Source of the DNA: an uncultured Paracoccaceae bacterium
Lineage (GTDB): Bacteria > Pseudomonadota > Alphaproteobacteria > Rhodobacterales > Rhodobacteraceae
Length of the DNA stretch: 64,000 nucleotides
Reading direction: 5' to 3'
NCBI GenBank assembly: GCA_947498645.1
Contig: CANMKS010000001.1
Location: forward strand, 1,588,032 to 1,652,031
Shown here: in pieces, positions 1-64,000 of the stretch
How the letters are laid out: each line of letters begins with the position of its first letter
Position numbering within the stretch: position 1 is the stretch's first letter
Program-made: the position numbers and the translations under genes
The notes under the pieces: generated by a model
Databases searched by the model: none
What the model saw: only the letters and a program-made list of their open reading frames with translations
What the model was told of the DNA's origin: nothing

Positions 1-310
1 GCGGATGCGCGATGGCTCTGGCCACGTTCCGTGTTGCTTGCGAGCGTCCATCACGCAGTCCTGCGAGGAACTCGAACCGTTCTGGCGCAATCAGGCTGCC
101 GTCATTGTCGTAAAGGCAATGGGCGGCCGTGAGGATCAGGCGCTCGCGGATGAGCGCTGCCGTGCAAAACCCCTTGCCCCGGATATCGAGCCTGCCGACC
201 GCTTCCCAGCCTTGGCTGTCTTGCCGCGTCTCAAGCGTCACCAACCCGCTTTCCTGCGCATGCAGGGCGGAGGCCGCAAATAGGAATGCTGAAATCAAGA
301 GCCTGCGCAT
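1..310 (-). CDS. Trypsin-like serine protease (S1 family), N-terminal part only, runs off the left edge
   Basis: Reading the minus strand from ATG at 310 gives MRRLLISAFLFAASALHAQESG...GKGFCTAALIRERLILTAAHCLYDNDG; signal peptide plus TAAHC catalytic His motif. Not in ORF track because it has no stop inside the window. Confidence 0.8.
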   Translation of the reverse strand, partial: MRRLLISAFLFAASALHAQESGLVTLETRQDSQGWEAVGRLDIRGKGFCTAALIRERLILTAAHCLYDNDGSLIAPERFEFLAGLRDGRSQATRNVARAIAHP

Positions 311-365
311 GAATCACCTTGAATCGCGAGCGCTCAGCCTGCGAAAGACTTGCGGCAGGATTATG

Positions 366-1688
366 TCATCCACGCAAGATCGGGATTTGCGGTTCGCGTT
401 TGCCCGGCGCGGTCAGTGCAGGGGGCTGCGGCCCGCCTGTCGCCCAATCAAGCAATTCAACCGTATGCACGATGGGCACATCCGTGCCGCCGCCGATTTG
501 CATCATGCAACCGATGTTGCCAGCGGCAATGATGTCGGGGGTCAGAGCTTCCAGGGTTTGGACCTTGCGGGATTTGAGTTGCTTGGAAATCTCAGGCTGC
601 ATCAGGTTGTAGGTACCCGCCGACCCGCAACACAGATGGCTGTCTGCCGGTTCCAGTACCGTGAAACCGGCCTTTTTCAGCAAGTCCTTGGGGAAGGTTT
701 TGATCTGTTGGCCGTGTTGGAGCGAACAGGCAGCGTGATAGGCGACCTTGGTGTTCTTGTCCTCACCTTCGGGTAAATCAAGTTTCATCAGGATTTCCGA
801 GACGTCCATCGCAATCGCTGACACGCGTGCCGCGTCTGCGGCGAGCGGATCATTGCGGAACATATGGCCATAGTCCTTGACCGTCGTGCCGCAGCCAGAG
901 GTGTTGATTACAATCGCATCCAGCCCGCCGTTGTCGATTTCCCGCGCCCAGGCCTTGATGTTTTTGGCCGCTGTTGCGTGGCTTTCGGCCTCTTTGCCCA
1001 TGTGGTGGGTCAACGCCCCACAACAGCCCGCACCTTCGGCCACGACAACCTCTGCCCCAAGACGGGTCAGCAAGCGGATAGTGGCGTCGTTGATATCGGT
1101 ATTCAGCGCCTTTTGCGCACATCCGGTCATCAGGGCCACACGCATTTTCGGATTCTCGGCGGCAAAGGTCTGCGGGTCGTCGTTGCGACTGACGGGTGGT
1201 ATGGTTCTGGGGGCCATTTCAAGCATGGCACGCAGGCGGGCATCGGGCATCAGCCGCGCAAATGGCCGCCCGATCCTGGCCCCAAGCAAGGCGACCCGAA
1301 ATCGCATCGGATAGGGCAGAATGCGCGCCAGAAGCCAGCGCAAGGCGCGGTCAGATAGGGGGCGGTCGTAGGTCTTTTCGATGTAGGCGCGGGCATGATC
1401 AACCAGATGCATGTAATGCACGCCTGACGGGCAGGTGGTCATGCACGCCAGGCAAGACAAGCAGCGGTCGATGTGCATGACAGTCTTTGCATCCGGTTTG
1501 CGCGCGTTCTCAAGCATATCCTTGATCAGATAGATCCGGCCGCGCGGACTATCCAGTTCATCCCCCAGTACCTGATAGGTGGGGCAGGTGGCAGTACAAA
1601 AGCCGCAATGCACGCAATTGCGCAGTATTTCGTTTGAGCGGGCGATATCGGGATCGGTTAGCTGTTCTGGCGTGAATGTCGTCTGCAT
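366..1688 (-). CDS. glcF: Glycolate oxidase iron-sulfur subunit
   Basis: Two CxxCxxCxxxCP ferredoxin motifs (CVHCGFCTATCP, CLSCLACMTTCP), cysteine-rich CCG domains; downstream of glcE/glcD. Confidence 0.95.
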   Translation of the reverse strand: MQTTFTPEQLTDPDIARSNEILRNCVHCGFCTATCPTYQVLGDELDSPRGRIYLIKDMLENARKPDAKTVMHIDRCLSCLACMTTCPSGVHYMHLVDHARAYIEKTYDRPLSDRALRWLLARILPYPMRFRVALLGARIGRPFARLMPDARLRAMLEMAPRTIPPVSRNDDPQTFAAENPKMRVALMTGCAQKALNTDINDATIRLLTRLGAEVVVAEGAGCCGALTHHMGKEAESHATAAKNIKAWAREIDNGGLDAIVINTSGCGTTVKDYGHMFRNDPLAADAARVSAIAMDVSEILMKLDLPEGEDKNTKVAYHAACSLQHGQQIKTFPKDLLKKAGFTVLEPADSHLCCGSAGTYNLMQPEISKQLKSRKVQTLEALTPDIIAAGNIGCMMQIGGGTDVPIVHTVELLDWATGGPQPPALTAPGKREPQIPILRG

Positions 1689-2809
1689 CAGGTCATGATC
1701 CCGGGGTTAAGAATGCCACGTGGGTCGAATTTGGCGCGCAGCCCGCTGGTGATTGCAGCAAGCGCCGGGGCTTCCGGGTGAAAGACGGGCAGGTCAGCAG
1801 TGCCCCGGATCAGTGTGGCATGACCATCAAAAGCCCCGATCGCAGCGCGCAGGTCATGCCCTGCCTCTGTCAGCGCCCAGATCAGCCCGCCGCCCCAGTC
1901 ATATTGCACTGCCTTTGCCCCCATGCGGGCGGCAATCCCAGCTGCGTCAGACGGCTTGCATGAGACCCGCCAGACATCCCCCGGCTGGTCTGTAAAAGCG
2001 GCAGCATCGCGAACCCATTTCCACCCTTCGGCCGCGCCGGGGCCTTCTGTTGCGCCAACCGCAATCTCGGCGTCGCCGTAATTCTTGAGCAGATCGCGCA
2101 GCTTTTCCGCACGGTACTTGACCGAGGTCTCGAACCCTTCAATGCGGATCATGGTCAACGGCTCGCCAAACTTGCTTTTGGGGAAATGCGCGGCACCTGT
2201 GGCTTCAAACGGCGATCCAAGCGCGGCAGAGAGTGCTGCAATCGCCCTGTCATCCCGTAGACCATGCAACATGACAGTGCCCATGGTTTCCACATCTGGC
2301 AGCACTTTGAGGGAGACCTCGGTCAGCACCCCCAGCGTACCGTAAGACCCTGTCATCAACTTGACCAGATCATAGCCCGTCACATTCTTCATCACCCGGC
2401 CACCGTTCTTGATGATTGTGCCCGCGCCATCGACGCAGCGCACACCCAGCATGAAATCCCGACATGCACCAACAGCGATGCGGCGCGGACCAGAGATATT
2501 GGCCGCGACCATGCCACCCAATGTTGGCGCCCCGGTGGTTCCCAAAAGCGGTCTGTGGTCCATCGGCTCAAACGCAAGGCGCTGGTTTTCGGCCGCAAGT
2601 GCGGCCTCAACCTCCGACAGCGGCGTGCCTGAGCCGGCAACAATGGTCAGCGCACCGGGTTCATACAGGCTGATCCCGCTCAGCTTTGCTGTGCTCAACT
2701 CTTGCCCTTCCGTGCGCCCGATGGGACGTGTACCCCCGCCTTTGATCCGCAAGGGTTCATCGGATGTGGCAATCATCTCGGCCAGTTCTGCTTCGGTGGA
2801 TGGCGTCAT
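1688..2809 (-). CDS. glcE: Glycolate oxidase FAD-binding subunit
   Basis: FAD-binding PCMH-type protein between glcD and glcF. Start moved to MTPSTEAEL (2809) because the track's extra 15 codons are read through an intergenic element. Confidence 0.92.
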   Translation of the reverse strand: MTPSTEAELAEMIATSDEPLRIKGGGTRPIGRTEGQELSTAKLSGISLYEPGALTIVAGSGTPLSEVEAALAAENQRLAFEPMDHRPLLGTTGAPTLGGMVAANISGPRRIAVGACRDFMLGVRCVDGAGTIIKNGGRVMKNVTGYDLVKLMTGSYGTLGVLTEVSLKVLPDVETMGTVMLHGLRDDRAIAALSAALGSPFEATGAAHFPKSKFGEPLTMIRIEGFETSVKYRAEKLRDLLKNYGDAEIAVGATEGPGAAEGWKWVRDAAAFTDQPGDVWRVSCKPSDAAGIAARMGAKAVQYDWGGGLIWALTEAGHDLRAAIGAFDGHATLIRGTADLPVFHPEAPALAAITSGLRAKFDPRGILNPGIMT

Positions 2810-2872
2810 GTCCGTCTTCTTTTGTTCAAAAATATCTTGGGGGGCGTGGGACACGCGGGGGCAAAGCCCCCT
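2810..2872 (-). repeat. Composite intergenic element: GC hairpins plus CCCCCCAAGATATTTTTG
   Basis: Minus strand between glcD stop and glcE start: GGGGGC-TTT-GCCCCC hairpin (2857-2871), GCGTG-TCC-CACGC (2844-2856), then CCCCCCAAGATATTTTTGAACAAAAGAAG. Confidence 0.55.
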
Positions 2873-4306
2873 CTATGCGGCGCGGCGGGGCTCAGAGCTG
2901 GCCAATGGGAACACTTTGGCGGCATTCAAAAGCCAATCAGGATCAAATACATCTTTGATTGCCATTTGCGCCTCAAGGTCGGCGGGGTCATATTGCACGG
3001 TCATCAGATCACGCTTTTCGATGCCCACGCCATGTTCGCCGGTCAGGCAACCGCCGACCTCGACGCAAAGTTTCAGCACCTCCGCGCCAAACGCTTCACA
3101 AATCTCAAGATCGCCGGGTTTGTTGGCGTCATACAGGATCAGGGGGTGCATATTGCCGTCGCCTGCGTGGAACACATTGCCGACACCAAGACCGTAGTGT
3201 TTGGACATCTCGCCAATCCGCTTCAGCACATAAGGTAACGACGAGACCGGGATTGTCCCATCCAGACACATATAGTCAGAGATTTTCCCAATGGCGCTGA
3301 AGGCAGCTTTGCGGCCCGCCCAAATGCGCGCCGCTTCATCCGGTGACTGCGCCTCGCGCAGTTCAACGGGATTGTGCTTTGCCGCGATAGTCTTGATCCG
3401 GGCCAGTTGATCGTCAATCTCGGCCTCAGAGCCTTCAACCTCAACAATCAGCAGCGCCTCACACTCGGGATAGCCTGCGCCCGAGAATTCTTCGCAAACA
3501 CCAATCAGCATCTCGTCCATATATTCGATTGCGACCGGCAGAATACCCGCCTTGATGATGTCCGACACAACCTGCCCGGCAGTTTCAGCACTGTCATAGC
3601 CCATCAATACCGGGCGTGCGCCTTCTGGTTTGTGCAGGATGCGCAGAGTCGCCTCTGTCACGACACCAAGCTGGCCTTCTGATCCGCAGATGACGCCCAG
3701 CACGTCCAGCCCTGCGGCATCCAGATGCGCGCCGCCCACGTCAACGATCGTGCCATCCATCATCACCATGGTGACGCCCATCAGATTGTTGGTGGTGACG
3801 CCGTATTTCAGGCAATGCGCCCCGCCGGAGTTCATCGCGATATTGCCTGCGATAGCACAGGCGAGCTGGCTGGACGGATCGGGGGCGTAAAAGAACCCTT
3901 CCGCCTCTACCGCGCCGGTGACAGACAGGTTGGTTCGCCCGCTTTGCACCTTGATGTAGCGGTCAGCATAGTTGGTTTCGATCACGCCGTTCATCTTGGC
4001 CACACCGAGGATCACGCAATCGGCCGTGGGCAATGCACCACCGGCCAATGATGTGCCAGAGCCGCGCGGAACCACCGGCACGCCCATTTCGTGGCATACC
4101 TTCAGCGCGGCGGAAACTTCAGCGGTGTTGGCAGGCAGAATGGCGCAAAGCGGCGGGCATTTATATGCCGTCAGCGCATCGCATTCATAGGCGCGTGTCT
4201 GGTTTTCATCCGAGATCACAGCATTGGTTGGCAGAACCTCTTTCAGCCGCGCGACGATCTGTTCCTTGCGGGCCAACACATGGGTACTCGGGGCAGGCAT
4301 TTCCAT
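2873..4306 (-). CDS. glcD: Glycolate oxidase subunit, FAD-linked oxidase
   Basis: GlcD-like FAD oxidase (PRGSGTSLAGGALP, GNVFHAGDGNMHP, GEHGVGIEKRDLM). Confidence 0.95.
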   Translation of the reverse strand: MEMPAPSTHVLARKEQIVARLKEVLPTNAVISDENQTRAYECDALTAYKCPPLCAILPANTAEVSAALKVCHEMGVPVVPRGSGTSLAGGALPTADCVILGVAKMNGVIETNYADRYIKVQSGRTNLSVTGAVEAEGFFYAPDPSSQLACAIAGNIAMNSGGAHCLKYGVTTNNLMGVTMVMMDGTIVDVGGAHLDAAGLDVLGVICGSEGQLGVVTEATLRILHKPEGARPVLMGYDSAETAGQVVSDIIKAGILPVAIEYMDEMLIGVCEEFSGAGYPECEALLIVEVEGSEAEIDDQLARIKTIAAKHNPVELREAQSPDEAARIWAGRKAAFSAIGKISDYMCLDGTIPVSSLPYVLKRIGEMSKHYGLGVGNVFHAGDGNMHPLILYDANKPGDLEICEAFGAEVLKLCVEVGGCLTGEHGVGIEKRDLMTVQYDPADLEAQMAIKDVFDPDWLLNAAKVFPLASSEPRRAA

Positions 4307-4327
4307 CTTGCGACTCCAATCTATCGG

Positions 4328-4350
4328 ATTGGTAAAAATATATTACCAAT
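4328..4350. promoter_or_regulatory. Candidate operator: 8-bp inverted repeat ATTGGTAA-N7-TTACCAAT
   Basis: Exact inverted repeat 21 bp upstream of glcD and 45 bp upstream of the divergent DUF599 gene. Confidence 0.55.
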
Positions 4351-4395
4351 TTTGTGATATGGCAAGTCCAATGTCAAAAGGCTAAACCGAGGGTC

Positions 4396-5094
4396 ATGAG
4401 ACTAATTGATCATCTGAGCCTTCTGGCCCCCCTCGATTTATGTGCTGTCGGCCTGATTGTGGTCGCCTGGTTTGCGATCGGCTGGCTGATCGAACACCCC
4501 GGTGCCAAGCGCCCATCTGTGACCATGCTGATGTCAGAAGAGCGCCGCGCATGGATGAAGGTCTTTGTGACGCGAGATCCACGCATCTTTGACAGCCAGA
4601 TTCTTGCCAGCCTGCGGCAGGGCACGGCCTTTTTCGCCTCTACCTGTCTGTTGGCTGTGGGTGGTGTTCTGGCACTTGCCGGCAATACTGAACCGCTTAG
4701 CGGGTTGGCCGCTGAAGTGACCGAGATGCCCGTGCCTGTATTGGTCTTTCAGCTGAAACTGGGGCTGGTGGCGCTTTTTCTGACCAATGCCTTTTTGAAA
4801 TTCGTCTGGGCCAACCGCGTTTTTGGTTACTGCGCTGTCCTGATGGCCGCTGTGCCCAACGACCCCGATGACCCGGCAGCACACCCGCGTGCGGCGCAGG
4901 CAGCGGAACTGAACATCCGGGCCGCCATCAACTTTAACCGCGGTTTGCGGGGCATGTATTTTGCCATGGGTGCATTGGCCTGGCTGCTTGGGTCGGTCGC
5001 GCTGATCATCGCGACGCTGATCGTGCTCTGGGTTTTGTGGTCACGCGAATTTGCGTCACTGCCCCGTTCAATTCTGCTAAAAGATACAACATGA
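4396..5094 (+). CDS. DUF599-type integral membrane protein
   Basis: Multi-TM protein, start at MRLIDHLSLL; hydrophobic segments and DUF599-like architecture. Confidence 0.75.
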   Translation: MRLIDHLSLLAPLDLCAVGLIVVAWFAIGWLIEHPGAKRPSVTMLMSEERRAWMKVFVTRDPRIFDSQILASLRQGTAFFASTCLLAVGGVLALAGNTEPLSGLAAEVTEMPVPVLVFQLKLGLVALFLTNAFLKFVWANRVFGYCAVLMAAVPNDPDDPAAHPRAAQAAELNIRAAINFNRGLRGMYFAMGALAWLLGSVALIIATLIVLWVLWSREFASLPRSILLKDTT

Positions 5095-5429
5095 GATATC
5101 TTGCCTTGATTGCCTGCCTCGCAGGCCCCGCCTTTGCCGATGCACCCGTTGTCGAGGCTGTGACGATCAACGGATCCAGCATCAGTGTAACCTTGTCACA
5201 TCCTGACACGGGATGGGATCACTATGCCGACGGGTGGGAGGTGCTGGATGCCGACGGCAACAGCCTCGGCATTCGCGAGCTTGCGCATCCGCATGTGAAT
5301 GAACAACCCTTCACCCGGTCACTGTCCGGGGTGGATATCCCGGAAGGCGTAACAACCCTTTTCGTGCGGGCGCGCTGCAACGTTGACGGCTGGTCAGAGA
5401 CACTGTTCGAGGTGAATTTGAACCCATAA
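5091..5429 (+). CDS. Small secreted protein of unknown function
   Basis: Signal peptide MRYLALIACLAGPAFA; ATGA overlap with upstream gene. Confidence 0.75.
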   Translation: MRYLALIACLAGPAFADAPVVEAVTINGSSISVTLSHPDTGWDHYADGWEVLDADGNSLGIRELAHPHVNEQPFTRSLSGVDIPEGVTTLFVRARCNVDGWSETLFEVNLNP

Positions 5430-5433
5430 CGGC

Positions 5434-6357
5434 TTAGGGGCCAACAAGCTGGAAGTCCGCAACAAGCGGATAGTGATCGGTTGGCCATTCGCCCGCATAT
5501 TTCTTGCGCAAGACAACAGGCGTGCCAATCAGTTGGGCGCGATCTGTTGTCGCGATGTGATCGACCGCGCCAAACAGGTTGATGCCCCGGTTGAAGTGAT
5601 AGGTTGATCCTCGCACCGGAACGAACGACAGCCCGGTGTCTTCGAGGGTTCTGACCAATTGCCCACCCAAACGTGCATTCAGGTCCCCAATTGCAAAAAG
5701 TGCTTCGCGATCCGCAATCCAGGGCGTGATGCGCTCTGCAACCAGTGCGATCGATTTCTGGCGGTTCGACAGGCTGGCGTAATCCGTGTGGATGTTCACC
5801 ACCCGAAACACCGCGCCGTTTGTTTGATCTTCAAATTGCGCCCAAGACGCGAAGGCAGGGTAAGAGCCGTTGAAGGTCCGCGAATAGATCACGTCTGGTG
5901 CTTCAGAAAAAAAGAACCAGCCTTGATCCAGCATTCGCAACTTGTCAGCACGGTAGAGGATCGGTTGCGTGGATGGGAACGCGGACGGGTCACCCACTGC
6001 GGCTGCGGCATAGCCGGGATTGTTCGCAAGTAGCCAGTCCAGCGTCAGGTTGGTGTTATTGCCGTTGCCTCTGGCAAAGCTCTCCATCTCCTGAAATCCA
6101 ATCACATCGGCATCTATCTCCTTGAAGGCCAAATCCATGGGCCCTTTCCTGCGCTCCCAGTCTCCGACGGACCAGGGGCCGGTTTGCTGGCCCAGGATGA
6201 TGTAATGGACGTTGTAGGTCGCCACACGAAGCGTTTGCGCATCATTTGGCGGCAGAGCCGCGTTGCCCGAGTTGCGCACGGTCTGGCAGCCAACCAAGGC
6301 GATCAGACCAATCAGGAAAAAGGCGAGAACTTTCAAGACCGTGCCCAGCATCACCAT
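5434..6357 (-). CDS. Endonuclease/exonuclease/phosphatase (EEP) family lipoprotein
   Basis: Lipobox-like LIALVGC; EEP motifs ATYNVHY, DVIGFQEME, GDLNARLGG, TDHYPLVADF. Confidence 0.85.
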   Translation of the reverse strand: MVMLGTVLKVLAFFLIGLIALVGCQTVRNSGNAALPPNDAQTLRVATYNVHYIILGQQTGPWSVGDWERRKGPMDLAFKEIDADVIGFQEMESFARGNGNNTNLTLDWLLANNPGYAAAAVGDPSAFPSTQPILYRADKLRMLDQGWFFFSEAPDVIYSRTFNGSYPAFASWAQFEDQTNGAVFRVVNIHTDYASLSNRQKSIALVAERITPWIADREALFAIGDLNARLGGQLVRTLEDTGLSFVPVRGSTYHFNRGINLFGAVDHIATTDRAQLIGTPVVLRKKYAGEWPTDHYPLVADFQLVGP

Positions 6358-6366
6358 CCTCGCAAC

Positions 6367-8436
6367 TTATCTGCGGCCTTCGCGCAGCCATGCGCCAACG
6401 ATCATCAACGCGGCCAGCAAAAGATAGGCCCAGGACGGCAGCAGAGAGTTGATACTGATATCAGCCGTGCGGTACGCCCCGCGCGGCGTGATCCCGATCC
6501 AGCCACGCCCAGCCGCAGGGCGACCCTCGCGCACCGAACGGATGCTCACGTCGCCATCGCTGACCTGCACGACGCCGCCGCCGGTGCCGTCGACCAGCGG
6601 TTGCAGTAACTCGGCACTCGCAATGGTTTGCTCAAACTCGCGCGGGGCTGAGGGCCCAAGTGCGATCACAGTGGTTTCTTCGCCATCGTCCAGACGGTAA
6701 AGGCCAATCTCGGGCGCATCCCACAGTGTCTCAAACCGGCCCGGTGATACTTCTTCAAGCGTCAGCGCTGTCTCGGACCCATCCGGATGCGTCACCGTCA
6801 CGTCGCCGGTTTCCAGATCAAGCGTGCGCCGGATAATCCGCATCTTCTGGCCGGTCGGTTCAACCCAAAGCGCCTCTTCTTCAAGCTCAGGTTCTTTCAT
6901 CATCCAATGCGCCAGACGGCGCAGCAGTTCCAACTGCGGACCGCCGCCTTCATAGCCCCGATCCCATAGCCAGGAATGATCCGAGGCCATCAGCGAAACA
7001 CGACCTTCACCGATCCGGTTGAGGATCAAAAGAGGGCGGTCATCAAGGCCTGACATGACGGTTGTTGCGGCCTCCGGCACCAATACATCAATCAGCCGGA
7101 ACCATCGGCCCCAGCCCGGACCGTCGCCATCTGGATTGGGCGACAACAGGTCCAGCCCCTCGGTGACCGGGTGACGTTGCCCGATATCGGTCAGCTGTGG
7201 GACAAACCCCTCCTCAAAGACCCGCGCTGTTGGCGCACCGGGCAGGATGTTACCAAGCGGTGAGCGGTAGATGCTTTCAGCAGAGCCATATTCCGGCCCG
7301 GATGAAATCAGCACGGCGCCGCCCTGTTCAACGTAATCGCGGATGTTATCAAGGTAGGCGCTGGGCAGGATGCCCCGGCGGCGATACCGATCAAAGATGA
7401 TCAGATCAAAGTCGTTGATTTTTTCCAGAAACAGCTCGCGGGTCGGGAAGGCGATCAGAGACAGCTCATTCACTGGTACGCCGTCCTGTTTTTCAGGGGG
7501 GCGCAGAATGGTGAAATGGACCAGATCGACAGCGGAATCCGATTTGAGCAGGTTGCGCCAGGTCCGTTCCCCCGGATGCGGCTCGCCTGATACAAGCAGC
7601 ACGCGCAGACGGTCGCGCACGCCGTTGATCTGGATTACGGCGGCGTTGTTGCGGTTGGTCAGCTCTCCTTCCGCCACCGGAATGTTGAATTGCAGCACAT
7701 TCATCCCGCCATGCGGCAATGAGATGGGCAATTGAACATCCTGCCCAATAGGCACCTGCACGACAACCGGTGTATCCCCGTCAATTGCAATTGACAGAGG
7801 CACAGATGTGCTCTCGGGCGCGGCGCCCTGATCTTCGATGCGCAGCGTCAGGTTGACCTCTTCCCCCAGGATGGCAAAGGCGGGCGCGTTTTCGACGACC
7901 AGCCGCCGATCCCAATCCTCGGGCTCTCCGGTCAGCAAGGTATGCATTGGGGCAGGCAGGGCCGGTGCCCTTTCGATGTCATGCACACGCCCGTCGGTGA
8001 CAAGGACGATGCCCGCGATGCGCGCTTGCGGTTCTTCCGCCAAAGCCTCTGACAGGGCGGTCATCAGGGTTGTGCCCAAATCGCCTTCGGCATCGCCCAA
8101 TGTGACGATGCGCAGTTCGGTGTTGGGTTGGCGCGCCAGTTCAGCCGCGACATTGTCAATGGCTGCCGCATTTTGATCGGGCCTGCCGCCAATGCGCTGG
8201 CTGGCACTTTCATCAACCACAAGCATGACGATATCGGTCAGCGGTTCGCGGTCTTCTTGCTGAATAGCGGGGTTGGCCAAAGCAGTGAGCAGAACAAACC
8301 CCGCAAACCCGCGCAACCACCAACCCGGCAAACGCCGCCAGATCGCAAGAACGAGCGCGAGCAGCGCCAGCCCTGCCACTGTCAACAGCACCACCATGGG
8401 GACCAGAGGATCAAGGATCAATGTGCCGGTCATCAC
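6367..8436 (-). CDS. Membrane protein with intact MIDAS-like DESAS motif (VWA/glutamine-amidotransferase-like), aerotolerance-type cluster
   Basis: N-terminal TMs, VVDESASQ (DxSxS), C-terminal TM; 4-bp overlap with upstream gene. Confidence 0.75.
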   Translation of the reverse strand: MMTGTLILDPLVPMVVLLTVAGLALLALVLAIWRRLPGWWLRGFAGFVLLTALANPAIQQEDREPLTDIVMLVVDESASQRIGGRPDQNAAAIDNVAAELARQPNTELRIVTLGDAEGDLGTTLMTALSEALAEEPQARIAGIVLVTDGRVHDIERAPALPAPMHTLLTGEPEDWDRRLVVENAPAFAILGEEVNLTLRIEDQGAAPESTSVPLSIAIDGDTPVVVQVPIGQDVQLPISLPHGGMNVLQFNIPVAEGELTNRNNAAVIQINGVRDRLRVLLVSGEPHPGERTWRNLLKSDSAVDLVHFTILRPPEKQDGVPVNELSLIAFPTRELFLEKINDFDLIIFDRYRRRGILPSAYLDNIRDYVEQGGAVLISSGPEYGSAESIYRSPLGNILPGAPTARVFEEGFVPQLTDIGQRHPVTEGLDLLSPNPDGDGPGWGRWFRLIDVLVPEAATTVMSGLDDRPLLILNRIGEGRVSLMASDHSWLWDRGYEGGGPQLELLRRLAHWMMKEPELEEEALWVEPTGQKMRIIRRTLDLETGDVTVTHPDGSETALTLEEVSPGRFETLWDAPEIGLYRLDDGEETTVIALGPSAPREFEQTIASAELLQPLVDGTGGGVVQVSDGDVSIRSVREGRPAAGRGWIGITPRGAYRTADISINSLLPSWAYLLLAALMIVGAWLREGRR

Positions 8437-11186
8437 TGCCCCAGCCGATCCAGCAGATCAGGGACATGCACCTGATCCGACTTATAGTTGCCCGTCAGCA
8501 CATGCATGATGACATTCACGCCAAAGCGCAGCGCAATCTCGCGCTGTCGTTCGCCTGACCTGCCGCGCCCGACGGGGAACATGCGCCGTCCGTTGTTATC
8601 AACGGCCCAGGCCCGCGCCCAATCGTTGCCACCGATGATTACCGGGGTCACCCCGTCATTGAGATTGCGGAAAGGCATCCCCTCAACCTGTTCAGCCCCG
8701 ATGGGGGCGGCTTCGACCCAGACATCGCGGCTGGCATAGCGACCCGGAAAATCCTGTAGCAGATAGAAGGTGCGGGTCAGCACATGGTCTGACGGGATCG
8801 GCTCCAAGGGTGGGATATCAAGCGAGCGGGCAATGGCCTGTAGCTTGCGCCCTTCGGGAGAACCGGAACCAAAGCGGGCGGTATCGGCATCGCGGGTATC
8901 AAACATGATCATCCCACCGGACCGCAGGTATCGGTTCAGCTTGCCATAAGCTGCCCGGCTGGGCAGTGGTTGATCGGCTGTGACGGGCCAATAGAGGATC
9001 GGGAAAAAGGCCAGTTCGTCGGTTTCAAGGTTTACGCCCAAGGGTGCTGCAGGCTCGATCGAGGTGCGCCGGAACAGCGTCTGCGACAGGCCGCGCAGGC
9101 CTGCTTCCGCGGTTTCATCGGTCTCGCGATCACCGGTCAGGACATGGGCCAGAACAACCTCGGACGTGGCGCGCAGCGCAAATTCTTCTGCTGTTTGCGC
9201 CTCCGCCTGCGGTGCAAGCAAAAGCATCAGTGCAGCGGCTGCCGCAACATCAGCGCTCGGTCCGCGCAGCCTGCCGCCAATGGCAAGTGAGGCGATCACA
9301 TCAAGCAACAGCAAGAGCACGGTTGCACTCAGAAGCCATCCCTTCAGCGCGGTTTCGCGCAGAACGGCCATACCCTCTATCGCAATCCTTGCCGGCCAGG
9401 CCGCCACATTCAGCGCGGTTTCGGGCCCGATCACGTTCACGGCCAACTGCCTGTCGCCCCCAGTATATAGCCCCGGTTGCAATGTGGCGCTTGGCACGCC
9501 CGCGGCCAGCACTTCACCTGATACTCCGGGCAATGCGCTGCCATCTTCGAGCCGTCCAAAAGCATCCAGCACCTTGCCGGGCAACCATGTGGTGCCCGCG
9601 AGTTCAGCCTCATCGGGGGTGGCAGGCCGTGTTGAAACGGCAAGCCGTTCAAGCATCTGCACGAAAAGACCCGACAACGGCAGGCTGGACCATTCCGCAT
9701 TGGCCGTCACATGTACCAGAACGATCTGCCCTTCCCCGCTTAGTCTGCGCGTGACCAAAGGGGTGCCGTCGGTCAGCTGCGCAATCACCCGGTCAGCCAA
9801 TGTTGGGTCAGGCTGCGCCATAACCTGGCTGGTGACGGTGACATCATCCGGGACAGGCAGCCCAAAGAAAGGGCTGTCTTCGGCGAAAGGCGCCAGTGTT
9901 TTGGGTTCTCCCCAGCTCATCGCGCCGCCAACTGACCGCCCGCCAGAGCGCAGGCGTACAGGCAGCAACGGATCTTCTTCGATACGGCCCTGATCAGAGG
10001 CCGCAAGGGCCGGCCCGGCAAACCGCAAGAGCATACCGCCGCTCTCGACCCACTCCAACACCGCGTCGTTTTCGCTGCCTGCAAGGTTCGCCACATCGGC
10101 CAGAATGATCACGTCGGGATTGGCAAGCAGGATATCGTCCAACGTCCCGTCGATAATATCTGCTGTCGGTTCCAGTGCCTCGCGCAGGTAGAAGAGCGGC
10201 GAGAGCAATTCCAACCCCTCACGGTCATCGCGACCTGCGATCAGCGCAACTTCGCGCCTTTTGAGGGCATCGTCCGTCAGGCTCACCGCACCGGCAGAGC
10301 GGGTGCCGCCAACCTCAAACCGGGTGATGCGGTTGCGCAGCTCCGGCGGAAGCACCATTGCGGTTTCCGCAATCGGCTCTCCGGGGGCAAAAACCAAGGG
10401 AACCGTGGCAAGCTGGCGCTCGACACCCGCAGGGTCCAGCCCGATGGCAGTGACCGTCGTATCAAGTGGATTGCCAATGGGTGAGCGGGTGGCCGAGACC
10501 AGCACTTCACCATTCTCAAACCGGGCAGGGCGCAGGCCAACGATCTGGCGGGGTGTCTGGAAGACCGTCACCGCTCCGCGTTCTTCCAAGGCAGCAAGCA
10601 GATCGGTCCGTCCGTCCCAATCCAGACCATCGGAAATCCAATAGGTCTCAAAGCGCTCATTGCTCTGTGCAAACCAGGCGACAACATCAGAGGGTTGCCA
10701 AGGCTGCGGTTGGATATTGGGCAAACGGTTCTGCCAATCGTTGGGCGCGGCAAAGGGAATATCACCCACCGGCAAGTTATTGAGGTTAATGACTGCGGCA
10801 CGCCGGTCCGCCAATGCCGCTTCGGACAAGAGCATATCAACACGGTCGATGCGGGCTTGCCAGCTTGGGGCACCGGCCCATGATCCATCTAGGATGATGA
10901 CCAAATCGCCAGCTCCGCTGCGCGCGTTTTGCGGGTTCAGGACGGGGCCTGCAAATCCGATGATCGCCGCTGCGACGGCCAGAATGCGCAACAGCAGCAG
11001 CCACCAGGGCGTGCGGTCGGTTTGGTTGTCGTCATCGGTCAGGCCAAGCAGCAAGGCGACACCCGGAAACCGCCGGCGGATCGGGGCGGGTGGCACAGCA
11101 CGCAGCAGGATCCACAGGATCGGCAAGGCGATGAGGCCAAGCAGCAGCCATGGCGCGGCAAAACCTATGGGACCAATAGACCACAT
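8433..11186 (-). CDS. BatA N-terminal / DUF4159-type membrane protein
   Basis: N-terminal FAAPWLLLGLIALPILWILLR BatA-like region; C-terminal ELAFFPILYWPV...LRSGGMIMFDTRD DUF4159-like region; VWA site degenerate (DGSWA). Confidence 0.8.
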   Translation of the reverse strand: MWSIGPIGFAAPWLLLGLIALPILWILLRAVPPAPIRRRFPGVALLLGLTDDDNQTDRTPWWLLLLRILAVAAAIIGFAGPVLNPQNARSGAGDLVIILDGSWAGAPSWQARIDRVDMLLSEAALADRRAAVINLNNLPVGDIPFAAPNDWQNRLPNIQPQPWQPSDVVAWFAQSNERFETYWISDGLDWDGRTDLLAALEERGAVTVFQTPRQIVGLRPARFENGEVLVSATRSPIGNPLDTTVTAIGLDPAGVERQLATVPLVFAPGEPIAETAMVLPPELRNRITRFEVGGTRSAGAVSLTDDALKRREVALIAGRDDREGLELLSPLFYLREALEPTADIIDGTLDDILLANPDVIILADVANLAGSENDAVLEWVESGGMLLRFAGPALAASDQGRIEEDPLLPVRLRSGGRSVGGAMSWGEPKTLAPFAEDSPFFGLPVPDDVTVTSQVMAQPDPTLADRVIAQLTDGTPLVTRRLSGEGQIVLVHVTANAEWSSLPLSGLFVQMLERLAVSTRPATPDEAELAGTTWLPGKVLDAFGRLEDGSALPGVSGEVLAAGVPSATLQPGLYTGGDRQLAVNVIGPETALNVAAWPARIAIEGMAVLRETALKGWLLSATVLLLLLDVIASLAIGGRLRGPSADVAAAAALMLLLAPQAEAQTAEEFALRATSEVVLAHVLTGDRETDETAEAGLRGLSQTLFRRTSIEPAAPLGVNLETDELAFFPILYWPVTADQPLPSRAAYGKLNRYLRSGGMIMFDTRDADTARFGSGSPEGRKLQAIARSLDIPPLEPIPSDHVLTRTFYLLQDFPGRYASRDVWVEAAPIGAEQVEGMPFRNLNDGVTPVIIGGNDWARAWAVDNNGRRMFPVGRGRSGERQREIALRFGVNVIMHVLTGNYKSDQVHVPDLLDRLGQ

Positions 11187-12058
11187 CAGGCGTGATGCTC
11201 CAACGCGCCGTAAAGCCAGAGCAGTGCATGTGTGGCGCTTTGCCCGGTGTGGTGCGTCTGGAATTGCCAGCCTGTGGTGCGGGCAAGGTGTTGCAGGCGA
11301 TCCTTGCGCGCGGCCAGCCTGTCCAGATAGCGGGATTTCAGGTCACCCGCTTTGAGTGTTTCGTGTTGCAGCGCCCCTGTCATGCTTTCAAAGATGGTGC
11401 GGCCATCAAAAGGAAAGGCCTCTTCCTGTGGGTCCAGGATTTGCAGCAAGGCACCACCAACACCGCGATCAGCCGCGCGCAATAGTGCGTCTTCAATCGG
11501 TTGGATGTCGCCCAGAAAGTCACTGACAAAGAACGCGCGTGAATGTGGCAGCATGCCTTGGGCCTCTGGCGCGCCATAGTCGGTGTCGCCGTCTTGCGAC
11601 AAGAGCTGCGCCATTTGCATCAGCTGCGCTTCGCCTCTGCGTGGCGGCAGACGCAGACCGGTCAACCCGACACGCTCTCCGCCGCGGACCAGCAGAATGG
11701 CGGTGGCCAGTCCCAGCGTACGGGCGCGCTCTGCCTTGGTCGGCAGATTATCATCAGAGCGGAAAGACATTGACGCCGCCTGATCCACCCAAAGCAGAAT
11801 GGACTGCGCGATTTGCCATTCCTTGTCCTGCACAAAATTGGCATCTGACCGGGCTGAGCGGCGCCAGTCGATGCTGCGGGCCGCATCATGCGGCTGTGCG
11901 GGGCGGTATTGCCAGAAGGTATCACCGGTTCCGGCCCGCCTGCGCCCGTGATCACCCAAAAGAACAGCCGTTGCCAGATGTTCTGCCTCCGCCAAAAGCG
12001 GCGGCAGCGGCGCGGCAAGCGCCTCGGCAGCTGATCTCAGGGTGAGGGGTGTGCTCAT
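11186..12058 (-). CDS. DUF58 domain-containing protein
   Basis: HGRRRAGTGDTFWQYRPAQPHDAARSIDWRRSARSD motif typical of DUF58; overlaps both neighbours. Confidence 0.9.
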   Translation of the reverse strand: MSTPLTLRSAAEALAAPLPPLLAEAEHLATAVLLGDHGRRRAGTGDTFWQYRPAQPHDAARSIDWRRSARSDANFVQDKEWQIAQSILLWVDQAASMSFRSDDNLPTKAERARTLGLATAILLVRGGERVGLTGLRLPPRRGEAQLMQMAQLLSQDGDTDYGAPEAQGMLPHSRAFFVSDFLGDIQPIEDALLRAADRGVGGALLQILDPQEEAFPFDGRTIFESMTGALQHETLKAGDLKSRYLDRLAARKDRLQHLARTTGWQFQTHHTGQSATHALLWLYGALEHHA

Positions 12059-13062
12059 GCGGCAGAGGCCACCGTTGTGATCTGATCCGCGACGGTGTTA
12101 ATGACGTGATGAATGCTTTCACCGCGCGCGCGGGCCGCAAAGGACAGTGCCATGCGATGTTCCAGCACCGGCACGGCCATAGCGCGCACATCTTCGGCAG
12201 AGGGGGCAAGACGTCCTTCCAGCAGGGCTTGTGCCCGCACCGTCAGCATCAGCGCCTGAGCGGCACGCGGGCCGGGGCCCCAACTGACATTCTGGCGCAC
12301 CAGATCGGGCGCGCCGGCATCATCAGGGCGACAGGCACGGACAAGATCAAGGATCATCTCGACGATGTTTTCGCCCACAGGCATGCGGCGCAGCAATGTC
12401 TGCGCATCAAGCATTTCTTGCGCTGTGAAGACTTCCTTTGATTGCGCGTCCTCAATACCGGTTGTTGCAATCAGAATGTCCTTTTCGGTGTCACGGTCTG
12501 GGTAGGGCACGTCGATCTGCACCAGAAAACGGTCAAGCTGCGCTTCAGGGAGCGGATAGGTGCCCTCCTGTTCAATCGGGTTTTGCGTGGCCAGCACATG
12601 GAAAGGCACGCCCAATGCGCGATGCTCGCCTGCGATGGTGACCTCTTTTTCCTGCATGGCCTGCAACAGTGCCGATTGGGTCCGGGGCGAAGCGCGGTTA
12701 ATCTCATCGGCCATCAGAAGCTGGCAAAAAACCGGTCCTTCGATAAAGCGAAAGGCGCGCTTGCCGTCGTCAGTCGTCTCCAACACCTCAGAGCCAAGAA
12801 TATCCGCAGGCATCAGATCGGGGGTGAACTGAATGCGGTTGCCCTTCAGGCCCATCACCGTTGACAGCGTATCCACAAGGCGCGTCTTGCCCAGACCGGG
12901 CAGGCCGACCAACACCGCATGCCCGCCGCAGATCAGGGCGGTCAAGGTCAGATCAACAACGCGGGTCTGGCCGATAAACCGGGCCGCGATACTGCTGCGC
13001 GCCTCAATCAGCTTTGCGCCCAGTTCTTCGATTTGGGCAACAAGATCGGTCTCAGCGGCCAT
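12055..13062 (-). CDS. MoxR-family AAA+ ATPase
   Basis: GLPGLGKTRLVDT Walker A, LLMADEINRASPRTQSALLQAMQE Walker B. Confidence 0.95.
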   Translation of the reverse strand: MAAETDLVAQIEELGAKLIEARSSIAARFIGQTRVVDLTLTALICGGHAVLVGLPGLGKTRLVDTLSTVMGLKGNRIQFTPDLMPADILGSEVLETTDDGKRAFRFIEGPVFCQLLMADEINRASPRTQSALLQAMQEKEVTIAGEHRALGVPFHVLATQNPIEQEGTYPLPEAQLDRFLVQIDVPYPDRDTEKDILIATTGIEDAQSKEVFTAQEMLDAQTLLRRMPVGENIVEMILDLVRACRPDDAGAPDLVRQNVSWGPGPRAAQALMLTVRAQALLEGRLAPSAEDVRAMAVPVLEHRMALSFAARARGESIHHVINTVADQITTVASAA

Positions 13063-13118
13063 GACATTCCTCCGGTTAAGCTATATCTTCATAGGAACAG
13101 ATAATTCCATCACACCCA

Positions 13119-13706
13119 ATGGCAAAAACAATGACCACACAAAAGATTGTGACCCCATCCGCAGAAAGCCTCGCGCAAAGTGCGCGTGCCGCCCAAAAAG
13201 GCGGTTTGCCGCCGGTGCATTTATGGAATCCGCCCCATTGCGGGCATATCGACATGCGGATCGCGCGGGATGGCACATGGTTCTACATGGGCACACCGAT
13301 CGGCCGGCCCGAGTTGGTGCGCCTGTTTTCGACCATTCTGCGCAGGGATGGCGATGATTATGTGCTTGTAACACCGGTTGAAAAGGTCGGCATCACTGTC
13401 GATGACGCACCATTTGTTGCTGTCGATTTCAACAAGCAGGGTGAGGGGCTCGCGTTTGAAACCAACGTCGGCGATGTCATGGTCGCCGGGCCAGACCACC
13501 CGATCCGCGTTGAACGTGACCCCGAAACAGGTGAACCATCGCCCTACATTCTGGTGCGCGCCAACCTCGAGGCCCTGATCGACCGGAAGTCTTTCTATCG
13601 TCTGGTCGAACTTTGCGAACATGACGATCATGACGGCAGCCGTTGGTTCGGTATCCGCTCCGAAGGTGTTTTCTTCCCGATCATTCCGTCGGATGAACTG
13701 CCCTGA
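13119..13706 (+). CDS. DUF1285 domain-containing protein
   Basis: PPVHLWNPPHCGHIDMRIARDGTWFYMGTPIGRPELVRLFSTILRRD is characteristic of DUF1285. Confidence 0.85.
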   Translation: MAKTMTTQKIVTPSAESLAQSARAAQKGGLPPVHLWNPPHCGHIDMRIARDGTWFYMGTPIGRPELVRLFSTILRRDGDDYVLVTPVEKVGITVDDAPFVAVDFNKQGEGLAFETNVGDVMVAGPDHPIRVERDPETGEPSPYILVRANLEALIDRKSFYRLVELCEHDDHDGSRWFGIRSEGVFFPIIPSDELP

Positions 13707-14426
13707 TCAGGCCCGCTTTGCGTTGCGCGGCATCTTGGCGACGCCATAGGCCTTGCGGGCTGTGACAAGGCGTAAATCCTCTGGGTCCATGCCCATAGAC
13801 AGGATTGTCTCGCGATCATAGCGCGCGCGGGCAGCTTCCGGATCATGGGGTGTGCCCATCAGACGATCAATCCAGCCCATGCCAAAGCTGACGTGGAATG
13901 TCGCCTCGTGGTCTTGAAAATGATGGGCGAGATGCGTGCGCGTGATCCGTTGCCCGAACCAGCCCTTTTTGACGTTCAGATGCGCCAGCGTATGGCAGAA
14001 TTCATAGAAGGCAAAGGCACTGACCGACCCCAGAAAGAGTGTGACAAAGCCAAAGAGCGCTGCCGCAGCAAGCCCCACGAAAGGCCAGAGGATCACAGTG
14101 TGCAACGCAACCGAGATAAGACCAAACCGCACCGGATACCAATGATCATCGCCGGTAAAGAACTCGGCATCCGAAGGGAATTCGTGGTGCCCGATGTGGC
14201 TGCGGTACAGCGCGTTGAACAAGCCCTGATCGGTGGGCGGCTCGCGATGCAGCAGAAAGCGGTGCATCGCATATTCCACAAAGAATTGCATAATGACGCC
14301 ATAGACGACCGCCAGGATCATCCAGGGCGAAAAGAACACGACAAAACAGCCAAGAGCGGCCAGCCAGAATGGCAACAGGCGCTGCAAGCTGCCCATGTGC
14401 ATCAGAACACGTAAAGTTGCGATCAT
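13707..14426 (-). CDS. Sterol desaturase / fatty acid hydroxylase family protein
   Basis: Histidine clusters HRFLLH, HIGHHEF, HTLAHLN, HLAHHFQDHEA; start at MIATLRVLMHMG. Confidence 0.85.
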   Translation of the reverse strand: MIATLRVLMHMGSLQRLLPFWLAALGCFVVFFSPWMILAVVYGVIMQFFVEYAMHRFLLHREPPTDQGLFNALYRSHIGHHEFPSDAEFFTGDDHWYPVRFGLISVALHTVILWPFVGLAAAALFGFVTLFLGSVSAFAFYEFCHTLAHLNVKKGWFGQRITRTHLAHHFQDHEATFHVSFGMGWIDRLMGTPHDPEAARARYDRETILSMGMDPEDLRLVTARKAYGVAKMPRNAKRA

Positions 14427-14587
14427 GTCGGCCTCCTCAATCACGTGATACAAAGATATGATTGACCAATACGTCAAGCAACGCCGACGCGACGTCAACG
14501 GCGCAGCCCGGGCAGGTGTTCAATGCATGGTGACGGGGCTAGCATAGGTGCTCGGATGCCCCGGAAGGGGCCGAGTATCGAGGGGAC

Positions 14588-15343
14588 ATGATGCCAAAGT
14601 TCTGCGCCAATCTGACATGGCTGTTTACTGAATTGCCATTTCCAGAACGGATCGCTGCTGCAAAAGAGGCTGGATTTGACGGAGTTGAAGTGCTCTTTCC
14701 CTATGATGTGAACGCGCAGGATATCGTGAATGAACTGGTCCGCCATGAGGTCGCGATGGTGCTGATCAACTGCCCGCCACCGAACTACACCGGCGGGCCA
14801 CAAGGGTTTGCGGCGGTGCCGGGGCTGGAAGATCGGTTCCGCAAGGATTTTCGCCGGGCGCTGCGCTATGCGAAAACGCTGGGTGCCCAGCACCTGCATA
14901 TCATGGCAGGGGTTGCTGAAGGGCCCGCGGCCAAGGAAACATTCCTGAACAACCTGCGCTGGGCCGCCACCGAAGCCCCAAAGCAAAGCCTAACGATCGA
15001 GCCGATCAACAACGACACAATGCCCGGCTATTTCCTGAATGACTTTGGTTTGGGCCGCGAGATCGTCACCACCGTCAACGCCCCGAACCTGCGGTTGCAG
15101 TTCGATGCGTTTCATGCGGCCAGGATCACGGGCGATGTCGCTGGTACGTGGGACGCGATGCGCGATATCACAGCGCATATTCAGGTCGCGCAGATGCCGG
15201 ACAGAGGCGAACCTGACCGGGGCGAGATCGACTATCCAGCCTTTTTCGATTTACTGGATCGACAGGGCTACGCGGGATGGGTGTCAGGTGAGTATGAGCC
15301 ACGCAAAACAACGGATGTGGGGCTGGACTGGATCCTTGGGTAG
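14588..15343 (+). CDS. hyi: Hydroxypyruvate isomerase family TIM-barrel protein
   Basis: FCANLTWLFTELPFPERIAAAKEAGFDGVEVLFPYD; EPINNDTMPGYFL; Hyi-like. Confidence 0.88.
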   Translation: MMPKFCANLTWLFTELPFPERIAAAKEAGFDGVEVLFPYDVNAQDIVNELVRHEVAMVLINCPPPNYTGGPQGFAAVPGLEDRFRKDFRRALRYAKTLGAQHLHIMAGVAEGPAAKETFLNNLRWAATEAPKQSLTIEPINNDTMPGYFLNDFGLGREIVTTVNAPNLRLQFDAFHAARITGDVAGTWDAMRDITAHIQVAQMPDRGEPDRGEIDYPAFFDLLDRQGYAGWVSGEYEPRKTTDVGLDWILG

Positions 15344-15538
15344 ACGGGTTGCCACGCGAGAACGGTGTTGCGGCGGTGTCAGCCTGATCCGTCCCAGAAT
15401 GCGCAACGCACGGGGTTAACATGCTGAAAGCCGCATGTGGCTGCGCTGGCTTTGAGGCACTTGTTGGGCGTCGCCCAAGAGACTTCACCGCACCTCTGGC
15501 GTGATGCTGATCGTATGAAGTCCGCCCTCCTGAAAACA

Positions 15539-15560
15539 TGCTGACACAACGCTGTCAGCA
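15539..15560. promoter_or_regulatory. Candidate operator: TGCTGACA-N6-TGTCAGCA
   Basis: Perfect 8-bp inverted repeat 48 bp upstream of the VOC/WYL-regulator operon. Confidence 0.6.
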
Positions 15561-15608
15561 GGGGTATGGTTAAACAGCCTCATCAACCAATTCGTAAGGA
15601 GATGAGAT

Positions 15609-15974
15609 ATGGCTGACCGTGCAGTGATCGTTTGGGGTGAAATCCCTGTGACCGACATGGAAAAATCCGTGGCGTTCTACAATGACGTCTTTGGTTATGA
15701 CATGAAGATCGACAATTCCGGCCCCAACCCGATGGCCGTATTGGGTGGGCTGGAGAACACCGCAGGCGCGCATCTATATCCTGGCAAGCCTGCGCCAGAT
15801 AGCGGCAACACCATTCATCTGGGCGTCGAAGGCAGCCTTGAAGACGGCATGGCCCGTTGCACCAATGCTGGCGGCGAAGTTGTGAGCCCTCCCATCGCAA
15901 TCCCCGCAGGGCGGTTTGTCTATGCCAAAGACCTTGATGGCAATTCCATCGGGTTGTTCGAGGCCGCAGGCTAA
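15609..15974 (+). CDS. VOC family (glyoxalase-like) protein
   Basis: VIVWGEIPVTDMEKSVAFYNDVFGYDM...FVYAKDLDGNSIGLFEAAG. Confidence 0.92.
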   Translation: MADRAVIVWGEIPVTDMEKSVAFYNDVFGYDMKIDNSGPNPMAVLGGLENTAGAHLYPGKPAPDSGNTIHLGVEGSLEDGMARCTNAGGEVVSPPIAIPAGRFVYAKDLDGNSIGLFEAAG

Positions 15975-16658
15975 ATGCGCCGCGCCGACCGCCTCTTTCA
16001 GATCTTGCAGTTTCTGCGGGGCGGTCGGCTGACCACAGCTGCGCAATTGGCCGAAAAACTGGAGGTGACGCCACGCACGATCTACCGCGATATCGCCCAT
16101 TTGATCGGGTCCGGCGTGCCGATCGAAGGCGAGGCGGGTGTTGGGTATCTGATGCGCGATGGCTACGACCTGCCGCCACTGATGTTCAATCAGGATGAGA
16201 TCGTGGCATTGGTTGCCGCAGCGCGAATTTTGCAGACCTGGGGTGGCACCAAAATGGCGGCGGCGGCGCAAGAGGCGCTGGTCAAGATTGATGCTGTGCT
16301 GCCGCCCGCGGCCCGTCAGCAGGCGGGGCAGGTCAACGTGCATGTCATGGATATGCCATGGACACGCGGCAACTGGCGCGATCACCTTGACAGGTTCGAG
16401 GCCGCGTCGGAAAGCCAAACCCGTCTGGACATGACCTATGAGGACGAGCAGGGGCGCCCGACAGCGCGCGTTGTCCGGCCTTTGGGCGTCTGGTTCTGGG
16501 GCAAGGTCTGGACAGCGGTTTGTTGGTGCGAGTTACGCGATGATTTTCGAATGTTTCGGCTGGATCGGATTACGGCAGTGTCCGAGTTGGACCGTTTCCG
16601 CCCGCAGAAGCATCAGACCTTGCAGGCATTCTATGAAACGGAAGCCTACAAGCACTGA
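15975..16658 (+). CDS. YafY-type HTH/WYL-domain transcriptional regulator
   Basis: RRADRLFQILQFLRGGRLTTAAQLAEKLEVTPRTIYRDIAHL HTH; WYL-like C-terminus; directly abuts VOC gene. Confidence 0.92.
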   Translation: MRRADRLFQILQFLRGGRLTTAAQLAEKLEVTPRTIYRDIAHLIGSGVPIEGEAGVGYLMRDGYDLPPLMFNQDEIVALVAAARILQTWGGTKMAAAAQEALVKIDAVLPPAARQQAGQVNVHVMDMPWTRGNWRDHLDRFEAASESQTRLDMTYEDEQGRPTARVVRPLGVWFWGKVWTAVCWCELRDDFRMFRLDRITAVSELDRFRPQKHQTLQAFYETEAYKH

Positions 16659-16738
16659 AGCATCACAAAAGTGTAGGGTGGCTTTTGGGGCACCATGACG
16701 TAAGCCTAGTTTGGCAAAACGACCAGGTTTGATGAGTA

Positions 16739-17743
16739 GTGATGGATCGACGGAGATTTCTGGCGGGCGGATGTGCGCTGCTTGCGGCACCAGCGGTCGC
16801 CCAGGCAAGTTCATGGGGTGATGTGGCCATGGCGGCGCGGAGCCTTGAACAATGCCGCGCCATCATGGTCCGGCAGTCCGGCCGGACCGTTCTGTCAGAG
16901 GTGTTTCGCGGCCCAGGCATCAATCGCCCCGTTCCGATTAAATCTGTCTCGAAAACCTTTGTCGCCGCTTTGACCGGTGCAGCGCTTGACCGTACAGAGC
17001 TCCCCTCGCTTGACGTGACACTGGGGCAAGTTGCACCGCACCTCATTCCTGATGCAGCGGACCCGCGTGTGGCCGGTATCAGCATCGAAAACCTGATTAC
17101 GATGCAGGCCGGGCTGGAACGCACATCAGGTGCCAACTATGGCGCTTGGGTCAGTAGCCGCGATTGGGTGGCCAACGCGCTCAGCCGTCCCATTGTGGCC
17201 GAGCCGGGGTCGCGGATGCTCTATTCCACCGGGTCGTTTCATGTGCTGGGTGCGGTGTTGTCCGAGGTGTCGGGGCTGTCGCTTCTGGAACTGGCGCGTC
17301 AGCGTTTAGGTGATCCGCTGGGGTTCGATATCCCCGCATGGGCCCGTGATCCGCAGGGCCGCTACCTTGGCGGCAATGAAATGGCGCTGACCCTGGAAGC
17401 GATGGTGCGATTTGGTGAAATGTACCGCCAGAACGGTCGTTTCGATGGGGTGCAGGTGCTGAGTGCGGATTGGGTTGAACAGTCCATGCAGCGCCGGACA
17501 CGGTCTGCATTTTCAGGGCTGAATTACGGGTATGGTTGGTTTCTCGGGCAGGGGGCAGGTGTGAAATATGCCTTGGCACGTGGATATGGCGGGCAGATCA
17601 TCTGCGTCGCTCCTGATGTGGCGCTGACTGTCGCGTTGACCTCTGATCCGACGCTGCCTGCGCGCAGCGGCGGGCATTTTGGTGATTTGCAGCGGTTGAT
17701 ACAGCGTCAGATCCTGCCATTGGCACAACAGCAGATGGGGTAA
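16739..17743 (+). CDS. Serine hydrolase, class C beta-lactamase-like
   Basis: Tat-like RRRFLAGG signal; SVSKTF (SxxK) and YSTGSFHVLG motifs. Confidence 0.88.
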   Translation: MMDRRRFLAGGCALLAAPAVAQASSWGDVAMAARSLEQCRAIMVRQSGRTVLSEVFRGPGINRPVPIKSVSKTFVAALTGAALDRTELPSLDVTLGQVAPHLIPDAADPRVAGISIENLITMQAGLERTSGANYGAWVSSRDWVANALSRPIVAEPGSRMLYSTGSFHVLGAVLSEVSGLSLLELARQRLGDPLGFDIPAWARDPQGRYLGGNEMALTLEAMVRFGEMYRQNGRFDGVQVLSADWVEQSMQRRTRSAFSGLNYGYGWFLGQGAGVKYALARGYGGQIICVAPDVALTVALTSDPTLPARSGGHFGDLQRLIQRQILPLAQQQMG

Positions 17744-17765
17744 GGTGGATCATGATCCACCTTAC
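17740..17765. terminator. 26-bp perfect palindrome between convergent genes, possible bidirectional terminator
   Basis: GTAAGGTGGATCATGATCCACCTTAC; includes the stop codon of the plus-strand gene. Confidence 0.5.
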
Positions 17766-17774
17766 ACACTGCCG

Positions 17775-19859
17775 CTATTGTGACAGGCTTTGGGCCAGGC
17801 GCATCAACTGCACGGCTTCGGTGCGATAGCCAAATGCATCCTCACCACGGTTGGCAGTGGCCAAGGCAATCGCGTCGTCATAACCCCAATCGCCCAGATA
17901 CTGCGGGTTCCGCAAAAGCTGCCCGAACCCTGCGATAGCGGCGGCAAAGCCAGCCTCGCTCTCCAGCCCACTATCTTGCATGATGGGCACCTCGATCAAC
18001 TGGCTGACCGTTTCACCCGGTGCCTTATAGCGCAGCTTAAGAAACCCAAGCTCGTCTGAACCTACTGCCGCTGTGCTGGGCGCATAGCGCAGCGGATCGC
18101 TTAGTTGCGCTGGGCTACCTACCGGCGTCACCTCGTAAATTGCAGTCACCGAATGCCCGGCCCCCAGTTCACCGGCATCCACGGCGTCATTGTTGAAATC
18201 CTCGCGGCGCAGCGCGCGCGTTTCATAGCCAATAAGGCGATACTCAGCGATCTGTGCCGGATTGAATTCAACCTGTACCTTCACGTCCCCAGCAATCGGA
18301 AAAAGCGCACCGGACAGCTGATCAACCAGCACCTTCTGCGCTTCGGACAGCGTATCAATATAAGCGGCCGTGCCGTTCCCGTTCTGCGCCAGCGCCTGCA
18401 TTGTTGCATCGTCCAGATTGCCCCGGCCAAAGCCCAGCACGCTCAGATAGGTGCCTGTGTCGCGCTTGTCGGCGATAAAGTCGGTCAACGCATTTGGATC
18501 GCTCAATCCCACATTGAAATCACCATCGGTGGCCAGAATGATCCGGCTGACCTCGCCGTTTTCGGCCATGCCCTCGGCCACGCTGTAGGCTTGTTCCAAC
18601 CCGCCTTGCCCGTTGGTTGACCCACCGGCCCCAAGCGACTGGATCGCGCGCAGAATGGTTGTCCGTTCCGATGCGGCGGTTGGTGCCAGCACCTGCCCGG
18701 CGCTGCCGGCGTATTCGACGATGGCGACCTGATCCTCGGGGCGTAGCTGATCCAGCATCAAGCGGAAGGATTGCTTGAGCAGAGGCAGCTTGGCCGGATC
18801 ATCCATCGACCCGGAAGTATCGACCAGAAAAACAAGGTTCAGCGGCGGGCGATCAGCAATCGCAGGCATTTGGCCTTGCAGAGCGATGTGGACCAGTTGG
18901 GTATCCGCGTTCCAAGGCGTCTGGAAGGTGGACACGGTGGGTCGGAAGGGCGCTTCATTCGCATCAGGTGCAGCATAATCATAGGGGAAGTAGTTGATCA
19001 GCTCCTCGATCCTGACGGCCTCTGACGGGGGCAGTTGACCCCGCATCAAGGACGAACGGACCACGGCGTATGCGGCCGTATCGACATCAATTGAGAAGGT
19101 CGAAACGGGCGTTTCAGCGGTAATTTGCAGCGGATTGCTGTCGGCGTTGGCGAAGGCTTCGGTGTCGGTGACAGGCGCCACAAACCGGTCATCGCCAGGT
19201 GCGACCAACGCCGGGGCAGCAAGCAAAGATTCTGTTTGTGCAATCTGCTGGGTGACCCGCATCCGCGACGTGGACGAAGCTGCGCTTTCGGCGACCTCAG
19301 CGTCAAGAACAGGGGATGTTTGTTCGGCCATCTCTGCCCGAGGCAGCATGGAAGGCTCAGGTGCCGCACCAGACGCTATCACTTCCGGTGCATCAGAAAA
19401 GTTTTCAAAGGCAAGGTCGGCCTCGGGTGTCTTTAGTGCCGTTTCTTCGCGCGCCGACGCGAGCGGAGCGTCATCAGTTGCACGCAGTTCAGCAATGGGT
19501 GCTTCCTCGACAACTGTGCCGCCTAACGCGCCATCAAATTCTGTCATCGTGATCTGCGGCGGCGATGGCGGGCGCAGCAAATCCTGCCCTTGTGGTGTCA
19601 AAACCAGAAAACCACAGGCGACCAATGCCGTTGTCGCGGTCAGCCCGCCTTTGGATGTCATTGCGTTCATCATCGTCTTCACTCCTGTCCAGAGGCCCTT
19701 GGGGCCGGTTACAACAGTGGGACGCGGCTCATCGCGTGATCCTTGGAGGGCGTCGAAGTTTCTTTGCGCAAGTGCCAGGTTTTCAGCACGGCGTGCGGCA
19801 TCCGGGCGCGGGGTCGCCGCATCCATCAGGGATTTCAGATCGTCGAGGTCATCGGTCAT
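17775..19859 (-). CDS. Membrane-anchored von Willebrand factor A protein (YfbK-like)
   Basis: Cytosolic N-terminus, single TM (GLTATTALVACGFLVL), YfbK-like ADVDTAAYAVVRSSL region and MIDAS LVDTSGSM. Confidence 0.88.
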   Translation of the reverse strand: MTDDLDDLKSLMDAATPRPDAARRAENLALAQRNFDALQGSRDEPRPTVVTGPKGLWTGVKTMMNAMTSKGGLTATTALVACGFLVLTPQGQDLLRPPSPPQITMTEFDGALGGTVVEEAPIAELRATDDAPLASAREETALKTPEADLAFENFSDAPEVIASGAAPEPSMLPRAEMAEQTSPVLDAEVAESAASSTSRMRVTQQIAQTESLLAAPALVAPGDDRFVAPVTDTEAFANADSNPLQITAETPVSTFSIDVDTAAYAVVRSSLMRGQLPPSEAVRIEELINYFPYDYAAPDANEAPFRPTVSTFQTPWNADTQLVHIALQGQMPAIADRPPLNLVFLVDTSGSMDDPAKLPLLKQSFRLMLDQLRPEDQVAIVEYAGSAGQVLAPTAASERTTILRAIQSLGAGGSTNGQGGLEQAYSVAEGMAENGEVSRIILATDGDFNVGLSDPNALTDFIADKRDTGTYLSVLGFGRGNLDDATMQALAQNGNGTAAYIDTLSEAQKVLVDQLSGALFPIAGDVKVQVEFNPAQIAEYRLIGYETRALRREDFNNDAVDAGELGAGHSVTAIYEVTPVGSPAQLSDPLRYAPSTAAVGSDELGFLKLRYKAPGETVSQLIEVPIMQDSGLESEAGFAAAIAGFGQLLRNPQYLGDWGYDDAIALATANRGEDAFGYRTEAVQLMRLAQSLSQ

Positions 19860-20428
19860 GTCATGTCCTCCTTTTGCTTGATCGCACGCAGCATTTTCTT
19901 GGCCTCCGAGATGCGCCAGCTGACCGTGCCTTCCGAGACACCCAGAACCTCAGCCGCTTGCGCATGGGTCATGTCGTCCAGAATCAGCACCAGCGTGTCG
20001 CGCAGATCATCGCCCAGTTGGTTCATGGCCGCAGTGAGCCAATCAAGTTGCGCGTGTGTTTCCTGATTGGCGGCGGTCCGGTTGATTTCCCAATCGCCCC
20101 AGCCTTCGGTTGCCTTGGTATAGGTCGCCCGCTTGCGGCGGCGGTCATGGGCGGCATTGACAGCAACCCGGTAAAGCCATGTCGTGACCTTCGCGCGGCG
20201 CTGATAGCTGGCAAGTTTCGCGGGCAGTGCTGCACAGATGTCCTGTGTCAGGTCTTCGGCATCACTGCGCGCCCCGGTCAGACGAAAGCAGAACGCAAAG
20301 AGCCGGTCATAGTGCCGGTCCAGCAGGCTGCTGAACGCAGCACCATCGCCCGCGGCGGCGGCTTCGGCCAGGTCCTCATCGCTTGTCATCATGCGCATCA
20401 CGGTGGTTGGACGCGCGCCAATGGTCAA
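19856..20428 (-). CDS. ECF-type RNA polymerase sigma factor
   Basis: Sigma70 r2 (RSDAEDLTQDICAALPAKL, VTTWLYRVAVNAAHDRRRK) and r4 (MTHAQAAEVLGVSEGTVSWRISEAKK); overlaps VWA gene by 4 bp. Start could be 20389. Confidence 0.92.
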   Translation of the reverse strand: MTIGARPTTVMRMMTSDEDLAEAAAAGDGAAFSSLLDRHYDRLFAFCFRLTGARSDAEDLTQDICAALPAKLASYQRRAKVTTWLYRVAVNAAHDRRRKRATYTKATEGWGDWEINRTAANQETHAQLDWLTAAMNQLGDDLRDTLVLILDDMTHAQAAEVLGVSEGTVSWRISEAKKMLRAIKQKEDMT

Positions 20429-20480
20429 TCCTTGGCGATGTGTGAATTTTTTAACTCCGGGTATCGTTGCGCCGATGTGT

Positions 20481-21452
20481 CTAGAGGGCGGCCCGCAGCG
20501 ACGTCACCAGCGCATCCATATCCGGGTCCATTTTGAGCGACAGCGCCTTGCGGCGATGCCAATCGACGGCCTTTTCATGCAGCTCTGCCAGAACCTTGTC
20601 AGATTTCAGCTCTGCCAAAAGCGCGCCGGATGCCTTGGCGTAGCGGTTGATCGTCAGATCGGTTTCATCGTTGTGATTGAACCGTTCCCAATATTCCATC
20701 CCGATGGTCTGACTGGTGTGATTGGCCCGCCCCCGTGCCCGCTGCACCAGATAACTGTCCAGCGATTTGAGCGCATAGTGATTGACCTGCGCCTTCTCAA
20801 AAAGGGGAGGGTGCGCCGTGCGTTCGCCATCTTTGACGTAGGGCGCGCCACCGGGCAACACCCAGTCGATCTGCCCTGCCATGTCGTCCATTGCGACGGG
20901 AGCATGCAATCCTGCCCGCTGAAATTTGTCCTGATTGGTATAGAGCGATTTGACAAACTTGCCTGTTGCCGGGCGAAGTTTTGCATCCCAAGGCAATTCG
21001 CCTTTGGTGAATTGTTCGGTCACCGGTTCGTCAACGAAATCCTCGCGTCCGTCCGGCCCAAAATTGCGCCATGGCACCGAGATAACATCCACGTCCTCGC
21101 CGGTTTCTGCCACCAGTGCCCGGACCGACCCATCCCCCATATGAATGTTCAGAAATTCATCAATGTCGCAGATAAAGACCCATTTGGCGTCCTTGACGAT
21201 ATCATAGCGGCGGGTCGCCTGACGCAGGGCACTGCGGTGAATGCCGCCCCCGCGTACAATAGTGTTGTGCTGCACCACATACCCCATCTCTTGCAGCCGT
21301 AGCAGGATGTCGACGGTGGGGTCGGTGCAGTCGTTGGTGCAGACAATGATGTCGTCAAAACCAAGGGTTTTGTAGTGGGCCACCCATTCAAGAATGAATG
21401 GCCCCTCGTTCTTCATCGTGGACACAACAGTGTAAAGGTCTTTGGCCATCAT
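20481..21452 (-). CDS. Glycosyltransferase family 2-like protein
   Basis: MKNEGPFILEWVAHYKTLGFDDIIVCTNDCTD and FICDIDEFLNI. Confidence 0.85.
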   Translation of the reverse strand: MMAKDLYTVVSTMKNEGPFILEWVAHYKTLGFDDIIVCTNDCTDPTVDILLRLQEMGYVVQHNTIVRGGGIHRSALRQATRRYDIVKDAKWVFICDIDEFLNIHMGDGSVRALVAETGEDVDVISVPWRNFGPDGREDFVDEPVTEQFTKGELPWDAKLRPATGKFVKSLYTNQDKFQRAGLHAPVAMDDMAGQIDWVLPGGAPYVKDGERTAHPPLFEKAQVNHYALKSLDSYLVQRARGRANHTSQTIGMEYWERFNHNDETDLTINRYAKASGALLAELKSDKVLAELHEKAVDWHRRKALSLKMDPDMDALVTSLRAAL

Positions 21453-21483
21453 TCCTCGCTTCGTCCTGTTGTGCCCCGCGGCA

Positions 21484-22962
21484 CTAGACTGACAAGCAGA
21501 TGTATTTCATCTCAAGGTAATCCTCAATCCCGTGGCTGGAACCTTCGCGACCCAGGCCGGATTGTTTGACCCCGCCAAATGGGGCGACTTCGGTTGAGAT
21601 GATGCCGGTGTTCACGCCGACAATCCCGTATTCCAGTGCCTCCGCGACCTTGGTCACACGGCTGAGGTCTTTGGCGTAGAAATAGGATGCGAGGCCAAAG
21701 ATTGTGTCATTGGCCTTGGCAATCACGTCGTCTTCGTCTTCGAACATAAAGAGCGGGGCAAAGGGGCCGAAGGTTTCATCGGCGCTGACCAGCATGTCGG
21801 ACGTGGCGTTGGTCACAATCGTCGGCTCAAAGAATTGCCCGCCATAGGCATGAGGCTTGCCACCGGTCAGGATCTCGCCACCTTTGGACAGGGCGTCATC
21901 AAGGTGTTCCTGCACCTTATCAACAGCCGCCGGTTCGATCAGCGGGCCAAGCGTTGTGCCCTCTGACAGCCCGTCGCCGACATGCAGCTTTTCAACCGCG
22001 ACCTTCAGCTTGGCGGCAAAGGTATCGTAGACGCCCTTTTGCACATAAATGCGGTTGGCGCAGACGCAGGTTTGCCCGTTGTTGCGAAACTTGCAGGCGA
22101 TGGCCCCTTCAACTGCGGCGTCCAGATCAGCATCGTCAAAGACGATGAAAGGCGCGTTGCCGCCCAACTCCATGGAGCATTTCATGACCTGATCTGCGGC
22201 TTGTTTCAGCAGGATGCGCCCAACCTCGGTTGACCCGGTGAAGGTCAGCTTGCGGACAAGCGGGTTCTCGCAGAACTCTTTGCCGACCTGAGACGATGAT
22301 GTCGATGTCACGACGGACAACAGCCCCTGCGGGATGCCGGCCTCTTCGCCCAGTTTCGCCATGGCCAATGCCGAAAGCGGCGTCAGGGATGCTGGACGCA
22401 CGACAAATGAACAACCCGCTGCCAGGGCGGGCGCAACCTTGCGCGCGATCATTGCATTTGGGAAATTCCACGGGGTGATGCCAGCGGCCACGCCGATCGG
22501 TTGTTTGATCACAGTGATGCGTTTGTCAGCCATATGACCGGGGATTGTCTGACCATAGATGCGCTTGGCCTCTTCACCGAACCATTCCACGAAAGATGCG
22601 CCATAGGCGACCTCTCCACGCGCTTCGGCAAGGGGTTTGCCCTGTTCGGCGGTCATGATGATCGCAAGATCCTCTTGGTTGGCCATCATCAGGTCAAACC
22701 ACTTGCGCAGAACCTTGGCACGGTCCTTTGCTGCAAGAGCGGCCCATGGCTTACGGGCAACCTCGGCGGCGGCAATCGCTTCTGCCACTTCCTCGCGGGA
22801 CAGATCAGGAACCTTGGCAATGACGTCGCCCCGCGCGGGGTTTGTGACATCAAAGGTTTTGCCACTAGCCGCTTGCACCCATTTGCCTGCTACGAATGCT
22901 TCGGCGCAAACCAAATCTGGACGTGTCAGCATGGATTTGAGGTTGGTGGTGTCGTCAAGCAT
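21484..22962 (-). CDS. gabD: NAD(P)-dependent succinate-semialdehyde dehydrogenase
   Basis: ALDH signatures MELGGNAPFIVFDDADLD, FRNNGQTCVCANRIYV. Confidence 0.93.
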   Translation of the reverse strand: MLDDTTNLKSMLTRPDLVCAEAFVAGKWVQAASGKTFDVTNPARGDVIAKVPDLSREEVAEAIAAAEVARKPWAALAAKDRAKVLRKWFDLMMANQEDLAIIMTAEQGKPLAEARGEVAYGASFVEWFGEEAKRIYGQTIPGHMADKRITVIKQPIGVAAGITPWNFPNAMIARKVAPALAAGCSFVVRPASLTPLSALAMAKLGEEAGIPQGLLSVVTSTSSSQVGKEFCENPLVRKLTFTGSTEVGRILLKQAADQVMKCSMELGGNAPFIVFDDADLDAAVEGAIACKFRNNGQTCVCANRIYVQKGVYDTFAAKLKVAVEKLHVGDGLSEGTTLGPLIEPAAVDKVQEHLDDALSKGGEILTGGKPHAYGGQFFEPTIVTNATSDMLVSADETFGPFAPLFMFEDEDDVIAKANDTIFGLASYFYAKDLSRVTKVAEALEYGIVGVNTGIISTEVAPFGGVKQSGLGREGSSHGIEDYLEMKYICLSV

Positions 22963-23026
22963 GGTAGCCTCCCTTAGGTTAGGCGCTATCTGACCTATGC
23001 AAGGTGCTGCCGTAAAGGGGGATGTG

Positions 23027-23806
23027 ATGGATTGGGACGACGCTTACGCGAATGCGGCGCATATTCCCGGGGCAGATGCTTACCCGGCGAAATGGGCGAC
23101 TGCCGCTGCGGCCTTTCGCGGGTCGGTGCGTTGCGAGATTGACTTGCCCTACGGCGAAAGCCCGCGTCAGCGGTTCGATCTTTTTCATCCCGACAGATTG
23201 GCCAAAGGCCTTATTGTCTTTGTGCATGGCGGGTATTGGCTGCGGTTTGATAAATCCTTCTGGTCACATCTTGCGGCAGGGCCATTGGCGCAGGGCTGGG
23301 CGGTGGCAATGCCGTCCTATGACCTTTGTCCAGATGTGCGGATCACCCAGATCGGTGATCAGATCGCGGCAGCCATTCAATGTGCCAGTGAACGCGCTTT
23401 GGGTCCGATCTGCCTGACGGGTCATTCCGCTGGCGGGCATTTGGCCGCGCTGATGACAGCGCCACGCATCGGTGCCCGCTGGCAGGATCGTATTGCGCGC
23501 GTTGTGTCTATCTCTCCTGTGGCGGATCTTGCACCGCTGATGAACACGTCAATGAACGCGGATCTGAAGATCGATGATGAAGAGGCAAGCACGCAAAGCC
23601 CGGTGCATTTGCCGGCGCCCCTGATGCCGGTGACGGTCTGGGTTGGCGCGGACGAGCGGCCTGTGTTTCTGGAACAGGCGGAAGCCCTGCGCGCGGCTTG
23701 GGATTGCACCAAGGTTGTCGCGGAAGGGCATCATCATTTCAGTGTGATCGAGGATCTGGCCGACCAAGATAGCCCGCTGACCCACGCTATCGTCGGCGCG
23801 GGCTGA
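23027..23806 (+). CDS. Alpha/beta hydrolase (kynurenine formamidase/esterase-like)
   Basis: VFVHGGYW oxyanion-type HGG motif and TGHSAGGHL nucleophile elbow. Confidence 0.85.
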   Translation: MDWDDAYANAAHIPGADAYPAKWATAAAAFRGSVRCEIDLPYGESPRQRFDLFHPDRLAKGLIVFVHGGYWLRFDKSFWSHLAAGPLAQGWAVAMPSYDLCPDVRITQIGDQIAAAIQCASERALGPICLTGHSAGGHLAALMTAPRIGARWQDRIARVVSISPVADLAPLMNTSMNADLKIDDEEASTQSPVHLPAPLMPVTVWVGADERPVFLEQAEALRAAWDCTKVVAEGHHHFSVIEDLADQDSPLTHAIVGAG

Positions 23807-23912
23807 GCCTTCCTTAAGGATAGGTTCCATTGAGTAGACCTAAAGGCGATCTCAACATATGGTGTGGTGCAATGAGAAAAGCGCGAATCGCGCCCAACAT
23901 GGATGGGATGTA

Positions 23913-24224
23913 ATGTTTGGTTTTGGACGTAGTTTGATGGTGTGCATGGCGCTGGGCGCGCTTGTCGCCTGTGAGCGCTCTGGCAATGATGACAATGATG
24001 TCACGGATGGTGGCCTTGATGGCGGCCTTCTGCGCGATGGCGTCGCGAACGTCTGGGTTGATCCTGATGGTTGCCAGCACTGGTATCTGGATGACGGCAT
24101 CGAAGGATATATGACACCGCGCCTGACCCGCGATGGCAAACCACGGTGTCAGGACACACGCGGCGTGATTATCCTCAAAGACGGATCGCGTGTACCGGCA
24201 GAACCGGAACCGACAAACTCCTGA
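23913..24224 (+). CDS. Small lipoprotein of unknown function
   Basis: MFGFGRSLMVCMALGALVAC lipobox. Confidence 0.75.
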   Translation: MFGFGRSLMVCMALGALVACERSGNDDNDVTDGGLDGGLLRDGVANVWVDPDGCQHWYLDDGIEGYMTPRLTRDGKPRCQDTRGVIILKDGSRVPAEPEPTNS

Positions 24225-24248
24225 TTGATCATTGATCCAGGACGTTGA

Positions 24249-24275
24249 AAAAGGCACCGTTTTGCGGTGCCTTTT
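24249..24275. terminator. Bidirectional Rho-independent terminator
   Basis: AAAAGGCACCG-TTTTG-CGGTGCCTTTT between convergent genes. Confidence 0.85.
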
Positions 24276-24278
24276 GCG

Positions 24279-24909
24279 TTATCGCATGGCGTTAAAGACC
24301 GCATCCGTCATCGCGCAATCGCGGATCACATCGTCACCGCAACGGCGCAACTGCAGGTCACGGGTCATGCAAATACGGGCCTCTTGGATATGGTCTGATT
24401 TGCAGGTGATGGTGATCTGATCGGCCTGCAAGGAGGGGTTATCGCGCATGAACGCCTCTTCAATAAGTGTGGCAGGCAAAGTTACATCGCGGGTGAGTTG
24501 ACGAAAGACTTCGGGCCGTGTGATCCGCCCATAGGCCTCGCGGGACAGGGCGAAGTAATCATCTGACGACAGCCCCGAACACACCCCGTGTTTGCGCCAT
24601 TGGTGCCATGCCAGCCCGGATGTGCCCATGATATCGGCCATCGCGCCTGTGTCACTGCGGCTGGGCGGGCGTTCACTGGTCGCGCAATTTGCCGGATAAC
24701 CGCGTTCGTATTGCGGCCACAGACCATGCAGAATCCAGCCGAAATCCGCCGAAGGATCGCATTGCGGTGAGCCGCGCTCGTCCCCTTCCAGTGCGCACCA
24801 ATTCGCCGACCAGGACAGTGACAGAACGTAATAGTCGAACTCTCCCGCGCGGTCTTGCGCCGCGACAGGCGAGGATAGCAAACAAAGCAAGGCAAACAGG
24901 GTGCGCATT
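24279..24909 (-). CDS. Secreted ribonuclease T2 family protein
   Basis: MRTLFALLCLLSSPVAAQ signal; HGLWPQ (CAS I) and WHQWRKHGVCSGL (CAS II position). Exact start uncertain (an alternative ATG lies slightly upstream). Confidence 0.88.
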
Positions 24910-25043
24910 TTGATCTTTCCTATCGGTGCAGCCATCACTATATAGACATCAAGTTCCCCGACAATGCGAACCCGGCTGTGAAAACAGTCTGCCCAAGTAA
25001 GGGCGCGGGAAAGGCTTGTCTGCCGATAAGATGGAGATAAAAA

Positions 25044-25793
25044 ATGTCCGATAAACCGATTATGGCCAAAGCCACCGCTGTTTGGCTTTGCGACAACACA
25101 ACACTGACCTTCAAGCAGATCGCAGACTTCTGCGGCTTTCACGAGTTGGAAGTGCAAGGCATTGCCGATGGCGATGTGGCGGTCGGTGTGAAGGGCTTTG
25201 ATCCGATTGCGAACAACCAGCTGACGCAGGAAGAAATCGACAAGGCCGAGGCCAGCCCGACTTACAAGCTGAAGCTAAAGTTTTACGCCGCAGCCGCAGG
25301 CGAGGAAAAACGCCGTGGGCCACGCTACACGCCCCTGTCCAAGCGTCAGGATCGCCCTGCGTCAATCTACTGGTTGGTAAAGTTCCACCCAGAGCTGACA
25401 GACGGTCAGATCTCCAAACTGGTCGGCACCACCAAGCCAACCATCCAGGCGATCCGCGAGCGCACACACTGGAACATCAACAACATTGAACCGATTGACC
25501 CGGTTGCACTGGGTCTGTGCAAGCAATCCGAACTGGATGCGGCTGTGCAAAAGGCCAACGCCAAGAAAGCCAAAGATGGCGAGGCGATGTCGGATGATGA
25601 GCGTCGCAAGCTGGTCAGCACAGAGCAATCACTGGGCATGCCAGCCGAGCCAAAGATGCCAAGTGCGATGGCCGGTCTTGAGACATTCAGCCTGTCTGAT
25701 CCGCGCGATGATGAGGACGAAGAAGATACACGCGATGTGTCTGACGCCGACAGCTTCTTCAACCTGCCGGATGATGATGACAGCGAAGACTGA
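25044..25793 (+). CDS. trcR: DUF1013 family cell cycle transcriptional regulator TrcR
   Basis: MAKATAVWLCDNTTLTFKQIADFCGFHELEVQGIADGDVA; DUF1013 architecture with acidic C-terminus. Confidence 0.88.
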   Translation: MSDKPIMAKATAVWLCDNTTLTFKQIADFCGFHELEVQGIADGDVAVGVKGFDPIANNQLTQEEIDKAEASPTYKLKLKFYAAAAGEEKRRGPRYTPLSKRQDRPASIYWLVKFHPELTDGQISKLVGTTKPTIQAIRERTHWNINNIEPIDPVALGLCKQSELDAAVQKANAKKAKDGEAMSDDERRKLVSTEQSLGMPAEPKMPSAMAGLETFSLSDPRDDEDEEDTRDVSDADSFFNLPDDDDSED

Positions 25794-25814
25794 TTATTCG
25801 TGAATTGCGGTTTT

Positions 25815-25846
25815 GCAAAGGGCGTCCCAATGGGGCGCCCTTTTGC
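25815..25846. terminator. Bidirectional Rho-independent terminator
   Basis: GCAAAGGGCGTCCCAATGGGGCGCCCTTTTGC between convergent trcR and methyltransferase genes. Confidence 0.85.
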
Positions 25847-26466
25847 TATTCTGGTCGGCGCGCCACGATGAACCGTGCCGAGGTGTTCTTGCCAAAATAC
25901 CCCGTCTCGGTCACATCAAATCCCGCTTTGCGGAAACTGGCCTCGAGTGTTTGCGCATCAAACACCAACACATGCGGGGCTTTGCCAAAGAACTGCATCA
26001 CCTTGATCATCGGTTTGATCAGAAAGTTCATGTCACTCAAACACGCCGTCTTTGAAATGAAGTAGCCACCAGGTTTGAGCAGGCCGCGCAGATGCAGCAG
26101 CGTCTTGTCCAGATCGTCCACCAGATGCAGGATGCTGAACGCGCAAATCGCATCAAACGGTGCATCGGCCAGTGGTTTTGTGATCTCGGACTGCACAAAA
26201 TTGATGTTATGCGGACCATCGCCTGCGATCTTGTCTTCTGCAATCGACAGCATCTTGCCAGAAATATCTGTGGCCGTGATCCGCTTGACCGAGGGCGCAA
26301 GCTTGATGGCGGTGCTGCCTGTGCCGCACCCAACTTCCAGCAGATGATCCTCGGCATGCAGGAAACTGCGGGTGCGTGTCAGCGTGTCTTCATAAGCGGT
26401 CATATCCTTGATCGGAGAGGCCGCGTATTTCTTTGCGGCTTTGTCCCAAAACGTGGCGGTGGCCAT
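25846..26466 (-). CDS. Class I SAM-dependent methyltransferase
   Basis: LLEVGCGTGSTAIKLA motif I; start at MATATFWDKAAKKYAASP. Confidence 0.9.
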   Translation of the reverse strand: MATATFWDKAAKKYAASPIKDMTAYEDTLTRTRSFLHAEDHLLEVGCGTGSTAIKLAPSVKRITATDISGKMLSIAEDKIAGDGPHNINFVQSEITKPLADAPFDAICAFSILHLVDDLDKTLLHLRGLLKPGGYFISKTACLSDMNFLIKPMIKVMQFFGKAPHVLVFDAQTLEASFRKAGFDVTETGYFGKNTSARFIVARRPE

Positions 26467-26570
26467 TGGCGGATCCTTCGTTGCTATACCAATCTGAATT
26501 GCCACCAGTGTACCCATGCGGTTATGCGATATAAATTGCGGAAATTTGCCGATTAGGTATACATATTTGT

Positions 26571-27485
26571 ATGAATTGGCAGGCTGTCTCATTCGATTGG
26601 AACCAGATCAGGGCGTTTCTTGCGACCGCTGAAGAAGGCTCGTTGAGTGCGGCCGCCCGTGCGCTTCAGTCAACCCAACCAACCTTGGGCCGCCAAGTGG
26701 CCGCGTTGGAACAGGACCTTGGGGTGACCTTGTTCGAAAGGGCCGGGCGGTCGCTTGCGATCACCTCTGCCGGGCGTGATTTGCTGGAACATGTGCAGGC
26801 GATGGGGGATGCAGCCAGCCGTATTTCCATGGTCGCAGCGGGGCAAAGTCAGGATGTTGCGGGCAAAGTCTCGATCACGGCAAGCGACCTGTTTGCCGCT
26901 GGGTTCCTGCCGCCTGTCCTCATGAAATTGCGCAAGCAAGCGCCGGGTCTGATCATCGACATAGTTGCCTCGAACCGGCTTGAAAACCTCACCCGGCGCG
27001 ATGCAGATATCGCCATTCGCCATGTACGTCCTGAACAGCCTGACCTGATTGCCCGCAGGCTTGTAGACGCACAGGCTGGTTATTATGCGGCAACCGACTA
27101 TCTGGAGCGCCACGGGCGTCCGCAGACAATCGCGGACCTCAGACATCATGATTTCGTTGGGCCACGCGACACCACACAGATGCTGGCGTTTCTGGCAGAC
27201 CTGGGCATTCATTTGACGCCTGATCAGTTCAAGGCCAATTCCGACAGCGGTGTTGTGATGTGGGAACTGATGCGCGCGGGGCTGGGGATCGCCATCGGGC
27301 CAGATGGGCTTTGGCCGGATCGGCCCGGCGTCGAACAGATACTGACCAGCTTTGACCGCATAGAGTTCCCGATCTGGCTGGCCACCCATCGAGAGCTGAC
27401 GACAAGCCGCCGGATCAGAACCGTTTTTGATGCACTGGCAGAGGCGTTTCAATCGCCGCTTGCCGCGCCCGTCAGCTTGGATTGA
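26571..27485 (+). CDS. LysR family transcriptional regulator
   Basis: DWNQIRAFLATAEEGSLSAAARALQSTQPTLGRQVAALEQDLGVTLFER. Confidence 0.95.
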   Translation: MNWQAVSFDWNQIRAFLATAEEGSLSAAARALQSTQPTLGRQVAALEQDLGVTLFERAGRSLAITSAGRDLLEHVQAMGDAASRISMVAAGQSQDVAGKVSITASDLFAAGFLPPVLMKLRKQAPGLIIDIVASNRLENLTRRDADIAIRHVRPEQPDLIARRLVDAQAGYYAATDYLERHGRPQTIADLRHHDFVGPRDTTQMLAFLADLGIHLTPDQFKANSDSGVVMWELMRAGLGIAIGPDGLWPDRPGVEQILTSFDRIEFPIWLATHRELTTSRRIRTVFDALAEAFQSPLAAPVSLD

Positions 27486-28311
27486 CCATCTTATCCAGCA
27501 TTTCCTGAAAGCCACGCCGGTTCAAAACCGTCTTGTCGGCATAGACCGCAAATTCGGCAGAGGCTTCAATCCGTTGCGGGTTTGTGCCTGCGGGCAAAGC
27601 CTCCAGATCGGTAATCCACAACTCGCTCACATCAAGTGCGACGCGGGAAAGTACACAATTCCCCAATTCTGCGCGTAGCGTGTCGCAGATCGCCTGCGCC
27701 TCCTGCAAGATCGCCTGCCGCGTTTCGGCGTCATTGGCAGGACCGATGTTGCCCTCATACGGCAATGACACACGCGCATTCACGATCTCACCATTTGCGA
27801 CATCCGAAGGGTCACCAAAATCTGCGCGTGGAACAAAGCCCAACCTCCCGCTCAGCTCATATTTGCCGGCGCGGTTCAAACGAACATCGGCATGAATAAC
27901 GTCGCAGGCCGTACCGACAGTTGCCAGGATCTCGGCGCAGTAGGTGAACAGCCGTGCAGGCGCGCGCGCCGTTGCATAAAGTTTGTGCAACTCTTGATCG
28001 GGCACGTTTTCACCCGGTGCCAGCAGGTCATCGAATGTGACGATTTCTGCAACGCTGACAAAGCGCCGGGCGGTGATGGCGTCGGTCGAAAACGTATCGC
28101 GCACCTCGGCCCGGTCCCTGATCCAGCTTAGCGGGGTCGTGGGCATCGGCGGCATGACAACCTCATCACTGTCGCCGTTGATCATCGCCTCATTCTGGGC
28201 GGTGACCTCATTCACCCATTGCGTCATCTGCAAACCCCAGATGTTCAGCGCAATGAAGGGCGCCGCAATCAGCAAACCCAACACAATCATGATCACACGC
28301 AAACCGGTCAT
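27472..28311 (-). CDS. Hypothetical protein with N-terminal TM/signal anchor
   Basis: Long ORF with TM MTGLRVIMIVLGLLIAAPFIAL; overlaps upstream gene by 4 bp. Confidence 0.75.
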   Translation of the reverse strand: MTGLRVIMIVLGLLIAAPFIALNIWGLQMTQWVNEVTAQNEAMINGDSDEVVMPPMPTTPLSWIRDRAEVRDTFSTDAITARRFVSVAEIVTFDDLLAPGENVPDQELHKLYATARAPARLFTYCAEILATVGTACDVIHADVRLNRAGKYELSGRLGFVPRADFGDPSDVANGEIVNARVSLPYEGNIGPANDAETRQAILQEAQAICDTLRAELGNCVLSRVALDVSELWITDLEALPAGTNPQRIEASAEFAVYADKTVLNRRGFQEMLDKMVNPS

Positions 28312-29642
28312 TGCGAAACCTCCACCATGGGATCAGGGTTCAGGGCATCAACGCCACCGCCGATCGCCGCCAAAAGCAGGTTGTTATGCAGATCATCGGT
28401 GATGGATTGCCGCGTTGCTGTATCGCCCGTGAACATATGGTCGGTGCGCATCACGTAAACGTCCTGACCGGCCATGGATTGATAGGTGATGGGTTCAGCG
28501 GGCGCGGGCCCCAGCAAGGCATGGGCTGCATCGCGGGCGGTCACCAGGTTTGTGCTGGCATCAACGCCAAGGGTCTTGGTGAACCAGGCGTTATAGGCCT
28601 CATACCCCTTCTGATAGGTATGAACCTGATTTTCATACAGCATATTGCCATCCGCCGCTTTGATTGAGGCGATCCAGTCAGGCTGTGGCTTGCGCCATGG
28701 CCGGATCATGCAGTCGCGAATGACATCATCAGCGCCGAATTCATGACGCGAGACAAAGTCACTGACCAGCAAGGCCTCAAAACTGGCGTCATCGGGTGGG
28801 GCAACCAACCCGGAGAAGCCAGAAGAGATAATCGCAACATGCGCAATCGTCACGTCAGGGGCTGTGTGAATGTTCCAGATCACACCCGATCCAAGGTTTT
28901 GCAACACCAGATAGATCGGGGCAGAGCTATCCGTCACAAAGACGTCCATCGCCGTCTTTTGCCCGGTGACCTGCGCTGTCGGGTCATAGTCACGTCCGTC
29001 TTGCGTGACGTTTTCGATGTTACCGATCAGACGATTGGCAAGCTGCTCCTGTGAAAACGCCTGTACGGGGGCCGTCATCAGTGCGGTTTGAATGCGCAGG
29101 TTCATGATTTTTTCGGACGGCAAGGGCTGGCGCAGGTTGCACATCGCGTTGCGTTCGAATCCGATCAACCGGCCGAGAGCGGTATCGCCCGTAGGCAATT
29201 CTGGCGCATCAACAAGCGCGGCAAGCTCCAGCGGGTCCGGACCGTGGTGCGCCACCAGCGGCGAGGCCAGCGTTGGCCCTTGATCAGACATCAGCTCAGT
29301 TTCGCGTGTGGCCGACGAACCGGATGAAATCGACGCGACACCGGATGTTGCCATCGTGCTTTCGGACGAGGATGCCATTCCCGCAATCGCATCAACCATA
29401 TCTTGCGGCAGGGCTTTCCAGCCGTAATACCCGCCAGCGCCAAGGGCCGCAAAAATGAACGCCCAGATGATGCCGTTGCGGATTCGGTGGTCTTCCTGTT
29501 CCACGCCATACCCGTAATTTGAAGATGGCTGCGAAGGCTGTGGTCGGGCCGCTTGTTCGGGCGCGCTGGGCGCGCCGTTGCGCTGCTCTTCGATCCGGCG
29601 CAGGCGCTCTGCAAATTGTTGTTGGCGGTGGTCGTTGGTCAT
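28308..29642 (-). CDS. Hypothetical single-TM protein
   Basis: Pro/Gln-rich N-terminus, TM GIIWAFIFAALGAGGYYGW; start at MTNDHRQQQ. Confidence 0.75.
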   Translation of the reverse strand: MTNDHRQQQFAERLRRIEEQRNGAPSAPEQAARPQPSQPSSNYGYGVEQEDHRIRNGIIWAFIFAALGAGGYYGWKALPQDMVDAIAGMASSSESTMATSGVASISSGSSATRETELMSDQGPTLASPLVAHHGPDPLELAALVDAPELPTGDTALGRLIGFERNAMCNLRQPLPSEKIMNLRIQTALMTAPVQAFSQEQLANRLIGNIENVTQDGRDYDPTAQVTGQKTAMDVFVTDSSAPIYLVLQNLGSGVIWNIHTAPDVTIAHVAIISSGFSGLVAPPDDASFEALLVSDFVSRHEFGADDVIRDCMIRPWRKPQPDWIASIKAADGNMLYENQVHTYQKGYEAYNAWFTKTLGVDASTNLVTARDAAHALLGPAPAEPITYQSMAGQDVYVMRTDHMFTGDTATRQSITDDLHNNLLLAAIGGGVDALNPDPMVEVSQ

Positions 29643-29740
29643 GTCAGGCAAGTCTCTTGTTGCCTGGTCTGACTAGGTGCCGATTGGGGCAGGTGATGTG
29701 CGAAGTTGTGGCAATATCAGGGTATTGATCTGCCTGGACG

Positions 29741-30334
29741 CTAAAGCGCTTTACGTGCATTCAGCGCCGCCGTAATTGTGCCATCGTCAAGATAGTCCAA
29801 CTCACCCCCCACAGGCACGCCCTGCGCAAGGGATGTGACTGTCAATCCGGGCAGTTGATCGGCGATATAATGGGCCGTGGTCTGGCCATCAATTGTGGCC
29901 GCAAGCGCAAGGATCACTTCGGTGATACCCTCTGCCTTGATGCGGTCCAGCAATTTTGGAATGCGCAATTCGTCCGGGCCAATCGCGTCCAAAGCGGACA
30001 ATGTACCGCCCAGCACATGATAGCGCCCCTTGAAGACCTGGGCCCGCTCCATCGCCCATAGATCGGCCACATCCTCGACCACGGCAATCTGGCCGGTGGC
30101 GCGTTTTTCGGATTGGCAGATATCGCAAATATCGCTGGTGCAGACGTTGCCGCAGTTGAGACACTCGCGCACCGTCGCCCCCACCTTTTGCATCGCATCC
30201 GCGAGCGGCAGTAACACCAACGACCGCTTCTTGATCAGATGCAGCACCGCACGCCGGGCCGAGCGCGGACCAAGGCCCGGCAACTTGGCCATCAAGGCGA
30301 TCAGGTGATCAAGATCTTCGGTATCATTCGTCAT
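29741..30334 (-). CDS. recR: Recombination mediator protein RecR
   Basis: [20 protein letters not shown]4 zinc finger [16 protein letters not shown]; Toprim region. Confidence 0.97.
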
Positions 30335-30351
30335 GGGGTTCTCGGTGTAGC

Positions 30352-30403
30352 GAACAAATTTCGAGAAATTTGTTCTGTCGGAAGAATTTTCGCGAAAATT
30401 CTT
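30352..30403. repeat. Tandem pair of AT-rich perfect palindromes
   Basis: GAACAAATTTC-GA-GAAATTTGTTC (30352-30375), 6-nt spacer, AAGAATTTTCGCGAAAATTCTT (30382-30403). Confidence 0.8.
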
Positions 30404-30410
30404 TGCGGCC

Positions 30411-30755
30411 CTAGAATGGCAGGTTCACACCCGGCGGCAGGCCCAGGCCTTCGGTGATCTTGCCCATTTCTTCCTGTGCCCGTTCAGAGGCTTTGGTCTG
30501 CGCGTCTTTGATCGCGGCAAGGATCAGGTCTTCGACAACTTCCTTGTCGTCGCCGTTGAAGATCGAAGGGTCAATATCCAGCCCTTTCAGTTCACCTTTG
30601 GCAGTCGCCGTTGCCTTGACCAGCCCGGCACCGCTGACACCTTCGACAGAGATATTTTCAAGGTCTTCCTGCATCTGGGCCATCTTGCCCTGCACTTCCT
30701 GTGCCTGTTTCATCATCTTGGCCATATCGCCAAGCCCGCCTAGTCCTTTGAGCAT
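30411..30755 (-). CDS. ybaB: YbaB/EbfC nucleoid-associated protein
   Basis: [47 protein letters not shown]. Confidence 0.95.
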
Positions 30756-31008
30756 ATCACTCTCCTGTCTCGATCCTCCTTTCAGATAGGCGTTTGGACA
30801 GCAGGCCGCAAGGATGGCGTTTTCTTGAGTGGAATTGTCAAATATACACCCTGATAGAATTACTCAGATGTATGAAGAAACTTCCAGTGCCGCGTTTTTT
30901 TGATAGCCTTTTACTCGGCGTAGGGTGTCCTGCCTTCTGCACGATTGCGCCATACAGTTGATCTGGCCTTCGGGCAGTTTGAAATGACCGCATCGCAGAT
31001 GGGTGGGA

Positions 31009-32754
31009 TCAATCGTCGTCGAAGGGATCCCATTCATCGTCCACTTCCGGCAGGGCATCTTCCAATGCGTCCTGTTCCAGTTCAGCCTCTGTGCGGATGT
31101 CGGTAATCTTTGCCTTGGGAAAGGCGGCGATCACAGCTTGCACCAGCGGGTGTTTTTCCGCCTCTGCCCGCACGGCATTTTCGGCGGCATCACGGGTTTC
31201 GGCAATGGTCGGCGCACCGCCCTCGGCCACGCTGATGGCCCAGCGGTTACCTGTCCAGGCTTGCAATCGCGACCCCAGGCGCCCCACCAGGTCTGCGGCG
31301 GCCTGCGGCGTAGGATTCACCTCGATCCGGCCCGGTTGATAGCTGACCAGACGCAAGCCGGCTTCAACCTCGACCAACAGTTTCACGTCGCGGTGCGTGC
31401 GGATCAATTCGACGACGTCTTCGAACCGGGCGTAGTGCTGCAAGGCGTCGGTCGCCAAAGCGACAGCCGTTTGCGCGCCGGATGCTGACGGTCCGCTGGG
31501 TGCGCTATGTGTTGGCGCAGGTGCCGTGCCCATCGCCGTGGTGCCGCCACCTTGCGGTGCAGGTCGACCACCGGATGGTCTGCCGGTCGGTGGTGTCGCG
31601 TCTTGCAGTTTGCGCACCAGCTCTTCCGGGCTGGGCAGATCCGCAACATGGGTCAATCGGATCACGGCCATCTCGGCGGCCATCATGGCGTTGGGGGCCA
31701 TCGCCACCTCTTCCAATGCCTTGAGCATCATCTGCCACATGCGTGACAGGACCCGCATGGGCAACGTGCTGGCCATGGCTTGACCGCGTGTGCGCTCGTC
31801 AGGGCTGATCGTGGGGTCTTCTGCGGCTTCCGGGGTGATCTTGATCACGCTGATCCAATGACAAACCTCTGCCAGATCACGCAGGACCGCCATGGGGTCC
31901 GCACCATCGGCATATTGTTCGGAAAGCTCTGTCAGTGCGGCAGCAGCCTCGCCGCGCAGGATCAGATCAAAAAGGTCCAGCACGCGGCCCCGATCCGCCA
32001 GTCCCAGCATCGCGCGCACCTGATCGGCGGTGGTCTCACCGGCACCGTGGCTGATCGCCTGATCCAGCAGCGATTGCGCATCGCGGGCGGAACCTTCGGC
32101 GGCGCGAGTGATCAGCGCAAGCGCCTCATCGGTGATGTCGGCCCCTTCAGCGGTTGCGATCTTGCGCAACAGGGCAATCTGGGTTTCGGGTTCGATCCGG
32201 CGCAGGTCAAAGCGTTGGCAGCGGGACAAGACCGTGACGGGCACTTGCCGGATTTCGGTGGTGGCAAAGATGAATTTGACGTGCGCGGGGGGCTCTTCCA
32301 GCGTTTTCAACAAGGCGTTGAAGGCATTCTTGGAGAGCATATGCACTTCGTCGATGATGTAGATCTTGAACCGGGCAGAGGCGGCGCGATAGTGAACTGA
32401 GTCAATAATCTCGCGGATATCGCCGACGCCTGTGCGGGATGCCGCGTCCATCTCCATCACGTCCACATGGCGCCCTTCCATGATCGCCACGCAATGTTCG
32501 CATTCACCGCAGGGTTCGGTGGTTGGACCACCTGTGCCGTCCGGCCCGATGCAATTCATGCCCTTGGCGATGATCCGGGCTGTGGTCGTCTTGCCGGTGC
32601 CCCTGATCCCGGTCATGATGAACGCTTGCGCAATCCGGTCGGCGGCAAAGGCGTTTTTCAGCGTGCGCACCATCGCATCCTGACCCACCATATCGGCAAA
32701 GGTTTCAGGCCGATATTTACGGGCGAGCACTTGATAGCTGGGTTGGTCGGTCAT
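31009..32754 (-). CDS. dnaX: DNA polymerase III subunit gamma/tau
   Basis: MTDQPSYQVLARKYRPETFADMVGQDAMVRTLKNAF; GIRGTGKTTTARI Walker A. Confidence 0.97.
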   Translation of the reverse strand: MTDQPSYQVLARKYRPETFADMVGQDAMVRTLKNAFAADRIAQAFIMTGIRGTGKTTTARIIAKGMNCIGPDGTGGPTTEPCGECEHCVAIMEGRHVDVMEMDAASRTGVGDIREIIDSVHYRAASARFKIYIIDEVHMLSKNAFNALLKTLEEPPAHVKFIFATTEIRQVPVTVLSRCQRFDLRRIEPETQIALLRKIATAEGADITDEALALITRAAEGSARDAQSLLDQAISHGAGETTADQVRAMLGLADRGRVLDLFDLILRGEAAAALTELSEQYADGADPMAVLRDLAEVCHWISVIKITPEAAEDPTISPDERTRGQAMASTLPMRVLSRMWQMMLKALEEVAMAPNAMMAAEMAVIRLTHVADLPSPEELVRKLQDATPPTGRPSGGRPAPQGGGTTAMGTAPAPTHSAPSGPSASGAQTAVALATDALQHYARFEDVVELIRTHRDVKLLVEVEAGLRLVSYQPGRIEVNPTPQAAADLVGRLGSRLQAWTGNRWAISVAEGGAPTIAETRDAAENAVRAEAEKHPLVQAVIAAFPKAKITDIRTEAELEQDALEDALPEVDDEWDPFDDD

Positions 32755-32980
32755 GGGTGCCTTCGGATTCGGGACTCGGGGCAGCGTAGGCGGGTGTGGG
32801 GGATTGGTCCACATCTTGCACGCCAAATATCTACGGTCTACGGTGCATGTGCCGTGTTGGGCGGCCACCTGGTTCGCGGAAAGCGTGATGCACCCAATGA
32901 ATGCTCCGAACGACCCACATTTGTGGTCTTTCTCATTTGCCCAGGCCAGCGAACCACGGGCGCATATGGTGAGGAAGCCG

Positions 32981-34480
32981 ATGACAGACCCACTTGATGA
33001 CCTGCGCAGGCAGGCAAAGACCCTTCAAAAACGCTATGAAACCGGCGACCGCGACGCGATTGCGCGCGTCGACTTGGCACAGTTGCGGCGCGATGGTGTG
33101 CTGAAACGTGCGGATTTCCTGCATGTTGTGGCCCGCGAAAACAACTTTGCCAGTTGGCCGCAAATGAAAACAGCAGTCGAAACGCGCGGCATGGATCACG
33201 CGGCCAAGGTGCAGCGCCTGAAAATCGCATTGGCCCATGGGCAGACCCAGGTTGTGCAGCAACTGATGTGGGACACGCCGGACATTGCTGATGGCGCATT
33301 TTGCCTGCAGGTCGCGCTATATGACCTGCCTGCCGTACGTGCCGCCTTGGCCAAGGACCCGCAACTTGCAACCCGGTCGGAAGGCGGCAGGCGCCCGATA
33401 TTGCATCTGAGCTATTCGCCCATGCTGCGCGGCTGGCCAGACCGGCAGGCGGATATGCTTTCAATCGCCGATCTGCTGCGCGCCAACGGCGCTGACGTCA
33501 ACGACAGCTACACGCCACAGATGGGGGGCGATCATCCGCTGTCGGCGCTATACGGCGCTATCGGACATGCGCGAAACATGCCTATGGCGCAGTGGTTGTT
33601 GGATCATGGGGCCGATCCAAACGATAACGAAAGCCTCTATCATGCAACCGAAATCGGGCATGATGCCGGTGTGCGTATGCTTCTGGCGGCGGGCGCTGAT
33701 CCCACAGGCACCAACGCCTTATTGCGGGCCTTGGATGCGGGTGACACAGGCATGGTGCAATTGCTGCTGGACGCAGGGGCCGACCCGAACGAAGACAACG
33801 GCAGCATGACCGCGTTGCATCATGCCGCCTTGCGGATGTGTTCGCCTGAGATTTGCAGCATGCTGCTCGGGGCGGGGGCTGATCAAACCCTGATACGCAA
33901 GGGTGTCACGGCCTTTGCCTGCGCCTGCGTGTATGGACACGCATCGCTGGCCAAGATGCTTGATCCGATGCCGCTGACAGAAGTGGAGGCCTTGCTTGCT
34001 GCAGCAGCAGACGGCAACTTGCCCGATAGGGCCGTTATTGACCCTGCACAAATTCCTGCGGTCTATCAGAATATCTTGCGTGAAATCCTGCATTTGCCCG
34101 GAAAGCTGCCACATGTGCAGGCCCTTATAGCACTTGGCCTGCCGTGGGATCAGCCAGATGGCGAAGGCCTGACGCCTGTGCAGGTTGCCGGGTGGGAAGG
34201 GCTGCCCGAGATGATGGGGTATTTTCTGCGCCTCAAGCCTGATCTGAGCCACGTCAACGGCTATGGCGGCACGCTGCTTTCGACGATCATTCATGGCTCA
34301 GAGAGCAATCCCAAGCGGGAAACCCGCGACTATCTGGGCTGTCTTGAGCTTGCCTTGAAGGAGGGCGTTGCCTTGCCGAAGCGTGCCATTGATCTGGCGG
34401 GGACGCCGGAAGTTGTTGATTTCCTTGCGGAATGGGCGGATCAATATCCGGGACAGGTGGTGGAGCACGGGATTGCCTGA
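32981..34480 (+). CDS. Ankyrin-repeat protein
   Basis: Repeats such as LLDHGADPNDNESLYHATEIGHDAGVRMLLAAGADP, LLDAGADPNEDNGSMTALHHAAL. Start at MTDPLDDLRRQAK. Confidence 0.88.
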   Translation: MTDPLDDLRRQAKTLQKRYETGDRDAIARVDLAQLRRDGVLKRADFLHVVARENNFASWPQMKTAVETRGMDHAAKVQRLKIALAHGQTQVVQQLMWDTPDIADGAFCLQVALYDLPAVRAALAKDPQLATRSEGGRRPILHLSYSPMLRGWPDRQADMLSIADLLRANGADVNDSYTPQMGGDHPLSALYGAIGHARNMPMAQWLLDHGADPNDNESLYHATEIGHDAGVRMLLAAGADPTGTNALLRALDAGDTGMVQLLLDAGADPNEDNGSMTALHHAALRMCSPEICSMLLGAGADQTLIRKGVTAFACACVYGHASLAKMLDPMPLTEVEALLAAAADGNLPDRAVIDPAQIPAVYQNILREILHLPGKLPHVQALIALGLPWDQPDGEGLTPVQVAGWEGLPEMMGYFLRLKPDLSHVNGYGGTLLSTIIHGSESNPKRETRDYLGCLELALKEGVALPKRAIDLAGTPEVVDFLAEWADQYPGQVVEHGIA

Positions 34481-34946
34481 ATTTGTTATTCACAGTCTTC
34501 AGGCAGGGGGTGGTGCGCTTGCCATCACCCCCATGCCGGGGCGCACGCGGCATTACTATACCGACTGGCAGCGATTGCTTGATTGGCGTCCGGCGCTGGT
34601 GATCACGCTGACGACGCAGGCCGAATTAGAGCGCAAGGGTGCTGGCACATTGGGCGCGGATCTAATCAATGAAGGGATCGGCTGGCTTCATTTTCCGGTG
34701 CCCGATTTTGGCACGCCTTTCGGGCAGGACTGGCCTGCCGCGCGCGACCGGGCGCTGGCCACGCTGGCCAAAGGCGACCGCGTTCTGGTGCATTGCTATG
34801 GCGGGTGCGGGCGGTCGGGGATGATGGTGCTGCGTCTGATGATTGCGGCAGGTGAAGACGCGGATGAGGCGCTTGCGCGCCTGCGCGATATCCGGCCTTG
34901 CGCTGTCGAAACCGAGGCGCAGATGGCATGGGCGCGGCAGGGATGA
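34473..34946 (+). CDS. Protein tyrosine / dual-specificity phosphatase-like protein
   Basis: VLVHCYGGCGRSGMM matches HCxxGxGRS; probable TTG start overlapping the ankyrin gene stop. Confidence 0.8.
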   Translation: MPEFVIHSLQAGGGALAITPMPGRTRHYYTDWQRLLDWRPALVITLTTQAELERKGAGTLGADLINEGIGWLHFPVPDFGTPFGQDWPAARDRALATLAKGDRVLVHCYGGCGRSGMMVLRLMIAAGEDADEALARLRDIRPCAVETEAQMAWARQG

Positions 34947-34962
34947 ACCGCCAAAATCTTGC

Positions 34963-35004
34963 GTACAGAACCTGTACATACACTGTACAGATCCTGTACG
35001 TACA
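34963..35004. repeat. Array of four alternating GTACAG/CTGTAC half-sites
   Basis: GTACAG-AAC-CTGTAC (34963-34977) and GTACAG-ATC-CTGTAC (34985-34999), repeat period 22 bp. Confidence 0.75.
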
Positions 35005-35013
35005 ACCCGTGGG

Positions 35014-36048
35014 TTAGCGCCCCTTCTTTTTGGCCGTCGCCGACCGATACATCTTGCCCAGTTTGCGATAGCGATCACGCGCCTGCGCGATGGTTTCGGT
35101 GGCATATTCGTTTTCACGCTTGAGCTTTTTGAACCGCTTGAGCCGATCAGGGTCGACCGCACCGCTGGCAATGCCGGCCTGTACGGCGCAGCCGGGTTCG
35201 GTTTCATGTTCGCAGTCGCGGAATTTGCACGTTGTCGCAAGTTCCGAAATCTCGGGGAAGGTTGCGTCGATACCGTATGCCACCTCTGCCACGCCAAGCC
35301 CGCGCATACCGGGTGTATCGATCAGCCAGCCGCCGCTGGCCATTGGGTGCAGGGATCGCCCGGTTGTCGTGTGACGCCCGCGCGCGTCATCCTCGCGGAT
35401 GTCCTGCGTGGCAGCATTGCCGCCTGTCAGCGCATTGGCCACGGTCGTTTTGCCCACACCGGATGATCCGGCAAGTGCCACGGTTTGTCCCTTGCCACAC
35501 CAGAGTGCCAGCAATGTCGGCACATCATCGTTTTTGGCATCAAAGGCGATGACATCAAGATCACGCCCCAGAACCTTGGCCTGATCAACATAGCTGTCTG
35601 GATCATCGGTCTGATCGGCTTTGGTCAGCACGATCACAGGTGTGATCATCGCGTCATGGGCCAGTGCCAGATAGCGCTCCAGTCGCGCAGGGTTAAAGTC
35701 GTTGTTGCAGGACGATGTGATGAAAAGCGTGTCAAGATTGGCCGCGATCAGTTGTTTTTCACCGGTATGATATTCTGTGCCACGGGTCAGTTCCGTCTTG
35801 CGGTCCAGCACACGCACCAGCCGGTGTTGTTCGGGTGCGGCCAACACCCAGTCGCCAACGGCAACAGCGGCGGTTGTGATGCCGGGACTGAGTGTCAGTT
35901 CCAGCGTTCCGATTTCGGAAAAGCCCACAACCCGGTCGCGGTGGACCGTGGCAATGCGGGCAGGTGTCAGGGCTTCCAACTCTTCAATTTCAAGTTGGGA
36001 CATATAGAAGGGCGACCAGCCAAGGGCGTCGCGTGTAAGATCTGTCAA
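35014..36048 (-). CDS. rsgA: Ribosome small-subunit-dependent GTPase A
   Basis: Circularly permuted GTPase: VLTKADQTDD (G4), GSSGVGKTTVANAL (G1), DTPGMRGLG (G3), C-terminal Cys/His zinc motif. TTG start. Confidence 0.95.
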   Translation of the reverse strand: MTDLTRDALGWSPFYMSQLEIEELEALTPARIATVHRDRVVGFSEIGTLELTLSPGITTAAVAVGDWVLAAPEQHRLVRVLDRKTELTRGTEYHTGEKQLIAANLDTLFITSSCNNDFNPARLERYLALAHDAMITPVIVLTKADQTDDPDSYVDQAKVLGRDLDVIAFDAKNDDVPTLLALWCGKGQTVALAGSSGVGKTTVANALTGGNAATQDIREDDARGRHTTTGRSLHPMASGGWLIDTPGMRGLGVAEVAYGIDATFPEISELATTCKFRDCEHETEPGCAVQAGIASGAVDPDRLKRFKKLKRENEYATETIAQARDRYRKLGKMYRSATAKKKGR

Positions 36049-36130
36049 TGATCTGTCCTCGTCAAAGGGAAGTCGAGTGCCGGACGCATGATCGCGTCAG
36101 CAGGAACCGGACGAGGGGGCGGAAATAGCT

Positions 36131-36178
36131 TCAGCGCACCCGGACCGGGAGGGCGTTGATTGCGACAATCATGAACAT
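36131..36178 (-). CDS. Candidate mini-ORF MFMIVAINALPVRVR
   Basis: 15 codons preceded by AAAGGAGG; the second ATG lies 6 nt after the SD core. No homology assessed. Confidence 0.3.
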   Translation of the reverse strand: MFMIVAINALPVRVR

Positions 36179-36209
36179 CCTCCTTTGCTGGATGCGGTTT
36201 CATTAGTAT

Positions 36210-36276
36210 CCCGACGCCGCCAAACTGTTGCACAGTTTCGCACTGTCGGGTGATGTGTTTGCGAATGCAAACACAT
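36210..36276 (-). other. Two successive strong stem-loops 3' of the SRP RNA
   Basis: ATGTGTTTGC-GAAT-GCAAACACAT (36253-36276) and nested CCCGAC...AAACTGT-TGC-ACAGTTT...GTCGGG (36210-36250). Confidence 0.6.
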
Positions 36277-36277
36277 A

Positions 36278-36378
36278 GGTGAGAGGCTGGACATCGACCC
36301 AAGCGGGGCTCGTTGTGGCTGCTTCCTTCCGGACCTGACCAGGTTGGCGAGGCGCTCGCCCGCGCCAACCTCTCAGCC
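36278..36378 (-). ncRNA. ffs: Signal recognition particle RNA (4.5S, small bacterial type)
   Basis: Minus strand contains CCTGGTCAGGTCCGGAAGGAAGCAGCCA; ends pair GAGAGGTTGG/CCAGCCTCTC. Confidence 0.95.
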
Positions 36379-36413
36379 TTGATATAGCCCTGCGCACCCC
36401 GGTGTGCAAGATG

Positions 36414-38276
36414 TCAGAAGCTGATCCGGTATCGTGACAGCCCGGTTCGCGTCGGGTTCATCAGCGTGATGTTGGGCGGCAGATCATCTGCGGCTTCTGT
36501 GGCGCTTTCGAATACCGCCGCGGCACCTGGGTTTGAGGCAAACCGCCAGTTTGCAGCAACGGCTGGGGTAATCGTGCCCTGACGACCGAGGTAGTCAATC
36601 AGCACGTCGCGCATCTTTCGGGTTGCCCGATAAAGGATGTCCCTTTCGGGGATAGCTGCAAACCCACCGCCTCCCTGAGCGCGGAAACTGGTTGTTGTCA
36701 CGATGAACTGATCCGTCGCTGCGACAGGATTACCGTTCCAGCAAAGTGAGGTGACCCGCGCAGCATTCGGTCGGATACATTTGCCATGGGCATCAAAACG
36801 GGCGGGTTGTGTCAGGTCGATTTCATACGACAGATCAGACATGGTATCGCAGTGATAGCCCGCATGTTGTGGGTTGTTGAGCGTCCTGTCGGATGTGCCC
36901 TGTGCGATCTGATTGTAGTAAGACGCGGCACGTTCAAGCCAGACCATCAGATCCGCCCCCGTGCGCCGCGCCGCCACGAGCCTGTCGGCAAAGGGAAAGA
37001 TGGCGGCGGCATCATGCAATGTGATCGGCCCCGGCGAAATGCTGATGAATTGTCCCAGACCGCTGCGCCCGCCAAACCGGAAGGGTGCCGTAGCTGCAAC
37101 AAGGGGCATGTCATCAGTCATATGCGCAGGCAGGCCGCGTCTGGCCGCGTCTTTCATCGCACTTGCCAATAGCTGTTGCGGCACATCAGGGGCAACCGTC
37201 GCCAAATAGCTATGGATGGGCGTGTTGGTTTGCGCGATGGGCTTGCGCATCTGCCGCAGCGTTTCATCGTGGGCGTGCTGGACAAGACTGCCAAGCTGGT
37301 CTTGCAGCGATCCTTGCGCCGCTGCATCCGGCGCTGGGCGTTCCAGTCGCACCGCGTGGCCCGCGATCGTCCAGCCTTTTGGTTGCCAGTCCAGATCAAG
37401 ATCAATGACCCCAAGCGCTTTGCCAAATGACGACGCAAGCACGGCGGGTTTGCCGTTTAGTGTGCCATTGATTGGATCAACCTGCGCCGTTGCTGGCAGC
37501 TGTGCATTTGGAAACCTGTCATGGGTATGCCCTGCGATGACAACATCAATGCCCGGAACGGCGGCAAGGGGGACGGCTGCATTCTCCATCCGGGCGTCGG
37601 GCGTTGCTGATCCGATACCCGAGTGGCAAAGCGCAACGATGATATCCGCACCTGCGCTTTTGATTTTCGGCACGATCCGGGTGGCTGCGCTGACAATGTC
37701 ATCAGTTGCAACAAGCCCTTCATGGCTGCTGTCGTCCCAATCCGCGATTTGCGGTGGGCCAAAGCCGGTGATGCCGATGTGAACCGAGCGCGTGTGCCCG
37801 TCGTCGCAGTGCACCGCGCGTTTCAGAATGGTGAAGGGCTGCGCCAGCGCATCGCCTGCGGGAACATGAATATTGGCGCTGACAACGGGAAACCGCGCAC
37901 CGCGAAGCGCCTGCCGCAGAAAGCTGAGCCCAAAGTCAAAATCGTGGTTGCCCAGCGTCATGGCGTCGTAGTCCAGCAGATTGAGTGCTGCGATCATTGG
38001 GTGTGCTTCATCCGGGCGCAAAGTATCAGCCAGATGGTCGGCCAGCGGTGTGCCTTGGATCAGATCGCCGTTGTCGCACAGGATTGTTGTGACTTGCGGC
38101 GCGGCGCGCAGGCGTTCGATCAGTGCTGCAAGGTTTATCAGGCCAATGGAGCTATCTGGCCGATCGGCAAAGTAGTCGTACCCAAGCAATTGCATATGCA
38201 AGTCGGTCGTTGTCAGAATGCGCAACTGCCCACGGGCTGGCTTGTCCTGGTGCATAGGTGGGGCCGTGCCATTCAT
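36414..38276 (-). CDS. cpdB: Bifunctional 2',3'-cyclic-nucleotide 2'-phosphodiesterase/3'-nucleotidase
   Basis: LRILTTTDLHMQLLGYDY, GNHDFDFGL, VIAGHTHDRFP, and 5'-nucleotidase C-terminal domain. Start could be GTG at 38306. Confidence 0.88.
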   Translation of the reverse strand: MNGTAPPMHQDKPARGQLRILTTTDLHMQLLGYDYFADRPDSSIGLINLAALIERLRAAPQVTTILCDNGDLIQGTPLADHLADTLRPDEAHPMIAALNLLDYDAMTLGNHDFDFGLSFLRQALRGARFPVVSANIHVPAGDALAQPFTILKRAVHCDDGHTRSVHIGITGFGPPQIADWDDSSHEGLVATDDIVSAATRIVPKIKSAGADIIVALCHSGIGSATPDARMENAAVPLAAVPGIDVVIAGHTHDRFPNAQLPATAQVDPINGTLNGKPAVLASSFGKALGVIDLDLDWQPKGWTIAGHAVRLERPAPDAAAQGSLQDQLGSLVQHAHDETLRQMRKPIAQTNTPIHSYLATVAPDVPQQLLASAMKDAARRGLPAHMTDDMPLVAATAPFRFGGRSGLGQFISISPGPITLHDAAAIFPFADRLVAARRTGADLMVWLERAASYYNQIAQGTSDRTLNNPQHAGYHCDTMSDLSYEIDLTQPARFDAHGKCIRPNAARVTSLCWNGNPVAATDQFIVTTTSFRAQGGGGFAAIPERDILYRATRKMRDVLIDYLGRQGTITPAVAANWRFASNPGAAAVFESATEAADDLPPNITLMNPTRTGLSRYRISF

Positions 38277-38364
38277 ATACAACTTCCGCGGGAATTTTAA
38301 GTTCACTACTCACCACAAAAACAGAAAAATTGCACTTGAACATGCGGCATGGCATCCCGGCAGA

Positions 38365-39312
38365 ATGAAGATTGCAGAAACAGTGACATTCGGTGGCTCT
38401 GGCCTTGATCGTGCGGCGGAAATGCGGGGGCAGGCCCGTGAATTGCAAGCGCAACCCGGCGCGCAGATGATCCTGTTGTGGCGGGGCAAGCCAATGATTG
38501 GCGAAGGTGGCCTGATCCGCGTGCCGGGGGATCATCCGGTGCTTGGTGATGCGGCGCGGGATATGGTGTTTCTTGGTCGCGAAGACGACGCCCCCGTCTT
38601 TGCGGCGGATCTATCGGGGTGGACACCTGCCGATCTGGATGAGGCACAGATAGGCGGGTTTCTTGACCCTTCCGAACAGACCCACCCAGCCGTTAAGGGT
38701 GGTGCCTTTACAGAGTTGCGCGCCGTCATGACCCGGCTTTCGCCCCGCGATGCGGAACTGGCGGCCACGGCGAAGGCGGTGATGGGCTGGCATGTGTCCC
38801 ACCGGTTCTGTGCGCAGTGTGGCGCGGAAAGCCATTTTGCCATGGGCGGTTGGCAGCGCGACTGTGGGGCCTGTGGCGGACATCATTTTCCCCGCACTGA
38901 CCCGGTGGTCATCATGCTGATTACCCATGGAAACTCTGTCCTGTTGGGCCGCTCACCAGGTTGGCCTGACGGTATGTATTCCCTGTTGGCAGGGTTTGTG
39001 GAGCCGGGCGAAACCATCGAGGCGGCCGTGCGCCGCGAGGTGTTTGAAGAGGCGGGTGTACGGGTAGGCGCTGTCAGCTATCTGTCCAGCCAGCCCTGGC
39101 CGTTTCCTGCATCACTGATGATTGGCTGCGCGGGCGAGGCGCTGGATACCGCGCTGACAATTGACCCCGAAGAGATTGAAGATGCGATCTGGGTCAGCCG
39201 TGAGGACATGGCCCTTGCCTTCAGCGGCAATCACCCCACCATCCTTCCGGCACGAAAGGGCGCGATTGCGCATTTTCTGCTTGAGGCCTGGTTGTCAGAC
39301 AAACTTGACTGA
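38365..39312 (+). CDS. nudC: NAD(+) diphosphatase (NUDIX)
   Basis: Zinc ribbon FCAQCGAESHFAMGGWQRDCGACG; Nudix box GFVEPGETIEAAVRREVFEEAGV. Confidence 0.95.
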   Translation: MKIAETVTFGGSGLDRAAEMRGQARELQAQPGAQMILLWRGKPMIGEGGLIRVPGDHPVLGDAARDMVFLGREDDAPVFAADLSGWTPADLDEAQIGGFLDPSEQTHPAVKGGAFTELRAVMTRLSPRDAELAATAKAVMGWHVSHRFCAQCGAESHFAMGGWQRDCGACGGHHFPRTDPVVIMLITHGNSVLLGRSPGWPDGMYSLLAGFVEPGETIEAAVRREVFEEAGVRVGAVSYLSSQPWPFPASLMIGCAGEALDTALTIDPEEIEDAIWVSREDMALAFSGNHPTILPARKGAIAHFLLEAWLSDKLD

Positions 39313-39336
39313 TCGGGCAGGCATGGGACGAAGAAC

Positions 39337-39801
39337 ATGAAGTTAAGCACCCGTGAAGATCTCGAAGCGCCGATAGACTTTGTCTTTGCCTGCGTCACTG
39401 ATTTTGCGGCCTTTGAGCGGCGCGCATTGCGCAACGGTGCGCAGGTGACCCGGCAGGGCTCAGGCGATGTGCAGGTTGGCACCGTCTGGGATGTGGATTT
39501 CACCTTTCGCGGCAGAGATCGCAGCGTGCAGGCCACACTGGTCCAGCTTGACCCACCCAATGCCTTGAAGGTGGACAGCATGTCAGATGGCATTTTTGCT
39601 GTCACCGAGGTGGAACTGGTGGCCCTGTCACCTGCCCGGACACGGGTGATTGTCGGGTTTGAGATGCGGGCGCGTACCTTGACGGCGCGGTTGCTGTTGC
39701 AATCCCTGAAACTGGCCAAGACCAAGCTGACCAAGCGCTTCAAGGCACGGGTCGTGGATTATGCTGAAGACGTGGAAGACCATTACCGCGCGAGAAGCTA
39801 G
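39337..39801 (+). CDS. SRPBCC family protein
   Basis: START/Bet v1-like MKLSTREDLEAPIDFVFACVTDFAAFERRALRNG. Confidence 0.8.
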   Translation: MKLSTREDLEAPIDFVFACVTDFAAFERRALRNGAQVTRQGSGDVQVGTVWDVDFTFRGRDRSVQATLVQLDPPNALKVDSMSDGIFAVTEVELVALSPARTRVIVGFEMRARTLTARLLLQSLKLAKTKLTKRFKARVVDYAEDVEDHYRARS

Positions 39802-39879
39802 GGCTTGTCACCGACAAACGACAACATCAGGCAACGATGATTGTCTGGCAGGCGCGTCGCCACGCGGCCAGATCGGAAA

Positions 39880-40911
39880 TCAGGTGCTGAGCGCACGCTG
39901 ATCTGTCATGCCCATGGACAAAAGGCGCGGCTGATCGGACGAAGCCTCGGCAAGGTCTGCCTTGGAACCTATGCCGCGCCACCCGCAACGAATTAGGGCC
40001 TGTGCCGTTGCCCCATTGAGCGTCTTGCCGGGACCAAGAACGATAAAGACGTCTGGCATCAGTTCCCTTGCCGCGGTTCTGACTGCCGCGGCGAAATCAT
40101 AGCTTTTTGTGACCTGATCGCCCAATGTGTAGTCATACAATGCGGTCATGTCCGTTTCATGTGGAAACCACATCGCGCCACGCCCGTCGATCAGGGGCAG
40201 CTTGGGTTGTTGGAAAAGTGACGCGGGAAGCGCGCTGAAGCCAAGTTTGGATATCGGTTCCTGCAACGCTGTGTGGAACGCCGCGTGGTTTTTCAGACGC
40301 ATCGGGAAGCGCTCTTGAACGGGCGGAACATCACGTTGGAAAGCAGACAGTCCCGCCTCGTTTCCCGCAAGGACAAGCATCCCGCCAAGGTCAATCGACA
40401 GGTCGAGGATGTGATCCGCGCGGGCGTTGATGTGTTCAACCTTTGCAAGCAGGCTGTCCCTTTGACCGGGGATTTCGCGCCAATCGTCATCGACAAACGG
40501 ATGGATCAGCTGACCGCCGATCATATGCTCTTGCATCAGCGTGCCCATGGTATTGGCGACGCGAAAGCCTGCCATAGGATCCAACGCCCCGGCGCAGGCA
40601 AGCGCGGTGTACCATCCCATCGAATTGCCGGTCACGCCAATGATGTCGAAACGCGCGCGGTTGATCACGCCAAAATCGGCCAGACCGCAGGCAAAGATCA
40701 GCGGTGATGCATTGTCGCCGCGCGTGTGAGTAGCGGCAGAGAAGCGTTCTGCCTGATCGAGCGCGCTGACGGTGGTTTGTCCGTTCGCCGCGCGGTATGC
40801 ATCAAAATCTTTCAGCGCCGGAAATGCAGAATGACGACGCCCAAGGTATCCAAGTTCGGTCTCGTTGTAGGTGCCACGTCCGGGCGCGATCACAACAGCG
40901 GTTTGTTTCAT
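39880..40911 (-). CDS. FabD-like ACP S-malonyltransferase-related protein
   Basis: FabD-like fold with VTGNSMGWYTALACAGAL (GxSxG variant) and C-terminal FIVLGPGKTLNG. Confidence 0.75.
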   Translation of the reverse strand: MKQTAVVIAPGRGTYNETELGYLGRRHSAFPALKDFDAYRAANGQTTVSALDQAERFSAATHTRGDNASPLIFACGLADFGVINRARFDIIGVTGNSMGWYTALACAGALDPMAGFRVANTMGTLMQEHMIGGQLIHPFVDDDWREIPGQRDSLLAKVEHINARADHILDLSIDLGGMLVLAGNEAGLSAFQRDVPPVQERFPMRLKNHAAFHTALQEPISKLGFSALPASLFQQPKLPLIDGRGAMWFPHETDMTALYDYTLGDQVTKSYDFAAAVRTAARELMPDVFIVLGPGKTLNGATAQALIRCGWRGIGSKADLAEASSDQPRLLSMGMTDQRALST

Positions 40912-43094
40912 GAGGCGTTCCAATGTGCTTTGGCTGCTTTCATGATGCTGTCACGATCCGGCATCGTGGCGGCATAGGCTGGGCCAGTGGCGATGAAACT
41001 ATCCTCGGCGGCCAGCCGGGCGGCGGGTATGTCGCTTTGTTCGGTCAGCATTGACAGCAGCGCCTCGGATTGCCCGCCGGTGCCGCGGCACTCATCAACG
41101 ATCAAAACCTTTTTTGCGCCGTCGATGGCGGCCAGAATACCTGCCGTCGGCATAGGAGCAATCCAGCGCATGTCGATCACGCGCGTCTTGATCCCGTCTT
41201 CGGCAAGGATCCGTGCGGCTTGTTGCGACAAGTAATGCCCATTGCCATAGGTGAGAATTGCCAGCGGGCCGTCCCCTGTTACGCCAACTTCGCCAAGCGG
41301 GATGGATTGCCCTGGTGCGGGGTAAGTACGCATCCAGCCGCCGTCCTTGTCTGCGTGAAGGTCGCGCATCGGGTAAAGCGCGATCGGTTCGACGAAAACG
41401 ACGACGCGCTGTTCCTCGCGCGCCAGCCGCACGCATTCGCGCAGCATCAGCGCCGCGTCAACGCCATGGGACGGGCAGGCAATAATGAGGCCCGGAATAT
41501 CCCGCAGAACCGCCAGTGAGTTGTCGTTGTGAAAATGCCCGCCAAAACCTTTCTGATACCCAAGTCCCGCGATACGCAGCACCATCGGATTGGTGAACTG
41601 ACCGTTCGAGAAGAATGGCAAGGTCGCGGCCTCGCCGCGCAACTGGTCTTCGGCATTATGCAGGTAGGCCAGAAACTGAATTTCGGGCATCGGCACAAAG
41701 CCGTTATGCGCCAGACCGATCGCGAGACCGAGGATTGATTGTTCATCCAGAAGCGTGTCGATGACGCGGTCTGGTCCGAACCGCTCGGACAGTTTCTGGG
41801 TCACGCCATAGACGCCGCCCTTCCGCCCGACGTCCTCGCCCATCATCACGATTTCGGGGTGCTCCAGCATCAAATCTGTCAGCGCCCAGTTGATCAGCTT
41901 TGACATGGGTTGCGGATTGTCCGTTGCTTTCAGTTCCCTGTCGAAGGCGGCTTTTCGCGTATCGGGACTTGGCCCGTTGGTCGGTTTGCAGGCGCGGGCA
42001 GGTGGGACGATCGAGGCCATGACGTCATCTGCGGTAGCTAGGCGCGGCTGCTTGATCACCTCGGCAGCGACACGGGCGCATTGGGCTTCGGTTTCTTGGT
42101 AGACCGACAAGACCTCTTCTGGTGACAGGGCGCCCACATTGATCAACTGCCGCGCTGAATGAAGAAGAGGGTCGTTGCTTTCCCAATCTTCGAAGACCGA
42201 TTTGGCAAGGTATGATTGCTGCACATCTGCACCGGCATGACCGTAAAGGCGGACCAGTGAAAGATGCAGAAAGGCGGGTTTCTTGCGGGTGCGGACGTAG
42301 TTCGCCGCATCGACTGCGGCGTTGTACGTGTCAAAGATGTCCAGACCATTGGCGTGGAAATACCTCAGGCCCGGTCTACTTGCGAAATTGGCGCCGATCC
42401 AGCCTTGCGGGGTCCGGGTTGAAATACCAATGCCGTTATCCTCGCACACAAAAAGAAGTGGCAGCGGCACTGATTGGTAAGACGTCCAGCAGGCCGTATT
42501 GAACGCGCCTTGGGCAGTTGAATGGTTGGCCGAGGCGTCGCCAAAGGAACACATCACGATGCTGTCGTCGGCCAGTGTTTTGTGTTCGGGGGGGCGGCGA
42601 TTGGCAAGACCGATCGAATATGCGGCACCTACGGCCTTTGGCAGATGGCTTGCGATGGTCGAGGTCTGCGGCGGGATGTTCAGGGACTTTGACCCCAGAA
42701 CCTTGTGCCGCCCGCCGGACATAGGGTCCGACTTGGCCGTCGCGAAGCTTAGCAGCATGTCCCACGTGGGTGTCGTTCCGGGCACCATGGCAGACCGCCG
42801 GGTCTGAAAGGCGCCGTCGCGGTAATGAAGGAACGCCATGTCATCAACCCGCAAGGCCGAAGCAACCGCAGCCATGCCTTCATGGCCTGACGAGCCGATT
42901 GTATAAAACCCCTGACCCTCGGCCTGCATCTTGCGCGACCGCCGGTCAAGGTTGCGGCTTAGACACTGGGCGCGGAAGATGGCAACCGCTTCGGGTTTCG
43001 ACAATGCACCCAAAGCCGGCGCACCGGGGGGGAAGTCCCTGGCGCGGACCCGCCGCAAAAAGGCATCATGGACAATATCGGCGCGATCCATCAC
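40908..43094 (-). CDS. Thiamine pyrophosphate-dependent 2-oxoacid dehydrogenase E1, fused alpha and beta subunits
   Basis: N-terminal E1-alpha TPP region (CSFGDASANHSTAQGAFNTA), C-terminal E1-beta (MMGEDVGRKGGVYGVTQKLSERFGPDRVIDTLLDEQSILGLAIGLA). Confidence 0.9.
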   Translation of the reverse strand: MMDRADIVHDAFLRRVRARDFPPGAPALGALSKPEAVAIFRAQCLSRNLDRRSRKMQAEGQGFYTIGSSGHEGMAAVASALRVDDMAFLHYRDGAFQTRRSAMVPGTTPTWDMLLSFATAKSDPMSGGRHKVLGSKSLNIPPQTSTIASHLPKAVGAAYSIGLANRRPPEHKTLADDSIVMCSFGDASANHSTAQGAFNTACWTSYQSVPLPLLFVCEDNGIGISTRTPQGWIGANFASRPGLRYFHANGLDIFDTYNAAVDAANYVRTRKKPAFLHLSLVRLYGHAGADVQQSYLAKSVFEDWESNDPLLHSARQLINVGALSPEEVLSVYQETEAQCARVAAEVIKQPRLATADDVMASIVPPARACKPTNGPSPDTRKAAFDRELKATDNPQPMSKLINWALTDLMLEHPEIVMMGEDVGRKGGVYGVTQKLSERFGPDRVIDTLLDEQSILGLAIGLAHNGFVPMPEIQFLAYLHNAEDQLRGEAATLPFFSNGQFTNPMVLRIAGLGYQKGFGGHFHNDNSLAVLRDIPGLIIACPSHGVDAALMLRECVRLAREEQRVVVFVEPIALYPMRDLHADKDGGWMRTYPAPGQSIPLGEVGVTGDGPLAILTYGNGHYLSQQAARILAEDGIKTRVIDMRWIAPMPTAGILAAIDGAKKVLIVDECRGTGGQSEALLSMLTEQSDIPAARLAAEDSFIATGPAYAATMPDRDSIMKAAKAHWNAS

Positions 43095-43105
43095 GGATGT
43101 CCCTT

Positions 43106-44314
43106 TCAGAAAAAGGCCTGTAGCCCCGTTTGCGCGCGTCCAAGGATCAGCGCGTGCACATCATGGGTGCCTTCATAAGTGTTTACGGTCTCAAGGTTAA
43201 CCATATGACGGATCACCTGAAATTCTTCCGAGATGCCGTTGCCGCCGTGCATATCACGGGCCATGCGGGCGATGTCCAAGGCTTTGCCGCAATTGTTGCG
43301 TTTCATCAGGCTGATCATTTCGGGCGCGGCCTGTGCATCGTCCATAAGACGTCCAATCCGAAGACACCCCTGTAGGCCCAAGGTGATTTCTGTCTGCATA
43401 TTGGCCAGTTTCAATTGGAACAATTGGGTCTGGGCAAGAGGTTTGCCGAACTGCCTGCGGTCCAGCCCATACTGTCTTGCTGCGTGCCAGCAAAATTCGG
43501 CCGCCCCCAAAACACCCCAGGAAATACCATAACGCGCGCGGTTGAGGCAGCCGAATGGTCCTTTCAAACCTTCGACATTGGGCAAGAGTGCATCTTCTGC
43601 CACCGCAACATTATCCATCACGATCTCGCCGGTGATTGAGGTGCGTAGGCTGAGCTTACCGCCGATCTTGGGCGCGGTGAGGCCGGGCGTTCCCTTGTCC
43701 AAGACGAAACCGCGAATTTTGCCGCCATGCGCTTCGGATTTGGCCCAGACGACAAATACATCGGCAATGGGAGCATTCGAGATCCACATCTTGGTGCCAT
43801 TCAGCACATAGCCGTCGTCCGTCTTTCGCGCCGTCGTCTTCATTCCGCCGGGGTCACTGCCCGCGTCGGATTCGGTCAGGCCGAAGCAGCCGATCCATTC
43901 TCCGCTGGCAAGCTTGGGCAGGTACTTCTGACGCTGTTCTTCGGTGCCATAGGCAAAAATCGGGTACATCACCAGCGAGGATTGCACCGACATCATCGAA
44001 CGGTACCCGCTGTCCACACGCTCAATCTCGCGCGCGACAAGGCCGTAGGTCACATAAGACGCGCCAAGCCCGCCGTATTCTTCGGGGATGGTGACACCCA
44101 GCAATCCCATCTGACCCATTTCGCGGAAGATATCGGGGTCGGTTGTTTCTGCTGCATAAGCCTTGATCACACGGGGTTGCAGTTTTTCGCGCGCATAATT
44201 TTGCGCAGCGTCGCGCATCATGCGTTCGTCTTCGCTCAGTTGGGCTTCGATCAGGAAGGGATCGTCCCATTCGAACCGCGACAGGTCCGGTTTATCTTTG
44301 GGTTTCAAGGGCAT
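43106..44314 (-). CDS. gcdH: Acyl-CoA dehydrogenase, glutaryl-CoA dehydrogenase-like
   Basis: [55 protein letters not shown]. Confidence 0.9.
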
Positions 44315-44503
44315 AGATCGGTCCTTTGTGGTCGGGTGGCAAGTGCGCGCGTCTGCTGGAACAAGCCGTTTCTGGGCTGTCCTTGGATGTTTGATGCATC
44401 AAGATCATTCCACTTTGCAATTTCTTGACCTAAGGTGAGCAACAATTTCGGTCTATTTATTGGGCTGATAGCAAGATGTCATATGAAATCATGGAATGTG
44501 TTC

Positions 44504-45415
44504 ATGTCAAAATGGAATGATATCTCTGTCCCACGCCGTTTTCTTCCACCCTTTACCTGGTTGTCCGCTTTCGAAGCGGTCGCCCGACGCGGCTCTGTCA
44601 CGTTGGCTGCTGAAGAATTGAGCCTGACCCAAGGTGCCGTCAGCCGCCAGATTCAAAAACTGGAGGACCGGATCGGCATCAAACTGTTTGTGCGTGACAA
44701 GCAGCGGCTGCACCTGACTCCAGCAGGAGCGGCCTATGCCAAGGACATTGGACAGGGCATCAAGTTGATCGCTAGCGCGGGCATCAAGCTGCACACAAAT
44801 CCGCATGGCGGAGAACTCAATCTGGCGGTTCTACCCGCGTTTGCGACCCATTGGCTTGCTCCGCGGCTTTCACACTTCCTTGCCGAACACCCCGGCGTAA
44901 CTGTCAACCTGTCCACCCGGACAAAGCCGTTTGATTTCTCGGTTGAGGGGTATCACGCAGCAATTCATTTTGGTTCTGATGATTGGCCGCAAACGCAGTC
45001 ATTGCGCTTGATGCAGGAAGAGGCCATCGCCGTTGCGTCGCCCGACAAGTTAAAAGGCGTCGAGACGGCCGAGGATGTTCTGCAGCTGCCTCTCTTGAGC
45101 CTCGAAACACGATCGGATGCTTGGAGCAAATGGTTTCATCAGCAAGGCCATGAGGTTGCGTATCTGCCGACGCTCCAATTCGACCAATTTGCCACCATGA
45201 TCCAGGCTGCCGTATTCGGCGTCGGGGCAGCGATTGTGCCAAAGTACCTTGTGGCCAGAGAGTTGGAGAATGGAAGCCTTGCCGCTATCAACGGTTTACC
45301 CCCATTGGCAATCGGTTCCTACTATTTGGTTTGGCCCGAACGGAACGCCAGTTATCCGCCTGTCATTGATTTTCGAAACTGGATCGAAGCGGCGGCGCTT
45401 AACGCAGGCGTTTAA
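44504..45415 (+). CDS. LysR family (GcvA-like) transcriptional regulator
   Basis: RFLPPFTWLSAFEAVARRGSVTLAAEELSLTQGAVSRQIQKLE; divergent from gcdH. Alternative ATG at 44483. Confidence 0.92.
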   Translation: MSKWNDISVPRRFLPPFTWLSAFEAVARRGSVTLAAEELSLTQGAVSRQIQKLEDRIGIKLFVRDKQRLHLTPAGAAYAKDIGQGIKLIASAGIKLHTNPHGGELNLAVLPAFATHWLAPRLSHFLAEHPGVTVNLSTRTKPFDFSVEGYHAAIHFGSDDWPQTQSLRLMQEEAIAVASPDKLKGVETAEDVLQLPLLSLETRSDAWSKWFHQQGHEVAYLPTLQFDQFATMIQAAVFGVGAAIVPKYLVARELENGSLAAINGLPPLAIGSYYLVWPERNASYPPVIDFRNWIEAAALNAGV

Positions 45416-46260
45416 CTGCCGCTTTTTTCGTGCCGCCGCGCTGCCGCAGGATAAACACCCATCACATGCAGATGGTCAGTGAAATAGCCCAGCTCTTCCA
45501 TGGCTAGCTGTACGTTGGCATCGTCGGGATGCCCTTCGATTTCGGCATAGAATTGCGTCGCCGTGAATTCGCCGCCGACCATGTAGCTTTCCAGTTTTGT
45601 CATGTTGACGCTGTTCGTCGCAAAACCGCCCATCGCCTTGTATAGGGCGGCGGGAATGTTGCGCACGCGAAAGACAAAACTTGTCATCATGCCCGACGCG
45701 CCGCGCCGAATGTAATCGGGTTCGCTGGCCATGATGAGAAAACGTGTGGTGTTGCGTGCGTGATCTTCGATGTGGCGGGCCAGAACCTTGAGTCCGTAAA
45801 TTTCCGCGGCCAGTTCCGAGGCCAGGGCCGCCACCGACGGATCACCGCCCGCGGCGACCTCGCGCGCGGCGCGCGCATTGTCTGAGCTGACGCGCCCCCG
45901 AATCTTATGATCGCGCAGGAACCGGGCGCATTGTGGCAGAATAACCGGATGGCCATGCGCCTCTTTGATGTCGTCCAGCTTTGCCTCGGACGTGCCCAGC
46001 AGATTGACATGCACCCGCACGAAAGTCTCATCGACGATATGCAGCCCGCTTTCGGGCAAAAGCGAATGCACATCAGCCACCCGCCCATAAGTCGAATTTT
46101 CAACTGCGATCATGCCAAGGTCGGCGTCGCCCTTGCGTACCGCATCGATGGCCGCTTCAAATGTGGGGCAGGGCAGCGGCGTGTAGTCCGGCCGCGCGGT
46201 CACGCAGGCCTCGTGCCCATATGCGCCCAACTCACCTTGAAATGCGATTTTCTGCTGCAT
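45412..46260 (-). CDS. pheA: Prephenate dehydratase
   Basis: MQQKIAFQGELGAYGHEACV; NTTRFLIMA; ACT domain ALYKAMGGFATNSVNMTKLESYMVGG. Confidence 0.95.
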   Translation of the reverse strand: MQQKIAFQGELGAYGHEACVTARPDYTPLPCPTFEAAIDAVRKGDADLGMIAVENSTYGRVADVHSLLPESGLHIVDETFVRVHVNLLGTSEAKLDDIKEAHGHPVILPQCARFLRDHKIRGRVSSDNARAAREVAAGGDPSVAALASELAAEIYGLKVLARHIEDHARNTTRFLIMASEPDYIRRGASGMMTSFVFRVRNIPAALYKAMGGFATNSVNMTKLESYMVGGEFTATQFYAEIEGHPDDANVQLAMEELGYFTDHLHVMGVYPAAARRHEKSGS

Positions 46261-46381
46261 TGTTGCGGCCTCTCTGCTTTTACCCGGCAAAAATGGGCAT
46301 TTGGTCGCGCCACTATACCTTGCAACCCGATGTGGGAAACGGATAGATAGCGGCAACGCTTTGAACGGAATGGAACGCGAC

Positions 46382-46891
46382 ATGTTCGACACAATGACGA
46401 TGACAAAACTGGTGGGGGGCCTTTGTGGCACGTTTCTGGTCTTTTTGCTGGGTGCCTGGCTGGCCGAGGAAATCTACCACAGTGGCGGTCACGATGATCA
46501 TCAGGCCTATGTGATCGAGGTTGAAGGCGCCGAAGGCGGTGCCGACGAAGCTGTCGAAGAGGTTGATTTTGCCGTTGTTCTGGCATCTGCCAGCGCCCAA
46601 GAAGGCGAAGGCCTGTGGCGCGCGTGTCGGTCTTGCCACGCGCTTGAGCCGGGCCAGCACGGGACCGGCCCAGCGTTGCACGGTATCGTGGATCGCCCGG
46701 TCCAGTTCTATGATGACTTTAACTACTCCGGTGCATTGGCCGAGGTGGCAGATGTCTGGACCCCGGACAATCTGAATGCCTTCCTTGAAAAGCCAAGCGC
46801 CTTCGCCCCCGGCACTGCGATGTCCTACAACGGTATGCGCAAGGTCGAGGATCGCGCGAACCTGATCGCCTATCTGGCGACGTTCAACTGA
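46382..46891 (+). CDS. Membrane-anchored c-type cytochrome (CycM-like)
   Basis: N-terminal TM; heme motif CRSCH; distal Met region PGTAMSYNGM. Confidence 0.92.
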   Translation: MFDTMTMTKLVGGLCGTFLVFLLGAWLAEEIYHSGGHDDHQAYVIEVEGAEGGADEAVEEVDFAVVLASASAQEGEGLWRACRSCHALEPGQHGTGPALHGIVDRPVQFYDDFNYSGALAEVADVWTPDNLNAFLEKPSAFAPGTAMSYNGMRKVEDRANLIAYLATFN

Positions 46892-46917
46892 TCAACAGCA
46901 TCGACATGCTGGTTCAT

Positions 46918-46946
46918 GAAAGGTCGCCCGCCGGGCGGCCTTTTTC
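46918..46946 (+). terminator. Rho-independent terminator
   Basis: AAAGGTCGCCCG-CC-GGGCGGCCTTTTT downstream of the cytochrome gene. Confidence 0.85.
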
Positions 46947-47061
46947 GGTTTCACGGATGCGTCAATCACCATTTCATCACGCAAACTCAACTTGAATGTT
47001 TGCCAAACACCACATTTACTTCATTTAACGTCTCAAAGACCGTAATGAACCGGAGTGCCCC

Positions 47062-48981
47062 ATGCCAAACCACCCGCAAGCCCGTGCCGCCGTCACCACG
47101 CATGATCGCAACGATGGCAATATGCGACACTGGCTGCTGGGATCGGTGATCGGGGTTGCGGCCCTTTGGGCAGGGGCCGAGGTGCTGGCAGATAGCCATG
47201 AAGAGATCACGATCAGCCATGGGTATGTGAATTTCGGCGAGTTGAAATACGGGCCTGATCAGGTGCTGGACTATGTGAACCCGGATGCGCCCAAGGGGGG
47301 CGAATTCTCGCAATGGGCGCAGGGAACATTTGATAGTTTCAATCTTTCCACGCGCAAGGGCGTGCCTGCGGCCCTTTCAACGATCGGTTACGAGTCGATT
47401 CTGACGTCTTTTGCCGATGATCCCTATGGGGTCTATTGCTACCTGTGCGAAACGATGGAGTATCCTGAAAGCCGCGACTGGGTGATCTTCAATCTGCGTG
47501 ATGACGTGACATTCTGGGATGGCACAACCATGACTGCCGAGGATATCAAATTCACCTTTGAGCTTTACCTTGAGCAGGGCATTACCGAATACCGCAGTGT
47601 CTATTCGCAATTCATCGACAGCGTTGAGGTGTTGGATAGCCACCGGATCCGTTTCAACTTTACCGAAACCGCGCCGCGCCGCGACGTTGTCAGCTGGGTT
47701 GGCGGCACATCGGCATTCTCAAAAGCGTGGTTCGAAGAGACCGGCACACGTCTTGATGAGGCCTCGGATGAGCCATTTATGGCCACAGGCCCCTACCGTC
47801 TGGATGAGGTCGATATCGGCCGTCAGATCATCTATCGCTATGATCCGAACTGGTGGGGCGCGGATTTGCCCCTCAATCAGGGGCGCAACAACTTTGAGAC
47901 CCTGCGCGTTGAGTATTTTGCCGATAGTGGCTCTGCCTTTGAAGGCTTCAAAAGCGGTGTCTATGCGTTTCGCACTGAAAACAGTTCGATCCAATGGGCC
48001 ACCGGTTATGACTTTCCAGCGCGCGAAAATGGCTGGGTAATCGTCGAAGAACTGCCCGATGGGGCGATTGGAACTGGGCAGGGGTTTGTGTTCAACCTCA
48101 ATCAGGAAAAATTCGAGGATCCTTTGGTGCGTCAGGCGCTTGGTCTGATGGTGAATTTCGAATGGATGAACGACTCGCTGTTTTATGGGCTTTACGAGCG
48201 CCCGGAATCGTTCTGGGACAATTCCGATCTCAAGGCGGTTGGTGTGCCGTCCGCCGAAGAGATCGCGATCCTGCAACCGCTTGTTGAGGAAGGCCTGCTG
48301 GATGCTAGCATCCTGACTGACGAGGCTGTGATCCCACCGGTATCCAGCACAGCAGAGCGCCCGCTTGATCGTCGCGCATTGCGTGCGGCTTCTGCGCTGC
48401 TGGATGAGGCGGGCTGGGTTGCGGGCGATGACGGTTTGCGCCGCAAGGATGGCGAAACCCTGTCGGTGACCTTTCTTGAAAGATCACCGCAGTTTGACCG
48501 GATCATCAATCCGATTGTTGAAAACCTCAAACGTCTTGGTGTGGATGCCGCGCTGGAGCGTGTGGACACCGCCCAGTGGATTGAGCGGCGCCGGTCGGGC
48601 AATTTTGACATTGTGAACGCATCACTGGGCCAGGGCTTTGAGCCGGGCCAACAGTTGGCGCAGTTCTTTGGGTCGGAGGCTGCCGAGGACAGCTCGCGCA
48701 ATCCGATGCGCCTGAAATCCCCGGCCGTGGATCGGATCATTGATGCGATTGTCGATGCCAAGACACTGGACGAGCTGACAACCGGCACGCGCGCCTTGGA
48801 CCGTGTCCTGCGGGCAGAGCGTTTCTGGATCCCGCAGTGGCAGAAAAACAAGCATACTGTCGCCTACTACGACATGTACCGCTTTGAAGAGATCCCGCCG
48901 CTCGCGCTCTCGCCCATCGACAACTGGTGGTATGATGCAGAGGCCGGCGAGGCGCTGCGCGCCACCGGTGCGTTTCAGTAA
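47062..48981 (+). CDS. yejA: Extracellular solute-binding protein of microcin C-type ABC transporter
   Basis: SBP family 5; HGYVNFGELKYGPDQVLDYVNPDAPKGGEFSQWAQGTFDSFN. Alternative start at 47122. Confidence 0.9.
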   Translation: MPNHPQARAAVTTHDRNDGNMRHWLLGSVIGVAALWAGAEVLADSHEEITISHGYVNFGELKYGPDQVLDYVNPDAPKGGEFSQWAQGTFDSFNLSTRKGVPAALSTIGYESILTSFADDPYGVYCYLCETMEYPESRDWVIFNLRDDVTFWDGTTMTAEDIKFTFELYLEQGITEYRSVYSQFIDSVEVLDSHRIRFNFTETAPRRDVVSWVGGTSAFSKAWFEETGTRLDEASDEPFMATGPYRLDEVDIGRQIIYRYDPNWWGADLPLNQGRNNFETLRVEYFADSGSAFEGFKSGVYAFRTENSSIQWATGYDFPARENGWVIVEELPDGAIGTGQGFVFNLNQEKFEDPLVRQALGLMVNFEWMNDSLFYGLYERPESFWDNSDLKAVGVPSAEEIAILQPLVEEGLLDASILTDEAVIPPVSSTAERPLDRRALRAASALLDEAGWVAGDDGLRRKDGETLSVTFLERSPQFDRIINPIVENLKRLGVDAALERVDTAQWIERRRSGNFDIVNASLGQGFEPGQQLAQFFGSEAAEDSSRNPMRLKSPAVDRIIDAIVDAKTLDELTTGTRALDRVLRAERFWIPQWQKNKHTVAYYDMYRFEEIPPLALSPIDNWWYDAEAGEALRATGAFQ

Positions 48982-48991
48982 GGTCGCGTAA

Positions 48992-50065
48992 ATGGGCGCA
49001 TATATACTAAGGCGCTTGCTGCTTGTGATCCCGACGTTGCTGGGGATCATGATCATCAACTTTGCCCTGATCCAATTTGTCCCTGGTGGCCCCATCGAAC
49101 AAATCCTGGCTGAGCTGGAAGGCGGCGGAGATGTGTTCGAAGGCATTTCCGGCGGCGGCAGTGAGCTGGTGGACAGTGGCGACAGCGACTACATCGGCGG
49201 GCGCGGATTACCTGCCGATTTCATCGCTGATCTGGAACGAGAGTTCGGTTTTGACAAACCCCCGCTTGAACGGTTCCTCAACATGATGTGGAACTACGTG
49301 CGGTTCGATTTCGGCGAAAGCTACTTCCGCTCGATCAGCGTGTTTGATCTGGTGATGGAAAAGATGCCGGTCTCGATCACGCTGGGGCTGTGGTCGACGC
49401 TTATTGCTTACATGATCTCGATCCCGCTGGGCATCAAGAAGGCGGTCAGGGACGGCACACCCTTTGACACCTGGACATCGGGTGCGATCATCGTGGGCTA
49501 TGCCATTCCGGGGTTCTTGTTTGCGATCCTGTTGATCGTGCTGTTTGCAGGTGGGTCTTACTGGCGCATCTTCCCGCTGCGTGGTCTGACGTCCGCAAAT
49601 TTTGATGATCTGAGCCTGATTGGCAAAGTGCTTGACTATTTCTGGCATATCACCTTGCCGGTGCTTGCCTCGACCATCGCTGCCTTTGCGACGCTGACGT
49701 TGCTGACCAAGAACAGCTTTCTTGATGAGATCAAGAAGCAATATGTCATAACAGCACGCGCCAAGGGGCTGTCGGAATCGCGTGTGCTCTATGGTCATGT
49801 GTTCCGCAACGCCATGTTGATCGTAATCTCGGGCTTTCCGGCACTGTTCATCAGTGTGTTCTTTGGCAGTTCACTGATTATCGAGACGCTGTTCTCGCTT
49901 GATGGGTTGGGCCGTCTGGGATTTGAGGCCGTGGTCGCGCGTGACTATCCGGTGGTCTTTGGGACGCTATTTGCCTTCTCGCTGATGGGGCTGGTTGTCG
50001 GGATCATCACGGATCTGACCTATGTGCTGATTGATCCACGCATTGATTTTGAGGCGCGAAACTGA
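48992..50065 (+). CDS. yejB: Microcin C-type ABC transporter permease
   Basis: [40 protein letters not shown] permease. Confidence 0.93.
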
Positions 50066-51252
50066 TGGCAAAGCGTCCTTTCCTTTCACCGCTCAACAAA
50101 CGACGGTTGCGCAATTTCCGACGCAACCGGCGCGCCTATTGGTCGCTTGTCATCTTTTCGGTGCTGTTTGGTCTGTCGCTGATGGCCGAGTTCATCGCCA
50201 ATGACAAACCCATCGCGGTCAGCTATCGCGGCGAAATCCGGATGCCGATTTTCAGCTTCTATTCCGAAAAGGATTTTGGCGGCGATTTCCCCACCGAGGC
50301 TGGCTATGGCGAGATAGAGGTGGATTGCCTGATTGTCACCGGCGGGCTGGATGCCTGTTTTGACACACCAGACGAGCTGATCGCCGCTGTTGCGGCGGGT
50401 GAGACGCTGGATGGCGATTTTCAGAAGGGCTGGATGCTTTGGCCGGTTATTCCTTATTCCTACAACACCATCGTGGATGTGCGTGGCGTGGCACCGGCAC
50501 CGCCAAGTGCAGAGAACTGGCTGGGCACCGATGACACCAAACGCGATGTTGTCGCCCGCGTCATCTATGGTTTTCGGGTCTCGGTGACCTTTGCGTTGAT
50601 CGTCACTGCCGCCGCATCCTTTATCGGGATCATCGCTGGTGCTGTGCAGGGTTATTTTGGCGGTTGGATCGACCTGATCTTCCAGCGCATCATCGAGATA
50701 TGGACCGGAATTCCGTCACTTTATGTCATCATCATTCTCTTCGCGATTCTGGGCCGCAGTTACTGGCTCCTTGTGTTTTTGACAGTGCTGTTCGGCTGGC
50801 CCGCCCTTGTGGGGCTGGTCAGGGCCGAATTCCTACGTGCGCGCAATCTGGAATATGTGCGTGCTGCCAAGGCGCTGGGCGTGCGTGATCGCACGATCAT
50901 GTTCCGTCATATGCTGCCCAACGCGATGGTGGCGACGCTGACGATGCTGCCCTTTTTGGTCACCGGTGCGATTGGCGGCTTGGCGACGCTGGATTTTCTG
51001 GGCTTTGGCCTTCCATCCTCGGCCCCGTCCTTGGGTGAAATGACTTTGCAGGCCAAACAGAACCTACAGGCACCGTGGCTGGGGTTCACCGCCTTTTTCA
51101 CCTTTGCGGTGATGCTGTCGCTGCTGGTCTTTATCTTTGAGGGCGTCCGCGATGCCTTTGATCCACGCAAGACCTTTGTAGCAGATGGCGACGTGATCAC
51201 GGATGACGATGTTTTTGCGCAAGCCGCCACAGCGGGGACAGATCGCAAATGA
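50065..51252 (+). CDS. yejE: ABC transporter permease
   Basis: NKRRLRNFRRNRRAYWSLVIF; LGTDDTKRDVVARVIYGFRVSVTFAL. Confidence 0.93.
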   Translation: MAKRPFLSPLNKRRLRNFRRNRRAYWSLVIFSVLFGLSLMAEFIANDKPIAVSYRGEIRMPIFSFYSEKDFGGDFPTEAGYGEIEVDCLIVTGGLDACFDTPDELIAAVAAGETLDGDFQKGWMLWPVIPYSYNTIVDVRGVAPAPPSAENWLGTDDTKRDVVARVIYGFRVSVTFALIVTAAASFIGIIAGAVQGYFGGWIDLIFQRIIEIWTGIPSLYVIIILFAILGRSYWLLVFLTVLFGWPALVGLVRAEFLRARNLEYVRAAKALGVRDRTIMFRHMLPNAMVATLTMLPFLVTGAIGGLATLDFLGFGLPSSAPSLGEMTLQAKQNLQAPWLGFTAFFTFAVMLSLLVFIFEGVRDAFDPRKTFVADGDVITDDDVFAQAATAGTDRK

Positions 51253-52847
51253 GCAATACCGTCCTTGATGTCAAAGACCTGCGCGTCGCCTTTCGTCAGG
51301 ATGGCAATACGACACATGCGGTGCGTGGTGTGTCCTTTACCGTGAACCGGGGCGAGACAGTCGCGCTGGTTGGTGAGAGCGGGTCCGGCAAATCCGTGAC
51401 TGCCCTGTCCACCGTGCAGCTGCTGGGTGACAGTGCAGTGATGGCCGGGTCTATCACATATGAAGGCGCCGAGATGGTTGGCGCGGATGAGCCGGAATTG
51501 CGCCGTGTGCGCGGCAATGACATCAGTTTTATCTTCCAAGAGCCGATGACATCGCTCAACCCGCTGCACACCATTGAAAAGCAGTTGGCCGAGAGCATCG
51601 AACTGCACTCGGGTTTGCGCGGCGCCGCTGTCACGAACCGCATTGTGCAACTGCTGCACCGGGTGGGTATCCGTGACGCCGAAAGCCGTCTTAGTGCCTA
51701 CCCTCACCAGCTTTCTGGCGGGCAACGCCAGCGCGTGATGATCGCGATGGCGCTGGCGAATGGCCCTGAACTACTGATCGCGGACGAGCCGACGACGGCG
51801 CTGGATGTGACCATTCAGGCCCAGATTCTGGAATTGCTGGCCGAGCTGAAACGTGACGAAGGCATGTCGATGCTTTTTATCACCCATGACCTGACCATCG
51901 TGCGCAAGATCGCCGATCGGGTCTGCGTGATGAAAGACGGTGAGATCGTCGAAAGCGGCCCCACGGCCGAGATATTTTCCAATCCGCAGCATCCCTATAC
52001 TCAGATGCTATTGGCTGCTGAAAGCAGCGGTGTTCCTGCGCCTGTCGAAAATACCGCCCCCGTGGTGCTGGAAACCAATGGCGCGCGCATCTGGTTTCCG
52101 ATCCAGCGCGGTCTGCTCAAGCGCACGGTGGGGCATGTGAAGGCGGTCAACGACGCTACCCTGACCGTCCGGGCAGGCGAGACTCTGGGCGTGGTTGGTG
52201 AAAGTGGCTCTGGCAAGACAACGCTGGCCCTTGCGGTGATGCGGTTGATCCGGTCAGAGGGTCGGATTGCGTTTCAGAATACCGATATTCACCACCTCAA
52301 CCAGCGCCAGATGCGCCCTTTGCGCAGCGACATGCAGATCGTGTTTCAGGATCCTTACGGCTCGCTCAGCCCACGCATGACGGTAGAAGAGATCATCGCT
52401 GAGGGGCTTGGCGTGCATGGGGTCGCACCTGGCCGCGACAAGCGCGAGATGGTAGGCGAGATCATGGGCGAAGTGGGCCTTGATCCGTCGCTGATGGATC
52501 GTTACCCGCATGAATTTTCCGGCGGCCAGCGCCAGCGCATCGCGATTGCGCGCGCGATGATCCTGCGCCCCAAGCTGTTGATTCTGGATGAGCCGACCAG
52601 CGCGCTTGATATGACGGTGCAGGTGCAGATTGTGCAGCTGTTGCGCGATTTGCAGCAGAAATATGGGCTGGCTTATCTGTTCATCAGCCATGACCTGAAG
52701 GTCGTGCGTGCCTTGTCGCACAAGGTGATGGTGATGAAGCAGGGCGACGTTGTGGAAGCAGGCGATGCCGATACGATCTTTGATGCACCGCAGAACGCCT
52801 ACACCCGCGCACTGATGGCGGCGGCGTTTGAAGGTAAGGTCGCCTAA
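51249..52847 (+). CDS. yejF: ABC transporter ATP-binding protein, duplicated nucleotide-binding domains
   Basis: Two Walker A motifs ([18 protein letters not shown]) and two LSGGQRQR-type signatures. Confidence 0.95.
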
Positions 52848-53617
52848 ATTTCCAGCGCCGCCGCCGCCGCGATATCGGGCAGTTCAGCTCTGCCGTTGTC
52901 GCCGATCACCACGTATTGCGCGTCGCCTGCCCGCCATGAGACAAAATCAAACCCATTGATTGTCTGTTCATTGAACGTGGGGGGCGTCGTTGTGGTGCTG
53001 TTGCTTTGTTGCAGGCAAAGGGCGACGACCGCCCCTGCTGCATCGCGGTACATCAATTGAGCGACCGGTTTGCCATTGGCAACCAGCAACCGCCCACCTT
53101 CAAAGGTCAGATCAAACCCGGAGAGTTCGGGGATTGTGAAGCTGGTGCCGATTGTCTTGCCCAACCAGGTTTCGATGTGTTCCGCCTCATCGGCGCCCAC
53201 CTCAACCAGATGCCGGCCCTCTTTGGCGTAGACGGCGTGATAATCGGCGATGTCGGCCAGCCAACCCGCGGTTACCACAGGAGCGGTCCGGTCCTTGAGC
53301 GCATAGCCGCCAAGGCCGCCCAAGGCAAAGACGACGGCCGCCGCAGCCAATGTTGTCCAGATGGGGCGCGCCGGTGCAGCGGCACGCGCGGTTGCTTGCA
53401 AAGGGGCCGCCTTGATCTGCTGGGCGAGGGCGAATGGTACCGGGTCCGTCAGTTGGTCGTCGAATTGTTCCAGCGCTGCCGCATCGGCCTCCATCATCGC
53501 GTCCAGCATGGCCTGCGCCTGCGGATCGCTGGCCAGCCGTGCTTCGACCGCTTCGGCCTCTGCTCCATCTAATTCGCCATCCAGATAGGCGCTGAGTTTT
53601 ATTGAGAAGTCCGTCAT
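52844..53617 (-). CDS. Anti-sigma factor (transmembrane)
   Basis: KLSAYLDGELDGAEAEAVEARLASDP, central TM; overlaps sigma gene by 4 bp. Confidence 0.85.
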   Translation of the reverse strand: MTDFSIKLSAYLDGELDGAEAEAVEARLASDPQAQAMLDAMMEADAAALEQFDDQLTDPVPFALAQQIKAAPLQATARAAAPARPIWTTLAAAAVVFALGGLGGYALKDRTAPVVTAGWLADIADYHAVYAKEGRHLVEVGADEAEHIETWLGKTIGTSFTIPELSGFDLTFEGGRLLVANGKPVAQLMYRDAAGAVVALCLQQSNSTTTTPPTFNEQTINGFDFVSWRAGDAQYVVIGDNGRAELPDIAAAAALEI

Positions 53618-54120
53618 TTCGCGACCTGCTCCACTTCTGAGAGGCTGGAGATCAAGAGCTTCCGCGCCCGGTGAATGCGGCTCATCACGGTGCCGATCGG
53701 AATGCTCAGCAGCTCTGCCACCTCGCGATAACTGTAGCCTTCGGCGCAGACCAACAAAAGCGGTTGCGCCAGATCCTGATCAAGGTTTTCAACCTTTCCC
53801 CGGACCTGCCGGGCAGTCAGATCATCGGCGGCGGTGTCTTCGGTCCGCAGTTCTGCCGCCTCTTCGGCGGGGATTTGCCCTTCGCCCTGCCGGGTTTTGC
53901 GCTTGCGTATTTCGCTGATCCACATGTTGCGCACGATACGGAACATCCAGCGGTCCAGCGGCTGGGCCGGATCATATTGTTCCCATTTCTGGAGAGCAGC
54001 AGCGCAGGCGTCCTGCAACAGGTCATCTGCATCGGGGCCAGAGCGTGTCAGGCTCAACGCGAAGCGGCGCAGGCGCGGCAGCAGGCCAATCAATTCAGTT
54101 TTGAACTGGTCCGGGGTCAT
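53614..54120 (-). CDS. ECF-type RNA polymerase sigma factor
   Basis: LSLTRSGPDADDLLQDACAAALQKW...GYSYREVAELLSIPIGTVMSRIHRARKLL. Start chosen at MTPDQF. Confidence 0.92.
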   Translation of the reverse strand: MTPDQFKTELIGLLPRLRRFALSLTRSGPDADDLLQDACAAALQKWEQYDPAQPLDRWMFRIVRNMWISEIRKRKTRQGEGQIPAEEAAELRTEDTAADDLTARQVRGKVENLDQDLAQPLLLVCAEGYSYREVAELLSIPIGTVMSRIHRARKLLISSLSEVEQVAK

Positions 54121-54304
54121 CGCCACCGCATTGTTAAGGGTCAGATCGGTGCAAGGGCACCGGCGCTTCATATTCAGTTGTCCGCGCGATGATGAAGATT
54201 TTGAAAGGATTTGCAATGTGCCTTGCGCAGCAAACGGCCGATGTCGCGGCGAAGGGTGAGAGTGGTGCAGAATGCCTGGCAAATCAACACCCCCTTTGAC
54301 CTGA

Positions 54305-54523
54305 TTAATTGGCGATATGCCACACAGCACCAACGCCGTCGCTGGTTTTGTCACCCACCCAGAGGTAAAGCGTCATGCCATTGGCGTCTGCCAGCGGGTC
54401 GCGCCCTGCGGTCTGTGTGATCTCATGCGGGGCGTTGTCATAGGAATAGCCATAGGATTGTCCGAAGGCCTTGCCACTTGCAGCAACAAGCAAGGCAAGG
54501 GCGATGGCGGCGATCATTTTCAT
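54305..54523 (-). CDS. Small secreted protein with Yx(F/W/Y)xxD motif (COG4315-like)
   Basis: MKMIAAIALALLVAASGKAFG signal; ADANGMTLYLWVGDKTSDG. Confidence 0.7.
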   Translation of the reverse strand: MKMIAAIALALLVAASGKAFGQSYGYSYDNAPHEITQTAGRDPLADANGMTLYLWVGDKTSDGVGAVWHIAN

Positions 54524-54580
54524 GCTCGGGTCTCCGGTTGCGCTGGTTTTGCAAGCGACGTGATTGCCGCTCTTGCAAGG

Positions 54581-54609
54581 GTTACGCATAAAGAACCGGG
54601 TTTATTCCC
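54581..54609 (-). promoter_or_regulatory. Candidate ECF promoter GGGAATAAA-N14-CGTAAC
   Basis: Minus strand TGGGAATAAACCCGGTTCTTTATGCGTAAC upstream of the YxWxxD gene. Confidence 0.45.
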
Positions 54610-54633
54610 AAGAAACGTGATTTCTTTTCGTGG

Positions 54634-56136
54634 TTAGCTGTCCGAGCCGATCATGAAGCAGGTCGTTCCCCGCGCCTGAAGCCTGCGACAGGCCAGATCA
54701 GCCCCTTCGCGGGTCAGCCCCATGAAGTTGGCGTCAAACCCGCCAGAGCGTTGCACAACGCGGCGCAATGAGCCGTCAAGCGCGCTCATCTCGTTCAAGG
54801 CCACGCGCAAAAGGACACGTTCCGCGTCATAGCGGGTGTTGTAGCGTCCGACGTTCACACCCCAGTGCCGCCCGCCGGATGTGGATATCCGGGTGACAAT
54901 CTCGGGGCCGGTGTCGATGGATGGGGCAGGGGCTGCTGCGATGACAGTTTCGCCCGGTACGGGCCGCGCAACCGGGACAACTGTAGGTGCGGCGGCAGCA
55001 ACTTGGACCGGTTCATCGGCCACACCTGCAAGTGCTTCGGCAAGCGCGGCGTCAACGGCCTCTGCCACAACGGCGTTGATGATTTCGGGGTCAACTGCGG
55101 GTACGGGCGCAGGGGCAGGCTCTGCTGTTGGTGCTGCTGCGACCACGATTTCGGCTGGTGCCGGTTCTGCCGTGGGCCGCATCACGGGCCGGATGCTGCG
55201 TGTCACAAGGCCACTGACACGTACAATCTTGCCGGGGTTGCCCACGGTGCCCGTTGCAGGGGCACTTGTCAGCATGGCCGCGGGTGGATTGGGCCGCCGG
55301 ATCGTCGCGCGCGAGGGGGCGCGGTTAAAGCCCATATCCATCAGTTCTGTAATCCGTGCGTTGCGTGCCGAGGTGGATGAGCCGCCAAAGACAGTTGCAA
55401 TAATGCGTTCCTGCCCGCGCTGGGCAGAGGCCACGAGGTTAAAGCCCGCTGCGTTTGTATAGCCGGTTTTGATGCCGTCGCCGCCTTCATAGCTGTCCAG
55501 CCAGCGGCGGTTGGTATGGCGCACGGTGGCGATGCCTGCATCGGCAGAGCGGCGCGAGAAGAGGTTATAATACTGCGGGAAGTCATAGATCACATGCCGT
55601 CCCAGCACTGACATATCGCGTGCAGTCGACAAATGCCCCGATTGTGTCAGCCCGTGTGCGTTGCGGAAATTGGTGTTGCGCATGCCCATGGCCCGCGCGG
55701 TGCGGTTCATTCGGGTGGCAAAGGCCTCTTCGGAGCCCGAGATCGCCTCACCAATCGCCGTTGCCGCGTCATTGGCGGATTTCACGGCGGCGGCCCGCAG
55801 CAGGAAACGCAGCCGGATCGTCTGACCGGCGCGCAAGCCAAGTCGGGAAGGCGGTTCTGATGCGGCAAGGCGGCTGATCGTGACGGGTGTGTCAAGTGTG
55901 ATCTCTCCGCGCTCGATGGCCTGGAAGGCCACGTAGAGTGTCATCATCTTGGTCAGCGACGCAGGGTGCAACCGCGTGTCGGCGTTGCGCGAATGCAGGA
56001 CTTCACCTGTGCGCGCGTCCATGACCATGGCAGCATAAGGAGCTGCACCAGCGCGGATCGGCGCAAGCAGCAAAGATACCATCAATACGAATAGAAATAG
56101 CCCCTGGAGGGCCCACTGTCCCGGACGACTTGCCAC
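54634..56136 (-). CDS. D-alanyl-D-alanine carboxypeptidase with C-terminal SPOR-like domain
   Basis: S11 motifs SLTKMM (SxxK), SAN, KTG (GIKTGYT); long Ala/Pro-rich linker; C-terminal WGVNVGRYNTRYDAERVLLRVALNE. Confidence 0.92.
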   Translation of the reverse strand: MASRPGQWALQGLFLFVLMVSLLLAPIRAGAAPYAAMVMDARTGEVLHSRNADTRLHPASLTKMMTLYVAFQAIERGEITLDTPVTISRLAASEPPSRLGLRAGQTIRLRFLLRAAAVKSANDAATAIGEAISGSEEAFATRMNRTARAMGMRNTNFRNAHGLTQSGHLSTARDMSVLGRHVIYDFPQYYNLFSRRSADAGIATVRHTNRRWLDSYEGGDGIKTGYTNAAGFNLVASAQRGQERIIATVFGGSSTSARNARITELMDMGFNRAPSRATIRRPNPPAAMLTSAPATGTVGNPGKIVRVSGLVTRSIRPVMRPTAEPAPAEIVVAAAPTAEPAPAPVPAVDPEIINAVVAEAVDAALAEALAGVADEPVQVAAAAPTVVPVARPVPGETVIAAAPAPSIDTGPEIVTRISTSGGRHWGVNVGRYNTRYDAERVLLRVALNEMSALDGSLRRVVQRSGGFDANFMGLTREGADLACRRLQARGTTCFMIGSDS

Positions 56137-56217
56137 GTCGCTTGCCTCTTTTTTACTGCCTCTGACCCCGGATTTTTCCGGTGGTCTTATTGTTATGAGA
56201 AGACGCTAACATAGGTC

Positions 56218-56278
56218 GGGATTTCAGAAAATACCCCAAATTCAAAGACTTTGCGGGCGTTACTGATCCTGAAATCCC
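56218..56278. other. Long-range 10-bp inverted repeat in the dacC-like/clpS divergent region
   Basis: GGGATTTCAG (56218-56227) and CTGAAATCCC (56269-56278). Confidence 0.5.
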
Positions 56279-56416
56279 ATATCTTGTGTTGTTTTGGCGT
56301 TGACCCCCTATATGGGCCAGTTTCAAGCGATTGTGGCATGTGTTCGCTTTGTTCAAAGACGGGGTTTTCATGGCGAACCTGTGCCTTATATATAACGCCT
56401 AGCACACCAAGGCGGA

Positions 56417-56761
56417 ATGATGCAGGCTCAGGTTCATATGATGGCGGACAAGGAAGGGGACAACGACAGTGATGTCGGTGTCGCACTTGAGACGAAGCCA
56501 AAGACCAAACGCCCCCCGATGTATAAGGTGATGATTTTGAACGATGACTTCACCCCGATGGAGTTTGTCGTACATGTTCTTGAGCGCTTCTTTGGGCTGT
56601 CCCATGCGCAAGCCTTTGAGTTGATGCTGACCGTCCACAAAAAGGGTCTCGCGGTTGTTGGTGTCTTTAGTCATGAAATCGCCGAGACCAAGGTTGCTCA
56701 GGTGATGGATTTCGCGCAACGTCACCAGCACCCGCTGCAATGCACGATGGAGAAAGAATAG
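56417..56761 (+). CDS. clpS: ATP-dependent Clp protease adaptor
   Basis: [27 protein letters not shown]...[23 protein letters not shown]. Confidence 0.97.
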
Positions 56762-56786
56762 CGCCGTTTGCGCTGTTCGCCCCGCC

Positions 56787-57758
56787 ATGTCCCAATCTCG
56801 CCTCAGCACCGCCATTGCAGATGGCCTGATGTCGTTGCCCGATGGTGCGATTACGATTATGCGCCCTGCGGCGTCCTATGACGTTTCCGCATTGCCCCGC
56901 GATACGGTTCAGATCGTGCAGGGGTTCTACCCCGATGCCGTCGCCTGGCAGGGAGCGGGTTACGCGGTTTCGCAGGATCTGGGCCGTTGCGCCGCTGCAA
57001 TTGTTGTTGTGCCGCGCGCCAAGGCCTTGGCGCGTACGATGATTGCCGAGGCCTGTGCACAAGCCGATTTTGTGATTGTTGATGGTCAGAAGACAGACGG
57101 TGTCGACAGCCACTTCAAGGCCTGCCGCAAGGCGCTGGGCGATCTGCCATCGCTGACCAAGGCGCATGGGCGCATCTTCTGGTTTGCGGCCAGCGATGCT
57201 TTTGCCGATTGGGCGGCGCCTGCACCACAAAAGGGTGCCCATGCGTACTTCACTGTCGCTGGTGTCTTTTCGGATGGGGCCGTTGACGCGGGCTCCGCCC
57301 TTCTGGCAGAGGCATTGCCTGCCAAATTGCCCGCCCGGATGGCCGATCTGGGCGCCGGATGGGGATATCTGGCGGCCCCGGTATTGGAGCGGGCAGGTGT
57401 TCGGTCGCTCGACCTGATCGAGGCAGAGGCCTTGTCACTTGACTGTGCCAAGTTGAACGTCACCGATGATCGGGTATCGTTTCATTGGGCGGATGCGACA
57501 CGCTTTGCACCCCAGGCCGCCTATGACGGTATCGTCATGAACCCGCCGTTTCACACCAGCCGTGCCTCTGACCCGTCGCTGGGTCGTGCCTTTATTCAGG
57601 CCGCGGCCCGCCTGCTGACCCCCAATGGCAAGCTATGGATGGTTGCGAACCGCCATTTGCCGTATGAAGCCACGATGACCGAGTGTTTCCGCAATGTTGA
57701 CACGATCGCGGGCAATGGTGCCTTCAAAGTATTCCACGCCAACAAACCACGGCGCTAA
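56787..57758 (+). CDS. Class I SAM methyltransferase, RsmC-like
   Basis: PARMADLGAGWGYLA, GIVMNPPFHTSRASDPSLG (NPPF). Confidence 0.9.
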   Translation: MSQSRLSTAIADGLMSLPDGAITIMRPAASYDVSALPRDTVQIVQGFYPDAVAWQGAGYAVSQDLGRCAAAIVVVPRAKALARTMIAEACAQADFVIVDGQKTDGVDSHFKACRKALGDLPSLTKAHGRIFWFAASDAFADWAAPAPQKGAHAYFTVAGVFSDGAVDAGSALLAEALPAKLPARMADLGAGWGYLAAPVLERAGVRSLDLIEAEALSLDCAKLNVTDDRVSFHWADATRFAPQAAYDGIVMNPPFHTSRASDPSLGRAFIQAAARLLTPNGKLWMVANRHLPYEATMTECFRNVDTIAGNGAFKVFHANKPRR

Positions 57759-57783
57759 GACCCCTGCCAAGGAGACTTCTCCC

Positions 57784-58587
57784 ATGTCCTTTTCCATTTC
57801 TGGCAAGACGGCCATTGTCACCGGTGCCGCAAACGGTGTTGGCCTCGCGATTGGGCGGCATTTTGTCCAGATGGGTGCAAATGTGGTCTTTGCCGATATG
57901 GACGAAAAAAAGCTGTGCCATGAAATGGGCGAGGACGCGCAGAAAGAAGAGAACGTGCGCACATTCTCGGGTGATCTGCGCAAGAAGCTGACAATTGCAA
58001 ATCTGTTGTCTGCGACAATTGATGCGTTTGAACGTGTGGATATTCTGGTGAATGCATCACGTCAGGTGATGACAACCGACCCGCTTGATCCCGACGATAA
58101 TACTGTAGAGGAACTGCTCCAGCAGAACACAATGACCGCGCTGCGCGTCAGCCAGGCCGTGGCGCGCCGGATGATCAAACAGGCAGATGGTGAAACAAGC
58201 GGGCCGCTTGGGTCTATCGTCAACCTGTCATCCATCGCGGCCCGTCGCGCGCACCCTGAATTGCTGGCCTATTCGGTCAGCTCTGCCGCGCTGGATCAGA
58301 TGACACGGTCGATGGCCGTTGCCCTTGCCCCGAATGGTATCCGGGTCAATGCGGTGGCGTTTGGCAGCGTGATGAGTGCAAGCCTCAAGGGATCATTGAA
58401 GGATCACGACACGATGCGCGAAGCCATTGTCGAAAGCACACCCCTGCACCGGATCGCAAGCCCCGGCGAAGTGTCTGATGCTGTGCAATACCTCGCGTCA
58501 GATGCATCTGCCTTTGTGACCGGCCAGATCATCACGGTTGACGGCGGGCGCACATTGATTGACCCGGCCGCCGTCTCGGCGCACTGA
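57784..58587 (+). CDS. SDR family oxidoreductase
   Basis: TGAANGVGLAIG Rossmann motif; start at MSFSISGKTAIV. Confidence 0.92.
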   Translation: MSFSISGKTAIVTGAANGVGLAIGRHFVQMGANVVFADMDEKKLCHEMGEDAQKEENVRTFSGDLRKKLTIANLLSATIDAFERVDILVNASRQVMTTDPLDPDDNTVEELLQQNTMTALRVSQAVARRMIKQADGETSGPLGSIVNLSSIAARRAHPELLAYSVSSAALDQMTRSMAVALAPNGIRVNAVAFGSVMSASLKGSLKDHDTMREAIVESTPLHRIASPGEVSDAVQYLASDASAFVTGQIITVDGGRTLIDPAAVSAH

Positions 58588-58974
58588 TTATTCAGGATGA
58601 ACCCTGATGCACTGTGCAACCGCCTGATTAGAGGTTGCCTGCATTTGCACAAAGCGGTCCTGAAGTGATGCCAGCTTTGCACGTTCTGCATTCAGGTCGA
58701 TGGCCACTGGCGCGGTTGATGTGAACGTCTGGGTGTCCTTGCAGGGGAATGTGAACTCATCACCATCCGGTGTGCTGCCAGAGCAACGGCTGTTGATGGT
58801 GCGCACCTCCTGCCGTTCTTCAAGCGCGTACCCGCGGGCGATGTTGCCTTCGGTCTCTGCGATCAGGCTGCTGAGAATGCGTGTTTCTCGGGTGACGTCG
58901 TTGATGCATTGCTCGCGCGGGGTCGCACATGCGGCGAGGGCCACCAAGGGCAGGACAATAAGGGCAGGGCGCAT
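58588..58974 (-). CDS. Small lipoprotein of unknown function
   Basis: MRPALIVLPLVALAAC lipobox. Confidence 0.75.
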   Translation of the reverse strand: MRPALIVLPLVALAACATPREQCINDVTRETRILSSLIAETEGNIARGYALEERQEVRTINSRCSGSTPDGDEFTFPCKDTQTFTSTAPVAIDLNAERAKLASLQDRFVQMQATSNQAVAQCIRVHPE

Positions 58975-59073
58975 GGCATCTCTCCGGTTTTGATCTGGAT
59001 CATCGTTGTGTCTTCGGTATTGTGCATAAAGGCATAACACACATGCTATTCAATATCAGGGGCAGGACGACGT

Positions 59074-59952
59074 ATGGCTGATGGCTTCGCCACAGAAAAA
59101 ACCAAGGCATCCGCATGGTTTCGCACTTTACGTGATGAAATTGTGGCGGCGTTTGAGGCGCTGGAGCATACGCAGGGCGGCGACGGCCCCGCCGGGCGCT
59201 TTGACGTTTCCGAAACCAAGCGCACATCGGACGATGGATCGGACGCAGGTGGCGGGCTGATGTCGGTGATGCGCGGCGGCCGTGTGTTTGAAAAAGTCGG
59301 GGTCAATGTCTCGACCGTTTATGGCGCGTTGGGTGCCTCTGCGCAAAAGGCGATGGCCGCGCGCGGTGTGCCCGGTATGGCAGATGATCCGCGTTTCTGG
59401 GCGTCTGGCATTTCACTGGTGGCGCATATGGAGAACCCCCATGCCCCGGCGGTCCATATGAACACCCGCATGTTCTGGACACCCCATGCCTGGTGGTTTG
59501 GCGGCGGGTCCGATCTGAACCCCTGCATCGAATATGCCGAGGACACAGCCCATTTTCACGCCATCCAGAAAGCGCATCTCGATCCGCATGGCGAAGGGTA
59601 TTACCCCAAGCTCAAGCAATGGGCGGATGAGTATTTCTATATCCCGCACCGCAATCGGGCGCGTGGTGTCGGTGGCATCTTTATGGATGACCACTGCACC
59701 GGTGACTGGGAGGCCGATTTCAAACTGACACAGGATATCGGCAAGGCATTCCTGCCAGCCTATGTGCCGCTGGTAGAAAAGCGCCGTAATGCCGATTGGA
59801 CGGATGCCGACAAGGACAGGCAGCTGGTGCATCGTGGGCTCTATGCAGAATACAACCTTGTCTATGACCGCGGCACAAAGTTCGGGTTGGCCACGGGCCA
59901 TGATGCCAACGCAGTGTTGATGAGCCTGCCGCCAATGGCGAAATGGGTCTGA
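59074..59952 (+). CDS. hemF: Oxygen-dependent coproporphyrinogen III oxidase
   Basis: NPHAPAVHMNTRMFW, WWFGGGSDLNPCI, RGVGGIFMDD, RGLYAEYNLVYDRGTKFGL. Confidence 0.97.
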   Translation: MADGFATEKTKASAWFRTLRDEIVAAFEALEHTQGGDGPAGRFDVSETKRTSDDGSDAGGGLMSVMRGGRVFEKVGVNVSTVYGALGASAQKAMAARGVPGMADDPRFWASGISLVAHMENPHAPAVHMNTRMFWTPHAWWFGGGSDLNPCIEYAEDTAHFHAIQKAHLDPHGEGYYPKLKQWADEYFYIPHRNRARGVGGIFMDDHCTGDWEADFKLTQDIGKAFLPAYVPLVEKRRNADWTDADKDRQLVHRGLYAEYNLVYDRGTKFGLATGHDANAVLMSLPPMAKWV

Positions 59953-60333
59953 TCAATCCACCTGAATAAAGCGTGGGCCGTCAATGTCGCGGTCGCTTTG
60001 GATGCCAGAGTCTGTCTGCATGGTTGCTGGTTTGCCAGCCCCGGCGGCCAGTTGCGTCATCGCGATACGAACGAAAAGCGGCGAGATGCTGTCACCCATC
60101 ATTCCCGCGACCAGCACATAGAATCTGTCAGGTGCGATGGCGACAACGGCCCGTGCTGAGCGCATGGGACGCAGGCCAATGGGATATCGCTCATCCGCAG
60201 AGGCACCGAGTGCGGCCTGTTCCTCGGCATTGGCAGGGATAAAGACCAGCCAGGCACAAAAGAACAACATTGCCGCCCGCATGGCAGAGCGGAACCCATG
60301 GAACGCAAGGCGCAATGTGAATGGAATTTGCAA
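59953..60333 (-). CDS. Hypothetical secreted/membrane protein
   Basis: ORF with N-terminal hydrophobic segment AAMLFFCAWLVFIPANA. Confidence 0.6.
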   Translation of the reverse strand: MQIPFTLRLAFHGFRSAMRAAMLFFCAWLVFIPANAEEQAALGASADERYPIGLRPMRSARAVVAIAPDRFYVLVAGMMGDSISPLFVRIAMTQLAAGAGKPATMQTDSGIQSDRDIDGPRFIQVD

Positions 60334-60384
60334 GCGAGAATGCTCCGATCTGTTGTCTGAGCCAACGCCGCGGAGGTGCTGTTG

Positions 60385-61419
60385 CTAGGCTCCGCGCACA
60401 GTATCAATCATCAATTGGACATTTTCAGGGTCAGCGTCAGGGGTAATTCCGTGGCCAAGGTTGAAGATATGTGGCCCTTTGCCAAGGGCGTCGCAGATGC
60501 GCCGGGTTTCCGAGACGAGCGCCTGACCGCCTGTGACCATATGGGATGATTTCAGGTTGCCCTGCACGCAGCCATCATTTTGCACATGATCTGCCACCCA
60601 AGCGGCGTCAACGCCATCGTCCACGGCCACACAATCGGCCCCGGTTGCCGCATGGACGCCCGCGTATTTCGTGCCTGCACCGCGTGGGAAGGCGATCACA
60701 GGGATGCCAGGATGATTTTCTTTCAGCGCTGCCGTGATCCGCTGCATCGGCTTGATCGAGAAGGTCGTGAAATCATCGCCTTGCAGCGATCCGGCCCAGC
60801 TGTCGAAAAGCTTTACACATTCCGCGCCCGCTTCGATCTGTTTTGACAGATAGGCAATTGTCCCTTCGGTCAGCCGATCAATGATCCCTTCAAACACAGG
60901 CCGATTTTCGGTTTTGAGTGCGTGGGCCGGTCCCTGATCCGGGGTGCCTTGCCCAGCGATCATATAGGTGGCCACGGTCCAGGGCGCGCCTGCAAAGCCG
61001 ATCAATGTTGTCTCTTTGGGCAGTTCACGCGACAGGATCTTTACCGTTTCGTACACAGGGTTGAGTGTGTCGTGGATCGCTTCGGTTGGTTTGAGTTTGG
61101 CCAGCTCATCCGCAGAGGTGATTGTGGACAGGCGCGGGCCTTCGCCGGTGACGAACCACAGGTCCGCCCCCAAGGCCTGCGGCAACAGCAGGATATCAGC
61201 AAAAAGGATTGCCGCGTCAAAGCCATAGCGGCGGATGGGTTGGAGCGTGACCTCTGCCGCAAGTTCCGGGTTATAGCACAGCGACAGGAAGTCCCCGGCC
61301 TGCGCGCGGGTCGCCTTATACTCGGGCAGATACCGCCCGGCCTGACGCATCATCCAGATCGGTGGCGTGGGAAGTGTTTCGCCGGCAAGGGCCCGGAGAA
61401 TGGTTTTCTGCTGCGCCAT
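60385..61419 (-). CDS. hemE: Uroporphyrinogen decarboxylase
   Basis: [30 protein letters not shown]. Confidence 0.97.
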
Positions 61420-61512
61420 GAAAAGTCCTTTTTGATGTCTCCGTCGTCCCAGTTGGATGCAAACATGTCAAGGGAGTTGTCAGGCCAGATTGACGGGTCT
61501 AACAATCACATC

Positions 61513-62448
61513 ATGACTTTGGATTTACCCTCTCCCGCATCGCCGTTCAATATCGGAACCCGTGGATCGCCCCTGGCTTTGGCCCAGGCGCATGAGACCC
61601 GCGCGCGGTTGATGGCGGCGTTTGATTTGCCTGAAAACGCCTTTGAGATTTGCATCATCAAGGTGACAGGTGATGCCATTCAGGACCGTCCGTTAAAAGA
61701 GATCGGCGGCAAGGGTCTGTTCACACGCGAAATCGAAGAGGCGCTGCTGGACGGGTCCATTGATATCGCCGTGCATTCGATGAAGGATATGCCGGTTGAA
61801 CAGCCCGGTGGGCTGCTGCTGGACACATATCTGCCCCGCGAGGATGTGCGCGATGCTTTTGTGTCGCTGAGTGCGAAAGGTTTGGGCGATCTGGCAGAAG
61901 GCGCTACGGTTGGTACGTCCTCATTGCGCCGCCGCGCGCAGCTTTTGGCGCGACGTCCGGATCTGAATGTCGTTGAGTTTCGCGGCAATGTGCAGACCCG
62001 GTTGAAGAAACTGGCGGATGGTGTGGCCGAGGCGACCTTTCTGGCGATGGCGGGTTTGAACCGTTTGGGAATGACGGATGTGCCGCGCAGGGCTGTGATG
62101 CCCGAGGATATGCTGCCCGCGGTGGCGCAGGGGGCGATCGGGATCGAGCGGCGCGGTGATGATACACGCGCTGCGGAGATGCTGGAGGCCATTCACGATG
62201 GCCCAACGGGCCAGCGGCTGGCCGCGGAGCGCGCGTTTCTGGCGCATCTGGATGGGTCGTGCGAAACGCCGATTGGTGGTCTGGCTGATCTGGATGGCGG
62301 ATCGCTTCGGCTGCGCGGAGAGATATTGCGCACTGATGGCACGGAAGTGTTCAACGATGACATGACCGGCGACATTGCGGATGGGGCCGAGATGGGGCGC
62401 GCGATGGCCGCGAAGCTTTTGGCGCAGGCTGGTCCGGAGTTTTTCTGA
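61513..62448 (+). CDS. hemC: Porphobilinogen deaminase (hydroxymethylbilane synthase)
   Basis: FNIGTRGSPLALAQA; IAVHSMKDMP; LDGSCETPIGG. Start corrected to 61513. Confidence 0.97.
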   Translation: MTLDLPSPASPFNIGTRGSPLALAQAHETRARLMAAFDLPENAFEICIIKVTGDAIQDRPLKEIGGKGLFTREIEEALLDGSIDIAVHSMKDMPVEQPGGLLLDTYLPREDVRDAFVSLSAKGLGDLAEGATVGTSSLRRRAQLLARRPDLNVVEFRGNVQTRLKKLADGVAEATFLAMAGLNRLGMTDVPRRAVMPEDMLPAVAQGAIGIERRGDDTRAAEMLEAIHDGPTGQRLAAERAFLAHLDGSCETPIGGLADLDGGSLRLRGEILRTDGTEVFNDDMTGDIADGAEMGRAMAAKLLAQAGPEFF

Positions 62449-62453
62449 GCGGC

Positions 62454-62511
62454 GAAGGAATTTCGCCGAAATTCCTTCTATCCACGCAAGAAAATTCGCG
62501 AATTTTCTTGC
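62454..62511. repeat. Tandem pair of AT-rich perfect palindromes
   Basis: GAAGGAATTTCG-C-CGAAATTCCTTC (62454-62478), 7-nt spacer, GCAAGAAAATTCGCGAATTTTCTTGC (62486-62511). Confidence 0.8.
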
Positions 62512-63924
62512 TCAGGCGGGCGGGATCACCTTTCCGGGATTGAGGATATTATTTGGATCAAGTGCTGCTTTGATTGCCCGCATTGTATCCAGTGCAACCG
62601 GATCCTTGCGCCGTTTCATGGTGTCCAGCTTTGACACCCCGATCCCGTGTTCCGCACTGAATGACCCGCCCAGTTCCTGCACCACATCTTCGACCGCTTC
62701 GACCAGTGCATTCATCGCATCGGGATCATTGCGGCTGATATAGCTGGTGTGGTGAATGTTGCCGTCGCCCAGATGGGCCACGATGACCTCACTGGCGTCG
62801 GGATCAATGGCCTTGATGCGCGGGGTCAGCATGTCTTGAAACGTCGCGACCCTGTCCAGTGGCACGGCCACGTCCGTATTCACGAAGACCCCGCCAAAAA
62901 AGGCGACCTCGCCTGCATCTTCGCGCCGTTTCCAGATGTCGCGGCGCTGGGCCTCATTCTGGGCGATGACCGCGTCCAAGACGGTGCCTTGTTCCAGCAT
63001 TGCGCCCAGCGTGTCCTCTAGCAGTGTCACGACGGGCAGGCTGCCATCCGGGGCGGGCAGGGCGTCGCGGGCCATGGTGGCCGCCACTTCGATCATGATG
63101 TTGACGTCATAGGCGTCTTCAAAGGGAGGCTGGGCATCGGGGAACAATTCGCGATGCTTGTCGATGTAACTGCGGGGCATGTATTCAAAAGCCTCGACCC
63201 CACCGCCGGTGGCGCTTTGCAGTTGATGCAGCAGGTCGAGCGCGTCGGGCAAGGACCGTACCGCGACCATCGCGGTGGCATAGGCGCGGGGTTTGGGACG
63301 CAGTTTCAGCACAGCGGCGGTGATGACCCCCAATGTGCCTTCTGCCCCGATCATCAGATTGCGCAGATCAAGGCCGGAGTTGTCCTTGTGCAGCTCGCTC
63401 ATCAAATTCATGATCCGTCCGTCGGACATCACAACCTCAAGCCCCAGGCACAGCCCGCGTGTGCTGCCGTAGCGCACGACGTTGGAGCCGCCGGCATTGG
63501 TAGAGAGCAAGCCGCCGATCATGGCAGAACCGCGGGCACCCAGCGTGAGCGGGAAGATCAGATCATGGGCCGCCGCCGCATCGTGCAGGTTGGACAGGAT
63601 GACCCCTGCGCCAACGGTGGCGGTTTGCCCTGCGGCATTGATTTCTGTGATCGTGTTGAGCCGTTCGACCGAGAGCATCAACGCGCCTTCTGCCAGGGTT
63701 GCGCCGGTCAGCCCTGTGCGGCCGGAGGCGGGCACAACCGGCGTGCCGGTATCATTGGCAATCTTGAGTATCGCGGAGACCTCGGCGGTGCTTGCAGGGC
63801 GCAGGACCGCAAGGGGGGTAGAGGTATAGGCACCCGTCCAGTCCTTGCCGTAGGGCGCGGCGTCATTGCCGGTCAGGATGTGGTCAGCGCCGATGGCTTG
63901 GGCGATTTGATCAAGAACGGACAT
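62512..63924 (-). CDS. FAD-binding oxidase, D-lactate/D-2-hydroxyacid dehydrogenase-like
   Basis: VPASGRTGLTGATLAEGA, HLGDGNIHHTSYI, SAEHGIGVSKLDTMKRRKDP; start at MSVLDQIAQAIG. Confidence 0.9.
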   Translation of the reverse strand: MSVLDQIAQAIGADHILTGNDAAPYGKDWTGAYTSTPLAVLRPASTAEVSAILKIANDTGTPVVPASGRTGLTGATLAEGALMLSVERLNTITEINAAGQTATVGAGVILSNLHDAAAAHDLIFPLTLGARGSAMIGGLLSTNAGGSNVVRYGSTRGLCLGLEVVMSDGRIMNLMSELHKDNSGLDLRNLMIGAEGTLGVITAAVLKLRPKPRAYATAMVAVRSLPDALDLLHQLQSATGGGVEAFEYMPRSYIDKHRELFPDAQPPFEDAYDVNIMIEVAATMARDALPAPDGSLPVVTLLEDTLGAMLEQGTVLDAVIAQNEAQRRDIWKRREDAGEVAFFGGVFVNTDVAVPLDRVATFQDMLTPRIKAIDPDASEVIVAHLGDGNIHHTSYISRNDPDAMNALVEAVEDVVQELGGSFSAEHGIGVSKLDTMKRRKDPVALDTMRAIKAALDPNNILNPGKVIPPA

Positions 63925-64000
63925 GCTTGGTCTCCTGTGGTGTTGGTGAGACGCTAGCGGCATACCGCGCAGGGGGGAAGTGATGGCACGCCGGAATTGT

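Follow-up and report, generated by a model that had tools for sequence, protein, structure and literature searches.

Some twenty matching arrays between the genes of a marine Rhodobacteraceae bacterium as putative protein-docking sites

Short arrays of 11-bp units are scattered over this Yoonia genome (G000) in about twenty matching copies, and the family to which they belong is dispersed, retains its chromosomal positions and has cores specific to particular lineages. Both the presence of a gene encoding an orphan BrnA-like ribbon-helix-helix (RHH) protein and the occurrence of an array upstream of that gene follow the array family. Judged from sequence, the arrays are putative protein-docking sites between the genes of this marine bacterium, and we consider it fairly probable that they are chromosomal binding sites of the orphan RHH protein, which would be autoregulated and architectural in function and would have a drifting specificity. 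No earlier description of the arrays was found in the open-access literature.

One array lies in the window, i.e. the whole stretch of 64,000 nucleotides that was analysed (C1:1588032-1652031), where positions 34963-35004 read GTACAGAACCTGTACATACACTGTACAGATCCTGTACGTACA. It is held in a 67-bp gap between the stop codon of a phosphatase gene (34944-34946) and that of rsgA (35014, minus strand). The array units and their neighbours are as follows:

34518-34946, plus strand: dual-specificity-like phosphatase (PTP-SAK/DSPc), left convergent neighbour, context only
34963-34973, plus strand: array unit 1, GTACAGAACCT, in the 11-bp register common to other arrays
34974-34984, plus strand: array unit 2, GTACATACACT, in the same common register
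34985-34995, plus strand: array unit 3, GTACAGATCCT, in the same common register
34996-35004, plus strand: array unit 4 with the right end, GTACGTACA, with doubled GTAC
35014-36048, minus strand: rsgA GTPase (RsgA_GTPase, E 1.3e-43), right convergent neighbour, context only

An earlier note on this DNA had described a GTACAG/CTGTAC repeat between convergent genes, and both the repeat and its setting, with the phosphatase and rsgA stops flanking the array, were borne out. GTACAGN3CTGTAC occurs exactly at 34963 and 34985, and with up to two mismatches it has four matches in the window, more than predicted by local shuffles (mean 0.51; four reached in none of 100). The 22-bp period of inverted repeats claimed in that note was correct as to the repeats, but it is only part of a tandem pattern with an 11-bp period: a third copy with one mismatch is placed midway, at 34974, and GTAC recurs at 34963, 34974, 34985 and 34996, giving four units of GTAC-N7. 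GTAC reads the same on both strands, which accounts for most of the apparent inverted symmetry. Similarly, what had been seen as a palindromic block following the repeats, TGTACGTACA, is the fourth unit with an overlapping GTAC, and the doubled-GTAC terminal form of GTACGTACA also recurs in other arrays. As to function, the proposal of a cooperative protein-binding site would fit well with 11-bp-phased units, about 20 copies, a core that is kept while the spacers drift, and a candidate binder gene provided with an array. The comparison with iterons holds as an analogy only, since the arrays are dispersed and not gathered at one origin, and the suggested start of an antisense or small transcript gained no support, as the window array has no promoter-like match and the array no match in Rfam.

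Throughout G000, the pattern GTACN7GTACN7GTAC gives 23 exact matches, overlapping ones included, which make up 18 arrays, and the reversed control pattern gives none. Seventeen of these arrays are on the main chromosome and the other is on a 72-kb contig; with two near-exact arrays the number comes to about 20. Within the genus, at least two GTAC-array matches were found in 17 of 49 genomes, G000 included, and none in 32, so that GTAC arrays are also present in 16 other Yoonia species. When a stricter pattern was used to scan a named collection, all 57 matches belonged to genomes named Yoonia or to records of Rhodobacteraceae that are close or uncultured; the sources included Yoonia maricola, Loktanella sp. 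PT4BL and Roseobacter sp. CCS2, together with one genome labelled only Alphaproteobacteria and one Sulfitobacter record. A longer repeat element, sought in plasmids, gave no match.

At the rsgA/phosphatase junction itself, most close relatives have a different palindrome (e.g. GTAAGGTGGATCATGATCCACCTTAC) and no array; in one MAG record (L078) the phosphatase homolog is followed by an array. Although the family is conserved, its member in the window is thus lineage-restricted. Absence in close relatives, named beforehand in the earlier note as counting against its reading, is largely true of the window locus and untrue of the array family. The palindrome found there in most close Yoonia relatives, downstream of rsgA, is for instance GTAAGGTGGATCATGATCCACCTTAC or GTAAGATGGGTTTAAACCCATCTTAC (records L127-L149, e.g. 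L132); these junction palindromes look like a separate, REP-like family.

Conservation of position was apparent when the flanks of 93 array sites were compared by BLAST. Many sites are orthologous across species, with flanking DNA about 70-90% identical, among them one at the beginning of a gene that neighbours a cytochrome-peroxidase gene and one within a beta-mannosidase gene. In aligned orthologous arrays the GTAC register is kept, and the 7-bp spacers and the number of units vary. Where a genome is devoid of GTAC arrays, CGTCGG repeated at an 11-bp period takes their place at these sites: G012 has it at four orthologous positions (site sets A, B, C and G), and G015, G024 and G027 have it at set B or C. 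The CGTCGG core is frequent in these genomes, with 113-177 matches, overlapping ones included and both strands summed, and a control of 0. At the ppaC site, GTGCAT and GTATG arrays were found in two other genera, and most sampled genera have no array. A CGTN8 scan of 150 genomes of the family disclosed further cores, and in several genomes the 'control' pattern was itself abundant, owing to arrays with TGC at an 11-bp spacing. The GTCGG and GTATG arrays are direct repeats and not short palindromes, and GTCGG arrays are not self-complementary.

Among 60 arrays sampled in three genomes and placed by means of a simple custom gene caller, 34 were between codirectional genes, 15 between convergent and 8 between divergent ones, and 3 were within coding sequence. 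Arrays are almost always intergenic, bias towards promoters or in orientation is absent, and the annotated neighbours have unrelated, mixed housekeeping functions. Some arrays are close to tRNA or tmRNA genes; for example, one in G012 (L233:2984-3440) precedes the tmRNA gene by about 70 bp, and one in G000 (L065:2830-3276) lies between tRNA genes. In the GTCGG lineages, TTAA boxes are found at -30 (17/39) and +29 (17/39) from the array, and boxes and array together form a larger rigid element in long intergenic regions; by inspection, at least one G000 array (L060) has the same TTAA spacing. In the G012 loci L231-L250, this longer element consists of GAATCAT..GTTAAYGC to the left of the array and GTTAATG..GCGCGCGGT..GTTAAGG to the right, both at fixed spacing, and the left box includes GANTC, a CcrM-type site.

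By GC skew, the origin of G000 is at about 1.0-1.2 Mb and its terminus at about 2.65 Mb. The origin half holds 13 of 19 chromosomal arrays, a weak bias (p 0.08), and the largest array-free gap (633 kb) spans the terminus; G022 was sampled as a second genome, at some of its array positions. Confinement to a Ter region was rejected: arrays occur all over the chromosome and tend, if at all, to be sparser around the inferred terminus. By inspection, replichore-directed polarity was also rejected, array orientations being mixed on both arms, and so was a lux-box reading, for which the spacing is unfit.

The candidate gene for a binder of the arrays is located outside the window (G000:C1:39501-39935, minus strand), adjoins an array at C1:40000 and has a FabH-like gene and a large carB-like gene as neighbours. 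Its product, the orphan BrnA-like protein, contains a BrnA_antitoxin domain (PF14384; E 1e-16, 61.5 bits versus a cut-off of 26.1). Profile searches gave no sequence relative in the PDB, and a viral relative, modelled at low confidence (pTM 0.40) and showing two helices, gave no PDB fold match; hence, the RHH assignment rests on the Pfam domain and the literature (PMC11980606). The orphans have a longer N-terminal part, conserved among them, and a BrnT-like signature within 1.5 kb was detected, by a regular-expression test only, at 1 of 58 loci. The viral relatives are short BrnA-like proteins encoded on phage-like contigs (L470-L473), without upstream arrays.

Six genomes, belonging to five genera, have an RHH gene beside an array, and in most of them the array lies directly upstream. 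A de novo search of the 200 nt upstream found 11-bp arrays at 40 of 57 RHH genes versus 0.5% of shuffles, and a stricter cut retained 33 of 57 versus 0 of 1140. The distance from array end to start codon is 67-112 nt (median 83), and the core of the upstream array is usually that of the dispersed arrays in the same genome. At the 17 of 57 genes where a clear upstream array is missing, some products are possibly other BrnA-like proteins. Profile searches distinguished two RHH types in Yoonia, whose co-occurrence with the arrays was tested with related genomes counted as independent. The first is present in 15 of 37 genomes, and at least two GTAC arrays occur in 13 of these 15 versus 0 of the 22 lacking it; the second is present in exactly the eight genomes with at least nine GTCGG matches (8/8 vs 0/29). 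Across genera, an RHH gene was found in 19 of 19 array-rich ones versus 43 of 131 others (Fisher p 7.7e-9, related genomes again counted as independent and the array-rich cut chosen after the counts had been seen). Genome G008 carries both RHH types, at C2:168980 and C6:68278.

Changes in core might be related to a single residue, X, of the predicted strand K-x-X-V/I-T, located where RHH proteins contact the major groove. With core classes partly assigned by eye, several core labels taken from other arrays of the genome instead of the upstream one, and p-values that ignore relatedness, X was Lys with GG-containing cores (12/13 vs 0/31, Fisher p 6e-10), Arg mainly with CA cores (17/23 vs 2/21, Fisher p 1.7e-5) and Pro or Ser with GTACAT/G cores; in the G000 protein it is S59. 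The exceptions, all with Arg, are G176 (GTATGG), G151 (GTATGAC) and G212 (GTACAT). On a tree built with the strand masked, Lys at X changes six times. Among informative independent pairs on supported branches, 4 of 4 agree for Arg versus Pro/Ser and 1 of 1 for Lys, one further pair being uninformative, and such pairs are too few for significance. It is therefore suggestive that this one predicted DNA-facing residue tracks the array core after correction for relatedness.

From these comparisons we infer binding, dimer stoichiometry, autoregulation and the architectural function of the RHH protein and its arrays. RHH dimers would dock cooperatively on one helix face, one per 11-bp unit and usually on four units. 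Docking at the array in front of the RHH gene would probably provide autoregulation, and the remaining, mostly intergenic arrays may serve nucleoid or chromosome organisation in a MatP-like or ParR-like manner and not as a classical regulon. The architectural role is suggested by the placement of arrays without regard to promoters or orientation. Residues of the RHH beta-strand would be the route by which specificity shifts, and sites already present would be re-tuned in place, which could lead to arrays with different cores at the same position in different lineages. A broader proposal, put forward tentatively as a possibility somewhat short of even, is a Rhodobacteraceae-wide chromosome-organising system in which one autoregulated RHH protein serves 20-100 fixed positions bearing 11-bp arrays, with all sites rewritten in place in each lineage as the beta-strand preference changes. 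If true, this would be an unnoticed layer of chromosome marking in a major marine bacterial group, probably overlooked because the motif differs between lineages. It would also offer a natural series of protein-operator pairs with many changed sites per genome, a setting for testing how the specificity of a DNA-binding protein can change and dozens of sites change with it. The proposed strand code predicts operator preference from sequence.

The main rival explanation, which we regard as rather unlikely, is a global transcription regulator, either the RHH protein or some other factor, for which the arrays serve as operators, each of them controlling a neighbouring gene. Many arrays do precede one gene or more, and the array of the RHH gene itself stands at a fixed distance from it; however, the 15 convergent and 3 intragenic arrays among the 60 sampled, the lack of relation between array orientation and genes, and the unrelated functions of neighbours argue against such control. 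OmpR-type and MerR-type regulators use 11-bp direct repeats, but a binder of the OmpR/PhoB or MerR kind was rejected in a comparison covering orthologs of G000 (GTAC) and G012 (GTCGG), which keep their recognition helices unchanged; lineage-specific OmpR/MerR paralogs without an ortholog are a possible binder.

That the arrays could be a short interspersed mobile element, REP- or MITE-like and copied by a transposase, seems improbable. Intergenic dispersal, lineage-specific sequence families and the frequent inclusion of GTCGG arrays in the longer TTAA-bounded element are in line with it. Yet the same positions carry different cores across species and genera, which independent insertion would rarely give, the units of the GTCGG and GTATG lineages are direct repeats and not REP palindromes, and a transposase is absent among annotated neighbours. 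Still harder to credit is a bidirectional terminator or structured RNA between the convergent genes. The window copy folds well as RNA (-25.3 kcal/mol, z -2.7) and most close relatives have another palindrome at the junction, but the window array lacks a terminator-like T run and any Rfam match, other arrays occur in different contexts, coding sequence included, and those with GTCGG cannot pair with themselves.

For binding by the RHH protein, the reading we prefer, partial parallels exist. CarH/CarA, PhoB/OmpR and SARP regulators recognise 11-bp direct-repeat operators at promoters of few genes; the arrays share the repeats and would differ in not being such promoter operators. In type II plasmid partition (ParR-parC), ParR of plasmid R1 requires two 11-bp repeats, and repeat sequence varies between families together with binding specificity (PMC9426499). 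Here, too, a predicted RHH protein is accompanied by gene-linked tandem direct repeats of about 11 bp but, unlike in ParR-parC, some 20-100 small arrays are dispersed over the chromosome and a ParM partner was not seen beside the RHH gene of G000. MatP, an RHH protein that binds DNA, has over 20 sites dispersed on the chromosome (PMC12756933). The predicted RHH protein and dispersed sites recall MatP-matS of the E. coli Ter macrodomain, whereas MatP sites are confined to Ter and the arrays occur throughout the chromosome. With BrnA of BrnT-BrnA the protein shares the Pfam domain, and the array upstream of its own gene recalls BrnA autoregulation (PMC11980606); it differs in the absence of a BrnT signature at 57 of 58 loci, in the many dispersed sites and in the longer conserved N-terminal part. 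REP/BIME interspersed elements are likewise many short intergenic repeats (PMC2817692); the arrays differ in being non-palindromic in several lineages and conserved in position across genera.

Two peculiarities of repeat structure were also noticed. Contigs 90 and 127 of G213 contain long exact 11-bp tandem repeats (CGTCACGCCCC), which raise the count for that genome and resemble a minisatellite unrelated to the four-unit arrays. In three G012 arrays (L241, L247 and L250), the middle two units have changed places, CAAAA preceding ACTTG contrary to the usual order, as though the units were modular.
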